A stretch of 51,606 nucleotides of DNA, taken from positions 1 through 51,606 of the forward strand of contig JANWVO010000020.1 in the NCBI GenBank assembly GCA_025056865.1. Direction: 5' to 3'. Positions 1 to 51,606 of the stretch are shown here, piece after piece. The stretch's first letter is position 1. Every line of letters begins with the position of its first letter. This stretch comes from Bryobacteraceae bacterium (lineage in GTDB: Bacteria; Acidobacteriota; Terriglobia; Bryobacterales; Bryobacteraceae). Made by a program: the position numbers and the translations under genes. Under the pieces are notes generated by a model, which was given only the letters and a program-made list of their open reading frames with translations, searched no databases and had not been told where the DNA came from.

Positions 1-678
<678 letters not shown>

Positions 679-3600
679 TCAGAACTCGTAACGGAGTCCG
701 AACTGCATGACGCGCGGAGGATTCAGCGTGCCCGAGTACTTGCCGAACGTTCCTGCCGCGGAGATGTCCAGCGACAGGGTGTCTACGTCAAACCGGGCGG
801 TGTTGGTCAGGTTGAACGTCTCCCAGCGGAACTGAAGCGAGTGCCGCTCGTTGTAAGGCATGTAGAACCGCTTGGCGACGTTGAGGTCGATGTTGAAGAC
901 GCCATCGCCGCGTAGGCCGTTGCGCGTCCCGATGCCGCCGGGCAGCTCGTAGTCGAAGGCGCTGAGCGCTGCCTCGGGGTCGGCGAACAGCCCCGGCCCG
1001 ACGGTGCCGGCAAGGGCCTTCATGTTCTTGTACTGGCCGGTCTTGACGGGCTTGCCGTTCCAAAGCGCCCAGTTGTTGTTGTTCCAGTTGGTGGGCCAGA
1101 CGCCGGTCTCAAAGACGCTGACCGGGAAGCCGGAGCTCCAACGCCAGATGCCGGAAAGCTGCCACCCGCCCAGGATGGCATCGGCCCAGCCGGGCATCGC
1201 CGAACCGAAGCGCTTGCCCTTGCCCACAGGCAGGTTGTAGACGCCGAGGGCGGAGAACAGGTGCGTGGTATCGTAGTCGGAGACGCCCTTCATGAGCCCG
1301 GGCTGCCAGGGGTTCCACAGCACGCCGGTCGAGTAGCCGACGCGCTCGGTGTTCGAACGCAGGTCGATGGACTTCGACCAGGTGTAGTTCAGGTCGAGCA
1401 CGTCGCCGTTGTTCCAGCGCTTGCGGACGATCCACTGCATGCCGTGGTAGTTGCCGCCGCCGACACTGCTGAACACCGACAGGTAGCTGTACTGCGAGTT
1501 GTAGAACGCGTACGGTCCGAGGATCGAGCAGCGGTTGCGCGCCACGCAGTTGCCCTGGCCGGCGCCGGTGTCAAGCTGATAAAGCGCGTAGGTCCAGTCA
1601 TGCTGGTTGGCGGCGAAGCGGTTGTAGACCGCCTGCGTCGCCGTCAGCGTAGAGGTGGCCATGTGCGGGTAGAGGTTCTCCCAGTAAGGCACCTTCTGGA
1701 CGCTGGCCGTCGGGACGCCGTCGTTGACCTGGCGGGCGAGGATCGTGGCCGCCTCGAAATACGTCATGCCGGACTTGGGATCCTTGAGGTCGGTCGGCAT
1801 GGCCGCGTCGCGGCGGATGAGCGAGCGGCGCGACAGGCGGCCGACATAGGAGCCCTGGACAAACCAGCCGCCGGAGAACTCGCGGCCGATGCTGAAGTTG
1901 AGGTTCATGTTGTAGGGGGCCTTCAGCGTGTCATCCAGGCCGTTCGTGATGGCGAACAGGTCCGGATACTCGGCCGGGAACCTGGCGGGCGGAGCCGCAG
2001 GGAGCAGCTCGCGCGGCACCTTGTCGATGCCCTGGTAGCGCGGCGCGCTCTGGATGGTGATCACCGCCGCCGGGTTGGTGAGCGAGTTCGACAGGCCGAA
2101 CGCGGTGGCGTCGTAGGACCGCATCAGGCCGGAGCCGAACAGGTCGTAGTACATGCCCCAGCCCATGCGGATCGAGGTCTTGCCCGGGCCGCCGAAGAAG
2201 AACCTCGACAGGCCGCTGTCGCCCTGCGGCGAGTAGGCGAGCGAGATGCGCGGGGCGATGTTGTCCTTGTGGAAGGGGTAGAGCGGACGGCCGCCCTGAT
2301 CGCGGGGCACGAAGGCGATGCGCCCGGCGCCCGCCTGGCTCAGGCCCTGCTGGGCCAGCCCGCCGCGGCGGTCGAACCAGTCGCCAATGGGAATCGTGGG
2401 CGACACCTGCTGGCCGTTGGCCTCATAGATCGGCGGCATCAGCGACCAGCGCACGCCCGCCGTCATCGTCAGCGCGCGGGTCAGGCGCCAGGTGTCCTGG
2501 AAGTACAGCTCGTATTCCTCGTTGCGGAAGTTGCGCTTCACCGGCGTGCCTTCCGGCAGCACGGTGCCGTCCACGAGGTAGTTGTACTGCGCGTTGCCCT
2601 GGGTGACCAGCCCCATCACGTCGGCCATGGCCCAGCGGAACTGCGTGATGCTGCCCGTCATGTTCGGGAACGGCGCGCTGAGGTCGGCGCCGGAGTTCAC
2701 CAGCCAGCTTGCATTGGCCGAAGCGCTGGAGAACGAATTCGCCAGGTTGGAGCGCCGGTTCTGCGTGAAGCGCATGACGAAGCCGAACTGGAAGGTGTGC
2801 GAGCCCCGGATCACGTTCATGTCTTCGGCCACCGTGTGCACCGGGATGATGGAGACGAAGCCCCGCGTCAGGCCGACGATCGGATCCATGCCGCGCAGGG
2901 TGACGGCGGCGAAGTTGGCGATGCCGGTATTCTCGTTGCCCTGCCGCGTGAGGCCGTAGCGGAAGTTGGAGATCCAGGTGGGCTTGATCGTGCTCGTCAG
3001 GCCCATGGCGATGCCCTTGTTGTTCACCAGGCGCACGGTGTTCGGGGGCTGTCCGGGGAACTGCGGCATGCCCTGCTCGCGGTCGTTCTGAAGATTGCCG
3101 CGGACAAACAGCGTGTGCTTGTTCTGACGGTCGAGGATGTAGTCGGCGCGCGCGATGTAGGTGTTCCAGCGCAGCGGCGTGGGCGCGGTGAAGCGGTAGC
3201 CGACGAAGTTGAGGCCGTCGCCCACCGAGAAGTCGTTCGGCACGGGGTATTTCTGCATGTCGGCCAGCGCCGCCTGGCTGACGCCGCGCGGGTCGAGCAG
3301 GTTGGCAATGTCAGCCGGCGTCACCGTGGCGATGGTGCCGGCGGTGGTGCGGTACTTGAGGATGCCTTGCCGCATGTCCATCGAGGGGACGGTGCGGAGC
3401 GCCTGGCCGTCTCTCGCGTCCTTGCGTCCTTCGTAGTTGCCGAACAGGAAAAACCGGTTCTTGATGATCGGGCCGCCCAGCGCGGCGCCGTAGATGTTGC
3501 GGATCAGCTTCTGGCGCGGGACGCCGGCCATGTTCAGGAAGAAGTCGTTGGCCGTGGTCACCGTGTTGCGGTGATACCAGTAAGTGGCGCCATGCAGCTC

Positions 3601-4326
3601 GTTGGTGCCGCTCTTGGTCACCAGCGATACCTGTGCGCCCGACGTGCGCCCCTGGTCGGCGTTGGCGTTCAGCGTGACGACGCGGAACTCCTGCACCGAG
3701 TCCGGCGTCATTCGGAGGACGCTGGTGAACGCGTTGCGGTCCATCTGGTCGTTGACGTCGACGCCGTCCAGCGTGACGTTGGCCTGGTCGCTCTTGCCGC
3801 CGTTGACGGCGCCGTTGCGCGAGCTGGTGTCGCCGTCCTGCGTGAAGACCACGCCTGGCTGAAGCGCCAGCAGGCCAACGATGTTGCGGGCATTCAGCGG
3901 CAGCTCGACGATCGGCTTGTTGCTGATCGCGTTGCCGATGGTGGCGTCCACCGTATTGAGCTGCTCCACCTCGGCCGTGACTGACACCGTTTCCGTCACC
4001 TGGCCGACTTCCAGCTTCACGTTCACTGTCGATGGCGTGTTGACGAGCAGTTGCACGTCATTCACCGTCGCCGTCCGGAAGCCGTTGGCGCGGACCGTGA
4101 TGCGGTAGGTGCCGGGCACCACCTGCGGGAAGGCGTAGGTGCCGCTGGAGTCCGTGGTCATGAGGCGCTTCAGACCCGTGGCCACGTTCTCCAGTTCCAC
4201 CGTCGCGTTGGGAATCACCGCGCCGGAGGGGTCCGACACGACGCCGGAAACCTGGGTCGTGGACTGCGCCCACGCGCCCAGAGCCAACAAAGTCAGAAGC
4301 AATGCTGTGAGCAGGAATCGCTTCAT
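679..4326 (-). CDS. Oar-like TonB-dependent receptor
   Basis: This 1215-residue protein is an outer-membrane receptor of the Oar/carboxypeptidase-regulatory type. The chosen start at 4326 gives a clean signal peptide (MKRFLLTALLLTLLALGAWA) and has GGGAG eight bases upstream; the frame stays open 37 codons further, but that part has no signal-like character. Residues of about 22-110 form a carboxypeptidase-regulatory-like beta domain, followed by a plug with LPLNARN and TLDGVDVND, then a long beta-barrel ending in the aromatic residue typical of barrels (LRYEF). Such proteins are common in acidobacteria and are thought to import large substrates, including oligosaccharides; the ligand here is unknown. 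It is a single-gene transcript with its own promoter and terminator. Confidence 0.9.
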   Translation of the reverse strand: MKRFLLTALLLTLLALGAWAQSTTQVSGVVSDPSGAVIPNATVELENVATGLKRLMTTDSSGTYAFPQVVPGTYRITVRANGFRTATVNDVQLLVNTPSTVNVKLEVGQVTETVSVTAEVEQLNTVDATIGNAISNKPIVELPLNARNIVGLLALQPGVVFTQDGDTSSRNGAVNGGKSDQANVTLDGVDVNDQMDRNAFTSVLRMTPDSVQEFRVVTLNANADQGRTSGAQVSLVTKSGTNELHGATYWYHRNTVTTANDFFLNMAGVPRQKLIRNIYGAALGGPIIKNRFFLFGNYEGRKDARDGQALRTVPSMDMRQGILKYRTTAGTIATVTPADIANLLDPRGVSQAALADMQKYPVPNDFSVGDGLNFVGYRFTAPTPLRWNTYIARADYILDRQNKHTLFVRGNLQNDREQGMPQFPGQPPNTVRLVNNKGIAMGLTSTIKPTWISNFRYGLTRQGNENTGIANFAAVTLRGMDPIVGLTRGFVSIIPVHTVAEDMNVIRGSHTFQFGFVMRFTQNRRSNLANSFSSASANASWLVNSGADLSAPFPNMTGSITQFRWAMADVMGLVTQGNAQYNYLVDGTVLPEGTPVKRNFRNEEYELYFQDTWRLTRALTMTAGVRWSLMPPIYEANGQQVSPTIPIGDWFDRRGGLAQQGLSQAGAGRIAFVPRDQGGRPLYPFHKDNIAPRISLAYSPQGDSGLSRFFFGGPGKTSIRMGWGMYYDLFGSGLMRSYDATAFGLSNSLTNPAAVITIQSAPRYQGIDKVPRELLPAAPPARFPAEYPDLFAITNGLDDTLKAPYNMNLNFSIGREFSGGWFVQGSYVGRLSRRSLIRRDAAMPTDLKDPKSGMTYFEAATILARQVNDGVPTASVQKVPYWENLYPHMATSTLTATQAVYNRFAANQHDWTYALYQLDTGAGQGNCVARNRCSILGPYAFYNSQYSYLSVFSSVGGGNYHGMQWIVRKRWNNGDVLDLNYTWSKSIDLRSNTERVGYSTGVLWNPWQPGLMKGVSDYDTTHLFSALGVYNLPVGKGKRFGSAMPGWADAILGGWQLSGIWRWSSGFPVSVFETGVWPTNWNNNNWALWNGKPVKTGQYKNMKALAGTVGPGLFADPEAALSAFDYELPGGIGTRNGLRGDGVFNIDLNVAKRFYMPYNERHSLQFRWETFNLTNTARFDVDTLSLDISAAGTFGKYSGTLNPPRVMQFGLRYEF

Positions 4327-4529
4327 GTCATCTCCCGTTTCGAGCCGGCAGGCTCTTCGTAGACCTAGCCGCAGCAGCGGCTTTGCAGCCCGAGGACATT
4401 CCGCCCGCCCCAGCACGCAGCAAGCCCGGAAAGACACACCTTCTCTCCGCGCTTTCCGGCCATGACGACGCGGTCACGCCAAGCCCAGAACTGTGACGGC
4501 ACGGTAAACCCCTTCGATGCTTTCCTCTG

Positions 4530-4558
4530 ATTTAACCAATGGCCGGGCGGACTGTCAA
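4530..4558 (-). promoter_or_regulatory. Sigma-70-type promoter for the TonB receptor
   Basis: On the minus strand a perfect -35 (TTGACA, 4558-4553) is followed after exactly 17 bases by TTAAAT (4535-4530). The start of transcription would be near 4523, giving an unusually long leader of about 200 bases before the receptor start at 4326. I saw no recognisable riboswitch in this leader. Confidence 0.7.
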
Positions 4559-4592
4559 TCGAAATTCCTGATCGGGGGTATGGAAAGCTGTT

Positions 4593-5288
4593 TTAACAGC
4601 CGTCAGCGACCTCGCCGAGGATCCGCTGCGCCGCCGCCCGCGGGTCGGTGGCGCGCGTGATTTCCCTGCCGATCACCAGATAGTCCGCTCCGGCGGCCAG
4701 CGCTTCGGCGGGTGTCGCGACCCGCTTCTGGTCGTGCGCGGCTGCGCCGGCGCTGCGTACGCCGGGCGTCACCAGCAGACGGCCGCCCCCCACCAGCGCG
4801 CGCAGGCGCGCCGCTTCCAGCGGCGAGCAGACGAAGCCATGCGTTCCGGCTTCCAGGCCCCGCCCGGCCAGCCACAGGACGTGCTCCGCAGGCGTCCGCC
4901 CGGCGATGCCGATGTCTTCCAGATCGCGCTGGTCAAAGCTGGTGAGCACGGTAACGGCCAGGATCTTCGTCTGCGAGCCTTCGACGCCCTCCACGGCCGC
5001 GCGGATCACCTGCGGCACGCAGTGCACCGTGAGGAGCGAGACGCCGAGATCCGCCGCCCGCGCCGCCGCGCGCCGGACGGTCTCTCCGATGTCGTACATT
5101 TTCAGGTCGAGGAACACCTGCTTGCCTGCGCCCACCAGCTCGCGCACGAGCGCCGGCCCTTCGGCAGTGAACAGCTCGAGCCCCACCTTGTAGAACGGAA
5201 TGAGCTCTCCGCACTGCTCCACCAGGCGCAGCGCGGAGGCGCGGTTTTCCACGTCGAGGGCGACGATGAGCGGGTTGCGCCTGTTCAT
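4593..5288 (-). CDS. pyrF: Orotidine 5'-phosphate decarboxylase
   Basis: PyrF converts OMP to UMP in the last step of de novo pyrimidine synthesis in the cytoplasm. The 231-residue length is normal. The sequence shows the substrate-binding LIVALDVEN near the N-terminus and the catalytic DxKxxD signature in FLDLKMYDIGETV, then VTVLTS and the phosphate-binding VTPGVR and YLVIGREIT near the C-terminus. Its ATG overlaps the selD stop codon as ATGA, so it is probably translated by coupling from the selD message. The pairing with selD has no obvious metabolic logic. Confidence 0.95.
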   Translation of the reverse strand: MNRRNPLIVALDVENRASALRLVEQCGELIPFYKVGLELFTAEGPALVRELVGAGKQVFLDLKMYDIGETVRRAAARAADLGVSLLTVHCVPQVIRAAVEGVEGSQTKILAVTVLTSFDQRDLEDIGIAGRTPAEHVLWLAGRGLEAGTHGFVCSPLEAARLRALVGGGRLLVTPGVRSAGAAAHDQKRVATPAEALAAGADYLVIGREITRATDPRAAAQRILGEVADGC

Positions 5289-6265
5289 ACGACGATCAGC
5301 GGCTTCTCCCCCCGTTCCAGCACCCGCCCGATGATGCGGCCGGAGGCACGCTCCGGCGGCATGGAAAGCAGCAGCCCGCCCGAGGTTTGCGGATCATACA
5401 GCAGCGCTTCGGTTTCCGGCGGGAGCTCGCGGCGGAACTCCACCGCGCAGGAGACGAAGTCACGGTTGTTGTTCAGGCCCCCGGGGATGGCGCCCTGGCG
5501 CGCGTAATCCGGCGCGCCGGGCAGCCACTCCAGCCGCTCTGCCTCGATCAGAAGCGTGACGCCCGATGCCAGCGCCATCTCGCGCGCATGGCCCAGCAGG
5601 CCGAAGCCGGTGATGTCCGTGCAGCCGTGCACTTCGCCTTCGAAGCGGTTCAGACGGCACATCGAGAGGATGGCCGCTTCGACGTGCGCCGGATCGGCAA
5701 TGCCCCGCTTGAGCGCCGTGCCGATCACCCCGGTGCCGAGTGGCTTGGTGAGCACGAGCACGTCGCCGGGACGCGCGCCGGCGTTGGTCCAGATCCTTTC
5801 CGGGTGCACCATGCCCGTCACCGCATAGCCGAACTTCATCTCCTCGTCGTTCACCGAGTGGCCGCCCAGGATCACGCAGCCGGCTTCGATCATCGTGTCT
5901 GCGCCGCCGCGGAGGATCTGCTCGAGATCCTCAAGGTCGCCCCGGGCGGGATAGCAGAGGATGGACAGGGCAGTGAGCGGGCGCCCGCCCATCGAGTAGA
6001 CGTCGGAGAGCGCGTTGGCGGCGGCGATGCGGCCGAACGTGTAGGGATCGTCCACGATGGGCGTGAAGAAGTCCACGGTCTGCACGAGGGCGCACTCCGG
6101 GCTCAGGCGGTAGACGCCTGCGTCGTCGCAGGTATCGAAACCGACCAGAACGTTGGGATCCTTCAGGCGCGGAATGCGCGGCAGAACCGTGTCCAAAACC
6201 TTTGGACTCAGCTTGGACGCTCAACCCGCGGCCTTGACGTGGGCGGTGAGCTTCTTCAATGACAC
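5285..6265 (-). CDS. selD: Selenide, water dikinase, probable selenocysteine-containing form
   Basis: SelD makes selenophosphate from selenide and ATP, the selenium donor for selenocysteine and 2-selenouridine. A plain open frame begins at a TTG at 6196, but homology continues upstream through an in-frame TGA at 6223-6221. Reading that codon as selenocysteine (U) gives MSLKKLTAHVKAAG-U-ASKLSPKVLDTVL, which aligns with the E. coli GCGCKISPKVLETIL active-site segment: U15 matches Cys17 and Lys18 matches Lys20. The enzyme is then 326 residues, close to the family norm. The proposed start is the GTG at 6265, with AGGAGG at 6283-6278. Downstream, DDAGVYRL, TVDFFTPIVDDPYTFGRIAA and the glycine-rich C-terminus are typical. 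The stop overlaps pyrF (ATGA). Confidence 0.88.
6191..6223 (-). promoter_or_regulatory. UGA(Sec) codon and SECIS-like hairpin in selD
   Basis: The UGA occupies 6223-6221 on the minus strand. Thirteen bases later a perfect 7-bp stem, GTCCAAA GGT TTTGGAC (6207-6191), exposes a GGU apical loop that begins 20 bases after the UGA. Bacterial SECIS elements lie just downstream of the UGA, usually with a spacing of roughly 16-37 bases to a small apical loop whose first bases include G. All three criteria fit. SelB binding is inferred. Confidence 0.75.
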
Positions 6266-6304
6266 CGCTTACACCTGCCTCCTATCTGCTGTATGATGGC
6301 GCGC

Positions 6305-7870
6305 ATGAACCGCCGCACGTTCGTTTCCGCAACGGCTGCTGCCCTGCTGGCGCCGCGTCCGGGCCGCGCGGCCGAAGGCTCGGCCACGGTGCTCCTGAAA
6401 GAACAGATTGGCACAATCAGCCCGCTCGTGCATGGCCACTTCGTCGAGCACCTCGGCGGCGTGGTTTATGACGGCATCTGGGTGGGCGAGAAGTCGAAGA
6501 TCCCGAACATCGCCGGCATCCGCAAGGCGCTCATCGACGACCTGAAGCGGATCCGCGCGCCGCTGTTCCGCTGGCCCGGCGGCTGCTTCGCCGACAGCTA
6601 CGACTGGCGGGACGGCGTCGGCCCGCGCGAGAAGCGCCCGAAGCGGGTCAATTTCTGGGCCGAGTCGGGAATGCTGGCCAAGCTGAAGGACTCTCCCGCC
6701 AAGTACGAGCCCAATGAATTCGGCACCAACGAGTTCATGCGCTTCGTGCAGGAGGTGGGCGCGAAGCCTTACCTTGCCGCCAACCTGCGCGGCATGACCG
6801 CGCGCGAGTTCAACGACTGGGTGGATTACTGCAACGCCCCGCTCGGCGCGACCACCTGGAGCCAGGTGCGCGGCACTCCTCCCTTCAACGTCGAGTTCTG
6901 GGGCATCGGCAACGAGAGCTGGGGATGCGGCGGCGATTTCCGCCCGGAGGAATACGCCGTCGAATTCCGGCGTTTCACGTCGTGGGTGCCCGGCTTCGGC
7001 GTGCCGCTGAAGTTCATTCCGGCAGGGCCCAACGGCGGCGATCTCGGCTGGACGCGGGGCTTCTTCGAAGCGCTCGTCCGCAAGAGCCCGGGCCTGTTGC
7101 GCCGCGTCTGGGGCTGGGCGCTGCATTACTACTGCGGCACGGCCGGCGGACCGGTGGAGTTCAACACCGACGAATACTACGAGCTGCTCGGCCGCGCCGT
7201 GCGCATGGAGCAGCTCATCCGCGACCACTGGGCCATCATGGGCGAATACGACCGCGAGCACCGCGTCAAGTTCGCCATTGACGAGTGGGGCGCGTGGCAC
7301 AAGGCGGGCAGCGAGGTGGCGCCGCACCACCTGTTCGGGCAGATCGGCACCATGCGCGACGCCGTCATCGCCGGCCTCACGCTCGATATCTTCCACCGCC
7401 ACGCTGACAAGGTGGCGATGAGCTGCGTGGCGCAGCTCGTCAACTGCATCCACTCGCTGTTCATCGCGCATGAAGACAGGATGCTGCGCACGCCCAACTA
7501 CCATGTCTTCGACCTCTACAAGGACCACCAGAACGGCACAGCCGTGCGCACGGTCTTCGCGGCACCGGCCTCGCCGAAGGTGGCCCGTCTGGAGGGTTCG
7601 GCCTCGCTGCACGAGAAAGACCGCCGGCTGGTGCTCACCTGCACGCATGCCGATGCTGCCGAGCCGCTCGCCGTGGAGGTGCGCGTGGAGGGCGGAACTC
7701 CGCAGTCGGCGCGCGGCCAGGTGCTTGCGGGCAGGCCGCAGGACCACAACACATTCGCCGAGCCGGAACGCGTGAAGCCGCGCGAGCTGGCCGTCAGCGT
7801 GCGCAACGGACGTCTCGTTTTCGAGCTGCCGCCGTGCGCAGTCGCGGCGGTGACGGTGGAACTGGGCTGA
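6305..7870 (+). CDS. Secreted GH51-type alpha-L-arabinofuranosidase
   Basis: This protein should cleave terminal arabinofuranose from plant polysaccharide side chains. The (beta/alpha)8 catalytic domain shows FRWPGGCFADSYDWRDGVGP, then FWGIGNESWGCGG, whose Glu after Asn is the expected acid/base, and KFAIDEWGAWH, whose Glu is the expected nucleophile. A C-terminal beta domain follows from about residue 400. The start at 6305 gives MNRRTFVSATAAALLAP, a twin-arginine-type signal, so export in folded form is likely; an in-frame ATG at 6293 would add four residues. No Shine-Dalgarno is visible, but TATGAT lies seven bases before 6305. The gene is divergent from selD with only 39 bases between starts. 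Length 521 residues. Confidence 0.88.
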   Translation: MNRRTFVSATAAALLAPRPGRAAEGSATVLLKEQIGTISPLVHGHFVEHLGGVVYDGIWVGEKSKIPNIAGIRKALIDDLKRIRAPLFRWPGGCFADSYDWRDGVGPREKRPKRVNFWAESGMLAKLKDSPAKYEPNEFGTNEFMRFVQEVGAKPYLAANLRGMTAREFNDWVDYCNAPLGATTWSQVRGTPPFNVEFWGIGNESWGCGGDFRPEEYAVEFRRFTSWVPGFGVPLKFIPAGPNGGDLGWTRGFFEALVRKSPGLLRRVWGWALHYYCGTAGGPVEFNTDEYYELLGRAVRMEQLIRDHWAIMGEYDREHRVKFAIDEWGAWHKAGSEVAPHHLFGQIGTMRDAVIAGLTLDIFHRHADKVAMSCVAQLVNCIHSLFIAHEDRMLRTPNYHVFDLYKDHQNGTAVRTVFAAPASPKVARLEGSASLHEKDRRLVLTCTHADAAEPLAVEVRVEGGTPQSARGQVLAGRPQDHNTFAEPERVKPRELAVSVRNGRLVFELPPCAVAAVTVELG

Positions 7871-7912
7871 ACGCGCCGCTTCTCCTCTGCGCGCCTTCTT
7901 CGCCCCTTTGCT

Positions 7913-7962
7913 GCGGCTCCTCCGGGGGCGGCCTCGGCCGCCGTAGGAGCCGCTGCTGTTTT
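7913..7962 (+). terminator. Probable terminator after the arabinofuranosidase
   Basis: A 9-bp perfect outer stem (GCGGCTCCT with AGGAGCCGC) encloses an inner GGCGGCC/GGCCGCC pair and is followed by TGCTGTTTT. The T run is short and six bases away from the stem, so termination efficiency is uncertain. Confidence 0.6.
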
Positions 7963-7965
7963 GGA

Positions 7966-7995
7966 TGGACGCCGCATACGGGCCGCCTGTATAAT
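7966..7995 (+). promoter_or_regulatory. Promoter of the kinase-TPR gene
   Basis: A perfect -10 hexamer TATAAT (7990-7995) is preceded after 18 bases by TGGACG (7966-7971), a four-of-six match to the -35 consensus. Transcription would start near 8002, about 60 bases before the kinase ATG at 8061. This also argues against the upstream TTG at 7995 as a start. Confidence 0.65.
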
Positions 7996-8060
7996 TGAGG
8001 CATTCATCGGCCCCGCCCGTCGATTCCCTTTTCTCTTGCTGGGTCCTTGAATCGGCCGGC

Positions 8061-10238
8061 ATGAAACCTGATGATCCGACGCTGATCGATGGCGGGGACA
8101 GCAGCCCGGAGGACGGACGGCGCCACGGGAAGTACCGCATCACCGGGCGCATCGGCGAAGGCGGCATGGGCCTCGTCTATTGCGCCCTCGATGAGGAGCT
8201 GGGGCGCAAAGTCGCGCTGAAATTCCTGCCGGAACGCGCCATCCGGGATCCGGCGGCGGAAGAGCGGTTCCTGCGCGAAGCACGCGCAGCAAGCGCGCTG
8301 GACCACGTCCACATCGGCACCATCTACGGCATCGAGGACGCGGGCGACGGCCGGCGTTTCATCGTCATGGCCTACTACGAGGGCCAGAGCCTCGCCGGTC
8401 TGCTCGGCGCCGCCGCTGGTCCTCTCGGCATCCCGCAGACGCTGCGCATTGCCGCCCAGATCGCTTCGGGGCTGGCGGAGGCCCATGCGCACGGCATCAT
8501 CCACCGCGACATCAAGCCCTCCAATATTCTCATCACGCGGCAGGGCGTCGTGAAGATCGTCGACTTCGGTCTCGCACAGGTGCAGGGCGCCGCAGGAGAA
8601 CTCACGCAGGACGGGGCGCGGCTGGGCACGCCCGCCTACATGTCGCCGGAGCAGGCGCTCGGCCAGCCGGTGGATCACCGCACGGACCTGTGGTCGTTGG
8701 GCGTCGTGCTGCACGAGATGCTCGCGGGAGAGCGGCCGTTCGAGGGCGCCACGGTGCCGGCGATGCTCTATCAGATCGTGCACGGCAGCCCCCGCCCTCC
8801 TGGCCACCTGCCGGAAGAGGTCCGCGCGTTGCTGGCACGGCTGCTGGCGAAAGATCCCGGGGAGCGGTTCGCCTCAGCCGCAGAGGTGCTGGAGGCGCTC
8901 CACCAGGCGGAGTCAGGCGAGGAGAGGCCGCAGTCTGCCGTCCGGGTAAGGCGCATTCCCGCCGGGGCGGGCCGCCTGCTGCGCCATACCGCCAGAGCCG
9001 CGGTATTCGTTGCGCTGCTGGCTGGCGGAGCGTGGCTCTGGGAGCGGACCCGTCTGGAGCCTCGCGCCCCCTGGGGCGGGCTGGCCGTAGCGGGCGCATC
9101 TGCCGGGTATCTGGAAGCCGTTCCGCTGCTGAAGCGCTGGGATAGAGAGGGCAACCTGGAACGGGCCATCGGACTGCTGCGGGAGAGCGTGACCAGGGAT
9201 CCGTCTTTCGCGCTCGGCCACGCCCGGCTGGCCGAGGCCCACCGGATCCGTTTCGCCCTGACGCGGAACCGCAAGGATCTGGACACCGCGGCCTACCATG
9301 CCGGCGAGGCGATCCGAATCAACGGGGAACTGGCCCCGGTGCAGGTGGCGATGGGGCGCGTGCAGGCGGCGCTGGGCAACCAGGACCTGGCGATGGCTTC
9401 GCTGGAACGCGCGCTTCAGTTGGACGCCAACGACCCGGAGGCGCACCAGGCGATCGCGCGCCAGTACGAGCGGCTGGGGCGGCTCGAGGAAGCGGAAAAG
9501 TCGTTCCGGCGGGCGGTGGAACTCGATCCCGATGACATCGCCGCTCATGACGCCTTTGGCAATTTCCTTTTCCGTCAGACCCGGTTCCCGGAGGCGATCC
9601 GCCAATGGCAGGAGGTCATCCGCATCGCGCCGGACCATTCGGCGGCGCTCGTCAACCTGAGCAGCGCGCTTTGCGAGGCCGGGCGCGTGTCGGAAGCCAT
9701 CGAGATCTCCAACATGCTCCTGAAGGTGAAGCCCGGCGCGATGGCTTGGACGAACCTCGGCACGGCCTACTCGCGGGCCGGGCGCTATCCCGAGGCGGTC
9801 TCAGCGTACCGCAAGGCCCTCGAGATCGAGCCGGACGACCCGATGACCTGGGGCAACCTCGGCTTTGTCTATTCGTGGATGCGGGCCGACGGAGCGCGCG
9901 CTCAGGAAGCGTTCGGGCGGGCGATCGAGCTCGGCGAGGCGCGCCGGAAGGAAACCCCGAGGGATGCTTTTCTCTACAGCGACCTTGCCCTCTACTACGC
10001 AAAGACGGGACGTCCGGCGGCCGCGCGCGAGCGGCTGGCCACGGCGCTCGGGCTGGCGCCGAAAGGTCCGGAAATCCGCGCCTCGGCGGCGGAAACCTAC
10101 GAACTGCTCGGAGACCGCACGCAGGCGCTCGAATCCGTGCGCCAGGCCCTGGCGATGGGCTGTCCGCGTTCCCGGCTCCAGCGGAACCCGGAGCTGGCAG
10201 GGCTGCTGAAGGAGGCGCGCGAAAAGCATTTCTTCTGA
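8061..10238 (+). CDS. Membrane-anchored Ser/Thr protein kinase with TPR sensor domain
   Basis: This 725-residue protein is a Hanks-type kinase. The N-terminal catalytic domain has the glycine loop GEGGMG (32-37), the ATP-anchoring lysine in VALKF (K54), the catalytic loop HRDIKPSN (D150), DFG (168-170) and the activation segment LGTPAYMSPEQA. A single membrane segment follows at about 305-325 (VFVALLAGGAWLW), then about ten TPR-like helical repeats to the C-terminus, predicted outside the membrane. Such proteins phosphorylate partner proteins after TPR-mediated protein contact; the target is not known. It lies near the convergent FHA-SpoIIE phosphatase at 10748-12385, a plausible signalling partner. 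The ATG at 8061 was chosen because the promoter lies just upstream. Confidence 0.92.
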   Translation: MKPDDPTLIDGGDSSPEDGRRHGKYRITGRIGEGGMGLVYCALDEELGRKVALKFLPERAIRDPAAEERFLREARAASALDHVHIGTIYGIEDAGDGRRFIVMAYYEGQSLAGLLGAAAGPLGIPQTLRIAAQIASGLAEAHAHGIIHRDIKPSNILITRQGVVKIVDFGLAQVQGAAGELTQDGARLGTPAYMSPEQALGQPVDHRTDLWSLGVVLHEMLAGERPFEGATVPAMLYQIVHGSPRPPGHLPEEVRALLARLLAKDPGERFASAAEVLEALHQAESGEERPQSAVRVRRIPAGAGRLLRHTARAAVFVALLAGGAWLWERTRLEPRAPWGGLAVAGASAGYLEAVPLLKRWDREGNLERAIGLLRESVTRDPSFALGHARLAEAHRIRFALTRNRKDLDTAAYHAGEAIRINGELAPVQVAMGRVQAALGNQDLAMASLERALQLDANDPEAHQAIARQYERLGRLEEAEKSFRRAVELDPDDIAAHDAFGNFLFRQTRFPEAIRQWQEVIRIAPDHSAALVNLSSALCEAGRVSEAIEISNMLLKVKPGAMAWTNLGTAYSRAGRYPEAVSAYRKALEIEPDDPMTWGNLGFVYSWMRADGARAQEAFGRAIELGEARRKETPRDAFLYSDLALYYAKTGRPAAARERLATALGLAPKGPEIRASAAETYELLGDRTQALESVRQALAMGCPRSRLQRNPELAGLLKEAREKHFF

Positions 10239-10442
10239 GCCGCGGCGTTTCCGGGCCGCAAGGCGCGGAATTTTCCGCCGGAAATTCCGGGCTGCGATGT
10301 AAACTTTCTGGCGATTCCCGCGGCTTTTTCGAAATGGACGGATATACTGAAGGCCGCGAGGGGCGCAGGTCAGAGTGGTTCCGGACGGGACGGCTCCAGC
10401 CTGGGCGGTGATCGGCGATCGAACCGCAGGAAGGAGGCCGTC

Positions 10443-10730
10443 ATGGCCGACCACAGGATCTCCATCGACAGCAGCGGCAATCCGCAGCCGGCCACGCTGA
10501 ACTGCAAGGCCGGCGACCGCATCACATGGACCAACAACCTCTCCGTGGCTCTCAACGGCTTCACGCTGCCGTCCTGCGTGTCGCCACGGCAATCGCCCGC
10601 GCCGCTGGCCGCCGGAGCCACGACGCGCGCTTTCACCGTGAACGAGGGTGCGAAGGGAAACTTCCAGTACAGCTTCAGCTGGCCTCGGCTGGCGCAGGAC
10701 ACCCGCAGCGGAACGATCGACGTGAGCTGA
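10443..10730 (+). CDS. Small cupredoxin-like beta protein of unknown function
   Basis: The 95-residue protein has no signal peptide. Its pattern of short beta strands, with CKAGDRITWTNNLS and a late GNFQYSFSW segment, resembles a cupredoxin-type beta-sandwich, where the GD-x-ITWTN strand is characteristic. The usual copper ligands (His, Cys, His, Met at the C-terminal loop) are not visible, so copper binding is doubtful. The ribosome site is strong (AAGGAGG five bases before the ATG), and TATACT at 10343 may be its -10. It lies between the kinase and the phosphatase gene, whose stop is 18 bases away in convergent orientation. I do not recognise a named family. Confidence 0.72.
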   Translation: MADHRISIDSSGNPQPATLNCKAGDRITWTNNLSVALNGFTLPSCVSPRQSPAPLAAGATTRAFTVNEGAKGNFQYSFSWPRLAQDTRSGTIDVS

Positions 10731-10747
10731 ATTCCACGGAGCCCGGT

Positions 10748-12385
10748 TCAGGCCGCGGCCATCCTGCGAAGGATGAGGAGCGTGAAGTCGTCCGCCGTGG
10801 AGACGCCGCCTGCGAAGCCGGCCACTCCGTCGCGGACGCGTTCCACCATCTGGCCGGCGGTGGCGTCCGCTGCCTCCGCCAGGACTCCGGCCAGGCGGGC
10901 CTCGCCGAACTCTTCGCCGTCCCCGCGGCGGACCGCCTCCGTGACTCCATCGCTGTAGAGAACCAGCGTTTCGCCCTCCGCCAGCCACGCATGGCCCGCT
11001 TCGTAGGCCGCGTCCCGGAAAACTCCAAGCAGCAGCCCGCCGGTGGCGAGCCGCTCGACGGTTCCGTTCCGGTGCAGGAGAAGCGGCGGATTGTGCCCTG
11101 CATTCACATACTCCAGCGCGCCTGACGCCGGATCGATCTCGGCGTAGAACAGCGTCACAAAGCGGTTGCCGGGGCAATGCGCCGCGGTGACGCGGTTGAG
11201 ACGCTCCACCAGCCGCGAAGGTTCTTCGGCGGCTTCCATCAGCACCTGGACATGCGCCTGGAGGCCGGCCATCAGCAGCGCCGCGGGCATTCCCTTGCCG
11301 GCGATGTCGCCGACCAGCACGGCCAGCCTCCCTCCGGGGAGACCGAAGAAATCGTAGTAGTCGCCGCCCGCCTGGTGGCAGGACTGGCTGAAGGCGGCGA
11401 TGTCCAGCCCGGGCACGCAGGGCGGCGCGGGAGGCAGGAGCGCCCGCTGAATGGCTGCCGCCTGCTCCATTTCCAGCGACACGCGGCGCTCGCGCTCCTC
11501 CACTTCCGCCAGCCTTGCATTCTCGATGGCCACGGCGGCCATGTTGGCCATCACGGTGATCAGGTTCAGGTCTTCCCGCGTGAAGGCGCGCGCCTGTCCG
11601 GCCGAATCGAGGTAGATCAGCCCAAGAACCCGGTCCCGGGTTTGCAACGGCGCGGCCAGGACGCTCCGGACGCGCTGGGCGATGATGCTGGCCTGAAGCC
11701 GGAGGCTCTCCTCCCGCTCCATGTCCTCGATGAGCAGGCTTTCCCTTCCGTGCAGGACGCGGTCGCGCGCAGTCGTGCTGATGTGGAAGCGCGAACCCCG
11801 CACGGCCCTTTCCTCCAGGGCGCCGTTCTCCTCGAGCATCAGCACGCCGCGGGGCGCCTGCACGGCGGTGGCGGCGAGGTCGAGGATCAGCGGCAGGAGC
11901 TGGGCAAGCGGCATCCGTCCGGCGAATTCGGCGCCCGCGTGCATCAGCGCGCGGAGATGGCGTGTGGAACTCAGCGGCAACGCGTTCTGGTACGGGCCTG
12001 CGGCGGCGGGCGTCAGAAGGCCGTCAAGACGGATGGCGATGGTGGCGCCGCCGCCCGCTTCCGCGGATGTCTGCCGCGCAGCGCCGCCCATGTGGAATTC
12101 CAGGGCGAGCTTGCCTGCGGTGATGCGGTCTCCGGGGCGCAGCAGCCTCGGTTCGCGGACCGCGGACCCATTGAGGAAAGTGCCGTTGCGGCTGCCAAGA
12201 TCCCGAACAAGCCAGCCATCGGGCCCGCGCTCCAGAACCAGGTGGCGGCGGGAGAGCTCCTGCTGCTCCGGGAAGGAGAGATCATTCTCCGCTGCGCGCC
12301 CCAGGGAAACGCACCTGCTGGAAAGCGGGATGACGCGCGTGGCGCCGTCCGGCGTGCGGACGGCCAGTTCGGCGGAATCGCTCAT
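10748..12385 (-). CDS. FHA-GAF-SpoIIE (PP2C-type) phosphatase
   Basis: This 545-residue regulator has three parts. Residues of about 20-95 are an FHA domain (SLGRAAENDL, LSRRHLVLE, DLGSRNGTFLNG), which binds phosphothreonine. Residues of about 150-300 are a GAF sensor domain. A short coiled coil then leads into a SpoIIE/RsbU-type PP2C phosphatase with the metal motifs GGDYYDFF, VGDIAGKGMPAALLMA, NAGHNPPLLL and YSDGVTEA. It probably dephosphorylates an anti-sigma-factor antagonist or kinase substrate. The start at 12385 has GGGGAGGAG six bases upstream; the frame extends 145 codons further, but that part only mirrors the GntR gene. The nearby kinase could supply the FHA ligand. Confidence 0.92.
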   Translation of the reverse strand: MSDSAELAVRTPDGATRVIPLSSRCVSLGRAAENDLSFPEQQELSRRHLVLERGPDGWLVRDLGSRNGTFLNGSAVREPRLLRPGDRITAGKLALEFHMGGAARQTSAEAGGGATIAIRLDGLLTPAAAGPYQNALPLSSTRHLRALMHAGAEFAGRMPLAQLLPLILDLAATAVQAPRGVLMLEENGALEERAVRGSRFHISTTARDRVLHGRESLLIEDMEREESLRLQASIIAQRVRSVLAAPLQTRDRVLGLIYLDSAGQARAFTREDLNLITVMANMAAVAIENARLAEVEERERRVSLEMEQAAAIQRALLPPAPPCVPGLDIAAFSQSCHQAGGDYYDFFGLPGGRLAVLVGDIAGKGMPAALLMAGLQAHVQVLMEAAEEPSRLVERLNRVTAAHCPGNRFVTLFYAEIDPASGALEYVNAGHNPPLLLHRNGTVERLATGGLLLGVFRDAAYEAGHAWLAEGETLVLYSDGVTEAVRRGDGEEFGEARLAGVLAEAADATAGQMVERVRDGVAGFAGGVSTADDFTLLILRRMAAA

Positions 12386-12527
12386 GGCTCTCCTCCCCGC
12401 GCGCGCCGGAGGGCGGCGCGGCAGCCTTCGATGCGTGGACGGTCCCAGCGTGGACGCGCGCGGCGGCCCGCTCTGATCTGCCGGATGGTACCACACCGCG
12501 CCGCGGGCGGGAAGGGCGGAGCAGGAA

Positions 12528-13289
12528 TCAGCAGGAAGGACGCGGCCCCATGCGCCAGCGGCCCCCGTTGGGCGTGTAGGCGAGCTGGAGCAGCTCGTCA
12601 AGCGCATAGCGGATGTGGGCCCGGATGGCGGCGTCGGCGCGCAGGGGATCGCCGGAGCAAAGCTCCTCGGCGAGCTGCGAATGATAGCGGGGCGGCAGCG
12701 GGTGCACCTGGGCGGCGGTGTCCGACAGCCAACTAAACAGCAGATCCTGCTCGCGCTCGATGGCCTGGCGCAACAGCGGGCTGCCGCCGATTTCGGCGAT
12801 GCGGAGATGGAAGCGGACATGGTAGCGGCGCACGGCGAGGCGGTACTCGCTGTCTTTCTGGAGCCGCTCCCAGCCGGCGTAGTACTCGTCCAGCTTCTTC
12901 GCCATGCGGAGGATCTCCGCCTTCTGGGCGCGCGTGGCGCGCTCGGCGAACAGGCGCGCGGACTGGCTCTCCAGCGCCTCCCGCAGGGTGTAGCGGTCGC
13001 GGATCTCCTCGCGGCTCGGCTGCCGGACGCGCGTACCGACGCGCGGACGGCTCTCGAGAAGCCCTTCGTTGACCAGCCGCTGCAACGCTTCGGCCACGGG
13101 CAGCAGGCTCATGCCCAGCTCCTGCGCGAGCCGGCGCCGCGAAAGCGCCGCTCCGGGCGGATAGACGCCCTTGAGGATCCTTTCCCGCACAAGCCGGTAA
13201 GCGCGCTGGGCGAGGGTATCGTCGGCGTGTTCGGGAGCAGGCAGGGCGGAGCGGCCCGCCGTTTCCGCGGACGTCATGGAATCAGCCAA
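12528..13289 (-). CDS. GntR-family (FCD/FadR-type) transcriptional regulator
   Basis: The 253-residue protein has an N-terminal winged helix at about 28-95 (LVRERILKGVYPPGAALSRR, LAQELGMSLLPVAEALQRLV, EGLLESRPRVGTRV) and a helical FCD ligand domain to the C-terminus with metal-binding-type histidines in YHVRFHLRIAE and AIRAHIRYA. FCD regulators usually sense an organic or sugar acid and repress a nearby pathway. The gene starts ten bases after the tatC stop and probably shares its transcript. An alternative ATG at 13277 would remove four residues. The effector and targets cannot be read from this window. Confidence 0.9.
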   Translation of the reverse strand: MADSMTSAETAGRSALPAPEHADDTLAQRAYRLVRERILKGVYPPGAALSRRRLAQELGMSLLPVAEALQRLVNEGLLESRPRVGTRVRQPSREEIRDRYTLREALESQSARLFAERATRAQKAEILRMAKKLDEYYAGWERLQKDSEYRLAVRRYHVRFHLRIAEIGGSPLLRQAIEREQDLLFSWLSDTAAQVHPLPPRYHSQLAEELCSGDPLRADAAIRAHIRYALDELLQLAYTPNGGRWRMGPRPSC

Positions 13290-13298
13290 GGCAATAGT

Positions 13299-14366
13299 TT
13301 ACTTGACCAGGAAAGGCCACTTCCACACCCAGTGGTAGCCGAAGCGGAGCAGGAAGACTGCCACTGTGGCGGCCGTCAGCGCTGCCAGCCCGCCCAGCAC
13401 GTAGAAGACTTTCCGCCACGGGAAGCGTTCGCCTTCCCGGTGCAGCACGAGCAGGTAGCTGGCGAAGACGCCGACGAAGTAGAGCAGGATCATCGGCGCG
13501 GCGAAGATCGTCAGGTTGATCGCGTCCGGCGTCGGCGTGATGATCGCTGCCAGGATGACGATGATCAGGATGGCGTAGCGGGAGTGGCGCAGCAGGAACC
13601 GCGGCGAGGCAATCCGGAGCAGCGTCAGGAAGAAGATGAGAACCGGCAGCTCGAACACGAGCGCCACGCCGAGGATGACGTTGACGAACAGGTCGAAGTA
13701 CTCGGTGAGAGAGATGTAAGGACGGACGCCCAGATTGCTCCCGATGCCAAGCAGAAACACCAGGCCGAAGCGGAAGGCGACGAAGTAGGCGAACAGCCCG
13801 CCCAGAATGAACAGCCCGGCCGTGCAGAAGATGAAGGGCACCGCCAGCCGGCGCTCGCGCCGGTACAGGCCGGGCGAGATGAACGCCCACGCCTGATAGA
13901 CGATCCACGGCGAGGCGAGAAAGAGCGCGGCCAGGATGGGCAGCTTCACCCAGATGATGGTGAAGGCTTCCGTGGGCGTCAGTTGCGCCAGCTCCGGCGG
14001 GTAGCCGAGCTGCGTGAGCGCGGCCACCGCCGGGCCGCGGACGGCGTCCCAGAGTTTGTTGGTGAACAGGATGCAGAAGACGAACGCGATGCCGAGGCCC
14101 ATCAGCGCCCGGATGATGCGCATGCGCAGCTCCTCGAGGTGCTCGAGGAAGGACATGCGAAGCAGCTCCTCCTCTTCGTCCTCGGGTTCGCTTTTCGCGG
14201 GCGGCCCGGGTGGTTCGGGAGGGGCGGGCGGAGCAGCCACGGGCAGGGGAGCCGCGGGTTCCGCCTCCGGCGCGGAGGCCGCGGCGGCGGTTTCGGGCGT
14301 CAGGCGCCCTTCCTGCTCCGGATCCGTGTCCGGGCGCGGCTGCTGCGGGTCGTTGTTTTCCTGCAT
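13299..14366 (-). CDS. tatC: Sec-independent protein translocase subunit TatC
   Basis: TatC is the signal-peptide receptor of the twin-arginine export system. The core from residue 71 carries the family signature MSFLEHLEELRMRII, six membrane segments, the conserved SPWIVYQAWAFISPGLY loop and ITPTPDAINLTIFA. The 355-residue frame has a 70-residue Pro/Ala/Glu-rich cytoplasmic extension before the core. This may be real or a start-site error: an internal ATG at 14156 begins exactly at MSFLEHL and has AGGAGG 11 bases upstream, whereas 14366 has no clear ribosome site. It follows tatA/B by 46 bases. Confidence 0.95.
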   Translation of the reverse strand: MQENNDPQQPRPDTDPEQEGRLTPETAAAASAPEAEPAAPLPVAAPPAPPEPPGPPAKSEPEDEEEELLRMSFLEHLEELRMRIIRALMGLGIAFVFCILFTNKLWDAVRGPAVAALTQLGYPPELAQLTPTEAFTIIWVKLPILAALFLASPWIVYQAWAFISPGLYRRERRLAVPFIFCTAGLFILGGLFAYFVAFRFGLVFLLGIGSNLGVRPYISLTEYFDLFVNVILGVALVFELPVLIFFLTLLRIASPRFLLRHSRYAILIIVILAAIITPTPDAINLTIFAAPMILLYFVGVFASYLLVLHREGERFPWRKVFYVLGGLAALTAATVAVFLLRFGYHWVWKWPFLVK

Positions 14367-14411
14367 CTGCGGTTGCGAAGTCCGTGTCGTGCCGCTGCGG
14401 CTGAGGAGTCT

Positions 14412-14912
14412 TCAGCGCATCGCCGGCTCGCCGCTCGGGTTCTCCGGCGGCGGGGCAGGCTCGGCCGCTGCCGTCGTCTCCTGAGGGGAGCCGGCATCGG
14501 CAGCCTCCGGCGGGGCAGCCGCAACAGCGGCTTCGCCGGTCCTGTCAGCGTCCTGGGTTGCGGAATCGCTTACCGGATGGGCATCCGTGGTGGAAGGGGT
14601 GTCGTAAGACTCGGGGTATCCGTAAGAGCCGTAGTCGTACGAAGAATCGTAGCTGTAGTCGTAGCTCGTCGAGTAGCTGTAGTCGCTGGTGACCTGCGCC
14701 AGCGATTCGGCTTCCTTCTTGATGTCTGCCGTCTCGCGCTCGAGGTTGGCCATCTCCCGCTGCCAGGTGTCGCGAAGCTCGTTGGAGGCGCGGCGGAACT
14801 CATTGATCGCCTTGGCGATATTGCGCCCCACCTCGGGGAGCTTCTTGGGCCCGAACAGCAGCAGCACCAGCACGAAGATGACGAGGGTCTCTTGCCAGCC
14901 TAGCGGACCCAT
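14412..14912 (-). CDS. Twin-arginine translocase TatA/TatB-type subunit with tyrosine-rich tail
   Basis: The 166-residue protein begins with one membrane helix and the family hinge FGPKKLPEVGR, followed by an amphipathic helix (residues 30-72). It therefore forms the pore or receptor partner of TatC. The C-terminal half is unusual: residues 78-103 hold ten tyrosines alternating with Ser, Asp and Gly, then a Pro/Ala/Glu-rich segment. TatA and TatB cannot be told apart safely; Glu8 in GWQETLVIF rather than a polar Gln is closer to TatB. The start has AAGGAG eight bases upstream, and it is the first gene of tatAB-tatC-gntR. Confidence 0.92.
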   Translation of the reverse strand: MGPLGWQETLVIFVLVLLLFGPKKLPEVGRNIAKAINEFRRASNELRDTWQREMANLERETADIKKEAESLAQVTSDYSYSTSYDYSYDSSYDYGSYGYPESYDTPSTTDAHPVSDSATQDADRTGEAAVAAAPPEAADAGSPQETTAAAEPAPPPENPSGEPAMR

Positions 14913-14984
14913 CCAGGGGACTCCTTTATCCTTAGCCTACACCGATGATAGCGGAGCGGGCGCAAAGGGCTCAACCGCAGGTGC

Positions 14985-16166
14985 TCACAGCGGAAGCGTT
15001 TCCAGCCGGTCCGGATCGAAGCGGATGCGGCGCTTCTCCAGGTAGCTTTCGATGGCGAGCAGCGGCGGCAGGATCGAGATCGCCGCCAAGCCCACGTCCC
15101 CGTTGGGCAGTTTCCGGGACCGGCAGCAGTCCAGGAAGTTGCGGACGTGGTCCACGGTGATGTCGCCGGGGATCTGCTTCGACTCGGGTGCCGCGCCCTT
15201 CGCGGCGGGCGTGAAGATGTAGCGGTTGCGGTCGACGAACAGCCTGCCCTTCTCTCCGTGGAAAGTGATCCCGTAGTCGCCGGGGAGCCCGTAGGCATTG
15301 GACTGGAACAGCACGGTGAAGCCGTCGTATTCGAACAGCGCGTTGCAGGTGTCCGGGGCAGTGCGCCCGTCGTGGAAGTCGTAGAAAATGCCGCCGGCGA
15401 ACACGGCCGAGCGGGGAGCGCGTTCGCCCATGTACATGTGGACGACGTCCAGCCAGTGATGGCCGAAATCGGTCATTTTCCCGCCGTTGTAATCGAGAAA
15501 GGCGCGGAAATTCCAGTATTGCGCCGGGTCCCAATCGCGGTATTTCACGGGCCCGAGGAAGCGCACCCAGTCCAGGTTGGAGGGCTTTTCCGCAGGCTGG
15601 CGCCGCAGCGGGCGCGGCGGACCGCTGTTCCACACGGCGTCGATGTGCGTGATGCGGCCAAGCGCGCCGGACCGCACATACTTCTCCAGCGGTTCGATGT
15701 AGATGGGGCCGGAGCGCTGCTGGAGGCCCACCTGGCAGATCCGGTTGTTGATGCGGGCTGCTTTCACCATCCGCGGGGCTTCGTCCGGGGTACGGCACAG
15801 GGGCTTCTCCACGTAGACGTCCTTGCCCGCGTTCATCGCATCGATGGCGATCTGCGCATGCCAGTGGTCGGGCGTCCCCACGAGCACTGCGTCCACCTCG
15901 CGGAGCGCGAGCAGCTCTTCGTGGCGGGAAAACGTCTTCACGCCGGGCGCCTTCGAAAGCGCCTCGTCCAGCCGTGCCGCATACACGTCGCAGAGCGCGC
16001 GAACCTCGCAGTCGCCGAAGAGCTGGAACTTGGTCATCACATGAATGCCGCGGCTGCCGGTGCCCACCACCCCGAGTCCAATCCTGTCATTGGCCCCGAG
16101 GATGCGGGAATACGAGGCGGCGGTGAAGGCTGCGGCCCTGGCGGCAGTGCGGCGTGTCATGCTCAT
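14985..16166 (-). CDS. Tat-type secreted Gfo/Idh/MocA oxidoreductase
   Basis: This 393-residue NAD(P)-dependent sugar oxidoreductase-like protein has a Rossmann domain (GLGVVGTGSRG near residue 32), the substrate-side EKPLCRTPDEA motif whose lysine is catalytic in the family, and a C-terminal beta-sheet domain. The N-terminus MSMTRRTAARAAAF is a twin-arginine-like signal, so the protein is probably exported; it lies immediately next to the tat genes, perhaps by chance. The ATG at 16166 has GGGGAG eight bases upstream; an ATG at 16160 is possible. Substrate is unknown; many exported relatives act on polysaccharide-derived sugars. Confidence 0.9.
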   Translation of the reverse strand: MSMTRRTAARAAAFTAASYSRILGANDRIGLGVVGTGSRGIHVMTKFQLFGDCEVRALCDVYAARLDEALSKAPGVKTFSRHEELLALREVDAVLVGTPDHWHAQIAIDAMNAGKDVYVEKPLCRTPDEAPRMVKAARINNRICQVGLQQRSGPIYIEPLEKYVRSGALGRITHIDAVWNSGPPRPLRRQPAEKPSNLDWVRFLGPVKYRDWDPAQYWNFRAFLDYNGGKMTDFGHHWLDVVHMYMGERAPRSAVFAGGIFYDFHDGRTAPDTCNALFEYDGFTVLFQSNAYGLPGDYGITFHGEKGRLFVDRNRYIFTPAAKGAAPESKQIPGDITVDHVRNFLDCCRSRKLPNGDVGLAAISILPPLLAIESYLEKRRIRFDPDRLETLPL

Positions 16167-16283
16167 CAAGACGACTCCCCGGCAGGCCGGTCAAACCGGC
16201 TGGCTTCCGGCAATGCGCCATTCTACATCCGCTGGCGGCAGTGCGCGGCCGCCCGGCGGAATCCCGTAGAATCAAAGACCGGC
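16167..16283. promoter_or_regulatory. Divergent promoter region with two TAGAAT boxes
   Basis: Both flanking genes start here. TAGAAT on the minus strand (16225-16220) could serve the oxidoreductase, leaving a leader of about 47 bases, and TAGAAT on the plus strand (16267-16272) lies 11 bases before the ATG at 16284. An inverted repeat GCCGGT-CAA-ACCGGC (16186-16200) may be an operator or an mRNA hairpin. No clear -35 hexamers are visible. Confidence 0.4.
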
Positions 16284-18329
16284 ATGTGGTTGTACGCGAT
16301 TACCGTCTTCCTGAGCGCCTTCCTGCTGTTCCAGGTGCAGCCGATGATAGCGCGCATGATCCTGCCCTGGTTCGGCGGGACGGCCGCAGTCTGGGCCACG
16401 TGCCTGCTGTTCTTCCAGGCGGTGCTGCTGGCGGGATACGGCTACACGCACGGCGTGGTGAAGCGGCTGCGCGCGGAGCGGCAATGGATGCTGCACGTGG
16501 CGCTGCTGGCGCTGGCGCTGGCGGTGCTGCCCATCCTGCCGGACCCGAAGTGGAAGCCGGTTTCTCCCGAAATGCCCGCCGCGCGCATCCTGGCGCTCCT
16601 CGCGGTGACCGTAGGACTGCCCTACTTCCTGCTGTCGACCACTGCGCCGCTGGTGCAGGCCTGGTTCGCGCGCGCCTTTCCGGACCGCTCCCCTTACCGG
16701 CTGTATGCGCTGTCCAATCTGGGATCCATGCTCGCCCTGCTGAGCTACCCAACGCTGTTCGAGCCAGCCTTCACGCTGCGGCAGCAGGCATGGGCCTGGA
16801 GCGGCGGTTTCATCCTCTTCGCCATCCTGTGCGCGATCACCGGCTGGTCAGGCCTGCGCCGTTCGGCAGCTCCCGGATTGCAGCCGCCGGCAGACCCGGC
16901 CCCGGCGGCGCCCGGCGCCGCGATGCACGCACTGTGGGCGGCGCTGGCGATGGGGCCGTCACTGCTGTTGCTGGCGCTCACCACGCATATGACCACGGAT
17001 CTGGCGCCGATTCCTTTCCTTTGGGTGCTGCCGCTGGCGCTCTACCTGCTATCCTTCATCCTCTGCTTTGACGCGCCGCGCTGGTACCGACGGACGTGGT
17101 TTCTCGCGGCGCTGCCCGCCGCTCTGGGCGCGCTCTTCTGGCTGGTGAAGCTCGGCCCGGAGGCCCGGCCGGACCTGCGGCTGATGATTGCCGGCTATGC
17201 GCTCTGTTTCTTCGTCGCGTGCATGGTCTGCCACGGGGAGCTGGCGCGGCTGAGGCCGCACCCAGGCCATCTGACGGGCTACTACCTGATGATCAGCGTG
17301 GGCGGCGCGCTCGGCGGGCTGTTTGTGGCGGTGCTCGCGCCAGCCCTGTTCCGCGCGATGTACGAGCTGCCGCTCGGCATCGCCCTCTGCGGAGCGCTGG
17401 CGGCGGTGGTGCTGCTCCGGGATGCCGAACTGCCCTTCCGCCGGGATCTGCTCGGCTGGCCCTCCATCCTGCTGCTGACTGGCGTGGCGGTGCTGTGGGG
17501 CTTCGCCGGCCGCGAAATCCGCGAGATGACGCGCGGCGCGCTGGTGATTCGCAGGAACTTCTATGGCGAATTGCGGGTGCGCCAGTACAACGGCGTCTAC
17601 GACTGGGAGGGCTACCGGACGCTGGTGCATGGCACGATCAACCACGGCGAGCAGTATACGCACCCGGCCCGCCGCCGCGAGATCGCCACCTACTATTGCG
17701 AGGACACGGGCCTCGGGCTGTGGATGAGGACGAGGCCCGAGTCGAGCTTCCAGCGCGTCGGCGTCCTCGGCCTGGGCGCGGGCACCATTGCCGCCTATTC
17801 GCGCTTCGGCGATGTCTACCGGTTCTATGAATTGAATCCGGAAGTCGAAAAAATCGCCCGCAATTATTTCTGGTATCTGGAGAATGCCGAGGGCGCGGTG
17901 GAAGTGGTCCTTGGCGATGGCCGTCTCTCGATGGAGCGCGAGCCGCCGCAGAACTACGACCTGCTGGTGATGGACGCCTTCAGCAGCGATTCGATCCCCG
18001 TCCACCTGCTGACCCGCGAGGCGATCCAGCTTTACTTCCGGCACCTCAAGGCGGATGGCGTGCTGGCCGTGCACATTTCCAACCGCTACGTCGACCTCAA
18101 GCCGGTGCTCGAGCGCGAGGCCGCGCTGCTCGGCAAGGCGGCGCTGCTCGTGGAGACTGAAGACAGCGACGACGGGCGCTGCTTCGGCACCACGTGGGTG
18201 CTGATGGCGAACCGTCCGGAAGTCTTCGCCAGGGAGCCTTACCAGAAGGGCGCGCAGCCGCTCGAAAAAGCGGAGTGGATGCGCCCGTGGACGGACGATT
18301 ATTCGAACCTGTTCCGCGTGATCAAATGA
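16284..18329 (+). CDS. Membrane-fused spermidine-synthase-like protein
   Basis: The 681-residue protein joins a transporter-like membrane domain of about ten helices (residues 1-420, beginning MWLYAITVFLSAFLLFQVQP) to a cytoplasmic class I methyltransferase-fold domain of the spermidine synthase family (about 470-660). That domain shows GLGAGTIAAYSRFGD, an acidic ELNPEVEKIA and MDAFSSDSIPVHLL. The aminopropyltransferase Asp-Asp/Glu active-site pattern is not evident, so true spermidine synthesis is unproven; such fusions are frequent in acidobacteria and proteobacteria and their substrate is unknown. The gene is convergent with the methyltransferase at 18342, with 12 bases between. Confidence 0.85.
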   Translation: MWLYAITVFLSAFLLFQVQPMIARMILPWFGGTAAVWATCLLFFQAVLLAGYGYTHGVVKRLRAERQWMLHVALLALALAVLPILPDPKWKPVSPEMPAARILALLAVTVGLPYFLLSTTAPLVQAWFARAFPDRSPYRLYALSNLGSMLALLSYPTLFEPAFTLRQQAWAWSGGFILFAILCAITGWSGLRRSAAPGLQPPADPAPAAPGAAMHALWAALAMGPSLLLLALTTHMTTDLAPIPFLWVLPLALYLLSFILCFDAPRWYRRTWFLAALPAALGALFWLVKLGPEARPDLRLMIAGYALCFFVACMVCHGELARLRPHPGHLTGYYLMISVGGALGGLFVAVLAPALFRAMYELPLGIALCGALAAVVLLRDAELPFRRDLLGWPSILLLTGVAVLWGFAGREIREMTRGALVIRRNFYGELRVRQYNGVYDWEGYRTLVHGTINHGEQYTHPARRREIATYYCEDTGLGLWMRTRPESSFQRVGVLGLGAGTIAAYSRFGDVYRFYELNPEVEKIARNYFWYLENAEGAVEVVLGDGRLSMEREPPQNYDLLVMDAFSSDSIPVHLLTREAIQLYFRHLKADGVLAVHISNRYVDLKPVLEREAALLGKAALLVETEDSDDGRCFGTTWVLMANRPEVFAREPYQKGAQPLEKAEWMRPWTDDYSNLFRVIK

Positions 18330-18341
18330 GCCCGGCGCGCG

Positions 18342-19502
18342 TCACAGCGTCTGGAGAATGAGGCACTTCAGATAGTGCGTCTCGGGGACGGTGAGCAGGA
18401 TCGGGTGGTCGGCGGCCTGCGTGCGGCGCTCGAGCACGCGCAGCGTGCGGCCGGCGTCCAGGCCCGCCGAGGCCACCAGTTGCAGGAGGTCGGCCTCGGA
18501 GACGTGGTGCGAGCAGGAGCAGGTGACGAGCACGCCGCCCGGGGCGAGGATCTTCAGCGCCTTGTAGTTGAGGTCGCGGTAGCCGCGCATGGCGGCCTCC
18601 AGGTTGGCGCGCGACTTGGCGAAGGCAGGCGGGTCGATCACGATCCAGTCGAACTGCCGCCGGGCGGCGGCAAGGCCCGTCAGGTAGTCGAAGGCGTTCG
18701 CCTCGCGCCAGACAATATTGGCGATCCTGTTCCGGCGGGCATTCTCTGCGGCGATTTCCAGCGCGGGGGCTGAGGAGTCGACAGCTTCCACCGTCTCGCA
18801 GCGGCGGGCTGCATGCAGCGCGAACCCTCCCTGGCAGGTGAAAAGGTCCAGGCCGCGGCCCCGCGCCCAGCGGGCGGCAGCCACGTAATTTTCGCGCTGG
18901 TCCAGGAAGGCGCCCGTCTTCTGGCCGCGTTGCAGATCCACGGCGAGCGCCAGACCGTTCATGCGGATCTCCGCCTGCGCGGGCGGCTCGCCGTGCAGTG
19001 CGAGGGGCTCCAGCGGCAGTTCTTCCAGGCGGCGCACCGCCACGTCGTTGCGCGCGAGGATCGAGGCGGGCGAAAGCAGCTCGCAGAGGCAGCCGGCGAT
19101 CAGCGGCGCGGCGCGGTCCATGCCCTGGTCCAGGAACTGGACCGCGAGGTGCGCCCCGTACTGGTCCACAATGAGGGCGGGCAGCAGATCGGCTTCGGCA
19201 TGAACCAGGCGGCAGGCGTCGGAATCCGCCACCACGGCGCGGCGGAATTCGATAGCGGCGCGCAGCCGCTCCAGAAAGAAGGCCCGGTCAATGGGGCGTT
19301 CTTCGCGGGTCAGCAGCCGCAGCCGGATCTGCGAGGCCGAGCTGTAGTGGGCGATGCCCAGGAAGCGCCCCTTCTCGTTAACGACGCGGACAGCTTCTCC
19401 CGGCCCCGCCTGTCCGGCGTCGACGACGTCGCTCGCGTAGATCCAGAGGTGGCCGGCCCCCAGCCGGCCTTCGGCCCTGCGGTTGACCCGGACCTGGTTC
19501 AC
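18342..19502 (-). CDS. RlmI-like SAM-dependent rRNA (cytosine-5) methyltransferase
   Basis: The 386-residue protein has an N-terminal PUA-like RNA-binding domain (about 1-75, with GHLWIYASDV), a linker domain, and a Rossmann methyltransferase domain with GLDLFTCQGGFALHAA (SAM motif I), VEAVDSS, DWIVIDPPAF and the TCSCSHH motif that carries the catalytic cysteine in RlmI/RlmK relatives. It probably makes 5-methylcytidine in 23S rRNA. The GTG start overlaps the htpX stop as GTGA, so the two are translationally coupled. Confidence 0.9.
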   Translation of the reverse strand: MNQVRVNRRAEGRLGAGHLWIYASDVVDAGQAGPGEAVRVVNEKGRFLGIAHYSSASQIRLRLLTREERPIDRAFFLERLRAAIEFRRAVVADSDACRLVHAEADLLPALIVDQYGAHLAVQFLDQGMDRAAPLIAGCLCELLSPASILARNDVAVRRLEELPLEPLALHGEPPAQAEIRMNGLALAVDLQRGQKTGAFLDQRENYVAAARWARGRGLDLFTCQGGFALHAARRCETVEAVDSSAPALEIAAENARRNRIANIVWREANAFDYLTGLAAARRQFDWIVIDPPAFAKSRANLEAAMRGYRDLNYKALKILAPGGVLVTCSCSHHVSEADLLQLVASAGLDAGRTLRVLERRTQAADHPILLTVPETHYLKCLILQTL

Positions 19503-20341
19503 GCCATCCTTTCAAGCCGCGCGATGCGCTCCGCCGTCGGTGGGTGCGTGGAGAACAGCCGCATCAGGCTCTCGCCCGAGAAAGGCTTGATGATGAACAT
19601 GTGCGACATGGCCGGGTTGACGTCCAGCGGGATCCTCTTCGACCACGCCTCCAGCTTGCGCAGCGCGTTGGCCAGCGGCCGTCCGGAACCAATGGCGCGC
19701 GCCGCTTCCGCGTCGGCGGCGAACTCGCGGGTGCGTGAGATGGCCATCTGGATCAGCAGCGCCGCAATCGGCGCAAGCAGCAGCAGCGCCAGGCTGGCCA
19801 GCGGGTTGGGGGCCTCGTCGTCATTGTGGCGGCCGCCGCCGAAAAAGACGAACATGCGCGCAGCGAAGGTAATGGCCGCCGCAATCGTAGCGGCAATGGA
19901 GCTGATCAGGATGTCCCGGTTGCGGATGTGCCCGAGCTCGTGGGCAATGACGCCGGCCAGCTCGTCGTCATCCATCAGCTCGAGCAGCCCGGCCGTGACG
20001 GCGACCGAACTGTGCCGCGGGTTCCGCCCGGTGGCGAACGCGTTCGGAGACTGCTCCGGGATCACCCACAGCTTCGGCTCGGGAATCCCCATCCGCTGGC
20101 AAAGCCGCTGCACGATGGGGGCCAGCCGGTAGTAGATTTGCGGATTCTCTGTCGGGCTGACGCGGACGGCTCCGCTGGCCATCAGGGCGATCTTCTCGGA
20201 GAAGAAGTAGCTGAAAAAGTTCATCGCGATGGCGAAAAGGAGCGCCGTCTGAAGCCCTGCGGCGCCGCCCATCGCCTGCCCGATGGCGAGCAGCACGCCG
20301 CTGAGCAGACCAAGCAGCAGGACCGTCTTGACCGAGTTCAT
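19499..20341 (-). CDS. htpX: HtpX-family membrane zinc metalloprotease
   Basis: HtpX degrades damaged inner-membrane proteins. The 280-residue sequence has two N-terminal membrane helices (TVLLLGLLSGVLLAIGQAM and LQTALLFAIAMNFFSYFF), the HExxH zinc site in VIAHELGHIRNRD, two further helices, and the third-ligand region SRTREFAADAEAARAIG. Length and order are normal. The start at 20341 has AGGGGA a few bases upstream; a longer frame runs on but lacks family similarity. The stop overlaps the start of the rRNA methyltransferase (GTGA). Confidence 0.94.
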   Translation of the reverse strand: MNSVKTVLLLGLLSGVLLAIGQAMGGAAGLQTALLFAIAMNFFSYFFSEKIALMASGAVRVSPTENPQIYYRLAPIVQRLCQRMGIPEPKLWVIPEQSPNAFATGRNPRHSSVAVTAGLLELMDDDELAGVIAHELGHIRNRDILISSIAATIAAAITFAARMFVFFGGGRHNDDEAPNPLASLALLLLAPIAALLIQMAISRTREFAADAEAARAIGSGRPLANALRKLEAWSKRIPLDVNPAMSHMFIIKPFSGESLMRLFSTHPPTAERIARLERMA

Positions 20342-20484
20342 CGCTTCCCCTGTCCTCATTTTCTCAGATGCGGATCTGCCGTGGCAGGTTCCGTGCGGCA
20401 GCGGAGGGGTTTCCCCGCGGGCCGATTGTGATACCGTGAGAGTTTCACCACCGGAATTCGCGCAGACGGGAGGGAAGATCCGAA

Positions 20485-20766
20485 ATGGAAGCCCTTGGGA
20501 TGATCGAGACGAAGGGGTTGATCGGCGCCATCGAAGCCGCCGACGCGATGGTGAAGACGGCGAACGTCGTGCTGACGGGCAAAGAATATGTGGGCGCGGC
20601 GTATGTCGTCGTGACCGTGCGGGGCGACGTGGGCGCGGTGAAGGCCGCCACGGACGCCGGTGCGGCCGCAGCCCGCAGGGTGGGCGAGCTGATCGCCGTG
20701 CATGTGATCCCCAACCCGCACGAGGAGACGGAGAAGGTCCTGCCCGGCTCGAACGCGAAGAAGTAG
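20485..20766 (+). CDS. Bacterial microcompartment shell protein, BMC-H (PduA/EutM-like)
   Basis: This 93-residue hexameric shell tile is nearly collinear with Pdu[45 protein letters not shown] and AVHVIPNPH are all present. It would form the facets of a protein-shelled organelle. The central-pore loop reads VGAA (residues 36-39) where PduA has IGSG, so the pore lacks the serine that favours polar metabolites. A purine-rich GGGAGGGAAG precedes the ATG. It is followed after 28 bases by an aldehyde dehydrogenase, a hallmark microcompartment cargo. No vertex (BMC-P) or trimer (BMC-T) gene is in this window. Confidence 0.95.
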
Positions 20767-20794
20767 CAGGCCCGTCTGAGGGCGGGGACGCGCC

Positions 20795-22639
20795 ATGCCG
20801 CACGAGCCAGACGCATTGTCTCTGGAGGAAGCCCGCGCGAAGGTAGAGCAGGCGCATGCAGCCTGGCTCGAATACCGCAACTTTACACAGGAACAGGCCG
20901 ACGCCATTGTGGAGGCGGTGGCCGCGGCCGGCCGCGCCGAGGCGCGGCGGCTGGCCCAGATGGCGGTGGACGAGACGGGCATGGGCAACGTCGAGGACAA
21001 GACCGCCAAGAACCTGCTCGCCACGGACATCCTGCCGCGTTCGATGCGCGGCATGCGCCTGCTCGGCGTGCTGCGCGAGCTGCCGGGCGAGCGGATCACC
21101 GAGATCGGCGTGCCCGTGGGCGTGGTGGCGGCCGTCTGTCCGACCACCAATCCGACCTCCACGGCGTTTTTCAAGATCCTGATCTCGCTCAAAGCCGGCA
21201 ATGCCGTCGTGATCAGCCCGCACCCGCGGGCGAAGGAATGCACCTGCGCGGCGGCGGGCATCGCCATGGAAGCAGCCGAGAAGGCGGGCGCGCCGCGGGG
21301 GCTCATCCAGTGCCTCGAGCGTCCCACGCTGGAGGCCACCCAGGAGCTGATGAAGCACCCGAAGACCGCCCTGATCCTTGCCACTGGCGGCACGGGCATG
21401 GTGCGGGCCGCGTACTCGTCGGGCAAGCCCGCCTACGGCGTCGGCCCGGGCAACGTGCCCATCTGGCTCGATCCTTCGGCGGATGTCGCTGAAGCCGTCC
21501 GGCTGGTGGTGGAGGGCAAGAAATTCGACTACGGCACGGTGTGCTCCAGCGAGCAGACGCTGGTGGCGGAACGGCGCATGCGCGAGGCGGTGCTGGAGGC
21601 CCTGAAGCGCAACGGCGCCTACCTGATGAACGACGCCGAAAGGGCGGCAGTGGAGAAGACCCTCTTTTCCGGCGGCACGCGCGTGCGCGGCGAATGCGTG
21701 GGCAAGCCGCCCGAGAAAATCGCCGAAATGGCTGGCTTTTCCGTGCCTCCCGGAACCACGATTCTGGCAGGGGAAATCCCGGGAATCGGCAAGGAATTTC
21801 CGCTTTCGGCCGAAAAATTGTCCCCCGTGCTGGCGCTTTTCTGGGTGGAGGATTTCGAGGCTGGCGTCCAGGCCTGCGAATCGATCCTCCGTTTCGGCGG
21901 CATCGGCCACACGGCGGTCATCCACGCCCGGGACGAAGCGCGGGTGAGCGAATTCGCCCGGCGCGTTTCCGCGTTCCGCGTGCTGGTGAACACGTCTTCG
22001 CCGCAGGGCTCGGTGGGCATTACGACCAACCTCCAGCCTTCGATGACGCTCGGCTGCGGCGCCATTGGCGGCAACGTGACCTCGGACAACGTCGGGCCGC
22101 AGCATCTGATCAACATCCGGCGCGTCGCGTGGGCGGTGCGCAGGCCGGAGGAAGCAATGGGAAGCGCGGATAGCGGCATGAAGGCGCTGGACCGGGCGGC
22201 GCTGGCCGCGGCGGTGGCGAAGTACCTCGAGCAGCGGGGCGTTGCGGTCCGCCCCGCCGGCGTTCAGGAGGCCATCCGGGCGGCGATGCCCGCGTCTGCG
22301 CCTGCGGCGGCGCCTTCGTCCCCGGGAGGCCTATCCGCCGATGCGGTGGAAGCGGCGGTCGACCGTTATCTGGCGCGGCACGGCGCGGCGCCCGCGTGCC
22401 CCTGCGGGCAGGCAACGGGCAAGCCCGCGGCGCCCGCCCCGCAGAGCCCGCCTGCGGCGGAGAAGCCGCCGGAGCCGCCTGCGCCAAAGATTGAAATCGC
22501 CGATTTCGTCTGCGAGGCGGACGTCCGCGAGGCCATTGCAAAGAAAAAGAAAATCTTTATCGGGAAAAAGACGATCGTGACCCCGGCCGCCCGCGATGCA
22601 GCAGCGGCAGACGAAGTGCTCGTCATGGCGGAGCGTTGA
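20795..22639 (+). CDS. Microcompartment CoA-acylating aldehyde dehydrogenase with C-terminal extension
   Basis: The enzyme probably oxidises an aldehyde to an acyl-CoA using NAD and CoA inside a microcompartment. Residues 1-460 match the PduP/EutE type: CPTTNPTSTAFFK, the NAD-site ATGGTGMV (196-203), GVGPGNVP and the catalytic Cys250 in FDYGTVCSSEQ. The other 150 residues are unusual: two similar amphipathic helices (about 465-482 and 513-528) separated by Ala/Pro linkers, a CPC motif near 535, and a C-terminal segment (568-614) with ADVREAIAKKKKIFI and TIVTPAARD, which resembles EutQ/PduO-type accessory segments. The helices could be encapsulation peptides. Directly downstream of BMC-H; 614 residues against about 460-490 for PduP/EutE. 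Confidence 0.92.
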   Translation: MPHEPDALSLEEARAKVEQAHAAWLEYRNFTQEQADAIVEAVAAAGRAEARRLAQMAVDETGMGNVEDKTAKNLLATDILPRSMRGMRLLGVLRELPGERITEIGVPVGVVAAVCPTTNPTSTAFFKILISLKAGNAVVISPHPRAKECTCAAAGIAMEAAEKAGAPRGLIQCLERPTLEATQELMKHPKTALILATGGTGMVRAAYSSGKPAYGVGPGNVPIWLDPSADVAEAVRLVVEGKKFDYGTVCSSEQTLVAERRMREAVLEALKRNGAYLMNDAERAAVEKTLFSGGTRVRGECVGKPPEKIAEMAGFSVPPGTTILAGEIPGIGKEFPLSAEKLSPVLALFWVEDFEAGVQACESILRFGGIGHTAVIHARDEARVSEFARRVSAFRVLVNTSSPQGSVGITTNLQPSMTLGCGAIGGNVTSDNVGPQHLINIRRVAWAVRRPEEAMGSADSGMKALDRAALAAAVAKYLEQRGVAVRPAGVQEAIRAAMPASAPAAAPSSPGGLSADAVEAAVDRYLARHGAAPACPCGQATGKPAAPAPQSPPAAEKPPEPPAPKIEIADFVCEADVREAIAKKKKIFIGKKTIVTPAARDAAAADEVLVMAER

Positions 22640-22659
22640 CTGCCCGTATTTCTGCAAGA

Positions 22660-23148
22660 ATGATGGAACAGAACCTGGAGAGGCTGGCTGCGGAAATTGA
22701 ACAGTATCTGCACGCCGAGTCGTTCATCGTGTTTCACTCGACAAGCCGGATGCACGAAGACCGGCGCATCGTGTTCTGGGACCACCGCCGGGTGCCGGAC
22801 TACCAGCGGTTTCTCGAATGCGCGCAGCAGGTGGGCGTGCGCCTTGTGCACCTGCATGAACGGACCTTCGATGCCGAGCAGAAGGAGACGGCGCTCGAGA
22901 TTCTGGAAGAAGCCGATCTGACCCGCGATGAGCGCCGCGACATGCAGCGGCGCATTGAAGCGATGTCGCGCTATGAAGGCAAGCTCTGCGCGCTGGAGCT
23001 GAGCTTCGACTTCGAGGGCCGCATCTATATGTACGCCGTCGAGACGGAGTGGTTCGCCGAGTGGGAGTCCATTCTGGACGACCTGGAAGCGGCCGGTCCG
23101 GAAAACGAGGACGAAGACAGCTACGGCGGCTTCTACTCGAACAACTGA
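22660..23148 (+). CDS. Conserved hypothetical acidic protein
   Basis: The 162-residue soluble protein is acidic with mixed alpha/beta character and a charged tail (ENEDEDSYGG). I do not recognise a family. It lies between the aldehyde dehydrogenase and recJ with recJ starting four bases later, so it is likely cotranscribed. Start choice is uncertain: ATGs lie at 22660 and 22663, and a TTG at 22636 overlaps the upstream stop as TTGA and has GGAG before it. Codon pattern and length support a real gene. Whether it works with the microcompartment pair or with RecJ cannot be decided here. Confidence 0.75.
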   Translation: MMEQNLERLAAEIEQYLHAESFIVFHSTSRMHEDRRIVFWDHRRVPDYQRFLECAQQVGVRLVHLHERTFDAEQKETALEILEEADLTRDERRDMQRRIEAMSRYEGKLCALELSFDFEGRIYMYAVETEWFAEWESILDDLEAAGPENEDEDSYGGFYSNN

Positions 23149-23152
23149 GACG

Positions 23153-24895
23153 ATGCCTTCGCGCGCACGGTGGATCCTGCCGCAGGCCGACGAGCAGGAG
23201 GCCCGGCGGCTGGCCCGGCAATGCGGGCTGGAGCTTCCAGCCGCGCGCGTCCTGGCCTGCCGCGGCTTCAGGGCGCCGCAGGAGGTGGAGCGCTTCCTGC
23301 ATCCCAGGCTGACGCACCTCGAGGATCCCTTCCGGATGCTCGGCATGGAGGCGGCGGCGGCGCGGCTTCTGGACGCGGTGCGGCGGCGCGAGCGCGTGCT
23401 GCTGTACGGCGACTACGACGTGGACGGCGTGGCCGGTGTCGTCATCCTGCTCCACATGCTGGAGGTGCTGGGCCTTCAGGCAGGCTATTACGTCCCGGAC
23501 CGCCTGCGCGAAGGGTACGGCATGCAGGCGTCCGTGGTGGAGCGCGCGGCGTCCGAAGGCTGCACGCTGATCCTGAGCGTAGACACGGGCATCCGCGCCT
23601 TCGAGGCGGTGGAGGCGGCGCGGCGCGCCGGCATCGACGTGATCCTCACGGACCACCATCTGCCCGACGCGGAGCTGCCCCCGGCTACGGCCATCCTGAA
23701 CCCGAACCAGCCGGGGTGTCCCTATCCGAACAAGAACCTTTGCGGGGCGGGCGTCGCGTTCAAGCTGGCGCAGGCGCTGATGGAACGCGACGGCTGGACG
23801 CCGGAGCGGATCGTCCGCTTCACGGATTCGTTCCTGATCATGGCTGCGGTGGCCACGGTGGCCGACGTCGTGCCGCTGACAGGCGAGAACCGCGTCATCG
23901 TCAAGCGCGGGCTGGAGGGCATCGGCAGAACCCGCAACCCCGGGTTGCGGGCGCTGCTCGAAGCCAGCGGGCTGACGCCGGGCCAACCGCTTACATCGTT
24001 CGACCTCGGCTTCCGCATCGCTCCGCGCATCAATGCCGCCGGGCGCATGGATCATGCGCGCGAAGTGATCGAGCTGTTCCTGACGAGGGACGAGGAGCGG
24101 GCGCGCGCGATCGCCGCCCGGCTGGAGGAGCTGAACGCGGAGCGGCAGCGCACCGGAGAGGCGATCGTGCGCGAGATCGTGGGGCGTTACGGGGAAGAGG
24201 GGCCGCCGCCGGACATGGCGGGACTCGTCTTCTACTCGCCCGACTGGCACCGCGGAGTCGTCGGCATCGTCGCCAACCGCGTGGCGGAACTCTACCACCG
24301 CCCCGTGATCGTGCTGGGGCGCGACGACAATACCGGCATGGCGCAGGGATCGGGACGCTCCATCCCGGGCTTCCACCTGCTGTCGGCGCTTGAGCAGATG
24401 GCGGATGTCTTCGCCAAGTTCGGCGGCCACCGGCAGGCAGTGGGCGTGACGCTCGAAGAGGAGCGCGTGGCCGAGCTGGAGCGGAGATTCAACGACCTGG
24501 CGCGCGCCTGGCTCACGGAAGAAGATCTGGCGCCGGAGCTGCATCTGGATGCGGAGCTGCGCCTGGAAGAGATGAATGACAAGGCCGCAGGCGAGGTGCT
24601 GGCGCTGGCGCCGTACGGCTGCGGCAACCGCCAGCCGGTGTTCCTGCTGCGCGGCGCCGAGGTGCGGCAGGCGGAAGGATTCGGCCGCAGCGGCGAGCAT
24701 GTGCGGGCGCGGCTCTGGCAGAACGGGCGGATGCTGTTCGTGCGCGCGTGGCGGAGTTCGGCGCGGCTCGAGGAGCTGCACGATGGGGCGCGCATCGATG
24801 CGGCCATCACGATCGATGATGATCCCTACAGCGCGCAGCGGGGCTTCGCGCCTTGGTCGGCGACGATGCGCGACTGGCGCCCGGCGCAGGACTGA
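23153..24895 (+). CDS. recJ: Single-stranded-DNA-specific exonuclease RecJ
   Basis: RecJ digests single-stranded DNA 5' to 3' in recombination and mismatch repair. The 580-residue protein has the DHH phosphoesterase motifs in order: LLYGDYDVDGVAGVV, LSVDTGI, LTDHHLPDAE and FLIMAAVATVADVVPL, then the DHHA1 domain with GVVGIVANRVAE, GSGRSIPGFH and FGGHRQAVG, and a C-terminal OB-like region. All metal-binding aspartates and histidines expected are visible. It ends in TGATCA, whose second half is the stop of the convergent gene. Confidence 0.95.
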   Translation: MPSRARWILPQADEQEARRLARQCGLELPAARVLACRGFRAPQEVERFLHPRLTHLEDPFRMLGMEAAAARLLDAVRRRERVLLYGDYDVDGVAGVVILLHMLEVLGLQAGYYVPDRLREGYGMQASVVERAASEGCTLILSVDTGIRAFEAVEAARRAGIDVILTDHHLPDAELPPATAILNPNQPGCPYPNKNLCGAGVAFKLAQALMERDGWTPERIVRFTDSFLIMAAVATVADVVPLTGENRVIVKRGLEGIGRTRNPGLRALLEASGLTPGQPLTSFDLGFRIAPRINAAGRMDHAREVIELFLTRDEERARAIAARLEELNAERQRTGEAIVREIVGRYGEEGPPPDMAGLVFYSPDWHRGVVGIVANRVAELYHRPVIVLGRDDNTGMAQGSGRSIPGFHLLSALEQMADVFAKFGGHRQAVGVTLEEERVAELERRFNDLARAWLTEEDLAPELHLDAELRLEEMNDKAAGEVLALAPYGCGNRQPVFLLRGAEVRQAEGFGRSGEHVRARLWQNGRMLFVRAWRSSARLEELHDGARIDAAITIDDDPYSAQRGFAPWSATMRDWRPAQD

Positions 24896-25192
24896 TCAGC
24901 CGCCGGCCACTGCGCCGACAATCAACAGCGGCTCCCTTCCCGCCGCAACGGGATCAGGAAGAATTGTTCCGGGCGGGGCGTGTGAAAGGTCCTCCCGGCA
25001 GGCATAGAAGCGCACCATCGGCCTGCGCGCCCCGCTGCGGGGATCGCGGAGGGTCCCGCGCAGGGGAGGATAGGCCGATTCGAGCGCGTCGAGCACCGCG
25101 GCCAGGGTCGCCGGGGCGGGAACCGTCAATGTCACCTCCTCGCTGGCGCCCGCCAGGACCTGAAGATGGTAAGGCAGGTGCACGCGGATCAT
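24896..25192 (-). CDS. MoaD/ThiS-family ubiquitin-like sulfur-carrier protein
   Basis: The 98-residue protein has the beta-grasp fold pattern and ends in Gly-Gly (VGAVAGG), as in sulfur carriers whose C-terminus is adenylated and converted to a thiocarboxylate. [20 protein letters not shown] is the usual second strand and helix. Its ATG overlaps the stop of the upstream beta-propeller gene (ATGA), so the two are made together. No MoaE, MoeB or ThiF partner is nearby, which makes molybdopterin synthesis unlikely as its specific role. Confidence 0.88.
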
Positions 25193-26304
25193 GGCAGCGT
25201 CTGCACTTCCACCGAAAGCACCGGCGGCAGATGGCTGGCAATGGCGGTCCAATGCTCGCCGGAATCCGCGCTGGCGTATATCTGCCCGCCGGTGGTCCCG
25301 AAATAAATGCCGCAGGGATCCAGCGAGTCCGCCGCCATGGCGCCCCGCAGGACATTGACGTAACAGTCGCGCTGGGGCAGCCCTTCGGAAAGCGGCTCCC
25401 ACTCCCCGCCGCCGCACCGGCTGCGCCATACGCGGAGCTGCCCGCCGGGCGGGTAATGCTCCGAATCGCTCTGGATCGGCACGACGTACACGGTCTCCGG
25501 CTCGTGGGCGTGGACGCAGAGGGCGAAGCCGAAATCGGAGGGCAGATTGCCGCTGATTTCGCGCCATGAATCGCCCGCGTCGTCGCTGCGCATCACGTCC
25601 CAATGCTTCTGCATGAACAGCACTTCCGGACGCGCGGGGTGCATTGCGATACGGTGCACGCAATGGCCCACTTCCGCTTCCGGATCGGGGATGTAACCGG
25701 ACCGCAGGCCGCGGTTGATGGGCTTCCAGGTGACGCCGCCGTCGTCGGTGCGGAATGCGCCGGCGGCGGAGATTGCCACGTACATGCGTTGCGGGTTGCC
25801 TGGATCGGAAAGAATCGTGTGCAGGCACAGCCCGCCCGCTCCGGGCGACCATTGCGGAGCGGAGCTGTGGCGGCGGAGCCCGGCCAATTCCGTCCAGGTC
25901 ATGCCCCCATCGGCAGAGCGGAACAGCGCCGCGTCCTCCACCCCTGCGAGGACGGCGTCCGGATCCGACAGCGAGGGCTCCAGGTGCCAGACGCGCCGGA
26001 ACTCCCACGGACGTTGCGAACCGTCGTAATGCTGATGCGTGCCTGGGTCCCCTTCGTAGGCAAAATCCTTGCCGACGGCTTTCCACGTAGCCCCGCCGTC
26101 ATCGGACCGCTGCATGATCTGCCCGAACCAGCCCGAGGATTGCGAGGCGTAAATGCGGTCGGGATCGGCGGGCGAACCTTTCACGTGGTACACCTCCCAG
26201 CCCCCGAACAGCGGGCCGCGGATGTTCCAGTTCCGCCGGGTGCCGTCGGCTCCGAGAATGAACGCGCCCTTGCGGGTGCCAGCAAGAATCCGCACGCTGC
26301 TCAT
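25189..26304 (-). CDS. BNR/sortilin-type beta-propeller protein
   Basis: The 371-residue protein is built of beta-propeller blades with Asp-box motifs (S-x-D-x-G-x-x-W) seen as [44 protein letters not shown] and [10 protein letters not shown]. It has no signal peptide and begins [17 protein letters not shown], so it is probably cytoplasmic despite the resemblance to sialidases; the catalytic Arg triad and Tyr/Glu pair of sialidases are not evident. AAGGAGG lies seven bases before the start at 26304. The overlap with a MoaD-like gene suggests a functional pair. Function unknown. Confidence 0.85.
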
Positions 26305-26436
26305 GAGCGGGCCTCCTTCTGGGCCGCCTTGCCGGCGCGCCAGATTCCTTCTGTTTACCACAGGCCCGGACGTCATGCCCGAAAAACTGCCTTTGTCGGC
26401 AGCATTTTGTTCAGGCTGCCGCCGTTGATCCGCGCC

Positions 26437-27708
26437 TCACGATGCCGGCGGGCTGCCAGTTCCGGGTTCACCCAGCGGCGCTGCCTGCCTGCGGTACGCC
26501 GGCGGCGGACCCGCCAACAGGAAGTACGACGCGGCACCGGCCAGAAGCACGGCTGAAGAAGTGAGAACCGCCGCCAGGAACTGTCCTGTCCTCTCGACAA
26601 GAAATCCCGTCAGCGCGGGAGCGATGACGCCGCCGAGATTGGCGAACGCGTTCTGCATTCCGGTCCAGCGTCCGGCCGCCGCGCCGGCCAGCGTCTGCGT
26701 GAACGCCCAGCAATTGCTGACGTAAATGCCGATGCCCGTGAACGCGGCCAGCAGCGAGACAGCAGAAACCCACGGCGGCCCTGCTACCGTGAAGGGCATC
26801 GCCGCAGCCGTGAACAGCAGCCCGGTGATGAGGAACCCGCGGCGCAGGCGGGCGACGTCCTGCGTGCGTGCGGCGAGCCGGTCCGAGATCCATCCGGCAG
26901 CCAGCGTCGCGGCGGCGGTCACCGTGAGCAGAGTGGCGTTCCATGCGCCCATGCCGGCCATCGTGAAGCCGCGCTCGCGGACGAGGATCGTGGGCAGCCA
27001 CGTCAGCAGCAGGTACCAGTTGTAGTTATGGCAGAACAGGCCGAGGAACGTGGCCCACACGGTTCGGCTCGACAGCAGCTCCCGCCAGCCCGGACCGCGT
27101 GCTGATGCGGCCTCGCTGCCGTCCTCTGAGTGGCTTCCCGGCAACTGCGCGGGGGCGTAGCGGAGCCAGAACGGCAGCCAGGCGAGCGCGCCAAACCCCG
27201 TGGCCAGAAAGAACGGGCGCCACCCGAACTCCTGCATGAACCATGCGGCGAAGTAGACGCCGAATGCCGGCCCCAGTTTCGTACAGGCATCGAGAATCGA
27301 ATTCGCCATTCCCCGCTCATGTTCCGGAAAGGCGCGCACGAGGATTTTCGAATACGCCGGGAATGCCACGCTCTCGCCCGCGCCAAGCACCAGCCGCATC
27401 ATCACCAGGGCAGCAAAGCCGTGGGCGAAGGCGATGGCTCCGGTGGCCAGCGACCAGACGGCGAAGCCGGCGGCGTATGCGAGGACGACGTTGAAGCGGT
27501 CCACCACCCATCCGGCCAGAATCTGGCACAGGGCGTACGTCCAGAAGAACGAGGACAGAAGCAGGCCGAGCTCGGAGTCCGACAGCGCCATCTCTTTCGA
27601 CAGCAGCGGAGCCGCCGCGCTCAGATTGCTGCGGTCGAGGTAATTGATCACAACGGAAAACGAGAGCAGGGCCAGCAGCGGCCAGGGCGAGGCGGCGCGG
27701 CGCGGCAT
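26437..27708 (-). CDS. MFS transporter, probable anion:cation symporter (ACS) type
   Basis: The 423-residue membrane protein has 12 predicted helices. The first carries NYLDRSNLSAAAPLL, the signature of ACS-family permeases for sugar acids and other organic anions, and the loop between helices 2 and 3 reads GWVVDRFNVVLA. The start at 27708 removes an implausible charged upstream stretch. TAAACT lies ten bases before this start, and no Shine-Dalgarno is visible. The start is 17 bases after the stop of the gluzincin gene. The likely substrate is a hexuronate or similar acid, but this is inferred only from the family. Confidence 0.85.
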   Translation of the reverse strand: MPRRAASPWPLLALLSFSVVINYLDRSNLSAAAPLLSKEMALSDSELGLLLSSFFWTYALCQILAGWVVDRFNVVLAYAAGFAVWSLATGAIAFAHGFAALVMMRLVLGAGESVAFPAYSKILVRAFPEHERGMANSILDACTKLGPAFGVYFAAWFMQEFGWRPFFLATGFGALAWLPFWLRYAPAQLPGSHSEDGSEAASARGPGWRELLSSRTVWATFLGLFCHNYNWYLLLTWLPTILVRERGFTMAGMGAWNATLLTVTAAATLAAGWISDRLAARTQDVARLRRGFLITGLLFTAAAMPFTVAGPPWVSAVSLLAAFTGIGIYVSNCWAFTQTLAGAAAGRWTGMQNAFANLGGVIAPALTGFLVERTGQFLAAVLTSSAVLLAGAASYFLLAGPPPAYRRQAAPLGEPGTGSPPAS

Positions 27709-27725
27709 CGGCGGCTGGCAGTTTA

Positions 27726-28874
27726 TCAGCGGATGGACGGATCGGGCAACGCGCGGGGATTTCGGAGAAGCTCGCGCACGCCCGCTTCGCCGCGCGTCTG
27801 GTAGAGACGCTCGACGGCGAGCCACGCCCAGGCGTAGTAGAGCCGGATCTGCTCCGGTTTGGACTCATCCCAATCCGGCAGGCGGTCCAGCTTGCGCGCT
27901 TCGCGCAGCAGTTGGTCGGGCGGACGCTCGCCGGCAAGCCGCATGGCCAGCCCCTCGTGCAGCCAGCGCTCGCGGATGCCGCGGCGGGCGAGGCAGGCGT
28001 GCGCGAGCTCATGCGCCAGCGTCCGGCGCAACTGCGTCAGATCCATGCCCTCCGGAAACGGGACGCGGACGCGGCCGTCGAAAAGCCCGCTGTTCCAGTC
28101 CCCGAAGCCCGTGGCTGCGCGGTATGCGTCATACGGCTGCACGATGACAGTCAGGGGCTCCGCCGCCGGGCAGCCGATGGCTTCGTGGATCCGGCCGAGC
28201 TCTTCTTCCAGTGCGGACAGCAGGGCGTCGGCGCTGCGGGGCGCCAGAGCACGGGTGTCGTATCGCAGCACGAAACGCGAAGTGGAGGAGCGTTGGTGGC
28301 CGGTATCGGCGGCGCGCTCCGCCCGCAGCCGGCCGAGCAGCGAGGCGATCGCAGGATTCTCCCGCAGCGCAACCGACCGAGCCCAATACGCCTCTGCCTT
28401 GCGCGTGTCGTCTGCCTGGTAGGCAGCGGCTCCGGCCAGCGCGAGCAGGTTCGGCTCCTCCGGAATCTTCGGCAGCACGTCAGATTCAAGCCGCCGCAGC
28501 GCTTCTGCGGGACGGCCAGAGTCCAGGGCATCCAGCACCGGAGCCAGCAGCGGATGCGCCGGAGATTCCTCGCGGAGCCTGCGCACCTCGGCCCTGATGA
28601 TCTGTGGCAGTTCGCCGTCCCCTGCTGCGGCGCGGGCCCGCTCGTACTCCTCCACATTCGTAATCGAGCCGGCGAATACATAGCCCTGCGCGTCTCCGGC
28701 AATGACGTGAAAGCAGCGTCCGTACTCGCCGCTGATGGAGTGCCCGAGCCGGACCGGCGTGCCAGGGTCCAGCCGGGCCACGACCCGGGAGGAAGGATCG
28801 CACGCCGAGCGCAGATCGGCTCCGCCGGCCGCGATGGCCGGAGGCGCAGCGAGGGCGAGCGCAAGAGCGAGCAT
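27726..28874 (-). CDS. Secreted gluzincin-type zinc peptidase with SH3-like and TPR-like parts
   Basis: This 382-residue protein begins with a short signal peptide (MLALALALAAPPAIAA) and an SH3-like segment (about 20-75), continues through helical repeats (about 90-190), and ends in a metallopeptidase domain with TLAHELAHACLARRG (HExxH) and WLHEGLAM, whose Glu would be the third zinc ligand. It resembles peptidase MA-like proteins. A GTG at 28916 would add 14 residues before the signal peptide. It is divergent from the gene at 28958. The substrate is unknown. Confidence 0.78.
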   Translation of the reverse strand: MLALALALAAPPAIAAGGADLRSACDPSSRVVARLDPGTPVRLGHSISGEYGRCFHVIAGDAQGYVFAGSITNVEEYERARAAAGDGELPQIIRAEVRRLREESPAHPLLAPVLDALDSGRPAEALRRLESDVLPKIPEEPNLLALAGAAAYQADDTRKAEAYWARSVALRENPAIASLLGRLRAERAADTGHQRSSTSRFVLRYDTRALAPRSADALLSALEEELGRIHEAIGCPAAEPLTVIVQPYDAYRAATGFGDWNSGLFDGRVRVPFPEGMDLTQLRRTLAHELAHACLARRGIRERWLHEGLAMRLAGERPPDQLLREARKLDRLPDWDESKPEQIRLYYAWAWLAVERLYQTRGEAGVRELLRNPRALPDPSIR

Positions 28875-28957
28875 GGCCTTCCATTCAATATCGTCCGGAA
28901 CCGGCTTCCTCTTCACCGGCTGCCGGGGCAGGGTGGCCGTGATAGGCTTGGGTTGCC

Positions 28958-30502
28958 ATGGGAACCGTCATGCCTGGACTTGTTCTCCTGCTGTTCGGCG
29001 CAACGGCGATGGCGCAGAACGCCGCGCGAACTCTCCCGCTGGAAACGCTTCGGGACAAGATCCGCGGCGGTTGGGCGGGGCAGATGATCGGCGTCAGCTT
29101 CGGCGCGCCGACAGAGTTCCGCTGGCGCGAGCAGATCATTCCCGACGACCAGTTGCCGCAATGGAAGCCCGAAATGGTGTCCAACGCGCTGAATCAGGAT
29201 GATCTGTATGTCGACATGACGCTGGCCAGGGTCCTCGACGAGAAGGGCCTCGATGCGACCACGGAAGACTTCGGTGCCATGTTCCGCGATTCCCAATACG
29301 CACTGTGGCATGCCAACCTGGCAGCGCGCCGGGCGCTGCGCCGGGGCGTGCCGGCGAGACTGAGCGGCACGCCGCGTTATAACGTGCATGCCAACGACAT
29401 CGACTTTCAGATCGAGGCGGATTTCATCGGCCTGATGGCGCCCGGGCTTCCCCGGCTGGCGGCGGATATCGCCGTGCGCGCCGGCCGCGTCATGAATGCC
29501 GGCGACGGCGTTCTCGGCGGAGTGTTCGTGTCCTGCATGTACGCGGCGGCGTTCTTCGAAAACGACCCGCGGCGGGTAGTGGAGGCCGGCCTTGCATGTC
29601 TGCCGCCGAAGAGCCCTTACGCGCGCCTCATCTCGGACGTGCTGGCCTGGCACCGGCAGTACCCGGACGACTGGAAGCAGAACTGGGCCGAGATCGAGAA
29701 GAAGTGGAATGGCAGGGAGCCCTGCCCTGCCGGAGCCCTGCGCCCCTTCAACATTGACGCCAGGATCAACGGCGCCTACATCGCGCTCGGGCTGCTGTAC
29801 GGCGGCAGCGACATGGGCCGCACCATCCGCATTTCCACGCAGGCCGGGCAGGACTCGGACTGCAATCCTTCCAGCGCTGCCGGAATTCTTGGCGTCATGA
29901 TGGGCTATGAGAAAATCCCGGAGGAATGGAAGGGCGGCATTCCAGCCATCGCGGACAGGAAATTCGCCTACACCGATTTCACGTTCCACCAGATTGTCGA
30001 AAGCACTTTCCAGCGGGCGTTGAAGGCGGTGGCGCGGGCGGGCGGCCAGGTGACAGGCGGGGAAATCCGCGTCCCGCCGCAGCCGCCGAAACCTGTCAGA
30101 GTGGCGATATGGGATGACTACGGGACGCCCGTCGAGCGCATTGCCCACGCGGACGCGCGCTGGAAATTCACAGGGAGCTGGGCTGTCGACGAGCGCCTGC
30201 GGGCGCGCGTATCGGACGAGAAAGGTGCTACCGCGGAAATCGAATTCGAAGGAACCGGGTTCATCGTCACCGGTCCTTATCTTCCCGATGGCGGCTTTCT
30301 TGAAGCATGGCTGGATGGAAAACGGGTGAACAATTACGACGTATATTCCGATGAGAAGAGCGTCAAGGGGGACGAAAGCGTTTTTCATCTTTTCGGGCTG
30401 AAGCGCGGAAGGCACAGGGTGAAGCTTGTCGTGCTCGGCGTCCGGCACACGGAGTCCGCCGGGGCGCGCGTCGCCGTCTCGGATCTCATCGTGTTCCGCT
30501 GA
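28958..30502 (+). CDS. Secreted ADP-ribosylglycohydrolase-family protein
   Basis: The 514-residue protein has a signal peptide ([16 protein letters not shown]), an ADP-ribosylglycohydrolase-type all-helical core (residues 25-340) and a C-terminal beta-sandwich that may bind carbohydrate. The core shows [18 protein letters not shown], a variant metal motif [11 protein letters not shown] in place of the usual TDDT, and [17 protein letters not shown] as the second metal site. Activity on ADP-ribose is doubtful because the protein is exported; a glycoside or nucleoside substrate is possible. ATGs at 28958 and 28970 both fit; TAGGCT lies nine bases before the first. Confidence 0.82.
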
Positions 30503-30554
30503 AAGGCTTCGGGCGGCCTTTCCTCGGGCGGCAGGGCGGCCTAGAATCGGGGTC

Positions 30555-32231
30555 ATGAAGAAGGTGGTCCGCGCCTGGCGAGGCGGCGAACTCCATGCGA
30601 AGGGCTGGCCGCAGGAAGCGGCGCTCCGCATGCTGATGAACAACCTGGATCCCGAAGTGGCGGAAAAGCCGGACGAGCTGATCGTTTACGGCGGCGCCGG
30701 AAAGGCCGCGCGCAACTGGGAATGCTTCGAAGTCATCGTCCGCGAGCTGCTCCGCCTCGAAGCAGATGAGACGCTGCTTGTGCAGTCCGGCAAGCCGGTT
30801 GGCGTGTTCCGCACGCACGAGGAGGCGCCGCGCGTACTGATTGCGAACGCGAATCTCGTCGGACGCTGGTCGGACTGGGAGCATTTCCGCGAGTACGAGC
30901 GGCTGGGGCTGACCATGTACGGCCAGATGACTGCCGGAAGCTGGATCTACATCGGCACGCAGGGCATTTTGCAGGGCACCTATGAGACGTTCGCCGCTGC
31001 CGCGAAGAAACATTTCGGCGGAGATCTGGCCGGCCGCTTCGTGCTGACTGGAGGCATGGGCGGCATGGGCGGAGCGCAGCCGCTGGCCGCCACCATGAAC
31101 GGAGCGGCCATCCTCTGCGTGGAGGTGGATCCGGCGCGCATCGCCAGGAGGCTCCAGACAGGTTATTGCGACGTCCGCGCGGACTCGCTCGAGGAGGCGC
31201 TGCGGCTGGTGGAGGATGCGCGCGAGTCGCGGCGCGCCCTTTCCGTGGCTCTGTGCGCCAACTGCGCCGATGTGCTCCCCGAGCTCGTGCGCCGCGGCGT
31301 GACGCCGGATCTCGTCACCGACCAGACTTCCGCCCACGATCCGCTGAACGGCTACATCCCGTCGGGATACGACGTGGAGCAGGCGGCGCGGCTCCGCGCT
31401 TCCGACCCTAAGGGGTACGTCGAGCGCGCGCTCGATTCGATTGCCCGCCACGTGGAGGCGATGCTGGCGATGAGGCGCGCCGGGGCGGCGGTCTTTGATT
31501 ACGGCAACAACATCCGCAGGATGGCGTTCGACCGCGGGGTGAAAGACGCGTTCGAAATCCCGGGATTCGTGCCAGAATACATCCGGCCACTGTTCTGCCA
31601 GGGCAAGGGGCCTTTCCGTTGGGTGGCCCTGTCTGGTGATCCGTCGGACATCCACGTTACCGATGACCTCGCCTGCCAGATGTTTGCCGACGATGCCGCG
31701 CTGGTGCGCTGGATCCGGCTGGCAAGGGAACGCGTCCGCTTCCAGGGGCTGCCCGCAAGGATCTGCTGGCTCGGCTATGGGGAGCGTGACCGCTTCGCCG
31801 TGGCCATGAACCGGCTGGTAGCGCAGGGCAGGGTGAAGGCGCCCATCGTGATCGGACGCGACCACCTCGACTGCGGCTCGGTGGCCTCGCCCTACCGCGA
31901 GACAGAAGGGATGCTGGACGGTAGCGACGCCATCGCAGACTGGCCGATTCTCAACGCGCTGCTGAACACCGCAGCCGGAGCCACGTGGGTGAGCGTGCAC
32001 AACGGAGGAGGCGTAGGCATCGGCTACTCCCAACATGCTGGTCAGGTGACCGTGGTGGACGGCACGGAAAGCGCAGCGCGGCGCGCCGAGCGCGTCATGC
32101 GTTGCGATCCCGGGCTCGGCGTGCTGCGGCATGCCGACGCGGGCTATCAGGAAGCCATCGAGTGCGCCCGCCGCCACGGGTTGCGGATCCCGATGGCGGG
32201 AGCTTCCGGCATCACCACAGAAGAACGCTGA
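30555..32231 (+). CDS. hutU: Urocanate hydratase
   Basis: HutU converts urocanate to imidazolonepropionate, step two of histidine breakdown. The 558-residue protein carries the urocanase signature [10 protein letters not shown] with its conserved Cys404, the NAD-binding [29 protein letters not shown] and [14 protein letters not shown]. Length is that of the family. There is no clear Shine-Dalgarno, but TAGAAT lies seven bases before the ATG. The last 20 bases overlap the convergent regulator gene. hutI and ftcD lie further downstream on the same strand; hutH is not in this window. Confidence 0.97.
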
Positions 32232-33336
32232 CCGGCCGCACGCTTCGTCGGCGGATTTCAAGGAGGACAACCATCCGGGCCTTCTCCCAGCCCGCGGGCG
32301 CGGCCCGCAGGAGGCTCTCGAGGCGGCCTGGGTCGACCAGATGGCTGGCTGCAATTTCCGACGCCCGTGCATTCAGGCCCGCGATCAGGAGAATAAACGG
32401 ACGCGGCTTTTCCGCAGGAATCCGGTAAATTGCTGCATAGTCCGCATTGTCTGGAGACGCTGCTGCCATCCATTGTTCGCCGGTTTCGGAGGCAAAGCGC
32501 GGCGGATTGTCGTCCAGCCTTAGGAGAATCGGGCAACCTTCCATCCAGGAGTGGGGGCCGCGAAATGCGGTTGCGCCGACGATGACAACGGCCTTGTCCG
32601 GGATCTCCTCGTCCCGAATCCGGCGGTAGTCGCCAATCTGCGCCCTGGCTCCCCGGCTGCGCAGAAGGTGGAGGATCTCCGCTACGGCGGCGGTCTGCGA
32701 GACTCCTGGTGACCGTAGGGTCAGACTTGCCGGCCCGGCTCCCGGGGATGAATTCGAGGATCCGCCAAGTGGCGCCGCGATCAGAACCTCCACTCCGCCG
32801 GGTGCGCGCAGCACCGGCTCCCAGAACCGGGCGAGGAGGTCGGTGGGAGTCCGGAGAGAAAGCAGCGCGATGGCGACGGCGGACATTATCAATGCCGCGC
32901 CTGCCAGGATCGTCTTGCGGTCCAGACGGCGCCGTGGCGGCGCGCCAACCGTTCCCGCGGCCAGCGCGGCCTCATTCCCTCCCTCCTCCTGCGTGCGGCG
33001 GAAAACCGGAACGTAGCTGCCGACAGGCAGCTCAATCCGGAAAGGTCCGCCCGCTCCGGTGGCGTAGTACTCCGCCAGCCTCTTGCGCGTGTTCCGTGCA
33101 CAGACCCGGACGGTGCTGTCCCGGTCCAGGTCGGCGTCGTGGCTCTTGCCGAAAAGCTCGACGGCGATGGTGCGCTCCTTGAGAGCGTCCGATTCTCCCG
33201 CCAGTGTTCTTTCGACAACAAACCGGAGGAATTCGCGGCACTTTGCGCTGTTACGGAAGCAGGGGCTCGACAATACACGATGGAGTTCTTCGCGAATCGC
33301 CTTCTTGTCGTCAGTGGACAATTGGCCGCTGGACAA
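32212..33336 (-). CDS. Membrane-anchored winged-helix-type regulator (Solibacter-type family)
   Basis: The 374-residue protein has an N-terminal DNA-binding-like domain (about 1-112), with [32 protein letters not shown] and [18 protein letters not shown], which I recognise as a large acidobacterial family of unproven function. A membrane helix follows ([20 protein letters not shown], about 142-162), then an extracytoplasmic domain. The layout recalls ToxR/CadC one-component regulators. The start is a TTG at 33336 with GGGAGG nine bases before it; an upstream ATG is out of frame. It sits in the hut region, convergent with hutU and divergent from hutI, so control of histidine use is a reasonable guess. 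Confidence 0.78.
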
Positions 33337-33370
33337 AAATCGGCGCCTCCCGCCGCCGGGATTCGGTCAT

Positions 33371-33400
33371 AGTGTATCTGAGGCGTCTGGTGCCTGTCAC
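33371..33400 (-). promoter_or_regulatory. Promoter of the membrane regulator
   Basis: On the minus strand GTGACA (33400-33395, five of six to consensus) is followed after 18 bases by TACACT (33376-33371). Transcription would start near 33364, about 28 bases before the TTG start codon. Confidence 0.55.
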
Positions 33401-33555
33401 GCCGTGTTCCGAGGAAAATGGCAGCGGCATTCCCGGCGCTGGAGTTGCCGTAGCCTGGTTGCCGGAGAAGATTTGCCGCCCGTTTTTCCGATACCGAAGC
33501 GAACCCTGAGGAAATTCCCGGCAGGCGTCCGCCGCAGGTAGGATGGGAGGAGCCG

Positions 33556-34845
33556 ATGATGCCGAAAAGGTTGCTCGTCCGGGGAGCGCGCCAGCTTCTG
33601 ACGCTCCGCGGCAGCGCGCCGCCCCGCCGTGGAGCCGGCCTGAAAGAACTATCCATTATCGAAAATGCCGCAATGGTGGTGGAGGACGGCCAGATTACGG
33701 CGGTCGGGCCGGCCAGCCGGATCGAAAACCTGGCTACCGTCCGGCACGCGGAAGAACTCAATGTGCGCGGCCGCGTCGTCATGCCGGGGTTCGTCGACAG
33801 CCATACCCACCTCCTCTACGGAGCGCCGCGGTTGGAGGATTTTGAGATGCGCATTGCGGGCCGCAGCTACGAAGAAATCGCCGCTGCGGGCGGGGGCATC
33901 GCATCTTCGGCGAAGAAGGTCCGCCGCGCCAGCCAGGCAGCTCTCCGGGCGCAGGCGCAGCGGGAGCTGTGGCGCATGGCCGCCTGCGGCACTACGACGG
34001 TGGAAGCCAAGAGCGGCTATGCTCTCGATGGCCCGGGCGAGCTTCGCTGCCTGCGGGTCCTTGACGGGCTGGACGGGCAGCCGATTGAAGTCCTGCCGAC
34101 TTTTCTTGGAGCGCATGCCGTGCCGGAGGAGTTCCACGGACGCTCTGATGCCTACATCGATTACCTCGTCTCCGAAGTGATGCCGGCGGTGGCGGCGCGG
34201 AAACTGGCGCGTTTCGTCGATGTGTATTGCGACAGGAACGCTTTCAGCCTTCCGCAGGCGCGCCGGTATCTGGAGGCGGCCCGGCGCCTCGGATTCGGCC
34301 TGCGGGTGCATGCGGCGCAGTTCGCCGACATCGGGGCAGTGGCTCTCGCGGTGGAGCTTGGCGCCCACAGTGTGGATCACCTGGAGCGGATCGACCCGGC
34401 CGTGATCCCCGTGCTTGGCCGCTCCTCCACGGTGGCCACGCTGCTGCCCGGCTCGGTGCTTTTTCTGGGTGGCTCGCAACACGCGCCGGCGCGCGCCCTG
34501 ATTGAGGCGGGAGCCGCCGTGGCTCTTGCCACGGACTACAACCCCGGCACGAGCCCCATGTGGAACATGCAGATGGCGGTGGCGCTGGCCTGCACCCAGA
34601 TGCGCATGACGCCGGCGGAAGCCATCGTCGCCGCCACCGTGAATGCTGCATACTCTCTGGGCATCGCCGACAGAACCGGCACCCTCGAGTCGGGCAAGCA
34701 GGCGGATTTCGTCGTGCTGGATGCCGGAGATTATCGGGAGATCGGATATTATTTCGGCGCGAATCTGGCCGTAATGACAGTGAAAAACGGGCGGCTTCTT
34801 GAGCCGCCGGAAGAGGAATCCACGGATGGAAAAGAGACTGGTTGA
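33556..34845 (+). CDS. hutI: Imidazolonepropionase
   Basis: HutI hydrolyses imidazolonepropionate to formiminoglutamate, step three of histidine breakdown. This amidohydrolase of 429 residues shows the metal-binding FVDSHTHLLY, substrate residues around FEMRIAGRSYEEI, EAKSGYAL, HAAQFADIGAVA and the catalytic DYNPGTSP. GGGAGGAG precedes the double ATG at 33556/33559. The end overlaps the start of ftcD by 20 bases, so coupled translation is likely. TAGGAT at 33539 may be the -10. Confidence 0.96.
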   Translation: MMPKRLLVRGARQLLTLRGSAPPRRGAGLKELSIIENAAMVVEDGQITAVGPASRIENLATVRHAEELNVRGRVVMPGFVDSHTHLLYGAPRLEDFEMRIAGRSYEEIAAAGGGIASSAKKVRRASQAALRAQAQRELWRMAACGTTTVEAKSGYALDGPGELRCLRVLDGLDGQPIEVLPTFLGAHAVPEEFHGRSDAYIDYLVSEVMPAVAARKLARFVDVYCDRNAFSLPQARRYLEAARRLGFGLRVHAAQFADIGAVALAVELGAHSVDHLERIDPAVIPVLGRSSTVATLLPGSVLFLGGSQHAPARALIEAGAAVALATDYNPGTSPMWNMQMAVALACTQMRMTPAEAIVAATVNAAYSLGIADRTGTLESGKQADFVVLDAGDYREIGYYFGANLAVMTVKNGRLLEPPEEESTDGKETG

Positions 34846-36259
34846 ATGCGTTCCCAATTTCAGCGAAGGCCGGGATGAAGGCAAGGTCCGCGCGATTGCC
34901 GGCGCCATCGCCTCGGTGCCGGGCGTCGTCGTGCTCGATACGGAGATGGATGCCGATCACCACCGTAGCGTCATCACCTTCGTGGCTCCGCCGGATGCGG
35001 CAGTGGAGGCTGCTCTGGCAGGAGCCGCGAAAGCGGCCGAGCTGATCGACCTGAACAGCCACCGCGGCGCGCATCCCCGCATCGGCGCGCTGGACGTCCT
35101 TCCGTTCGTGCCGCTCTCGGGCGTGACGATGGAAGAGTGCGTGAAGCTCGCCGAGCGTGCCGCCGCGGAGCTCTGGAAGCGGCTGAGGATCCCCTGCTAC
35201 CTGTACGAGGCGGCTGCCAGAAGGCCGGAGCGGGTGCAACTGGAAAATATCCGCCGGGGCCAGTTCGAAGCTCTCCGGGAAGAAATGGGAAAGAATCCGG
35301 AGCGGGACCCGGACGTCGGCGAGCCGGTGCTGCATCCCACCGCCGGCGCCACCGTCGTGGGCGCGCGCAAGTTCCTGATCGCTTATAACATCCTGCTCCG
35401 CACGTCCGACCTCGAAGTGGCGAAGCAGATCGCCCGGGCCGTGCGCTTCTCCTCGGGCGGCTTCCGCTTTGTCAAGGCGATGGGCGTCGCGCTCGAGTCC
35501 CGCGGGATGGTCCAGGTGTCCATGAACCTCACCGACTTCGAGTCCACCCCGGTGCATCGGGTTTTCGAAACGGTGAAGCGCGAAGCGGAGCGCTATGGCG
35601 TCGCCGTCGCCTCCAGTGAAATCGTCGGATTGATTCCGAAGAAGGCCATCGAAATGACGGCGGAATATTACCTCCAGATTGAGAATTTCCAGCCGTCCGT
35701 GATTCTGGAGAACCGCCTGGCGCAAGCCATGGGCGACCGCGGCGGCTTGCGGGAGTTCCTCGATGCGCTGGCCGCGCCCTCGGCTACGCCCGGGGGCGGC
35801 AGCGCCGCGGCGGCGGCTGGAGCCATGGCCGCAGCGCTCGGCGCGATGGCAGCCCGGCTGGCCCGGCTGGATGCCGACGCGTTCGAGCAGGCTCGCGCAT
35901 TCTTCACGGAAGCAGTGGATCGGGACGCCGCCGCATTCCGGGAGGTGATGGCCGCATACCGGCGCCCAAAGGAGGAGCGGGGTCCGTACGTCGAGAAGGC
36001 ATTGCGGCTGGCGGCCGAGGTTCCGTTGGAAGTGTTCGTCAGGGCTGGAGAACTGAAAAGGCGGCTTGAGGAGCTGAAGTCGGCGGCGCCGGCGAAGTTC
36101 GGCTCGGACATCGCAACCGGCATCGCGCTGGCTGAAGCCGCCCGCGCCGGGGCGCGCGCCAACGTGGAAATCAACCTGGAAGGGCTGCAAGATTCGGACT
36201 TCAAGTCGCAGGCATCCGCCATCCTCTCCGGTGGCGCGGATTCCGGCCCGGTATCATGA
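34826..36259 (+). CDS. ftcD: Fused glutamate formimidoyltransferase / formimidoyl-THF cyclodeaminase
   Basis: This bifunctional 477-residue enzyme moves the formimino group from formiminoglutamate to tetrahydrofolate and then releases ammonia, ending the folate-linked route of histidine breakdown. Residues 1-285 are the transferase (ECVPNFSEGRD, HRGAHPRIGALDVLPFVPL with the catalytic His, HPTAGATVVGARKFLIAYN). Residues of about 310-477 are the cyclodeaminase (LAAPSATPGGGSAAAAAGAM). The order matches mammalian FTCD. The start at 34826 lies inside the end of hutI with GAGGA upstream. Confidence 0.94.
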   Translation: MEKRLVECVPNFSEGRDEGKVRAIAGAIASVPGVVVLDTEMDADHHRSVITFVAPPDAAVEAALAGAAKAAELIDLNSHRGAHPRIGALDVLPFVPLSGVTMEECVKLAERAAAELWKRLRIPCYLYEAAARRPERVQLENIRRGQFEALREEMGKNPERDPDVGEPVLHPTAGATVVGARKFLIAYNILLRTSDLEVAKQIARAVRFSSGGFRFVKAMGVALESRGMVQVSMNLTDFESTPVHRVFETVKREAERYGVAVASSEIVGLIPKKAIEMTAEYYLQIENFQPSVILENRLAQAMGDRGGLREFLDALAAPSATPGGGSAAAAAGAMAAALGAMAARLARLDADAFEQARAFFTEAVDRDAAAFREVMAAYRRPKEERGPYVEKALRLAAEVPLEVFVRAGELKRRLEELKSAAPAKFGSDIATGIALAEAARAGARANVEINLEGLQDSDFKSQASAILSGGADSGPVS

Positions 36260-36266
36260 GAGAAGA

Positions 36267-37154
36267 GTGCTGGTTTCCATCGACACGCGTCCCCGCCGCC
36301 CCGCCTGGCTCAAGGCTCCCGCGCCGGTGGGCGACAATTACATGGAGCTGAAGCGCCTGGTTCGGCGGCTCGGGCTGCACACCGTGTGCGAGTCCGCTGC
36401 GTGCCCGAACATTGGCGAATGCTGGAACCACCGCACGGCGACGTTCATGATCCTCGGCAACTTCTGCACGCGGCGTTGCGGCTTCTGCGCCGTGCAGAAA
36501 GGAGCGCCGCTGCCGGTGGATCCTGACGAGCCGCGGCGCGTGGCGGAGGCCTGCGAATACCTGGGCCTGAAGCATGCGGTGATTACGAGCGTCAACAGGG
36601 ACGATCTCAAGGACGGCGGCGCGGGCCATTTTGCCGCTGTCATCCGCGCCGTCCGCGAGCGCATCCCGGGGTGCCGCATCGAAGTCCTGGTGCCGGACTT
36701 CCAGGGCTCGCGCGAGGCGATGAAGACGGTGATGGACGCAGCTCCTGACGTCCTGAACCACAACATCGAGACGGTGCCCCGGCTGTACCGGGAAGTGCGC
36801 TTCGGCGCCCGCTATGAGCGCTCGCTGGAAATGCTTCAATACGCCGCGGAGCTGCGTCCCGACATCCCGACGAAGTCGGGCCTGATGGTGGGGCTGGGAG
36901 AGAGCGACGAGGAAGTGCTCGAGACGCTGCGCGATTTGCGCCGACACAAAGTCCGCATCGTGACGATCGGACAGTACCTGCGTCCGACGCTGCTCCACCT
37001 GCCGGTATTGCGCTATGTGACGCCGGAGCAGTTCGCCGAATACCGCCGCGCGGCCCTGGAGATGGGCTTTGAGCACGTCGAATCCGGTCCTTTCGTGCGG
37101 TCCTCCTATCACGCCGCCGAGGCTCTTGGAAACGGGCCATCTTCAGAGGGCTAA
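36267..37154 (+). CDS. lipA: Lipoyl synthase
   Basis: LipA inserts two sulfurs into protein-bound octanoyl chains to make lipoyl cofactor. The 295-residue protein has both iron-sulfur sites: the auxiliary cluster cysteines in CESAACPNIGEC and the radical-SAM CTRRCGFC, followed by DEPRRVAEA, TSVNRDDLKDGG, LNHNIETV and KSGLMVGLGE. The C-terminal SGPFVRSSYHA carries the conserved RSSY serine. The chosen start is the GTG at 36267; an upstream in-frame GTG at 36231 would lie inside ftcD. TATCAT lies nine bases before the chosen GTG. Confidence 0.95.
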   Translation: MLVSIDTRPRRPAWLKAPAPVGDNYMELKRLVRRLGLHTVCESAACPNIGECWNHRTATFMILGNFCTRRCGFCAVQKGAPLPVDPDEPRRVAEACEYLGLKHAVITSVNRDDLKDGGAGHFAAVIRAVRERIPGCRIEVLVPDFQGSREAMKTVMDAAPDVLNHNIETVPRLYREVRFGARYERSLEMLQYAAELRPDIPTKSGLMVGLGESDEEVLETLRDLRRHKVRIVTIGQYLRPTLLHLPVLRYVTPEQFAEYRRAALEMGFEHVESGPFVRSSYHAAEALGNGPSSEG

Positions 37155-37236
37155 GCCGCGTGGAAGCCGGGCCATGCCGGTTCGCGGAACCGCACTGCCC
37201 CTGCTTCCGTATCAGGCAAGTGAGGAGGATGGGCCG

Positions 37237-37431
37237 ATGGCAGGCTTCCTGCTGTTCTGCATCCTGGCAGTGCTGTGCTGGCCGCTGGCGCTCGTGGCGC
37301 TGATTCTGTTTCCACTGGTCTGGCTGCTGCTGCTGCCGTTCCGCCTGCTCGGGATGGTAGTGGCAGGAGTGTTCGAGCTGATTGGGGCTCTCTTCCTGCT
37401 GCCGGCGAAGATCCTGAAGGCGCTCCTGTAG
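37237..37431 (+). CDS. Tiny two-helix membrane protein
   Basis: The 64-residue protein is almost entirely hydrophobic, with two predicted membrane helices (FLLFCILAVLCWPLALVALI and LLLPFRLLGMVVAGVFELIG) and no recognisable family motif. A strong AGGAGG lies eight bases before the ATG. It follows lipA by 82 bases and ends ten bases before the convergent outer-membrane gene. Function is unknown; its ribosome site supports translation. Confidence 0.72.
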   Translation: MAGFLLFCILAVLCWPLALVALILFPLVWLLLLPFRLLGMVVAGVFELIGALFLLPAKILKALL

Positions 37432-37440
37432 CCGGGCGCC

Positions 37441-38262
37441 TCAGAACGTGATGGAGAAAAGAATCTCGTACTGGTGTCGCCGCGACTGCGCCGCGCGGTT
37501 GTTGAAGATGCCTCCGAACCACCGCGTGTAGCGGAACTCCGGAATCAGCTTGATGCCGAAGTCGTCCTTCAGGACAAGGCCGATTCCCGCCACGCCGCCG
37601 TAGATGTTCCTGTGCGCGGGAGTCACCGGCGTTTCGTCGCAGCAGGTCTTCGTGCCGCGGAACTCCTTCTCCGTGGCGCTGCGGATGCCGGTCACACGGC
37701 GCAGCACCGGGCCGGCTTCATAGAACCACTTCCAGCGGTCTTCGTACCGGCTTTCGTTGTAACGCCGCACAAGCACGGGCAGGTCCCAGTAACGGGCGCG
37801 CGTGTCCTCTGTATAAAAAGTGACGGTGCGCTCGTCTCCGGGCGTGTTCGGGTTGTCCACTCCCTCATACCAGGTAGTCGTGAGCTTGTAGCGCGGACGG
37901 CGGAGCTGCAAATCGACATTGATCGCGTAACGCTCCGTCAGGAAGAACTGCACCGTCGGGCCGCCTCCGAAAAGCGTCCCCTTCGATTCGTTCTTCGTAT
38001 CGATCTGCACCGGCGGGGTGGTCAGTGATTCGCTCTTCTCCCCGCCGATCATTAGCCCGAGGATCAGGATGCTGGCATTGCCGCCGACAGTAAAGCGGCG
38101 GATGTAAGGTTCATCCTCGAAAAATGGCGCGGGCTGGGATGCTTCCGTCTTTGGTTTCGCGGCAGCGGGAGGCTGGGGCGCGGTCTGTGCGGAGACGCCC
38201 GTCTGGGCCGTGGCCTGCACGGCGAGGAGCGGAAGCAGAGAAAGCAGGAAGGCACAACGCAT
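37441..38262 (-). CDS. Outer-membrane beta-barrel protein
   Basis: The protein has a signal peptide (MRCAFLLSLLPLLAVQATAQ), a Pro/Ala linker, then alternating amphipathic strands that end in a terminal Phe (ILFSITF), the mark of outer-membrane barrels. A cysteine pair (KTCCDET) sits in one predicted loop. It follows the TonB receptor on the same strand and is probably cotranscribed. The start is uncertain: 38262 gives the best signal peptide (273 residues), but an ATG at 38304, two bases after the receptor stop, would add 14 residues and is well placed for coupling. Confidence 0.8.
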   Translation of the reverse strand: MRCAFLLSLLPLLAVQATAQTGVSAQTAPQPPAAAKPKTEASQPAPFFEDEPYIRRFTVGGNASILILGLMIGGEKSESLTTPPVQIDTKNESKGTLFGGGPTVQFFLTERYAINVDLQLRRPRYKLTTTWYEGVDNPNTPGDERTVTFYTEDTRARYWDLPVLVRRYNESRYEDRWKWFYEAGPVLRRVTGIRSATEKEFRGTKTCCDETPVTPAHRNIYGGVAGIGLVLKDDFGIKLIPEFRYTRWFGGIFNNRAAQSRRHQYEILFSITF

Positions 38263-38306
38263 GTATTTCAGAGCTCCAATGATCGGGGTTCGAAGCAGGG
38301 GCATTG

Positions 38307-41300
38307 CTAAAACTGGAGCCGGAAGGCGAACTGCACGGAGCGCGGCCCGCCAGGAGAGAAGAATGACGTCGGGTTTGGCGCGAACGAGGCGTTCAGCGAG
38401 CGCACCGGGAATCCAAACACCGGGCTGCCGAGAAAGCCGCCTTCGTTGCGGTTCGGGTTGGCGAAAGCAGGCGTGTTGGTCACGTTGTACGCCTGGATGG
38501 CGACGTTCAGCCGGATGCCTTCGGTGAAGGGGATCTCGCGGCGCAGCGCCAGATCCAGTTGCGCCATCGGCTTTCCGTAAAGGATGTTGCGTCCGAGGTC
38601 GCCTGTCTTGTTGCTTGCCGGCGCTGCGAAGGCCGCCGGGTTCAAACGCCTGCCGCCGGCCACGTTCCTGTCATCGATCCATACGTCAGCCCCGGTGTAG
38701 TTCGGCCGGACGAAGCCATAAAGGCCTCGAATCACAGGAGTCTGGACGGCGCCGGAATCGGCGCTAGGCGTGGAGTTCAGCATCAGCACATCGAAGGGAA
38801 GACCAGAACGGGCCGTCGCGATCCACTCCAGGTGCCAGTCCCGCAGCGCGGCATTCAGCCCGGGCATCGCCGGGGCAGGGAACAGAAGCGTGCCAGTCAG
38901 ATTCAGCAGATGGCGGACGTCGTAGTCCGCGTTGCCCTTCTCGTTGCCGAAGATCGTGGCAAAACCGATGCCGCCGTAAACGGCGTCATCGTCCTTTGCG
39001 TGCGCGTAGGTATAAGTGGCCTGAACGCGGAACCGCTGCGAAAGGGGCCGCCGGTAATCTGCCTGCAACGCGTGGTAGGACGAATCCACCACGCTGATGA
39101 TCTTGTGCAGATCCACATAATCGGCGGTGCTGCTGCGCTCGGCCACGTTGCGCAGCAGGCGGCGTCCTGTGGTTCCAAGATACGAGACCGTGGCAATCTG
39201 CCCGCCGCCGAGATGCTTTTCGACGCCGAGGTTCCAGTGCCGGACGATGGGCGATTGCAATGCCCGGTCAGGCGCCACCACAAGCCCATAGCGCTTCGCC
39301 GGGGGCATCGCGGGAGCTGCCAGATCCGTGCCGACCAGCGGAAACGGCGGCAGCGACATGGACCGGACATTGGAATAGGGGGCGCCCTCAAATAGCGTGA
39401 GCAGCGTGCTTGCACCAAAGGCGTGGAAGCCGCCTGCGCCGAACCGGGCAATCAGCTCGCGGCCCGGCGTGGCCCGGATCACCTGCGTGTAGCTGAAACG
39501 TGGCGCCACGTCGGACCAGCTTGTGTTGAACACCGGCTCGTTCTGCACCACCCGGTTGGAGAAAGCGGAAGAAAGCGCCGCAGGCCGCGGCCCCTGCCGG
39601 ACGCCCGGAGGCGTGTTGATGTCCCACCGCACGCCGAAGGCGAGCGTGACGCGCGAACCGATCCTCGCCGTGTCCTGGAGGAAGAAGGAAATGTTCTGAA
39701 AAGCAGGATAAACGGCGTCCGAATTTGATGTCACCACCGAAGAAACGGAGCGCGAGGAAAGAAACGCACCCTGGACCTGGCTGCCGTCCGCCTGCAACTC
39801 GGAAAGGGCCCGGAAATAGGAAACGCTGGAATAGATGGGCTTCCGGATCGTCGGCGCGATATAACGATAGTCGAAGCCGGCGGCGTAGGAATGCGCGCCG
39901 GCGACCATCGTCACCGTGTCCGACGCGTTGATCTGCCATTGGCGGTTGCCGGAAGCAGGCCCGAACGAATAGCCCGCAAGGCCCAGCACATGGAATCCGT
40001 ATTCGGAGGAGGCCGGATTCACGGTTGCGGGGAAAATCCTCGGGAATTCCGGCTGAGACGCCCCGTTCAACGGGTCAAACCGGTTCTGCATATCCAGGGA
40101 AACATTGGAGTAGTTGAGCCGGAAATCATTCGTTGTTCCCGGGTTCAGCGAGGAGGTCAAGCCGACAGTGCCGGAACGGTATTCGTCTTTGTAGGAGCGG
40201 ATCACCGTGGGGGCCAGAAAGAGCGAGCCACGCGCGTCGGCGTCGCTTTTCGAGGAATTGAATCGCGCAAACAGGGAATGGGCTGCCGTCACGCGTTGAT
40301 CCAGCCGGAAGGAGAAATTGTCGCGGTCAAGGGGGTACGTCTCCACGCCCGCGTAAACACCAGCGCCGCTGCCCGGCCCGGGGCGGTTCGGCAGCGGGTA
40401 CGGTCCGAGGAACGGCCGCAAGGATGCCGGCGTGGATTGCCGGAACTGGGCGTCGGGCACGATGGAGTACAGCGTCTGCGGCGCATCAAGCCGCAGTCCT
40501 TCGTAAGACGCGAAGAAATGCGTGCGCTCCGCGATCACCGGTCCGCCGAGCGCAGCGCCGAATTGATGCTGGCGCAGACGGCCTCGAGCAAGCCCCATCG
40601 CGTTGGCAAACCAGTCGTTGGCGGCGAAGCGGTCGGTCCGGAAGTACTCGTACGCCGAGCCGTGGAAGGAGCGCTCGCCGCGGCGCGAAACAAGGGCAAG
40701 CTGAAGACCCGGAGTGCGCGCGTGCTGGGGAACGAAGCTCTGGGATTGCAGACGTACTTCCACAAGCGAATCCAGGCTCACCACGCCCGCGGGCGCAGAC
40801 TGCGGGAAGGCCAGCGCCTGGCGGGACAGGGGTTCGCGGGGCGTGTCGGCCGGGTGGACGAAGCGTGTCAGCGGCTCGAAAAGATTCAGCCCATCGAGTG
40901 TGATGTAGTTCAGAACATGAGGCAGGGCCATCGTGTTCGGCTGCCCCTCCGGGGCTGCGCCGATCACGGACGCCGGAGCCGCCATGCCGAGCGAAAGCGC
41001 ATTCCGGCCATTGATCGGGAGATGACGGAGCAAAGAAATGTCTACGTTGATGGCTGCCGAGACATCCGCGCGCAGTCCCGCACGCGGTTCCTCTACTTTC
41101 GTGGTCTTGGTGGCTTCGCCCGGTCGAAGCGTCAGCAGCAGATTCTGCCGTTCGCGGGCGCGGATCACAATTCGCTCCAACTGCAACGTCTCGAAGCCGG
41201 CGCGTTGCACCGTCAGCGAGTACTCTCCCGGAGCCAGCATGTCAAAGGCGAACTCGCCTCCCTGGTTGGCCGTCTTCTCCACGGCGAGCGCGGTTGAGCG

Positions 41301-41429
41301 GGAAATGAGCCGGAGTTCGGCCTTTGCCACCGGTGCGCCGGAAGGATCGAGCACCGAACCCGACAACAACGCCGTGTCCTGGCCCCAGACCGCGGACGCG
41401 CAAAGAGCAAGCAGTGGCAGAAATCGCAT
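38307..41429 (-). CDS. Oar-like TonB-dependent receptor (second copy type)
   Basis: The 1040-residue protein has a signal peptide (MRFLPLLALCASAVWGQ), a carboxypeptidase-regulatory-like domain (about 20-100, with GSVLDPSGAPVAKAELRL), a plug with LRHLPINGRNALSLG, and a long barrel ending FAFRLQF. It differs clearly from the receptor at 679-4326, so this is not a recent duplicate. TAGAAT on the minus strand (41489-41484) may be its -10, and no good -35 was found. It is followed by a small outer-membrane barrel gene. The substrate is unknown; the sugar-use cluster nearby makes an oligosaccharide plausible. Confidence 0.88.
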   Translation of the reverse strand: MRFLPLLALCASAVWGQDTALLSGSVLDPSGAPVAKAELRLISRSTALAVEKTANQGGEFAFDMLAPGEYSLTVQRAGFETLQLERIVIRARERQNLLLTLRPGEATKTTKVEEPRAGLRADVSAAINVDISLLRHLPINGRNALSLGMAAPASVIGAAPEGQPNTMALPHVLNYITLDGLNLFEPLTRFVHPADTPREPLSRQALAFPQSAPAGVVSLDSLVEVRLQSQSFVPQHARTPGLQLALVSRRGERSFHGSAYEYFRTDRFAANDWFANAMGLARGRLRQHQFGAALGGPVIAERTHFFASYEGLRLDAPQTLYSIVPDAQFRQSTPASLRPFLGPYPLPNRPGPGSGAGVYAGVETYPLDRDNFSFRLDQRVTAAHSLFARFNSSKSDADARGSLFLAPTVIRSYKDEYRSGTVGLTSSLNPGTTNDFRLNYSNVSLDMQNRFDPLNGASQPEFPRIFPATVNPASSEYGFHVLGLAGYSFGPASGNRQWQINASDTVTMVAGAHSYAAGFDYRYIAPTIRKPIYSSVSYFRALSELQADGSQVQGAFLSSRSVSSVVTSNSDAVYPAFQNISFFLQDTARIGSRVTLAFGVRWDINTPPGVRQGPRPAALSSAFSNRVVQNEPVFNTSWSDVAPRFSYTQVIRATPGRELIARFGAGGFHAFGASTLLTLFEGAPYSNVRSMSLPPFPLVGTDLAAPAMPPAKRYGLVVAPDRALQSPIVRHWNLGVEKHLGGGQIATVSYLGTTGRRLLRNVAERSSTADYVDLHKIISVVDSSYHALQADYRRPLSQRFRVQATYTYAHAKDDDAVYGGIGFATIFGNEKGNADYDVRHLLNLTGTLLFPAPAMPGLNAALRDWHLEWIATARSGLPFDVLMLNSTPSADSGAVQTPVIRGLYGFVRPNYTGADVWIDDRNVAGGRRLNPAAFAAPASNKTGDLGRNILYGKPMAQLDLALRREIPFTEGIRLNVAIQAYNVTNTPAFANPNRNEGGFLGSPVFGFPVRSLNASFAPNPTSFFSPGGPRSVQFAFRLQF

Positions 41430-41659
41430 AAGCAACTGTGAATGGACGGCTTCGAGATGAGGCCGGGGTACGGCCAAACCTTCATTCTAGCCCGAAGCCG
41501 TGCCGCCTTCGCCGCACAGAACGCGAAAGAACGGCGTAGCCTTCAGGACTTCCGCCCCTCCGACAGCCGTGGCGGCGGGAGTTTACAAATCTTGACACGC
41601 TTCGATGCAAACCCGGAAGCCCCCACCCCCGTTCAGGCATGTGAGGAGGAATTCTGATC

Positions 41660-42139
41660 ATGTTTCGACTCGTTCCCCTGACTGCGTGGATCCTCGCCGG
41701 AGCCATGCTGGCTCAGGCGCAGATGCGGGGTCCGGGCGGCGCACCGATGGATCCCCAGAGATTCGTGCAGATGCGGGTAGACCGGCTCGCCGAATGGCTC
41801 GCCCTGTCTGAGTCCCAGAAATCCCAGGCGCTGCGGATCTTCACCGATGCCCAGACCGCCGCAGAGCGTTACCGCCAGGATCAGCAGACGGCGCGGGAAG
41901 CCTTGCAGTCTGCCATCAAAGCGAACAACCTGGCCGCCATGGACCGTGCTGCGAGAGACATCGGTGCAGCCACGGCCGAAATCACCCTCATCGATGCGCG
42001 TGCCGAGGCCGCATTCTACGCGCTGCTGACGTCCGAACAGAAGCAGAAGTACGATCAGATGCCCGTCCGCGGCAGAATGCCCGGCGGCATGAGCGGCCCC
42101 ATACCGGGCCCGGGTGGTCCGCCCCGTCCTGACCGCTAA
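41660..42139 (+). CDS. Spy/CpxP-like periplasmic protein
   Basis: The 159-residue protein has a signal peptide (RLVPLTAWILAGAMLAQAQ), a long helical middle with heptad-like repeats and an LTxxQ-type motif (LLTSEQKQKYDQM), and a Gly/Pro/Met-rich tail. These features fit the Spy/CpxP group of periplasmic chaperones or metal-responsive proteins. GAGGAGGAATTC precedes the ATG. It is divergent from the TonB receptor and 42 bases upstream of the NoeA-like gene. Function is inferred from fold only. Confidence 0.78.
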   Translation: MFRLVPLTAWILAGAMLAQAQMRGPGGAPMDPQRFVQMRVDRLAEWLALSESQKSQALRIFTDAQTAAERYRQDQQTAREALQSAIKANNLAAMDRAARDIGAATAEITLIDARAEAAFYALLTSEQKQKYDQMPVRGRMPGGMSGPIPGPGGPPRPDR

Positions 42140-42181
42140 GTTGACCGCGCCACGAATGCGGGCCGCGGAGGATCTTCCGGC

Positions 42182-43321
42182 ATGAGCCAACAGGCATGGG
42201 AAGCATCGCTTCTCGCGTCCTTGGCGCGTCCGAGGGCAGGCGGCAGCCGCCCGGATCAGGCATGTGCGCGCCACCGGGTCTGGGAGAAGCTTGCCGTGGA
42301 GGGGCTCGTCTGGACGCCCGTGGAGGCCGCACCGGATGCAGGAACCGCTCTCCACAAAGCAGCCCCATTGGTTCTTTCCTGGCCGGACGAATGGACGGCC
42401 GAGCACTGGCGGGACGCGGCAGCCCACGTGCTTTCTCTAGAAGAAGCGCTGCGGGGGCGTGGGTGGACGCTCCGCGCCGTCCGTCCACAGTGGATTCAAT
42501 TCCGAGGGTGCCGGCCGGTCTGGATCAGCCAGGCCGCGCTGGCTCCGTTCGACGGCCTCCGTTGGCCGGGGCGGGAGTCGTTTGTCCGCGAGTTTCTCGA
42601 GCCGCTCCGCCGCAGCTCTCAGGACAATCCTGGCAGCGTCTGGGTGCGCCTCTGGCGCTGGCGGCACTGCAAGAGCCTGGCCCGGCTGGCTTCTGGCCAT
42701 CTGCCTGCGGTGCGCGGAGAAGACCTGCGCCTGTTGCGGGCTGCCATTGGCCGCTGCGTCCCCGGCAAACGCTGGTCTCCCTGTCAGGTTCATGACGTTG
42801 CGGCCGAGCCGGCGGGCATCGCCGGCATTGTCGCGAAGGAAGAAGCCCGCCTGCGCGGAGCGGCCCTCGTCTATGAATGGCGCCAACGCCAGGCGCGGGG
42901 CGCGAAGCTGGCGCCGCCTCCCGGCCCCGCCTGGGTCCGCTTTCACGAATCCGGGGACCAGGCCGCAGCGGACTATCTCGAGGAGCGCGCTGCGGGAGGA
43001 GCGGCTCTTCCGCTGGCGGTGCAATCCCTGCCGGATTCCCGCCCGCGCCGGAGCCTCGAGGCGGACCTCGCCGTCATCATCGGCCGCGGCAACCTCCCCC
43101 GCGGCCTCTCCGGGCTGGGACGGCTCGCCGCGGGCATCCGAGCCATGGCCAGGGCTGTGGTCGTGGAATTCATCCCGGAAATCGACGTGAGCTGGCATCA
43201 ATTTCTTTCGGTTTTTGCGGCCGATTTCCGGATTTCCTCGGTGGTCGAGGCTGGAGCCGGCAGGCGGGTCTGCGTGATGGAGCGGATGAACGCGGCCGCG
43301 GCGCCGCTTCTGGTAGCTTGA
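42182..43321 (+). CDS. Divergent NoeA-like methyltransferase-family protein lacking its SAM motif
   Basis: The 379-residue protein resembles, at low identity, the NoeA-related SAM methyltransferase family. The N-terminal WPDEWTAEHWRDAAAHVLSL and AVRPQWIQFRGCRPVWIS match the family's PYEW and YNIQF-x-GRPVFID segments, and the C-terminal AVVVEFIPEIDVSWHQFL matches its IEFVPKEDSQV segment. The stretch between them that should hold the SAM-binding glycine motif (DLGxNxG) is not recognisable. The protein is probably a truncated or repurposed relative. Five bases separate it from the next gene. Confidence 0.6.
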   Translation: MSQQAWEASLLASLARPRAGGSRPDQACARHRVWEKLAVEGLVWTPVEAAPDAGTALHKAAPLVLSWPDEWTAEHWRDAAAHVLSLEEALRGRGWTLRAVRPQWIQFRGCRPVWISQAALAPFDGLRWPGRESFVREFLEPLRRSSQDNPGSVWVRLWRWRHCKSLARLASGHLPAVRGEDLRLLRAAIGRCVPGKRWSPCQVHDVAAEPAGIAGIVAKEEARLRGAALVYEWRQRQARGAKLAPPPGPAWVRFHESGDQAAADYLEERAAGGAALPLAVQSLPDSRPRRSLEADLAVIIGRGNLPRGLSGLGRLAAGIRAMARAVVVEFIPEIDVSWHQFLSVFAADFRISSVVEAGAGRRVCVMERMNAAAAPLLVA

Positions 43322-43326
43322 TCTTC

Positions 43327-44361
43327 ATGAAGGTTCCTTCCGGCGCCGCCGGTCTGGCAGCCGCCTGTGTGCTGGCCGCTCTCCCGTTGCACGCCCAGGT
43401 CCCGCCGCCTCAGGCTTTCATCAAGAACCGTTCCCTCACGGCGCGGATCTACCTGCCGGACCCGGCGAACGGCTACTACCGCGCCACGCGCTTCGACTGG
43501 TCCGGACAGATCTTCAGCCTCCGCACGGTGCGGCACGAATACTTCGGCCAGTGGTTCGACCGCTACGATCCGCTCCTGCATGATTCGATCATGGGGCCGG
43601 TCGAAGAATTCCGCAGCGGCAACTCGGCCCTTGGATACGACGAAGCGCCCGCAGGCGGCGAATTCGTGCGCATCGGCGTTGGCATCCTCCGCAAGCCGGC
43701 CGACGAGCCGTTTCAGACATTCCGCACTTACGAAATCATAGACCCGGGCGTATGGCGCGTCCGTCAGGGGCGCTCGTGGGTGGAATTCCAGCACGCCATC
43801 CGCCCTGCCAACGGATATGCGTACGTTTACCGGAAAATCGTCCGGCTGGTAAGACAGCAGCCGAAGCTGGAAATCGAGCATACATTGCTCAATGCCGGCT
43901 CGAAGCCGATCGAAACTTCGCAATACAATCACAATTTCTTCGTGATCGACGGCCTCCCGGCCGGACCCGGAGTCACTGTGGAATTTCCTTTTGAACTGCA
44001 AACGGTGCGTCCATTTACGGCGTCCTTCGTCCGGAGCAGGGGGAAACGCATCGAAATTGTCGAGGAAATTCCTGAGGGCAGCAGCGCCATCGGCGAGTTC
44101 CGCGGCTTTTCCACGGGCGCCCGCGACTACGACATCCAGGTGGAGCATGCGGCTGCCGGCGCGGGCGTCCGCATCCGCGGTTCGCTCCCTCTTGAAAGAC
44201 TCGTCTTCTGGTGCACCCGCCGCACTTTCTGTCCGGAGCCCTATGTCAGGCTCTCCGTGCCTCCGGGGCGGCGCGTGTCCTGGAAGCTGACCTACGAGTT
44301 CTACGACCTTCCGGCGTCTGCGCAGAAGGGGGACGTGCGCGAGGGGACCGGATCGCGATAG
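43327..44361 (+). CDS. Secreted galactose-mutarotase-like beta-sandwich protein
   Basis: The 344-residue protein has a signal peptide (GLAAACVLAALPLHAQ) and an all-beta pattern like aldose-1-epimerase-type beta-sandwiches, including a central QYNHNFFVID with paired histidine and aspartate. A sugar substrate is inferred. It precedes a sugar transporter and rhamnulokinase cluster, and so may act on a sugar before uptake. There is no clear ribosome site; TAGCTT lies seven bases before the ATG. The exact family was not recognised. Confidence 0.68.
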   Translation: MKVPSGAAGLAAACVLAALPLHAQVPPPQAFIKNRSLTARIYLPDPANGYYRATRFDWSGQIFSLRTVRHEYFGQWFDRYDPLLHDSIMGPVEEFRSGNSALGYDEAPAGGEFVRIGVGILRKPADEPFQTFRTYEIIDPGVWRVRQGRSWVEFQHAIRPANGYAYVYRKIVRLVRQQPKLEIEHTLLNAGSKPIETSQYNHNFFVIDGLPAGPGVTVEFPFELQTVRPFTASFVRSRGKRIEIVEEIPEGSSAIGEFRGFSTGARDYDIQVEHAAAGAGVRIRGSLPLERLVFWCTRRTFCPEPYVRLSVPPGRRVSWKLTYEFYDLPASAQKGDVREGTGSR

Positions 44362-44406
44362 CCTGACAGGATTCGGCCGGCGCCCGGCCGCCCGGTGGAA
44401 AGGCCC

Positions 44407-44496
44407 ATGCTTCGCTCGATTCTGACCGACGTCCAGTTCTGGATCCCTCTCGCAGTACTGCTGTTCGGCACCGTTCTTCTCATGGGGATGAGGTGA
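44407..44496 (+). CDS. 29-residue single-span membrane peptide
   Basis: This short frame encodes a 29-residue peptide with an N-terminal polar part (MLRSILTDVQ) and one membrane helix (WIPLAVLLFGTVLLMGM). A GGAAAGG purine run lies five bases before its ATG. Its stop overlaps the transporter start as TGATG, which suggests coupled translation and supports a real gene. It could assist or stabilise the transporter, but this is a guess from position. It is too short for ordinary gene callers. Confidence 0.65.
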   Translation: MLRSILTDVQFWIPLAVLLFGTVLLMGMR

Positions 44497-45782
44497 TGCC
44501 GATGCATGAAGCGCGGCGCACGGATGGCACGCTGCATCTGGTGGGCGTAATCTGCGGACTGACGGCAGGAGCCTGGCTTGGCGCGGCGGAAGCGCCCACG
44601 AAGCTCGTCACCGCCGGCATCTCTCCTTTCCTGATTTCGCTGGGCATGGTGGCCGGCGTTTTCGTCGCACGCTGGACGCTTCCGGTGGCCATCAAAGGGA
44701 CCTCTTACGTGTGGCTGGACCTGAAGGACAAGCCGCATCTGGCTGTCTGGGCAGTGCTCGCCGGAATGCTTTGGGCTGTTGCCAATACCCTGACCGTCTT
44801 CGCCATCCGCAACGTGGGACTCTCGGTTGCATTCCCGCTGTGGAATACGAACAGCCTCGTCGGGCTGTTCTGGGGTTGGCTGCTGTTCAATGAACTGCGT
44901 GACGCCGGCCGCGGACAGTGGCTGAAGGTCCTCGGCGGCACCGCGGCCATCGTCATTGGCGCGATGCTGCTCGCCTGGGCCACCGCCCATCAGCCGCCCG
45001 ATCCCCGTCATTCGGCGGCGATGGGCGTCGCGGCGGCGCTGGCCGCCGGCCTGCTGTGGGGAACAATGTACATTCCCTACCGCAAGGCCTACATCAGCGG
45101 AATGAATCCTCTGTCGTTCGTCACGGTTTTCACCGTCGGCGAACTTGCCACCTGCCTCGTGCTGGCGGCGGCGTTTCACGGCGGCATGACGCCGATGTTC
45201 AACGAGCTCGCGGGAATCCGTCCGGCCATGTTCTGGCTGTTCCTGGGAGGCTTCTGCTGGGTGTTGGGAGATCTTTTCCAGCAATACGCTGCGAAATACA
45301 TCGGAATTGGCCGTGGAATTCCTCTTTCCAACACGAACCAGCTCTGGGGTCTCGCCTGGGGTGCCCTGGTTTTCGGAGAATTCGCCGCCCTCGGTGGAAC
45401 GGCGCGCGGCCTGATCATCGCCGGCTCGCTCGTCATGGCGGCTGGAGCGGCTGCCATCAGCCTGGCGGCGGCTCCTGAAGCCGAGCGTTCTTCCTGGCGC
45501 AAGGCGATGCGCCGCGAGTGCGAGCGCTACCATCTGGATCCGGCGCGGGTGGAGGAAGCCCTGCGCGGCGGCGATCCGCTGGCAGGCACCGCTCCTGCGC
45601 GGCGCTGGTGGGAGTTCCTCGTCGTCGGCCTGGCCATTGGCGTCTTCGTGTGGCTGGGCCTCCAGGCCGAGCGGCAGCCCATTGCCGTAGACACCTTCTG
45701 GCTCGCTGTCCTGGCCACCGCATCTCTGGGCGCCCTGCTCGGCGGCGGCTGGCTGCTGTGGCGGAAGACCGGCTTTTCCTGA
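44496..45782 (+). CDS. RhaT/GRP-type sugar transporter
   Basis: The 428-residue membrane protein has the ten-helix pattern of the drug/metabolite superfamily's sugar branch (L-rhamnose or glucose/ribose porters), with repeated VGLSVAFPLWNTNSLVG and GRGIPLSNTNQLWGLAWG segments in the two halves. A cytoplasmic tail insert (AERSSWRKAMRRECERYHLD) and extra C-terminal helices follow, making it longer than RhaT (about 344). The ATG overlaps the upstream peptide stop (TGATG). With rhamnulokinase three genes away, L-rhamnose is the best substrate guess. Confidence 0.83.
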   Translation: MPMHEARRTDGTLHLVGVICGLTAGAWLGAAEAPTKLVTAGISPFLISLGMVAGVFVARWTLPVAIKGTSYVWLDLKDKPHLAVWAVLAGMLWAVANTLTVFAIRNVGLSVAFPLWNTNSLVGLFWGWLLFNELRDAGRGQWLKVLGGTAAIVIGAMLLAWATAHQPPDPRHSAAMGVAAALAAGLLWGTMYIPYRKAYISGMNPLSFVTVFTVGELATCLVLAAAFHGGMTPMFNELAGIRPAMFWLFLGGFCWVLGDLFQQYAAKYIGIGRGIPLSNTNQLWGLAWGALVFGEFAALGGTARGLIIAGSLVMAAGAAAISLAAAPEAERSSWRKAMRRECERYHLDPARVEEALRGGDPLAGTAPARRWWEFLVVGLAIGVFVWLGLQAERQPIAVDTFWLAVLATASLGALLGGGWLLWRKTGFS

Positions 45783-45829
45783 GGCCCGCGTTTCCTGCGG
45801 TGCACCGTTTGAGATATTCTGTTCGCTTC

Positions 45830-46873
45830 ATGCGAAGCGTCCCTCTGGTGGCTCCGCGCCGGCTTGAAGTGATCGAGGCTCCCCTGCCGGAAGGGCCGCG
45901 CGCGGGCGAGCTCCTCTTGCGCATGCGCGCCGTGGGCCTGTGCGGCTCAGACCTGCATTGGTGGGTCGAAGGGCGCATCCACTCAACCCCGGCGAAATAC
46001 CCGCAGATCCTCGGCCATGAGCCGGTGGGCGAAGTGGTCGAGACCGGGCAGGGCGTCACGAATTTCCGGCCCGGAGACCTGGTGTCGGTCGAACCCTCCC
46101 TTACCTGCGGCCACTGTGAATTCTGCATTGCGGGCCGCCACAATCTCTGCGTTCATGCACGGTTCCAAGGGGGCCCGGAGGCGCCCGGATTTTTCCGCGA
46201 CTACGCCGTCATCCCGGTTCACAACGCCGATCGCGTGCCGCCCGGGCTGACCATCCATCAGGCGGTTCTCATCGAGCCCCTGGCCGTCTGGGTGCACGTC
46301 TTCGAGCTGGAGCCTGTGCGGCTTGGCGACACGGTGGCTGTGCTCGGCGCAGGTTCCATTGGCCTGCTGGGCATCGCGATGGCAAAACAGGCCGGAGCGG
46401 AGATGGTTCTGGCGTGCGACCGCGTGCCGCACCGCCTGGAGCTCGCCCGCCGCATGGGCGCCGATGAAGCCGTCCTCGTCCGGGAAAGGGACTTCCGCGA
46501 AGCCGTCATGGACCGCACCCGCGGCCGCGGTGTGGACGTCGCCTTCGACGCCGCAGGCGCCCCGGAAACCATTCAGCTCGGCCTGCGATGCCTTCGGCCC
46601 GGCGGAACGCTCGTCCTCATCGGCATACCCGAGCCGCTCGAATTCAGCGTCGATCTGCACGCCGCGCTCGCGAAAGAACTGCGCATCCAGGCCGTCCGGC
46701 GGTCCAATCACAAAGGAGCGCAGGCGGCGGCGCTGCTCGCCTCCGGGCGCGTTCCGTCGGATCTGATTACTCACATCCTGCCGCTGGAACGGGCCCAGGA
46801 AGGCTTCGAAATCCTTCACTCCTACGCGGACGGAGTCGGCAAGCTCATCTTCGATTTCGACCGGAAAGGCTGA
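45830..46873 (+). CDS. Zinc-dependent medium-chain alcohol/polyol dehydrogenase
   Basis: The 347-residue cytoplasmic enzyme has the zinc-ligand sites CGSDLHW (catalytic) and LGHEPVGEVV, the structural-zinc cysteines in CGHCEFCIAGRHNLC, and a Rossmann motif VAVLGAGSIGLLG. It belongs to the sorbitol/threonine dehydrogenase branch, and oxidation of a sugar or polyol is likely. TATTCT lies nine bases before the ATG, and no Shine-Dalgarno is visible. Rhamnulokinase begins six bases after its stop, so the two share a transcript. In a rhamnose cluster it might reduce lactaldehyde or oxidise an intermediate, but this is not shown. Confidence 0.9.
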   Translation: MRSVPLVAPRRLEVIEAPLPEGPRAGELLLRMRAVGLCGSDLHWWVEGRIHSTPAKYPQILGHEPVGEVVETGQGVTNFRPGDLVSVEPSLTCGHCEFCIAGRHNLCVHARFQGGPEAPGFFRDYAVIPVHNADRVPPGLTIHQAVLIEPLAVWVHVFELEPVRLGDTVAVLGAGSIGLLGIAMAKQAGAEMVLACDRVPHRLELARRMGADEAVLVRERDFREAVMDRTRGRGVDVAFDAAGAPETIQLGLRCLRPGGTLVLIGIPEPLEFSVDLHAALAKELRIQAVRRSNHKGAQAAALLASGRVPSDLITHILPLERAQEGFEILHSYADGVGKLIFDFDRKG

Positions 46874-46879
46874 GCCATC

Positions 46880-48355
46880 ATGTCCCGCTATCTCGCATTT
46901 GATCTCGGAGCAGAAAGCGGCCGCGCCATCCTTGGCACGCTGGAAAATGGGCGGCTGGAACTGGAAGAATTGCACCGGTTCCTCAACGAGCCTGTGCGTC
47001 TGCCGGATGGCCTTTATTGGGATACATTCCGCCTCTTCCATGACATTCGCGAAGGGCTTCGCATCGCTGGCCGCGAGCGGCGTCTGAGGCTGGACGGAGT
47101 CGCCGTCGATACCTGGGGCGTTGACTTCGGGCTGCTCGATGTCAACGGGGAACTTTGTCTGAATCCCCGTCACTATCGCGACCCGCGCAACCAGGCCGCT
47201 TACGAGGAGGCGCTGCAAAAGGCAGGCAGGGAGCGCATTTTTGCCGAGACCGGCATCCAGTTCATGGCCCTTAACTCGCTTTACCAGTTGTACGCTGCCC
47301 GCCGTGCGGCCTCGCCGGGCCTTTGGTCGGCCTCGCGCCTCCTCTTCATGCCGGATCTCTTCAATTACTGGCTCAGCGGCGAACAGGCCAACGAGCTCAC
47401 CATCGCATCCACCTCGCAGTTCTTCAATCCGGCCGCCGGACAGTGGGCCTTCGGCCTGTTCGATGTCCTCGGCCTGCCCAAGGCGATCCTGGGCAGGGTG
47501 CTTCCTCCGGGAAGACGCCTCGGCACGCTGCTCGACGAGATCTGCTCGACCTGCGCGCTCGAGCCGGTGCCGGTCTTCACCACCGCAAGTCACGACACCG
47601 CCTCGGCCGTTGCCGCGGTTCCTGCCTCAGGCGAGCGTCCGTGGTGCTACATCAGCTCCGGCACGTGGTCGTTGATGGGGGTCGAGGCCGACGCGCCCGT
47701 CATCAACGAACGATCCCTCGAAATGAATCTCACGAACGAGATTGGCGTCGAGGGGAAAATCCGCCTGCTGAAAAACATCGCCGGCCTCTGGATAGTTCAG
47801 GAATGCCGCCGCCAATGGCTGCTCGAAGGGCGCGAATACAGCTATGCGGAACTGACGGAAATGGCGGCTGGCGCTCCTCCATTTCTGGCCGTCATTGATC
47901 CAGATCAGTTCATCGAGCCTGGAGAAATGCCGCGCCGGATTGCAGAATATTGCCGCCGCACCGGCCAGGCCGTTCCGGAATCGCACGCCCAGTTCATCCG
48001 TGTGGCGCTCGAGAGTCTTGCACTGCGGTACCGGCAGGTCCTCGAGATGATCGAAGCGCTCACCGGACAACGCATCGAGGTGATCCACATCGTCGGAGGC
48101 GGCTCGCGCAACGGCCTCCTCAACCAGTTTGTGGCCGCTGCCACGGGCCGCACCGTCGTGGCTGGGCCTGCCGAAGCCACGGCCGCAGGCAACATCCTGG
48201 TCCAGGCGATGGGCTCAGGAGAACTCGACGGCCTCACGGCTCTTCGCCGTGTTGTGCGTGACTCGTTCTATCTGGAAACCATCGAACCGAGGCCCGACCC
48301 AGCCTGGGACCGCGCCTACGAGAAGTTCGTCGGCTTGACTGAAGTCCGTCAATAG
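46880..48355 (+). CDS. rhaB: Rhamnulokinase
   Basis: RhaB phosphorylates L-rhamnulose to rhamnulose-1-phosphate. The 491-residue FGGY-family kinase has the phosphate-binding YLAFDLGAESGRAI, GVAVDTWGVDFGLL, the conserved HYRDPRN, the second domain's SHDTASAVAAVP and SSGTWSLMGVE, and IVGGGSRNGLLNQF with AEATAAGNILVQAM near the C-terminus, all typical of RhaB. GGAAAGG lies about ten bases before the ATG. It is the last gene of the sugar cluster. The isomerase and aldolase of the pathway are not in this window. Confidence 0.93.
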   Translation: MSRYLAFDLGAESGRAILGTLENGRLELEELHRFLNEPVRLPDGLYWDTFRLFHDIREGLRIAGRERRLRLDGVAVDTWGVDFGLLDVNGELCLNPRHYRDPRNQAAYEEALQKAGRERIFAETGIQFMALNSLYQLYAARRAASPGLWSASRLLFMPDLFNYWLSGEQANELTIASTSQFFNPAAGQWAFGLFDVLGLPKAILGRVLPPGRRLGTLLDEICSTCALEPVPVFTTASHDTASAVAAVPASGERPWCYISSGTWSLMGVEADAPVINERSLEMNLTNEIGVEGKIRLLKNIAGLWIVQECRRQWLLEGREYSYAELTEMAAGAPPFLAVIDPDQFIEPGEMPRRIAEYCRRTGQAVPESHAQFIRVALESLALRYRQVLEMIEALTGQRIEVIHIVGGGSRNGLLNQFVAAATGRTVVAGPAEATAAGNILVQAMGSGELDGLTALRRVVRDSFYLETIEPRPDPAWDRAYEKFVGLTEVRQ

Positions 48356-48656
48356 CACTTGCCATCAAAGATCGAGCTGCAGGGCCCGGCGTTGGCTGGG
48401 CCGCAGGGAAATAAGAGCGCTTCGGCTGGGCGCGGCGGGTGTCTTATGCCTTGTGAAGGCGCCTGGCCATGGCTTCTGCGCATCCATTCGCGTCGCTCCA
48501 TCGGCTGCGCTCTGCCTGATGCGCCAAAGCGGCGCACGATTATGCGTCATGACCGCTCCATCAGCATTGGCGCCCGCAGGACGGTGCACCCCTGAGGCCG
48601 CATGGGGCCGGAAACTCGTATGATGAGGACGTACGTCCTCACGTGAAGAAGCGGAC
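48356..48656. other. Repeat-like intergenic block
   Basis: The 301 bases between rhaB and the glycosyltransferase hold no gene I trust. A hairpin with CTGC/GCAG and GGCCC/GGGCC arms (48377-48406) follows rhaB but has no T run. An open frame from TTG at 48359 to 48595 has no ribosome site and a low-complexity look, and I treat it as chance. The block may be a dispersed repeat. Confidence 0.4.
48619..48641 (+). promoter_or_regulatory. TATGAT box abutting an 18-bp palindrome
   Basis: TGAGGACGTACGTCCTCA (48624-48641) is a perfect 18-bp palindrome that begins at the last base of TATGAT (48619-48624), a good -10 hexamer. A protein bound there would cover the transcription start of the gene at 48657, as a repressor operator would. 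No clear -35 was found. Confidence 0.5.
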
Positions 48657-50312
48657 ATGATGCAGAAACTCCTCCGCCGTGTGGCTTCTACAGTTCCTGT
48701 GTGGTTGCTTCTTCTCGCCGCGGCTTTCGTAGTGGTCTGGCGCTCTGGCGCGCTGCAGCGCGGGGTTGCCGGCTTCCCCGACGAGCCTGCTCATTACGTG
48801 ACATCAATCGCCATCAGGACGTATTTCCTGGAAGCTGCCGGGCGGAATCCGATCCGTTTTCTCGAGGACTACTATTTGCACTATCCAATGGTGGCCATTG
48901 GGAAGTGGCCCCCTGTTTACTACGTTGCGAACGTCTTGTGGTCGATTCCATTCGGCTGTTCCATCGCGTCTCTGATCGTCCTCAACGCGGTGGTCTCGGC
49001 GGGCGTCGGGATCCTTCTTTTCACTGCCCTCCGCCCGAGCCTCGGCAGCCTACCTTCCTTCGGAGCCGCGCTGGCCTGGCTTCTTTTTCCTGCCACTCAG
49101 TGGTGTTCCGTGCGCGTGATGGCAGACTGTTTCCTTTCCCTCTTCGCGCTGGGCTCGCTCCTCGCATTGGCCCAATACTTCGGTGACGGGCGCCGCCGGT
49201 GGCTCGCCGCGTATGCGGGCTGCGCGTGCCTCGCCATCCTGACCAAAGGCAGTGGTTTCGCTATTATCGCTCTGCCCGTCCTTGCCGCCCTCATTGCACG
49301 GCGCCGGGATTGGCTTCTGGACCTGCGCCTGCATGCGGCAACTGCGGCCGTACTCGCGCTCGTGATGCCCTGGCACCTGTATGTGCGCCACATGCTCCCG
49401 CTCGGAATCGCGCCGGGCGGGTTCAGTCTGAACAACCTCCTGCATCACCTCCAAACGCTTGCATCGGGTTTCTCGGCTTGGCTGGGCCCCGCGACGCTTG
49501 TCTCGGGTATTGCCGGCCTTTGGTTGGTCGTTGCGGCCGGGCCCGATCAGCCAAACTCTCGCCATCAGCCTTTTTGGGCCTGCCAGCTTGCGGCCCTGAT
49601 CAGCTTCTTGGCGATTTATGTCGTCATTCCAATGAGCATGGAGCCCCGCCGTACGCTGATGGCAGCGCCTGCGATTGCGGCTCTGGCCATGGTTCCCGTC
49701 TGGCAGCTCTGGCAGCGCTCGGCTCCACTCCTCGCTGCTGGATTGTTCCTCGTGATCCTGTTGCCGCTGGCCCGGATGCCACATTGGGTGACAAAGCCAG
49801 AAGGCCCATGGCGATCCTTCGTCCGCTCGCAAATGATGCCCCGGATTCCGCCCGGTTCCGCAGTGCTCATCGCGGGAAGGGTGGCAGAAGGCGCGGTGAT
49901 CGGAGAGTATGCGCAAGTGGAGCCGGTCCCCAAAGTCTTCCTGCTGCGCGCATCCAAGCATATTGTTGAATCAGACTGGATGGGCGTCGACTACCGGCTC
50001 CGTATTCCGGACCCGGTCTTGCTGGACAGGTTCCTGCAGGAAATCCCGGTGAATTGGATCGTTCTGGAGTCGGGTTTCGACAGTGTTTTCCTGCCAACGC
50101 CGGACAGCGTGCACCTGGACATCGTCAGAGGGATGCTCCATCGGCAGGGCAGCGGTTGGATCCGTGTTGCTCAAACGAAATCGCCCGCGGGCAGCCCGCA
50201 TGCAGGATTCCTCGAACTCTACCAACGTGCCAATCCAGTCACCCGCCCAGTGCGTCTCGAGGTGGACATGACGCGCAGCCTTGGCAAGGTTCTGCGGCGC
50301 GAACACCAATGA
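48657..50312 (+). CDS. GT39/ArnT-like membrane glycosyltransferase
   Basis: The 551-residue protein has about ten predicted membrane helices and the N-terminal loop signature of the GT-C fold, FPDEPAHYVT, whose Asp-Glu pair is the expected catalytic site, plus YYLHYPMVAIGKWPPVYY in the first loop region. It probably moves a sugar from a polyprenyl phosphate carrier to an acceptor outside the membrane. The C-terminal third is soluble. The acceptor is unknown. It is monocistronic, behind the palindrome, and next to decayed mobile DNA, so it may be part of an acquired segment. The double ATG at 48657/48660 leaves the start ambiguous by one codon. Confidence 0.82.
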   Translation: MMQKLLRRVASTVPVWLLLLAAAFVVVWRSGALQRGVAGFPDEPAHYVTSIAIRTYFLEAAGRNPIRFLEDYYLHYPMVAIGKWPPVYYVANVLWSIPFGCSIASLIVLNAVVSAGVGILLFTALRPSLGSLPSFGAALAWLLFPATQWCSVRVMADCFLSLFALGSLLALAQYFGDGRRRWLAAYAGCACLAILTKGSGFAIIALPVLAALIARRRDWLLDLRLHAATAAVLALVMPWHLYVRHMLPLGIAPGGFSLNNLLHHLQTLASGFSAWLGPATLVSGIAGLWLVVAAGPDQPNSRHQPFWACQLAALISFLAIYVVIPMSMEPRRTLMAAPAIAALAMVPVWQLWQRSAPLLAAGLFLVILLPLARMPHWVTKPEGPWRSFVRSQMMPRIPPGSAVLIAGRVAEGAVIGEYAQVEPVPKVFLLRASKHIVESDWMGVDYRLRIPDPVLLDRFLQEIPVNWIVLESGFDSVFLPTPDSVHLDIVRGMLHRQGSGWIRVAQTKSPAGSPHAGFLELYQRANPVTRPVRLEVDMTRSLGKVLRREHQ

Positions 50313-50688
50313 GCACTTCCCCATTCCAGCCAATCATGGCTGCGAAGTCCTGAGCCGCCAGGGTCCGCTTCCCGTGTCATAACCCTCTCAGGAGGAAAAT
50401 GACCGGGATGATCGGGCGCAGTTCTTCCGCGATCCTGGTGCAGATGGGCGACGAATGGTTCCCTCGTGGAAAACGTGTCTTGTCCCCCCGATTTGGGCCC
50501 GCAGCCCAAGGGATGAGCGTCTGTCAGGCCGCGACCGGAAGCCTGGAATGAGACACTGAGCACTCTGGTGAGCACGAGTTTCCAAAGCAGGACTGCAAGG
50601 GCTGCTCAGGCGTGCGATCGTGACCCCGGTGCAAGTGCCGCAATAGGCCTTACCACATCCGATTTCTCGGGCATTGGTTGAAGGATCC
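50313..50688. other. Intergenic remnant between glycosyltransferase and transposase
   Basis: No confident gene is seen. A short frame (50399-50551, 50 codons) starts with an ATG only three bases after AGGAGG; its product (MTGMIGRSSSAILVQMGDEW and onward) is not recognised. A 6-bp hairpin CAGCCA/TGGCTG (50327-50342) follows the glycosyltransferase stop. The rest probably belongs to the insertion sequence's flank or debris. Confidence 0.35.
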
Positions 50689-51361
50689 TCATGCGGCAGG
50701 CTCGGGGGCGCGCAGGGCCAGATGAGCCGGCCGCGAGGTTTGCAAGACGAGCCGTTCCACCATCCCCTACTCGTTGTAACGCTGGCGGAATTCCTCGAGC
50801 GCATCAGCCAGCTCTTTCAGCGCGTCGATGTGCCGCACCCAGAGAGACTGCTCCTTGAGGGTACGGAAGAAGCGTTCTATGCAGCCGTTACCCTCGGGTG
50901 CTGGCACGAAGGCCGGGGACGACTCCGGGCCGAGAAAGCGGATCTCGCGCTGGAAGTCGCCACTCAGGAGCCGCGAGCCGTACTCATGACGCAGCTTGAC
51001 GCCCGAGGCGATGCCCTCGCAGAAACCGCCGAACGGCTCGCGCACGGCCTGACGCACCGGCTCGAGCGCCTCGAACGGCGATAGGGATGCCCAGGCAACA
51101 GGCCGAGCCGTGGTCGATCATGGCAAAGAGGAGAACCGGCAAGTCTCGCAACGTGAAGCCGGCCGTGGCGTCGATGCCCCACATCGGGTTGGGATACTCG
51201 GCGACGATGGCTCCCCCGTGCCGCTTCGTCTCGAGCGGCTGGGGCTGCCCCTGCGGTGCCAGCGACTGGTGCTCGCGCATCAGGCGCAGCACACACCGCA
51301 AGCACGTCCGCAGCTTAGCCTGAAGCTCCAGCCAGCGTCTTCGTGTTACAAGAAGATCCAC
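50689..51361 (-). pseudogene. Decayed IS3/IS481-like DDE transposase
   Basis: Two minus-strand frames together cover the integrase core. The first (to about 51080) has EYPNPMWGIDATAGFTLRDL, with the first catalytic Asp, and IDHGSACCLGIPIA. The second continues at LEPVRQAVREPFGGF and includes RHEYGSRLLSGDF, where the second catalytic Asp is Glu, and EGNGCIERFFRTLKEQ with the catalytic Glu, ending at a TAG after RYNE (50769). The tail VERLVLQTSRPAHLAL resumes in another frame and stops at 50689. At least one frameshift near 51075-51085, one internal loss near 50765 and an active-site change mark it as dead. The 5' part is missing. Confidence 0.85.
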
Positions 51362-51416
51362 CCGAGCGGCCCAACTGGATTCGCTGGCGTGTGAGGAGTG
51401 CGCGCCGGTTCTTGGT

Positions 51417-51606
51417 TCAGCGCTTGCCTGGCGGGAAATCGAACACTGGCACGGCCTGCGCGAGCCGCAGCACGGCGGCGCGTTTGCGGTCGATGTCCGG
51501 GTTCAGGTAGCGCTGCGTGGTTTCCAGATCGCTGTGGCCCAGCAGCCGCTGCACCGTGACCACATCCGCGCCCTGTTCGAGCAGCCTCGTCGCATACGTG
51601 TGACGG
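51417..51606 (-). CDS. Tyrosine recombinase, C-terminal end (cut by window edge)
   Basis: The 63 visible codons end a phage-integrase-type recombinase: [20 protein letters not shown] contains the Arg of the HxxR box, [11 protein letters not shown] holds the third-box His and the nucleophilic Tyr. The tail (to FDFPPGKR) is normal. It probably belongs to a mobile element that continues past the right edge. Whether the gene is intact cannot be seen. Confidence 0.88.

Follow-up and report, generated by a model that had tools for sequence, protein, structure and literature searches.

The selD gene located at positions 5285 to 6265 (minus strand) of the window, which here means the whole stretch of 51,606 nucleotides that was analysed, almost certainly encodes a selenophosphate synthetase that contains selenocysteine (Sec), specified by an in-frame TGA codon. 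The original prediction of a probable selenoprotein with a recoded UGA has been supported by the position of this codon, its recurrence in relatives, the presence of the machinery genes in the same genome and a conserved hairpin after the UGA. The gene is very probably a real case of Sec-SelD, but of a kind already known: PMC1794560, PMC4561486 and PMC13188914 between them describe Sec-SelD as well as Sec-peroxiredoxins and bacterial SECIS elements.

Reading frame of selD and the TGA codon

Translation of the minus strand from 6268 to 5285 with TGA read as Sec has revealed a single open frame with one internal TGA. The predicted product of 326 amino acids, with Sec at residue 15, extends from a GTG start codon (6265-6263) to a TGA stop codon (5287-5285) and belongs to the SelD family, matching the TIGR00476 profile with 359.5 bits (cut-off 125). 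Mechanical ORF calling yielded a protein of 303 amino acids beginning at the TTG at 6196, which is the loss of 23 N-terminal residues and the TTG start foreseen for a standard gene call, and the reading with Sec thus mends a gene that plain ORF finding shortens. The GTG at 6265 was chosen as start codon because GTG or ATG followed by TCN recurs at equal distance in the rows of the same genus and in several others. An AGGAGG motif at 6278 to 6283 (minus strand), 12 nucleotides upstream of this GTG, is from its sequence a possible ribosome-binding site. At the other end of the gene, the stop codon is overlapped by ATGA with pyrF, coding for orotidine 5'-phosphate decarboxylase (4593 to 5288, minus strand; Pfam OMPdecase, 191.5 bits).

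The in-frame TGA (6221 to 6223, minus strand) is predicted to be a Sec codon at the catalytic Cys position from the translation, the alignment with a SelD of known structure and the family loci. An alignment of the N-terminus, proposed as a check of the original prediction, was carried out with the SelD of PDB 3u0o, which we take to be the E. coli protein. The TGA paired with the first Cys of the GAGCGCK motif, and the conserved Lys three residues further on and then the family sequence SPKVLDTVL were found after it, all as anticipated; in the usual numbering of SelD the catalytic Cys and the conserved Lys are presumably Cys17 and Lys20. In 30 family loci in which the codon at this site was inspected, it was TGA in 25, TGC in four and TGT in one, at an identical place throughout. 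In the codons upstream of the UGA the amino acids are retained among the family genes with synonymous changes, and therefore this stretch of selD is translated.

These observations leave little room for two other explanations. A sequencing or assembly error for TGC or TGT, or a decayed selD, is highly improbable: a Cys codon, one base away from TGA, does occur at the site in 5 of the 30 inspected loci, but the same TGA is present in the other 25, which come from separate assemblies, the rest of the frame is open with that single TGA, and a hairpin is conserved along with it. A true stop at the UGA, with selD starting at the TTG at 6196, is exactly what the mechanical ORF call yields; it has scarcely any probability either, as protein-level conservation with synonymous change covers the codons before the UGA, the shortened product would be a SelD without its catalytic residue, lacking both the Cys/Sec and the Lys conserved in the family, and in the Cys-type relatives the frame runs on through this position.

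The hairpin downstream of the UGA codon

The UGA is followed by a hairpin of 7 bp (6191 to 6207, minus strand; GUCCAAA-GGU-UUUGGAC) with the loop GGU at 6200-6198, which is predicted to be the upper stem-loop of a bacterial SECIS on the basis of folding, pair counts and synonymous conservation. A lower helix possibly prolonging it (6185 to 6213, minus strand) was obtained by folding and is absent from the consensus fold of 25 rows. A 7-bp hairpin with GGU loop had been placed 20 bases after the UGA; this distance is right for the loop, which starts 20 nucleotides past the UGA, but not for the stem, which starts at 13. The folding proposed as a check gave the hairpin, with a stability that is modest by itself (z -1.54; 15 of 200 shuffled sequences were equally stable), and stems of 7 bp or more also occurred within the allowed range after 67 of the 1091 TGAs in the window. 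The hairpin alone is therefore weak evidence, and it is the comparison with relatives that makes the case strong.

Synonymous codon identity, averaged over pairs of the 25 UGA-type genes, was 0.902 for codons +5 to +10, which cover the hairpin, whereas the 243 scored columns averaged 0.513; these codons ranked first among 186 six-codon windows, and when the genus of the window was thinned to one row, they still ranked first of 154. The same six-codon window in five Cys-type genes gave 0.406 and ranked 139 of 231. The selective constraint on the hairpin is thus tied to the UGA (rank 1/186 versus 139/231), which is the behaviour expected of a bacterial SECIS. The recurrence of the TGA codon and the synonymous-site conservation of the hairpin among relatives are far beyond chance. 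Stem cells were paired in 95.7% of cases in the UGA rows (23 distinct) versus 54.3% in the Cys rows. Both sides of the stem have changed in three cells of the UGA rows, but covariation would be insufficient by itself, since partners shifted by -1 (67.1% paired) reached a covariation score of 0.104, higher than the 0.088 of the true register.

The window hairpin lies within the limits that PMC13188914 gives for bacterial SECIS elements, with a loop of 3 nucleotides beginning with G, a stem of 7 bp, 20 nucleotides between UGA and loop and an energy below -7.5 kcal/mol. Our own version of these limits was also passed by 305 of the 482 window TGAs with 40 or more open codons downstream, and the published limits were discarded as a detector, being not discriminating in this GC-rich DNA. 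Of the aligned rows, 50 of the 51 with Sec passed them, as did 2 of the 5 with Cys; row L095 misses the energy limit, and in row L024 the sole passing hairpin is not the homologous one. By plain stem count, 7 bp or more were present in 45 of the 51 Sec rows, and 6 or more in none of the 5 Cys rows. For gauging the requirements of bacterial SECIS elements, these close relatives, with selD of UGA type or Cys type and the hairpin retained or lost, constitute a ready set. The sole Rfam match on positions 5000-6600 at E values up to 5 was ClpQY_promoter; at 15.2 bits it fell short of the gathering score (42) and was taken as chance.

Selenocysteine machinery and other predicted selenoproteins

The genome to which the window belongs, as contig C47, comprises 4,183,825 bases in 61 contigs, with a listed completeness of 100% and contamination of 1.24%. 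Among named records, its closest counterparts were metagenome-assembled genomes of acidobacteria; the best, labelled Candidatus Solibacter usitatus, reached 77% identity in its best segment, and several others were labelled Bryobacterales, which points to an acidobacterium of this order. Genes for selenocysteine decoding had been expected elsewhere in it, and profile searches found selB (352.5 bits, cut-off 242.25) and selA (494.2 bits, cut-off 267.9), together with a single tRNA-Sec (72.6 bits, gathering score 47) to which ARAGORN assigned the anticodon TCA. A genome so equipped, with selA, selB and tRNA-Sec(TCA), is expected to decode UGA as selenocysteine. Thus neither an absence of selB or tRNA-Sec nor a TGA error was encountered, the machinery being present and the TGA recurring at the same codon in relatives. 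Two lower matches in this genome above the Rfam cut-off for tRNA-Sec were rejected, as both were tRNA-Ser; in a further set of 12 loci from the tRNA-Sec search, all seven that were put through ARAGORN were also tRNA-Ser.

A search for further selenoproteins in this genome covered the formate dehydrogenase-like, AhpC-TSA and AhpD/CMD families. Two of the 22 AhpC-TSA matches contained one TGA, at the peroxidatic Cys in both cases, and are predicted selenoproteins. The first peroxiredoxin (L206:490-1020, contig C2, plus strand) reads AFTGG-U-TKE, aligned to AFTGIC of Rv2238c (PDB 5id2), and the second (L211:918-1358, contig C27, minus strand) reads DDSPG-U-RSQ, aligned to NTPGC of PDB 5enu. From the single sequence of each gene, a hairpin could be folded past the UGA. 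No stop was found in the 11 formate dehydrogenase-like matches, the best of which reads NPRLCMAS, with Cys, and no TGA in the three AhpD/CMD matches. The gene ybbB, indicative of the selenouridine trait and a further user of SelD, gave no TIGR03167 match in this genome at E values up to 0.001. SelD as the sole selenoprotein, suggested by the stop-free formate dehydrogenase-like matches and the missing ybbB, was dropped in view of the two TGA peroxiredoxins; these make it probable that SelD is not alone, and that it supplies selenophosphate for itself and at least two peroxiredoxins. A full Sec system is thereby placed in this genome, with selA, selB, tRNA-Sec, selD and two predicted Sec-peroxiredoxins.

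Readthrough of the UGA with insertion of a residue other than Sec, by a near-cognate or suppressor tRNA, has also been considered, as the inserted residue is not identifiable by computation. It is very unlikely given that selB, selA and tRNA-Sec are present in the genome, that the constraint on the hairpin is missing where the codon is Cys, and that two further genes carry UGA at redox Cys sites. For insertion of Sec, the genes, the codon position, the conserved hairpin and the machinery genes were observed here, and the subsequent steps, namely SelB binding, Sec insertion and the enzyme activity of SelD, would follow by analogy with known biochemistry. During translation, SelB with GTP and Sec-tRNA(Sec) would bind the hairpin that starts 13 nucleotides past the UGA of the selD mRNA and would deliver Sec at that codon. 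The SelD of 326 amino acids would then convert selenide and ATP into selenophosphate, which SelA would use for Sec-tRNA(Sec), serving SelD and at least two predicted Sec-peroxiredoxins. Sec would thus be required for making its own selenium donor, since SelD itself would need Sec. Both SelB/SECIS decoding and supply by SelD and SelA are presented as the standard bacterial pathway in the portion of PMC13188914 that deals with them.

Sec-type and Cys-type selD in relatives and in other acidobacterial families

The window's family was represented by 37 genomes (G000-G036): SelD with one TGA was found in 27, a SelD match without stop in five (G006, G012, G018, G024 and G034), and weak or no matches in five (G007, G015, G020, G025 and G028). 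Inspection of the codon covered all of the 27 TGA-type genomes except G011 and G013, hence 25. A selB gene above the cut-off was present in 24 of the 27 genomes with TGA-SelD and in 5/5 with Cys-SelD, and tRNA-Sec was detected in 23/27 and 5/5, respectively. The TGA-SelD genomes without selB above the cut-off (G010, G016, with a partial match, and G022) and those in which tRNA-Sec was not found (G010, G014, G021 and G029) are all many-contig drafts; G010, which is 80% complete, is the only one of the 27 without both. None of SelD, selB and tRNA-Sec was found in G028 (99% complete), a pattern that fits loss of the trait. Two other genomes (G015 and G025, drafts of 360 and 480 contigs) have selB above the cut-off and tRNA-Sec, with weak SelD matches at most.

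In the phylum sample of 297 genomes, SelD was found in 172 at E values up to 1e-60. TGA-type SelD is the commoner form, as 114 of the 150 acidobacterial matches listed have one TGA and 36 have none; in the part of PMC4561486 used here, Sec is reported in 19% of the detected prokaryotic SelD, invariably at the same position. The codon was inspected in 26 phylum loci, the remaining 3 of 29 (L100, L105 and L110) being unmatched by the N-terminal pattern. In a quick tree of 56 SelD rows, the five Cys rows sit among Sec rows with four changes by parsimony, of which the starred branches force just one. Two tRNA-Sec matches above the cut-off were located about 3.6 kb apart in another genome (G060:C2:1112064-1112158 and 1115713-1115807).

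The position of the hairpin was compared among families. Its loop lies 19-20 nucleotides past the UGA in 24 of the 25 Sec rows of the window's family and at 20 nucleotides in the four rows of family f34. In family f8 it lies at 20 nucleotides in four of six rows; the other two score better with a hairpin at 27 and still contain the same 17-base hairpin sequence. Among selD hairpins within the limits, the best one in each of the 11 rows of family f27 (L093, L094, L096-L099, L103, L104 and L106-L108) places its loop 33 nucleotides past the UGA. Of 199 codon windows in f27, those that begin at codons -1 and +9 come first and second for synonymous conservation, and codons +5 and +6 vary; since the top window covers the UGA itself, the f27 position is a lead and no proof. 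According to these data, SECIS hairpins may change place within selD and degenerate once the codon has become Cys. We tentatively propose that selD of Acidobacteriota may form a natural series in which the SECIS for one Sec codon has been rebuilt at different places, at 19-20 nucleotides in the window's family and f34 and at 33 in f27, where the constraint would have moved to codons +9 to +14, and in which the hairpin decays where Sec is replaced by Cys although selB and tRNA-Sec are kept. In the six f8 rows (L084-L087, L089 and L090), synonymous constraint is not confined to the hairpin and reaches much further downstream, at least as far as codon +17.

Compared with known systems, the window selD resembles Sec-containing bacterial SelD (TIGR00476) in profile match, UGA position, Lys, hairpin and Sec machinery, and nothing essential differs. 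Its hairpin is like bacterial SECIS elements in loop, stem, spacing and energy, whereas the selD of f27 differs in having the hairpin 33 nucleotides past the UGA, a distance in another acidobacterial family that is possibly the less ordinary finding. Cys-type SelD, in single or long frames, shares the SelD domain, but the window carries a short gene of the TGA type. Stop-free frames of 749-832 amino acids were found for 17 SelD matches of order f3, and NADH dehydrogenase-like SelD fusions are described in the corresponding section of PMC4561486. In the literature collection that was searched, one off-topic paper came up for selenocysteine in Bryobacter and none for selenoproteins in Solibacter usitatus. 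As far as its tables show, PMC1794560 lists 38 Sec-SelD, 12 Sec-peroxiredoxins and three Sec-to-Cys changes in SelD (Table 1), and three selenoprotein families with four selenoproteins for Acidobacteria (Table 2); one acidobacterium with three known selenoprotein genes appears in the text of PMC12013277 used here. Among the matches listed in the present analysis, seven genomes (G073, G076, G129, G145, G150, G317 and G335) have two SelD matches, one TGA-type and one stop-free, and three (G086, G173 and G309) have two TGA-type matches each.
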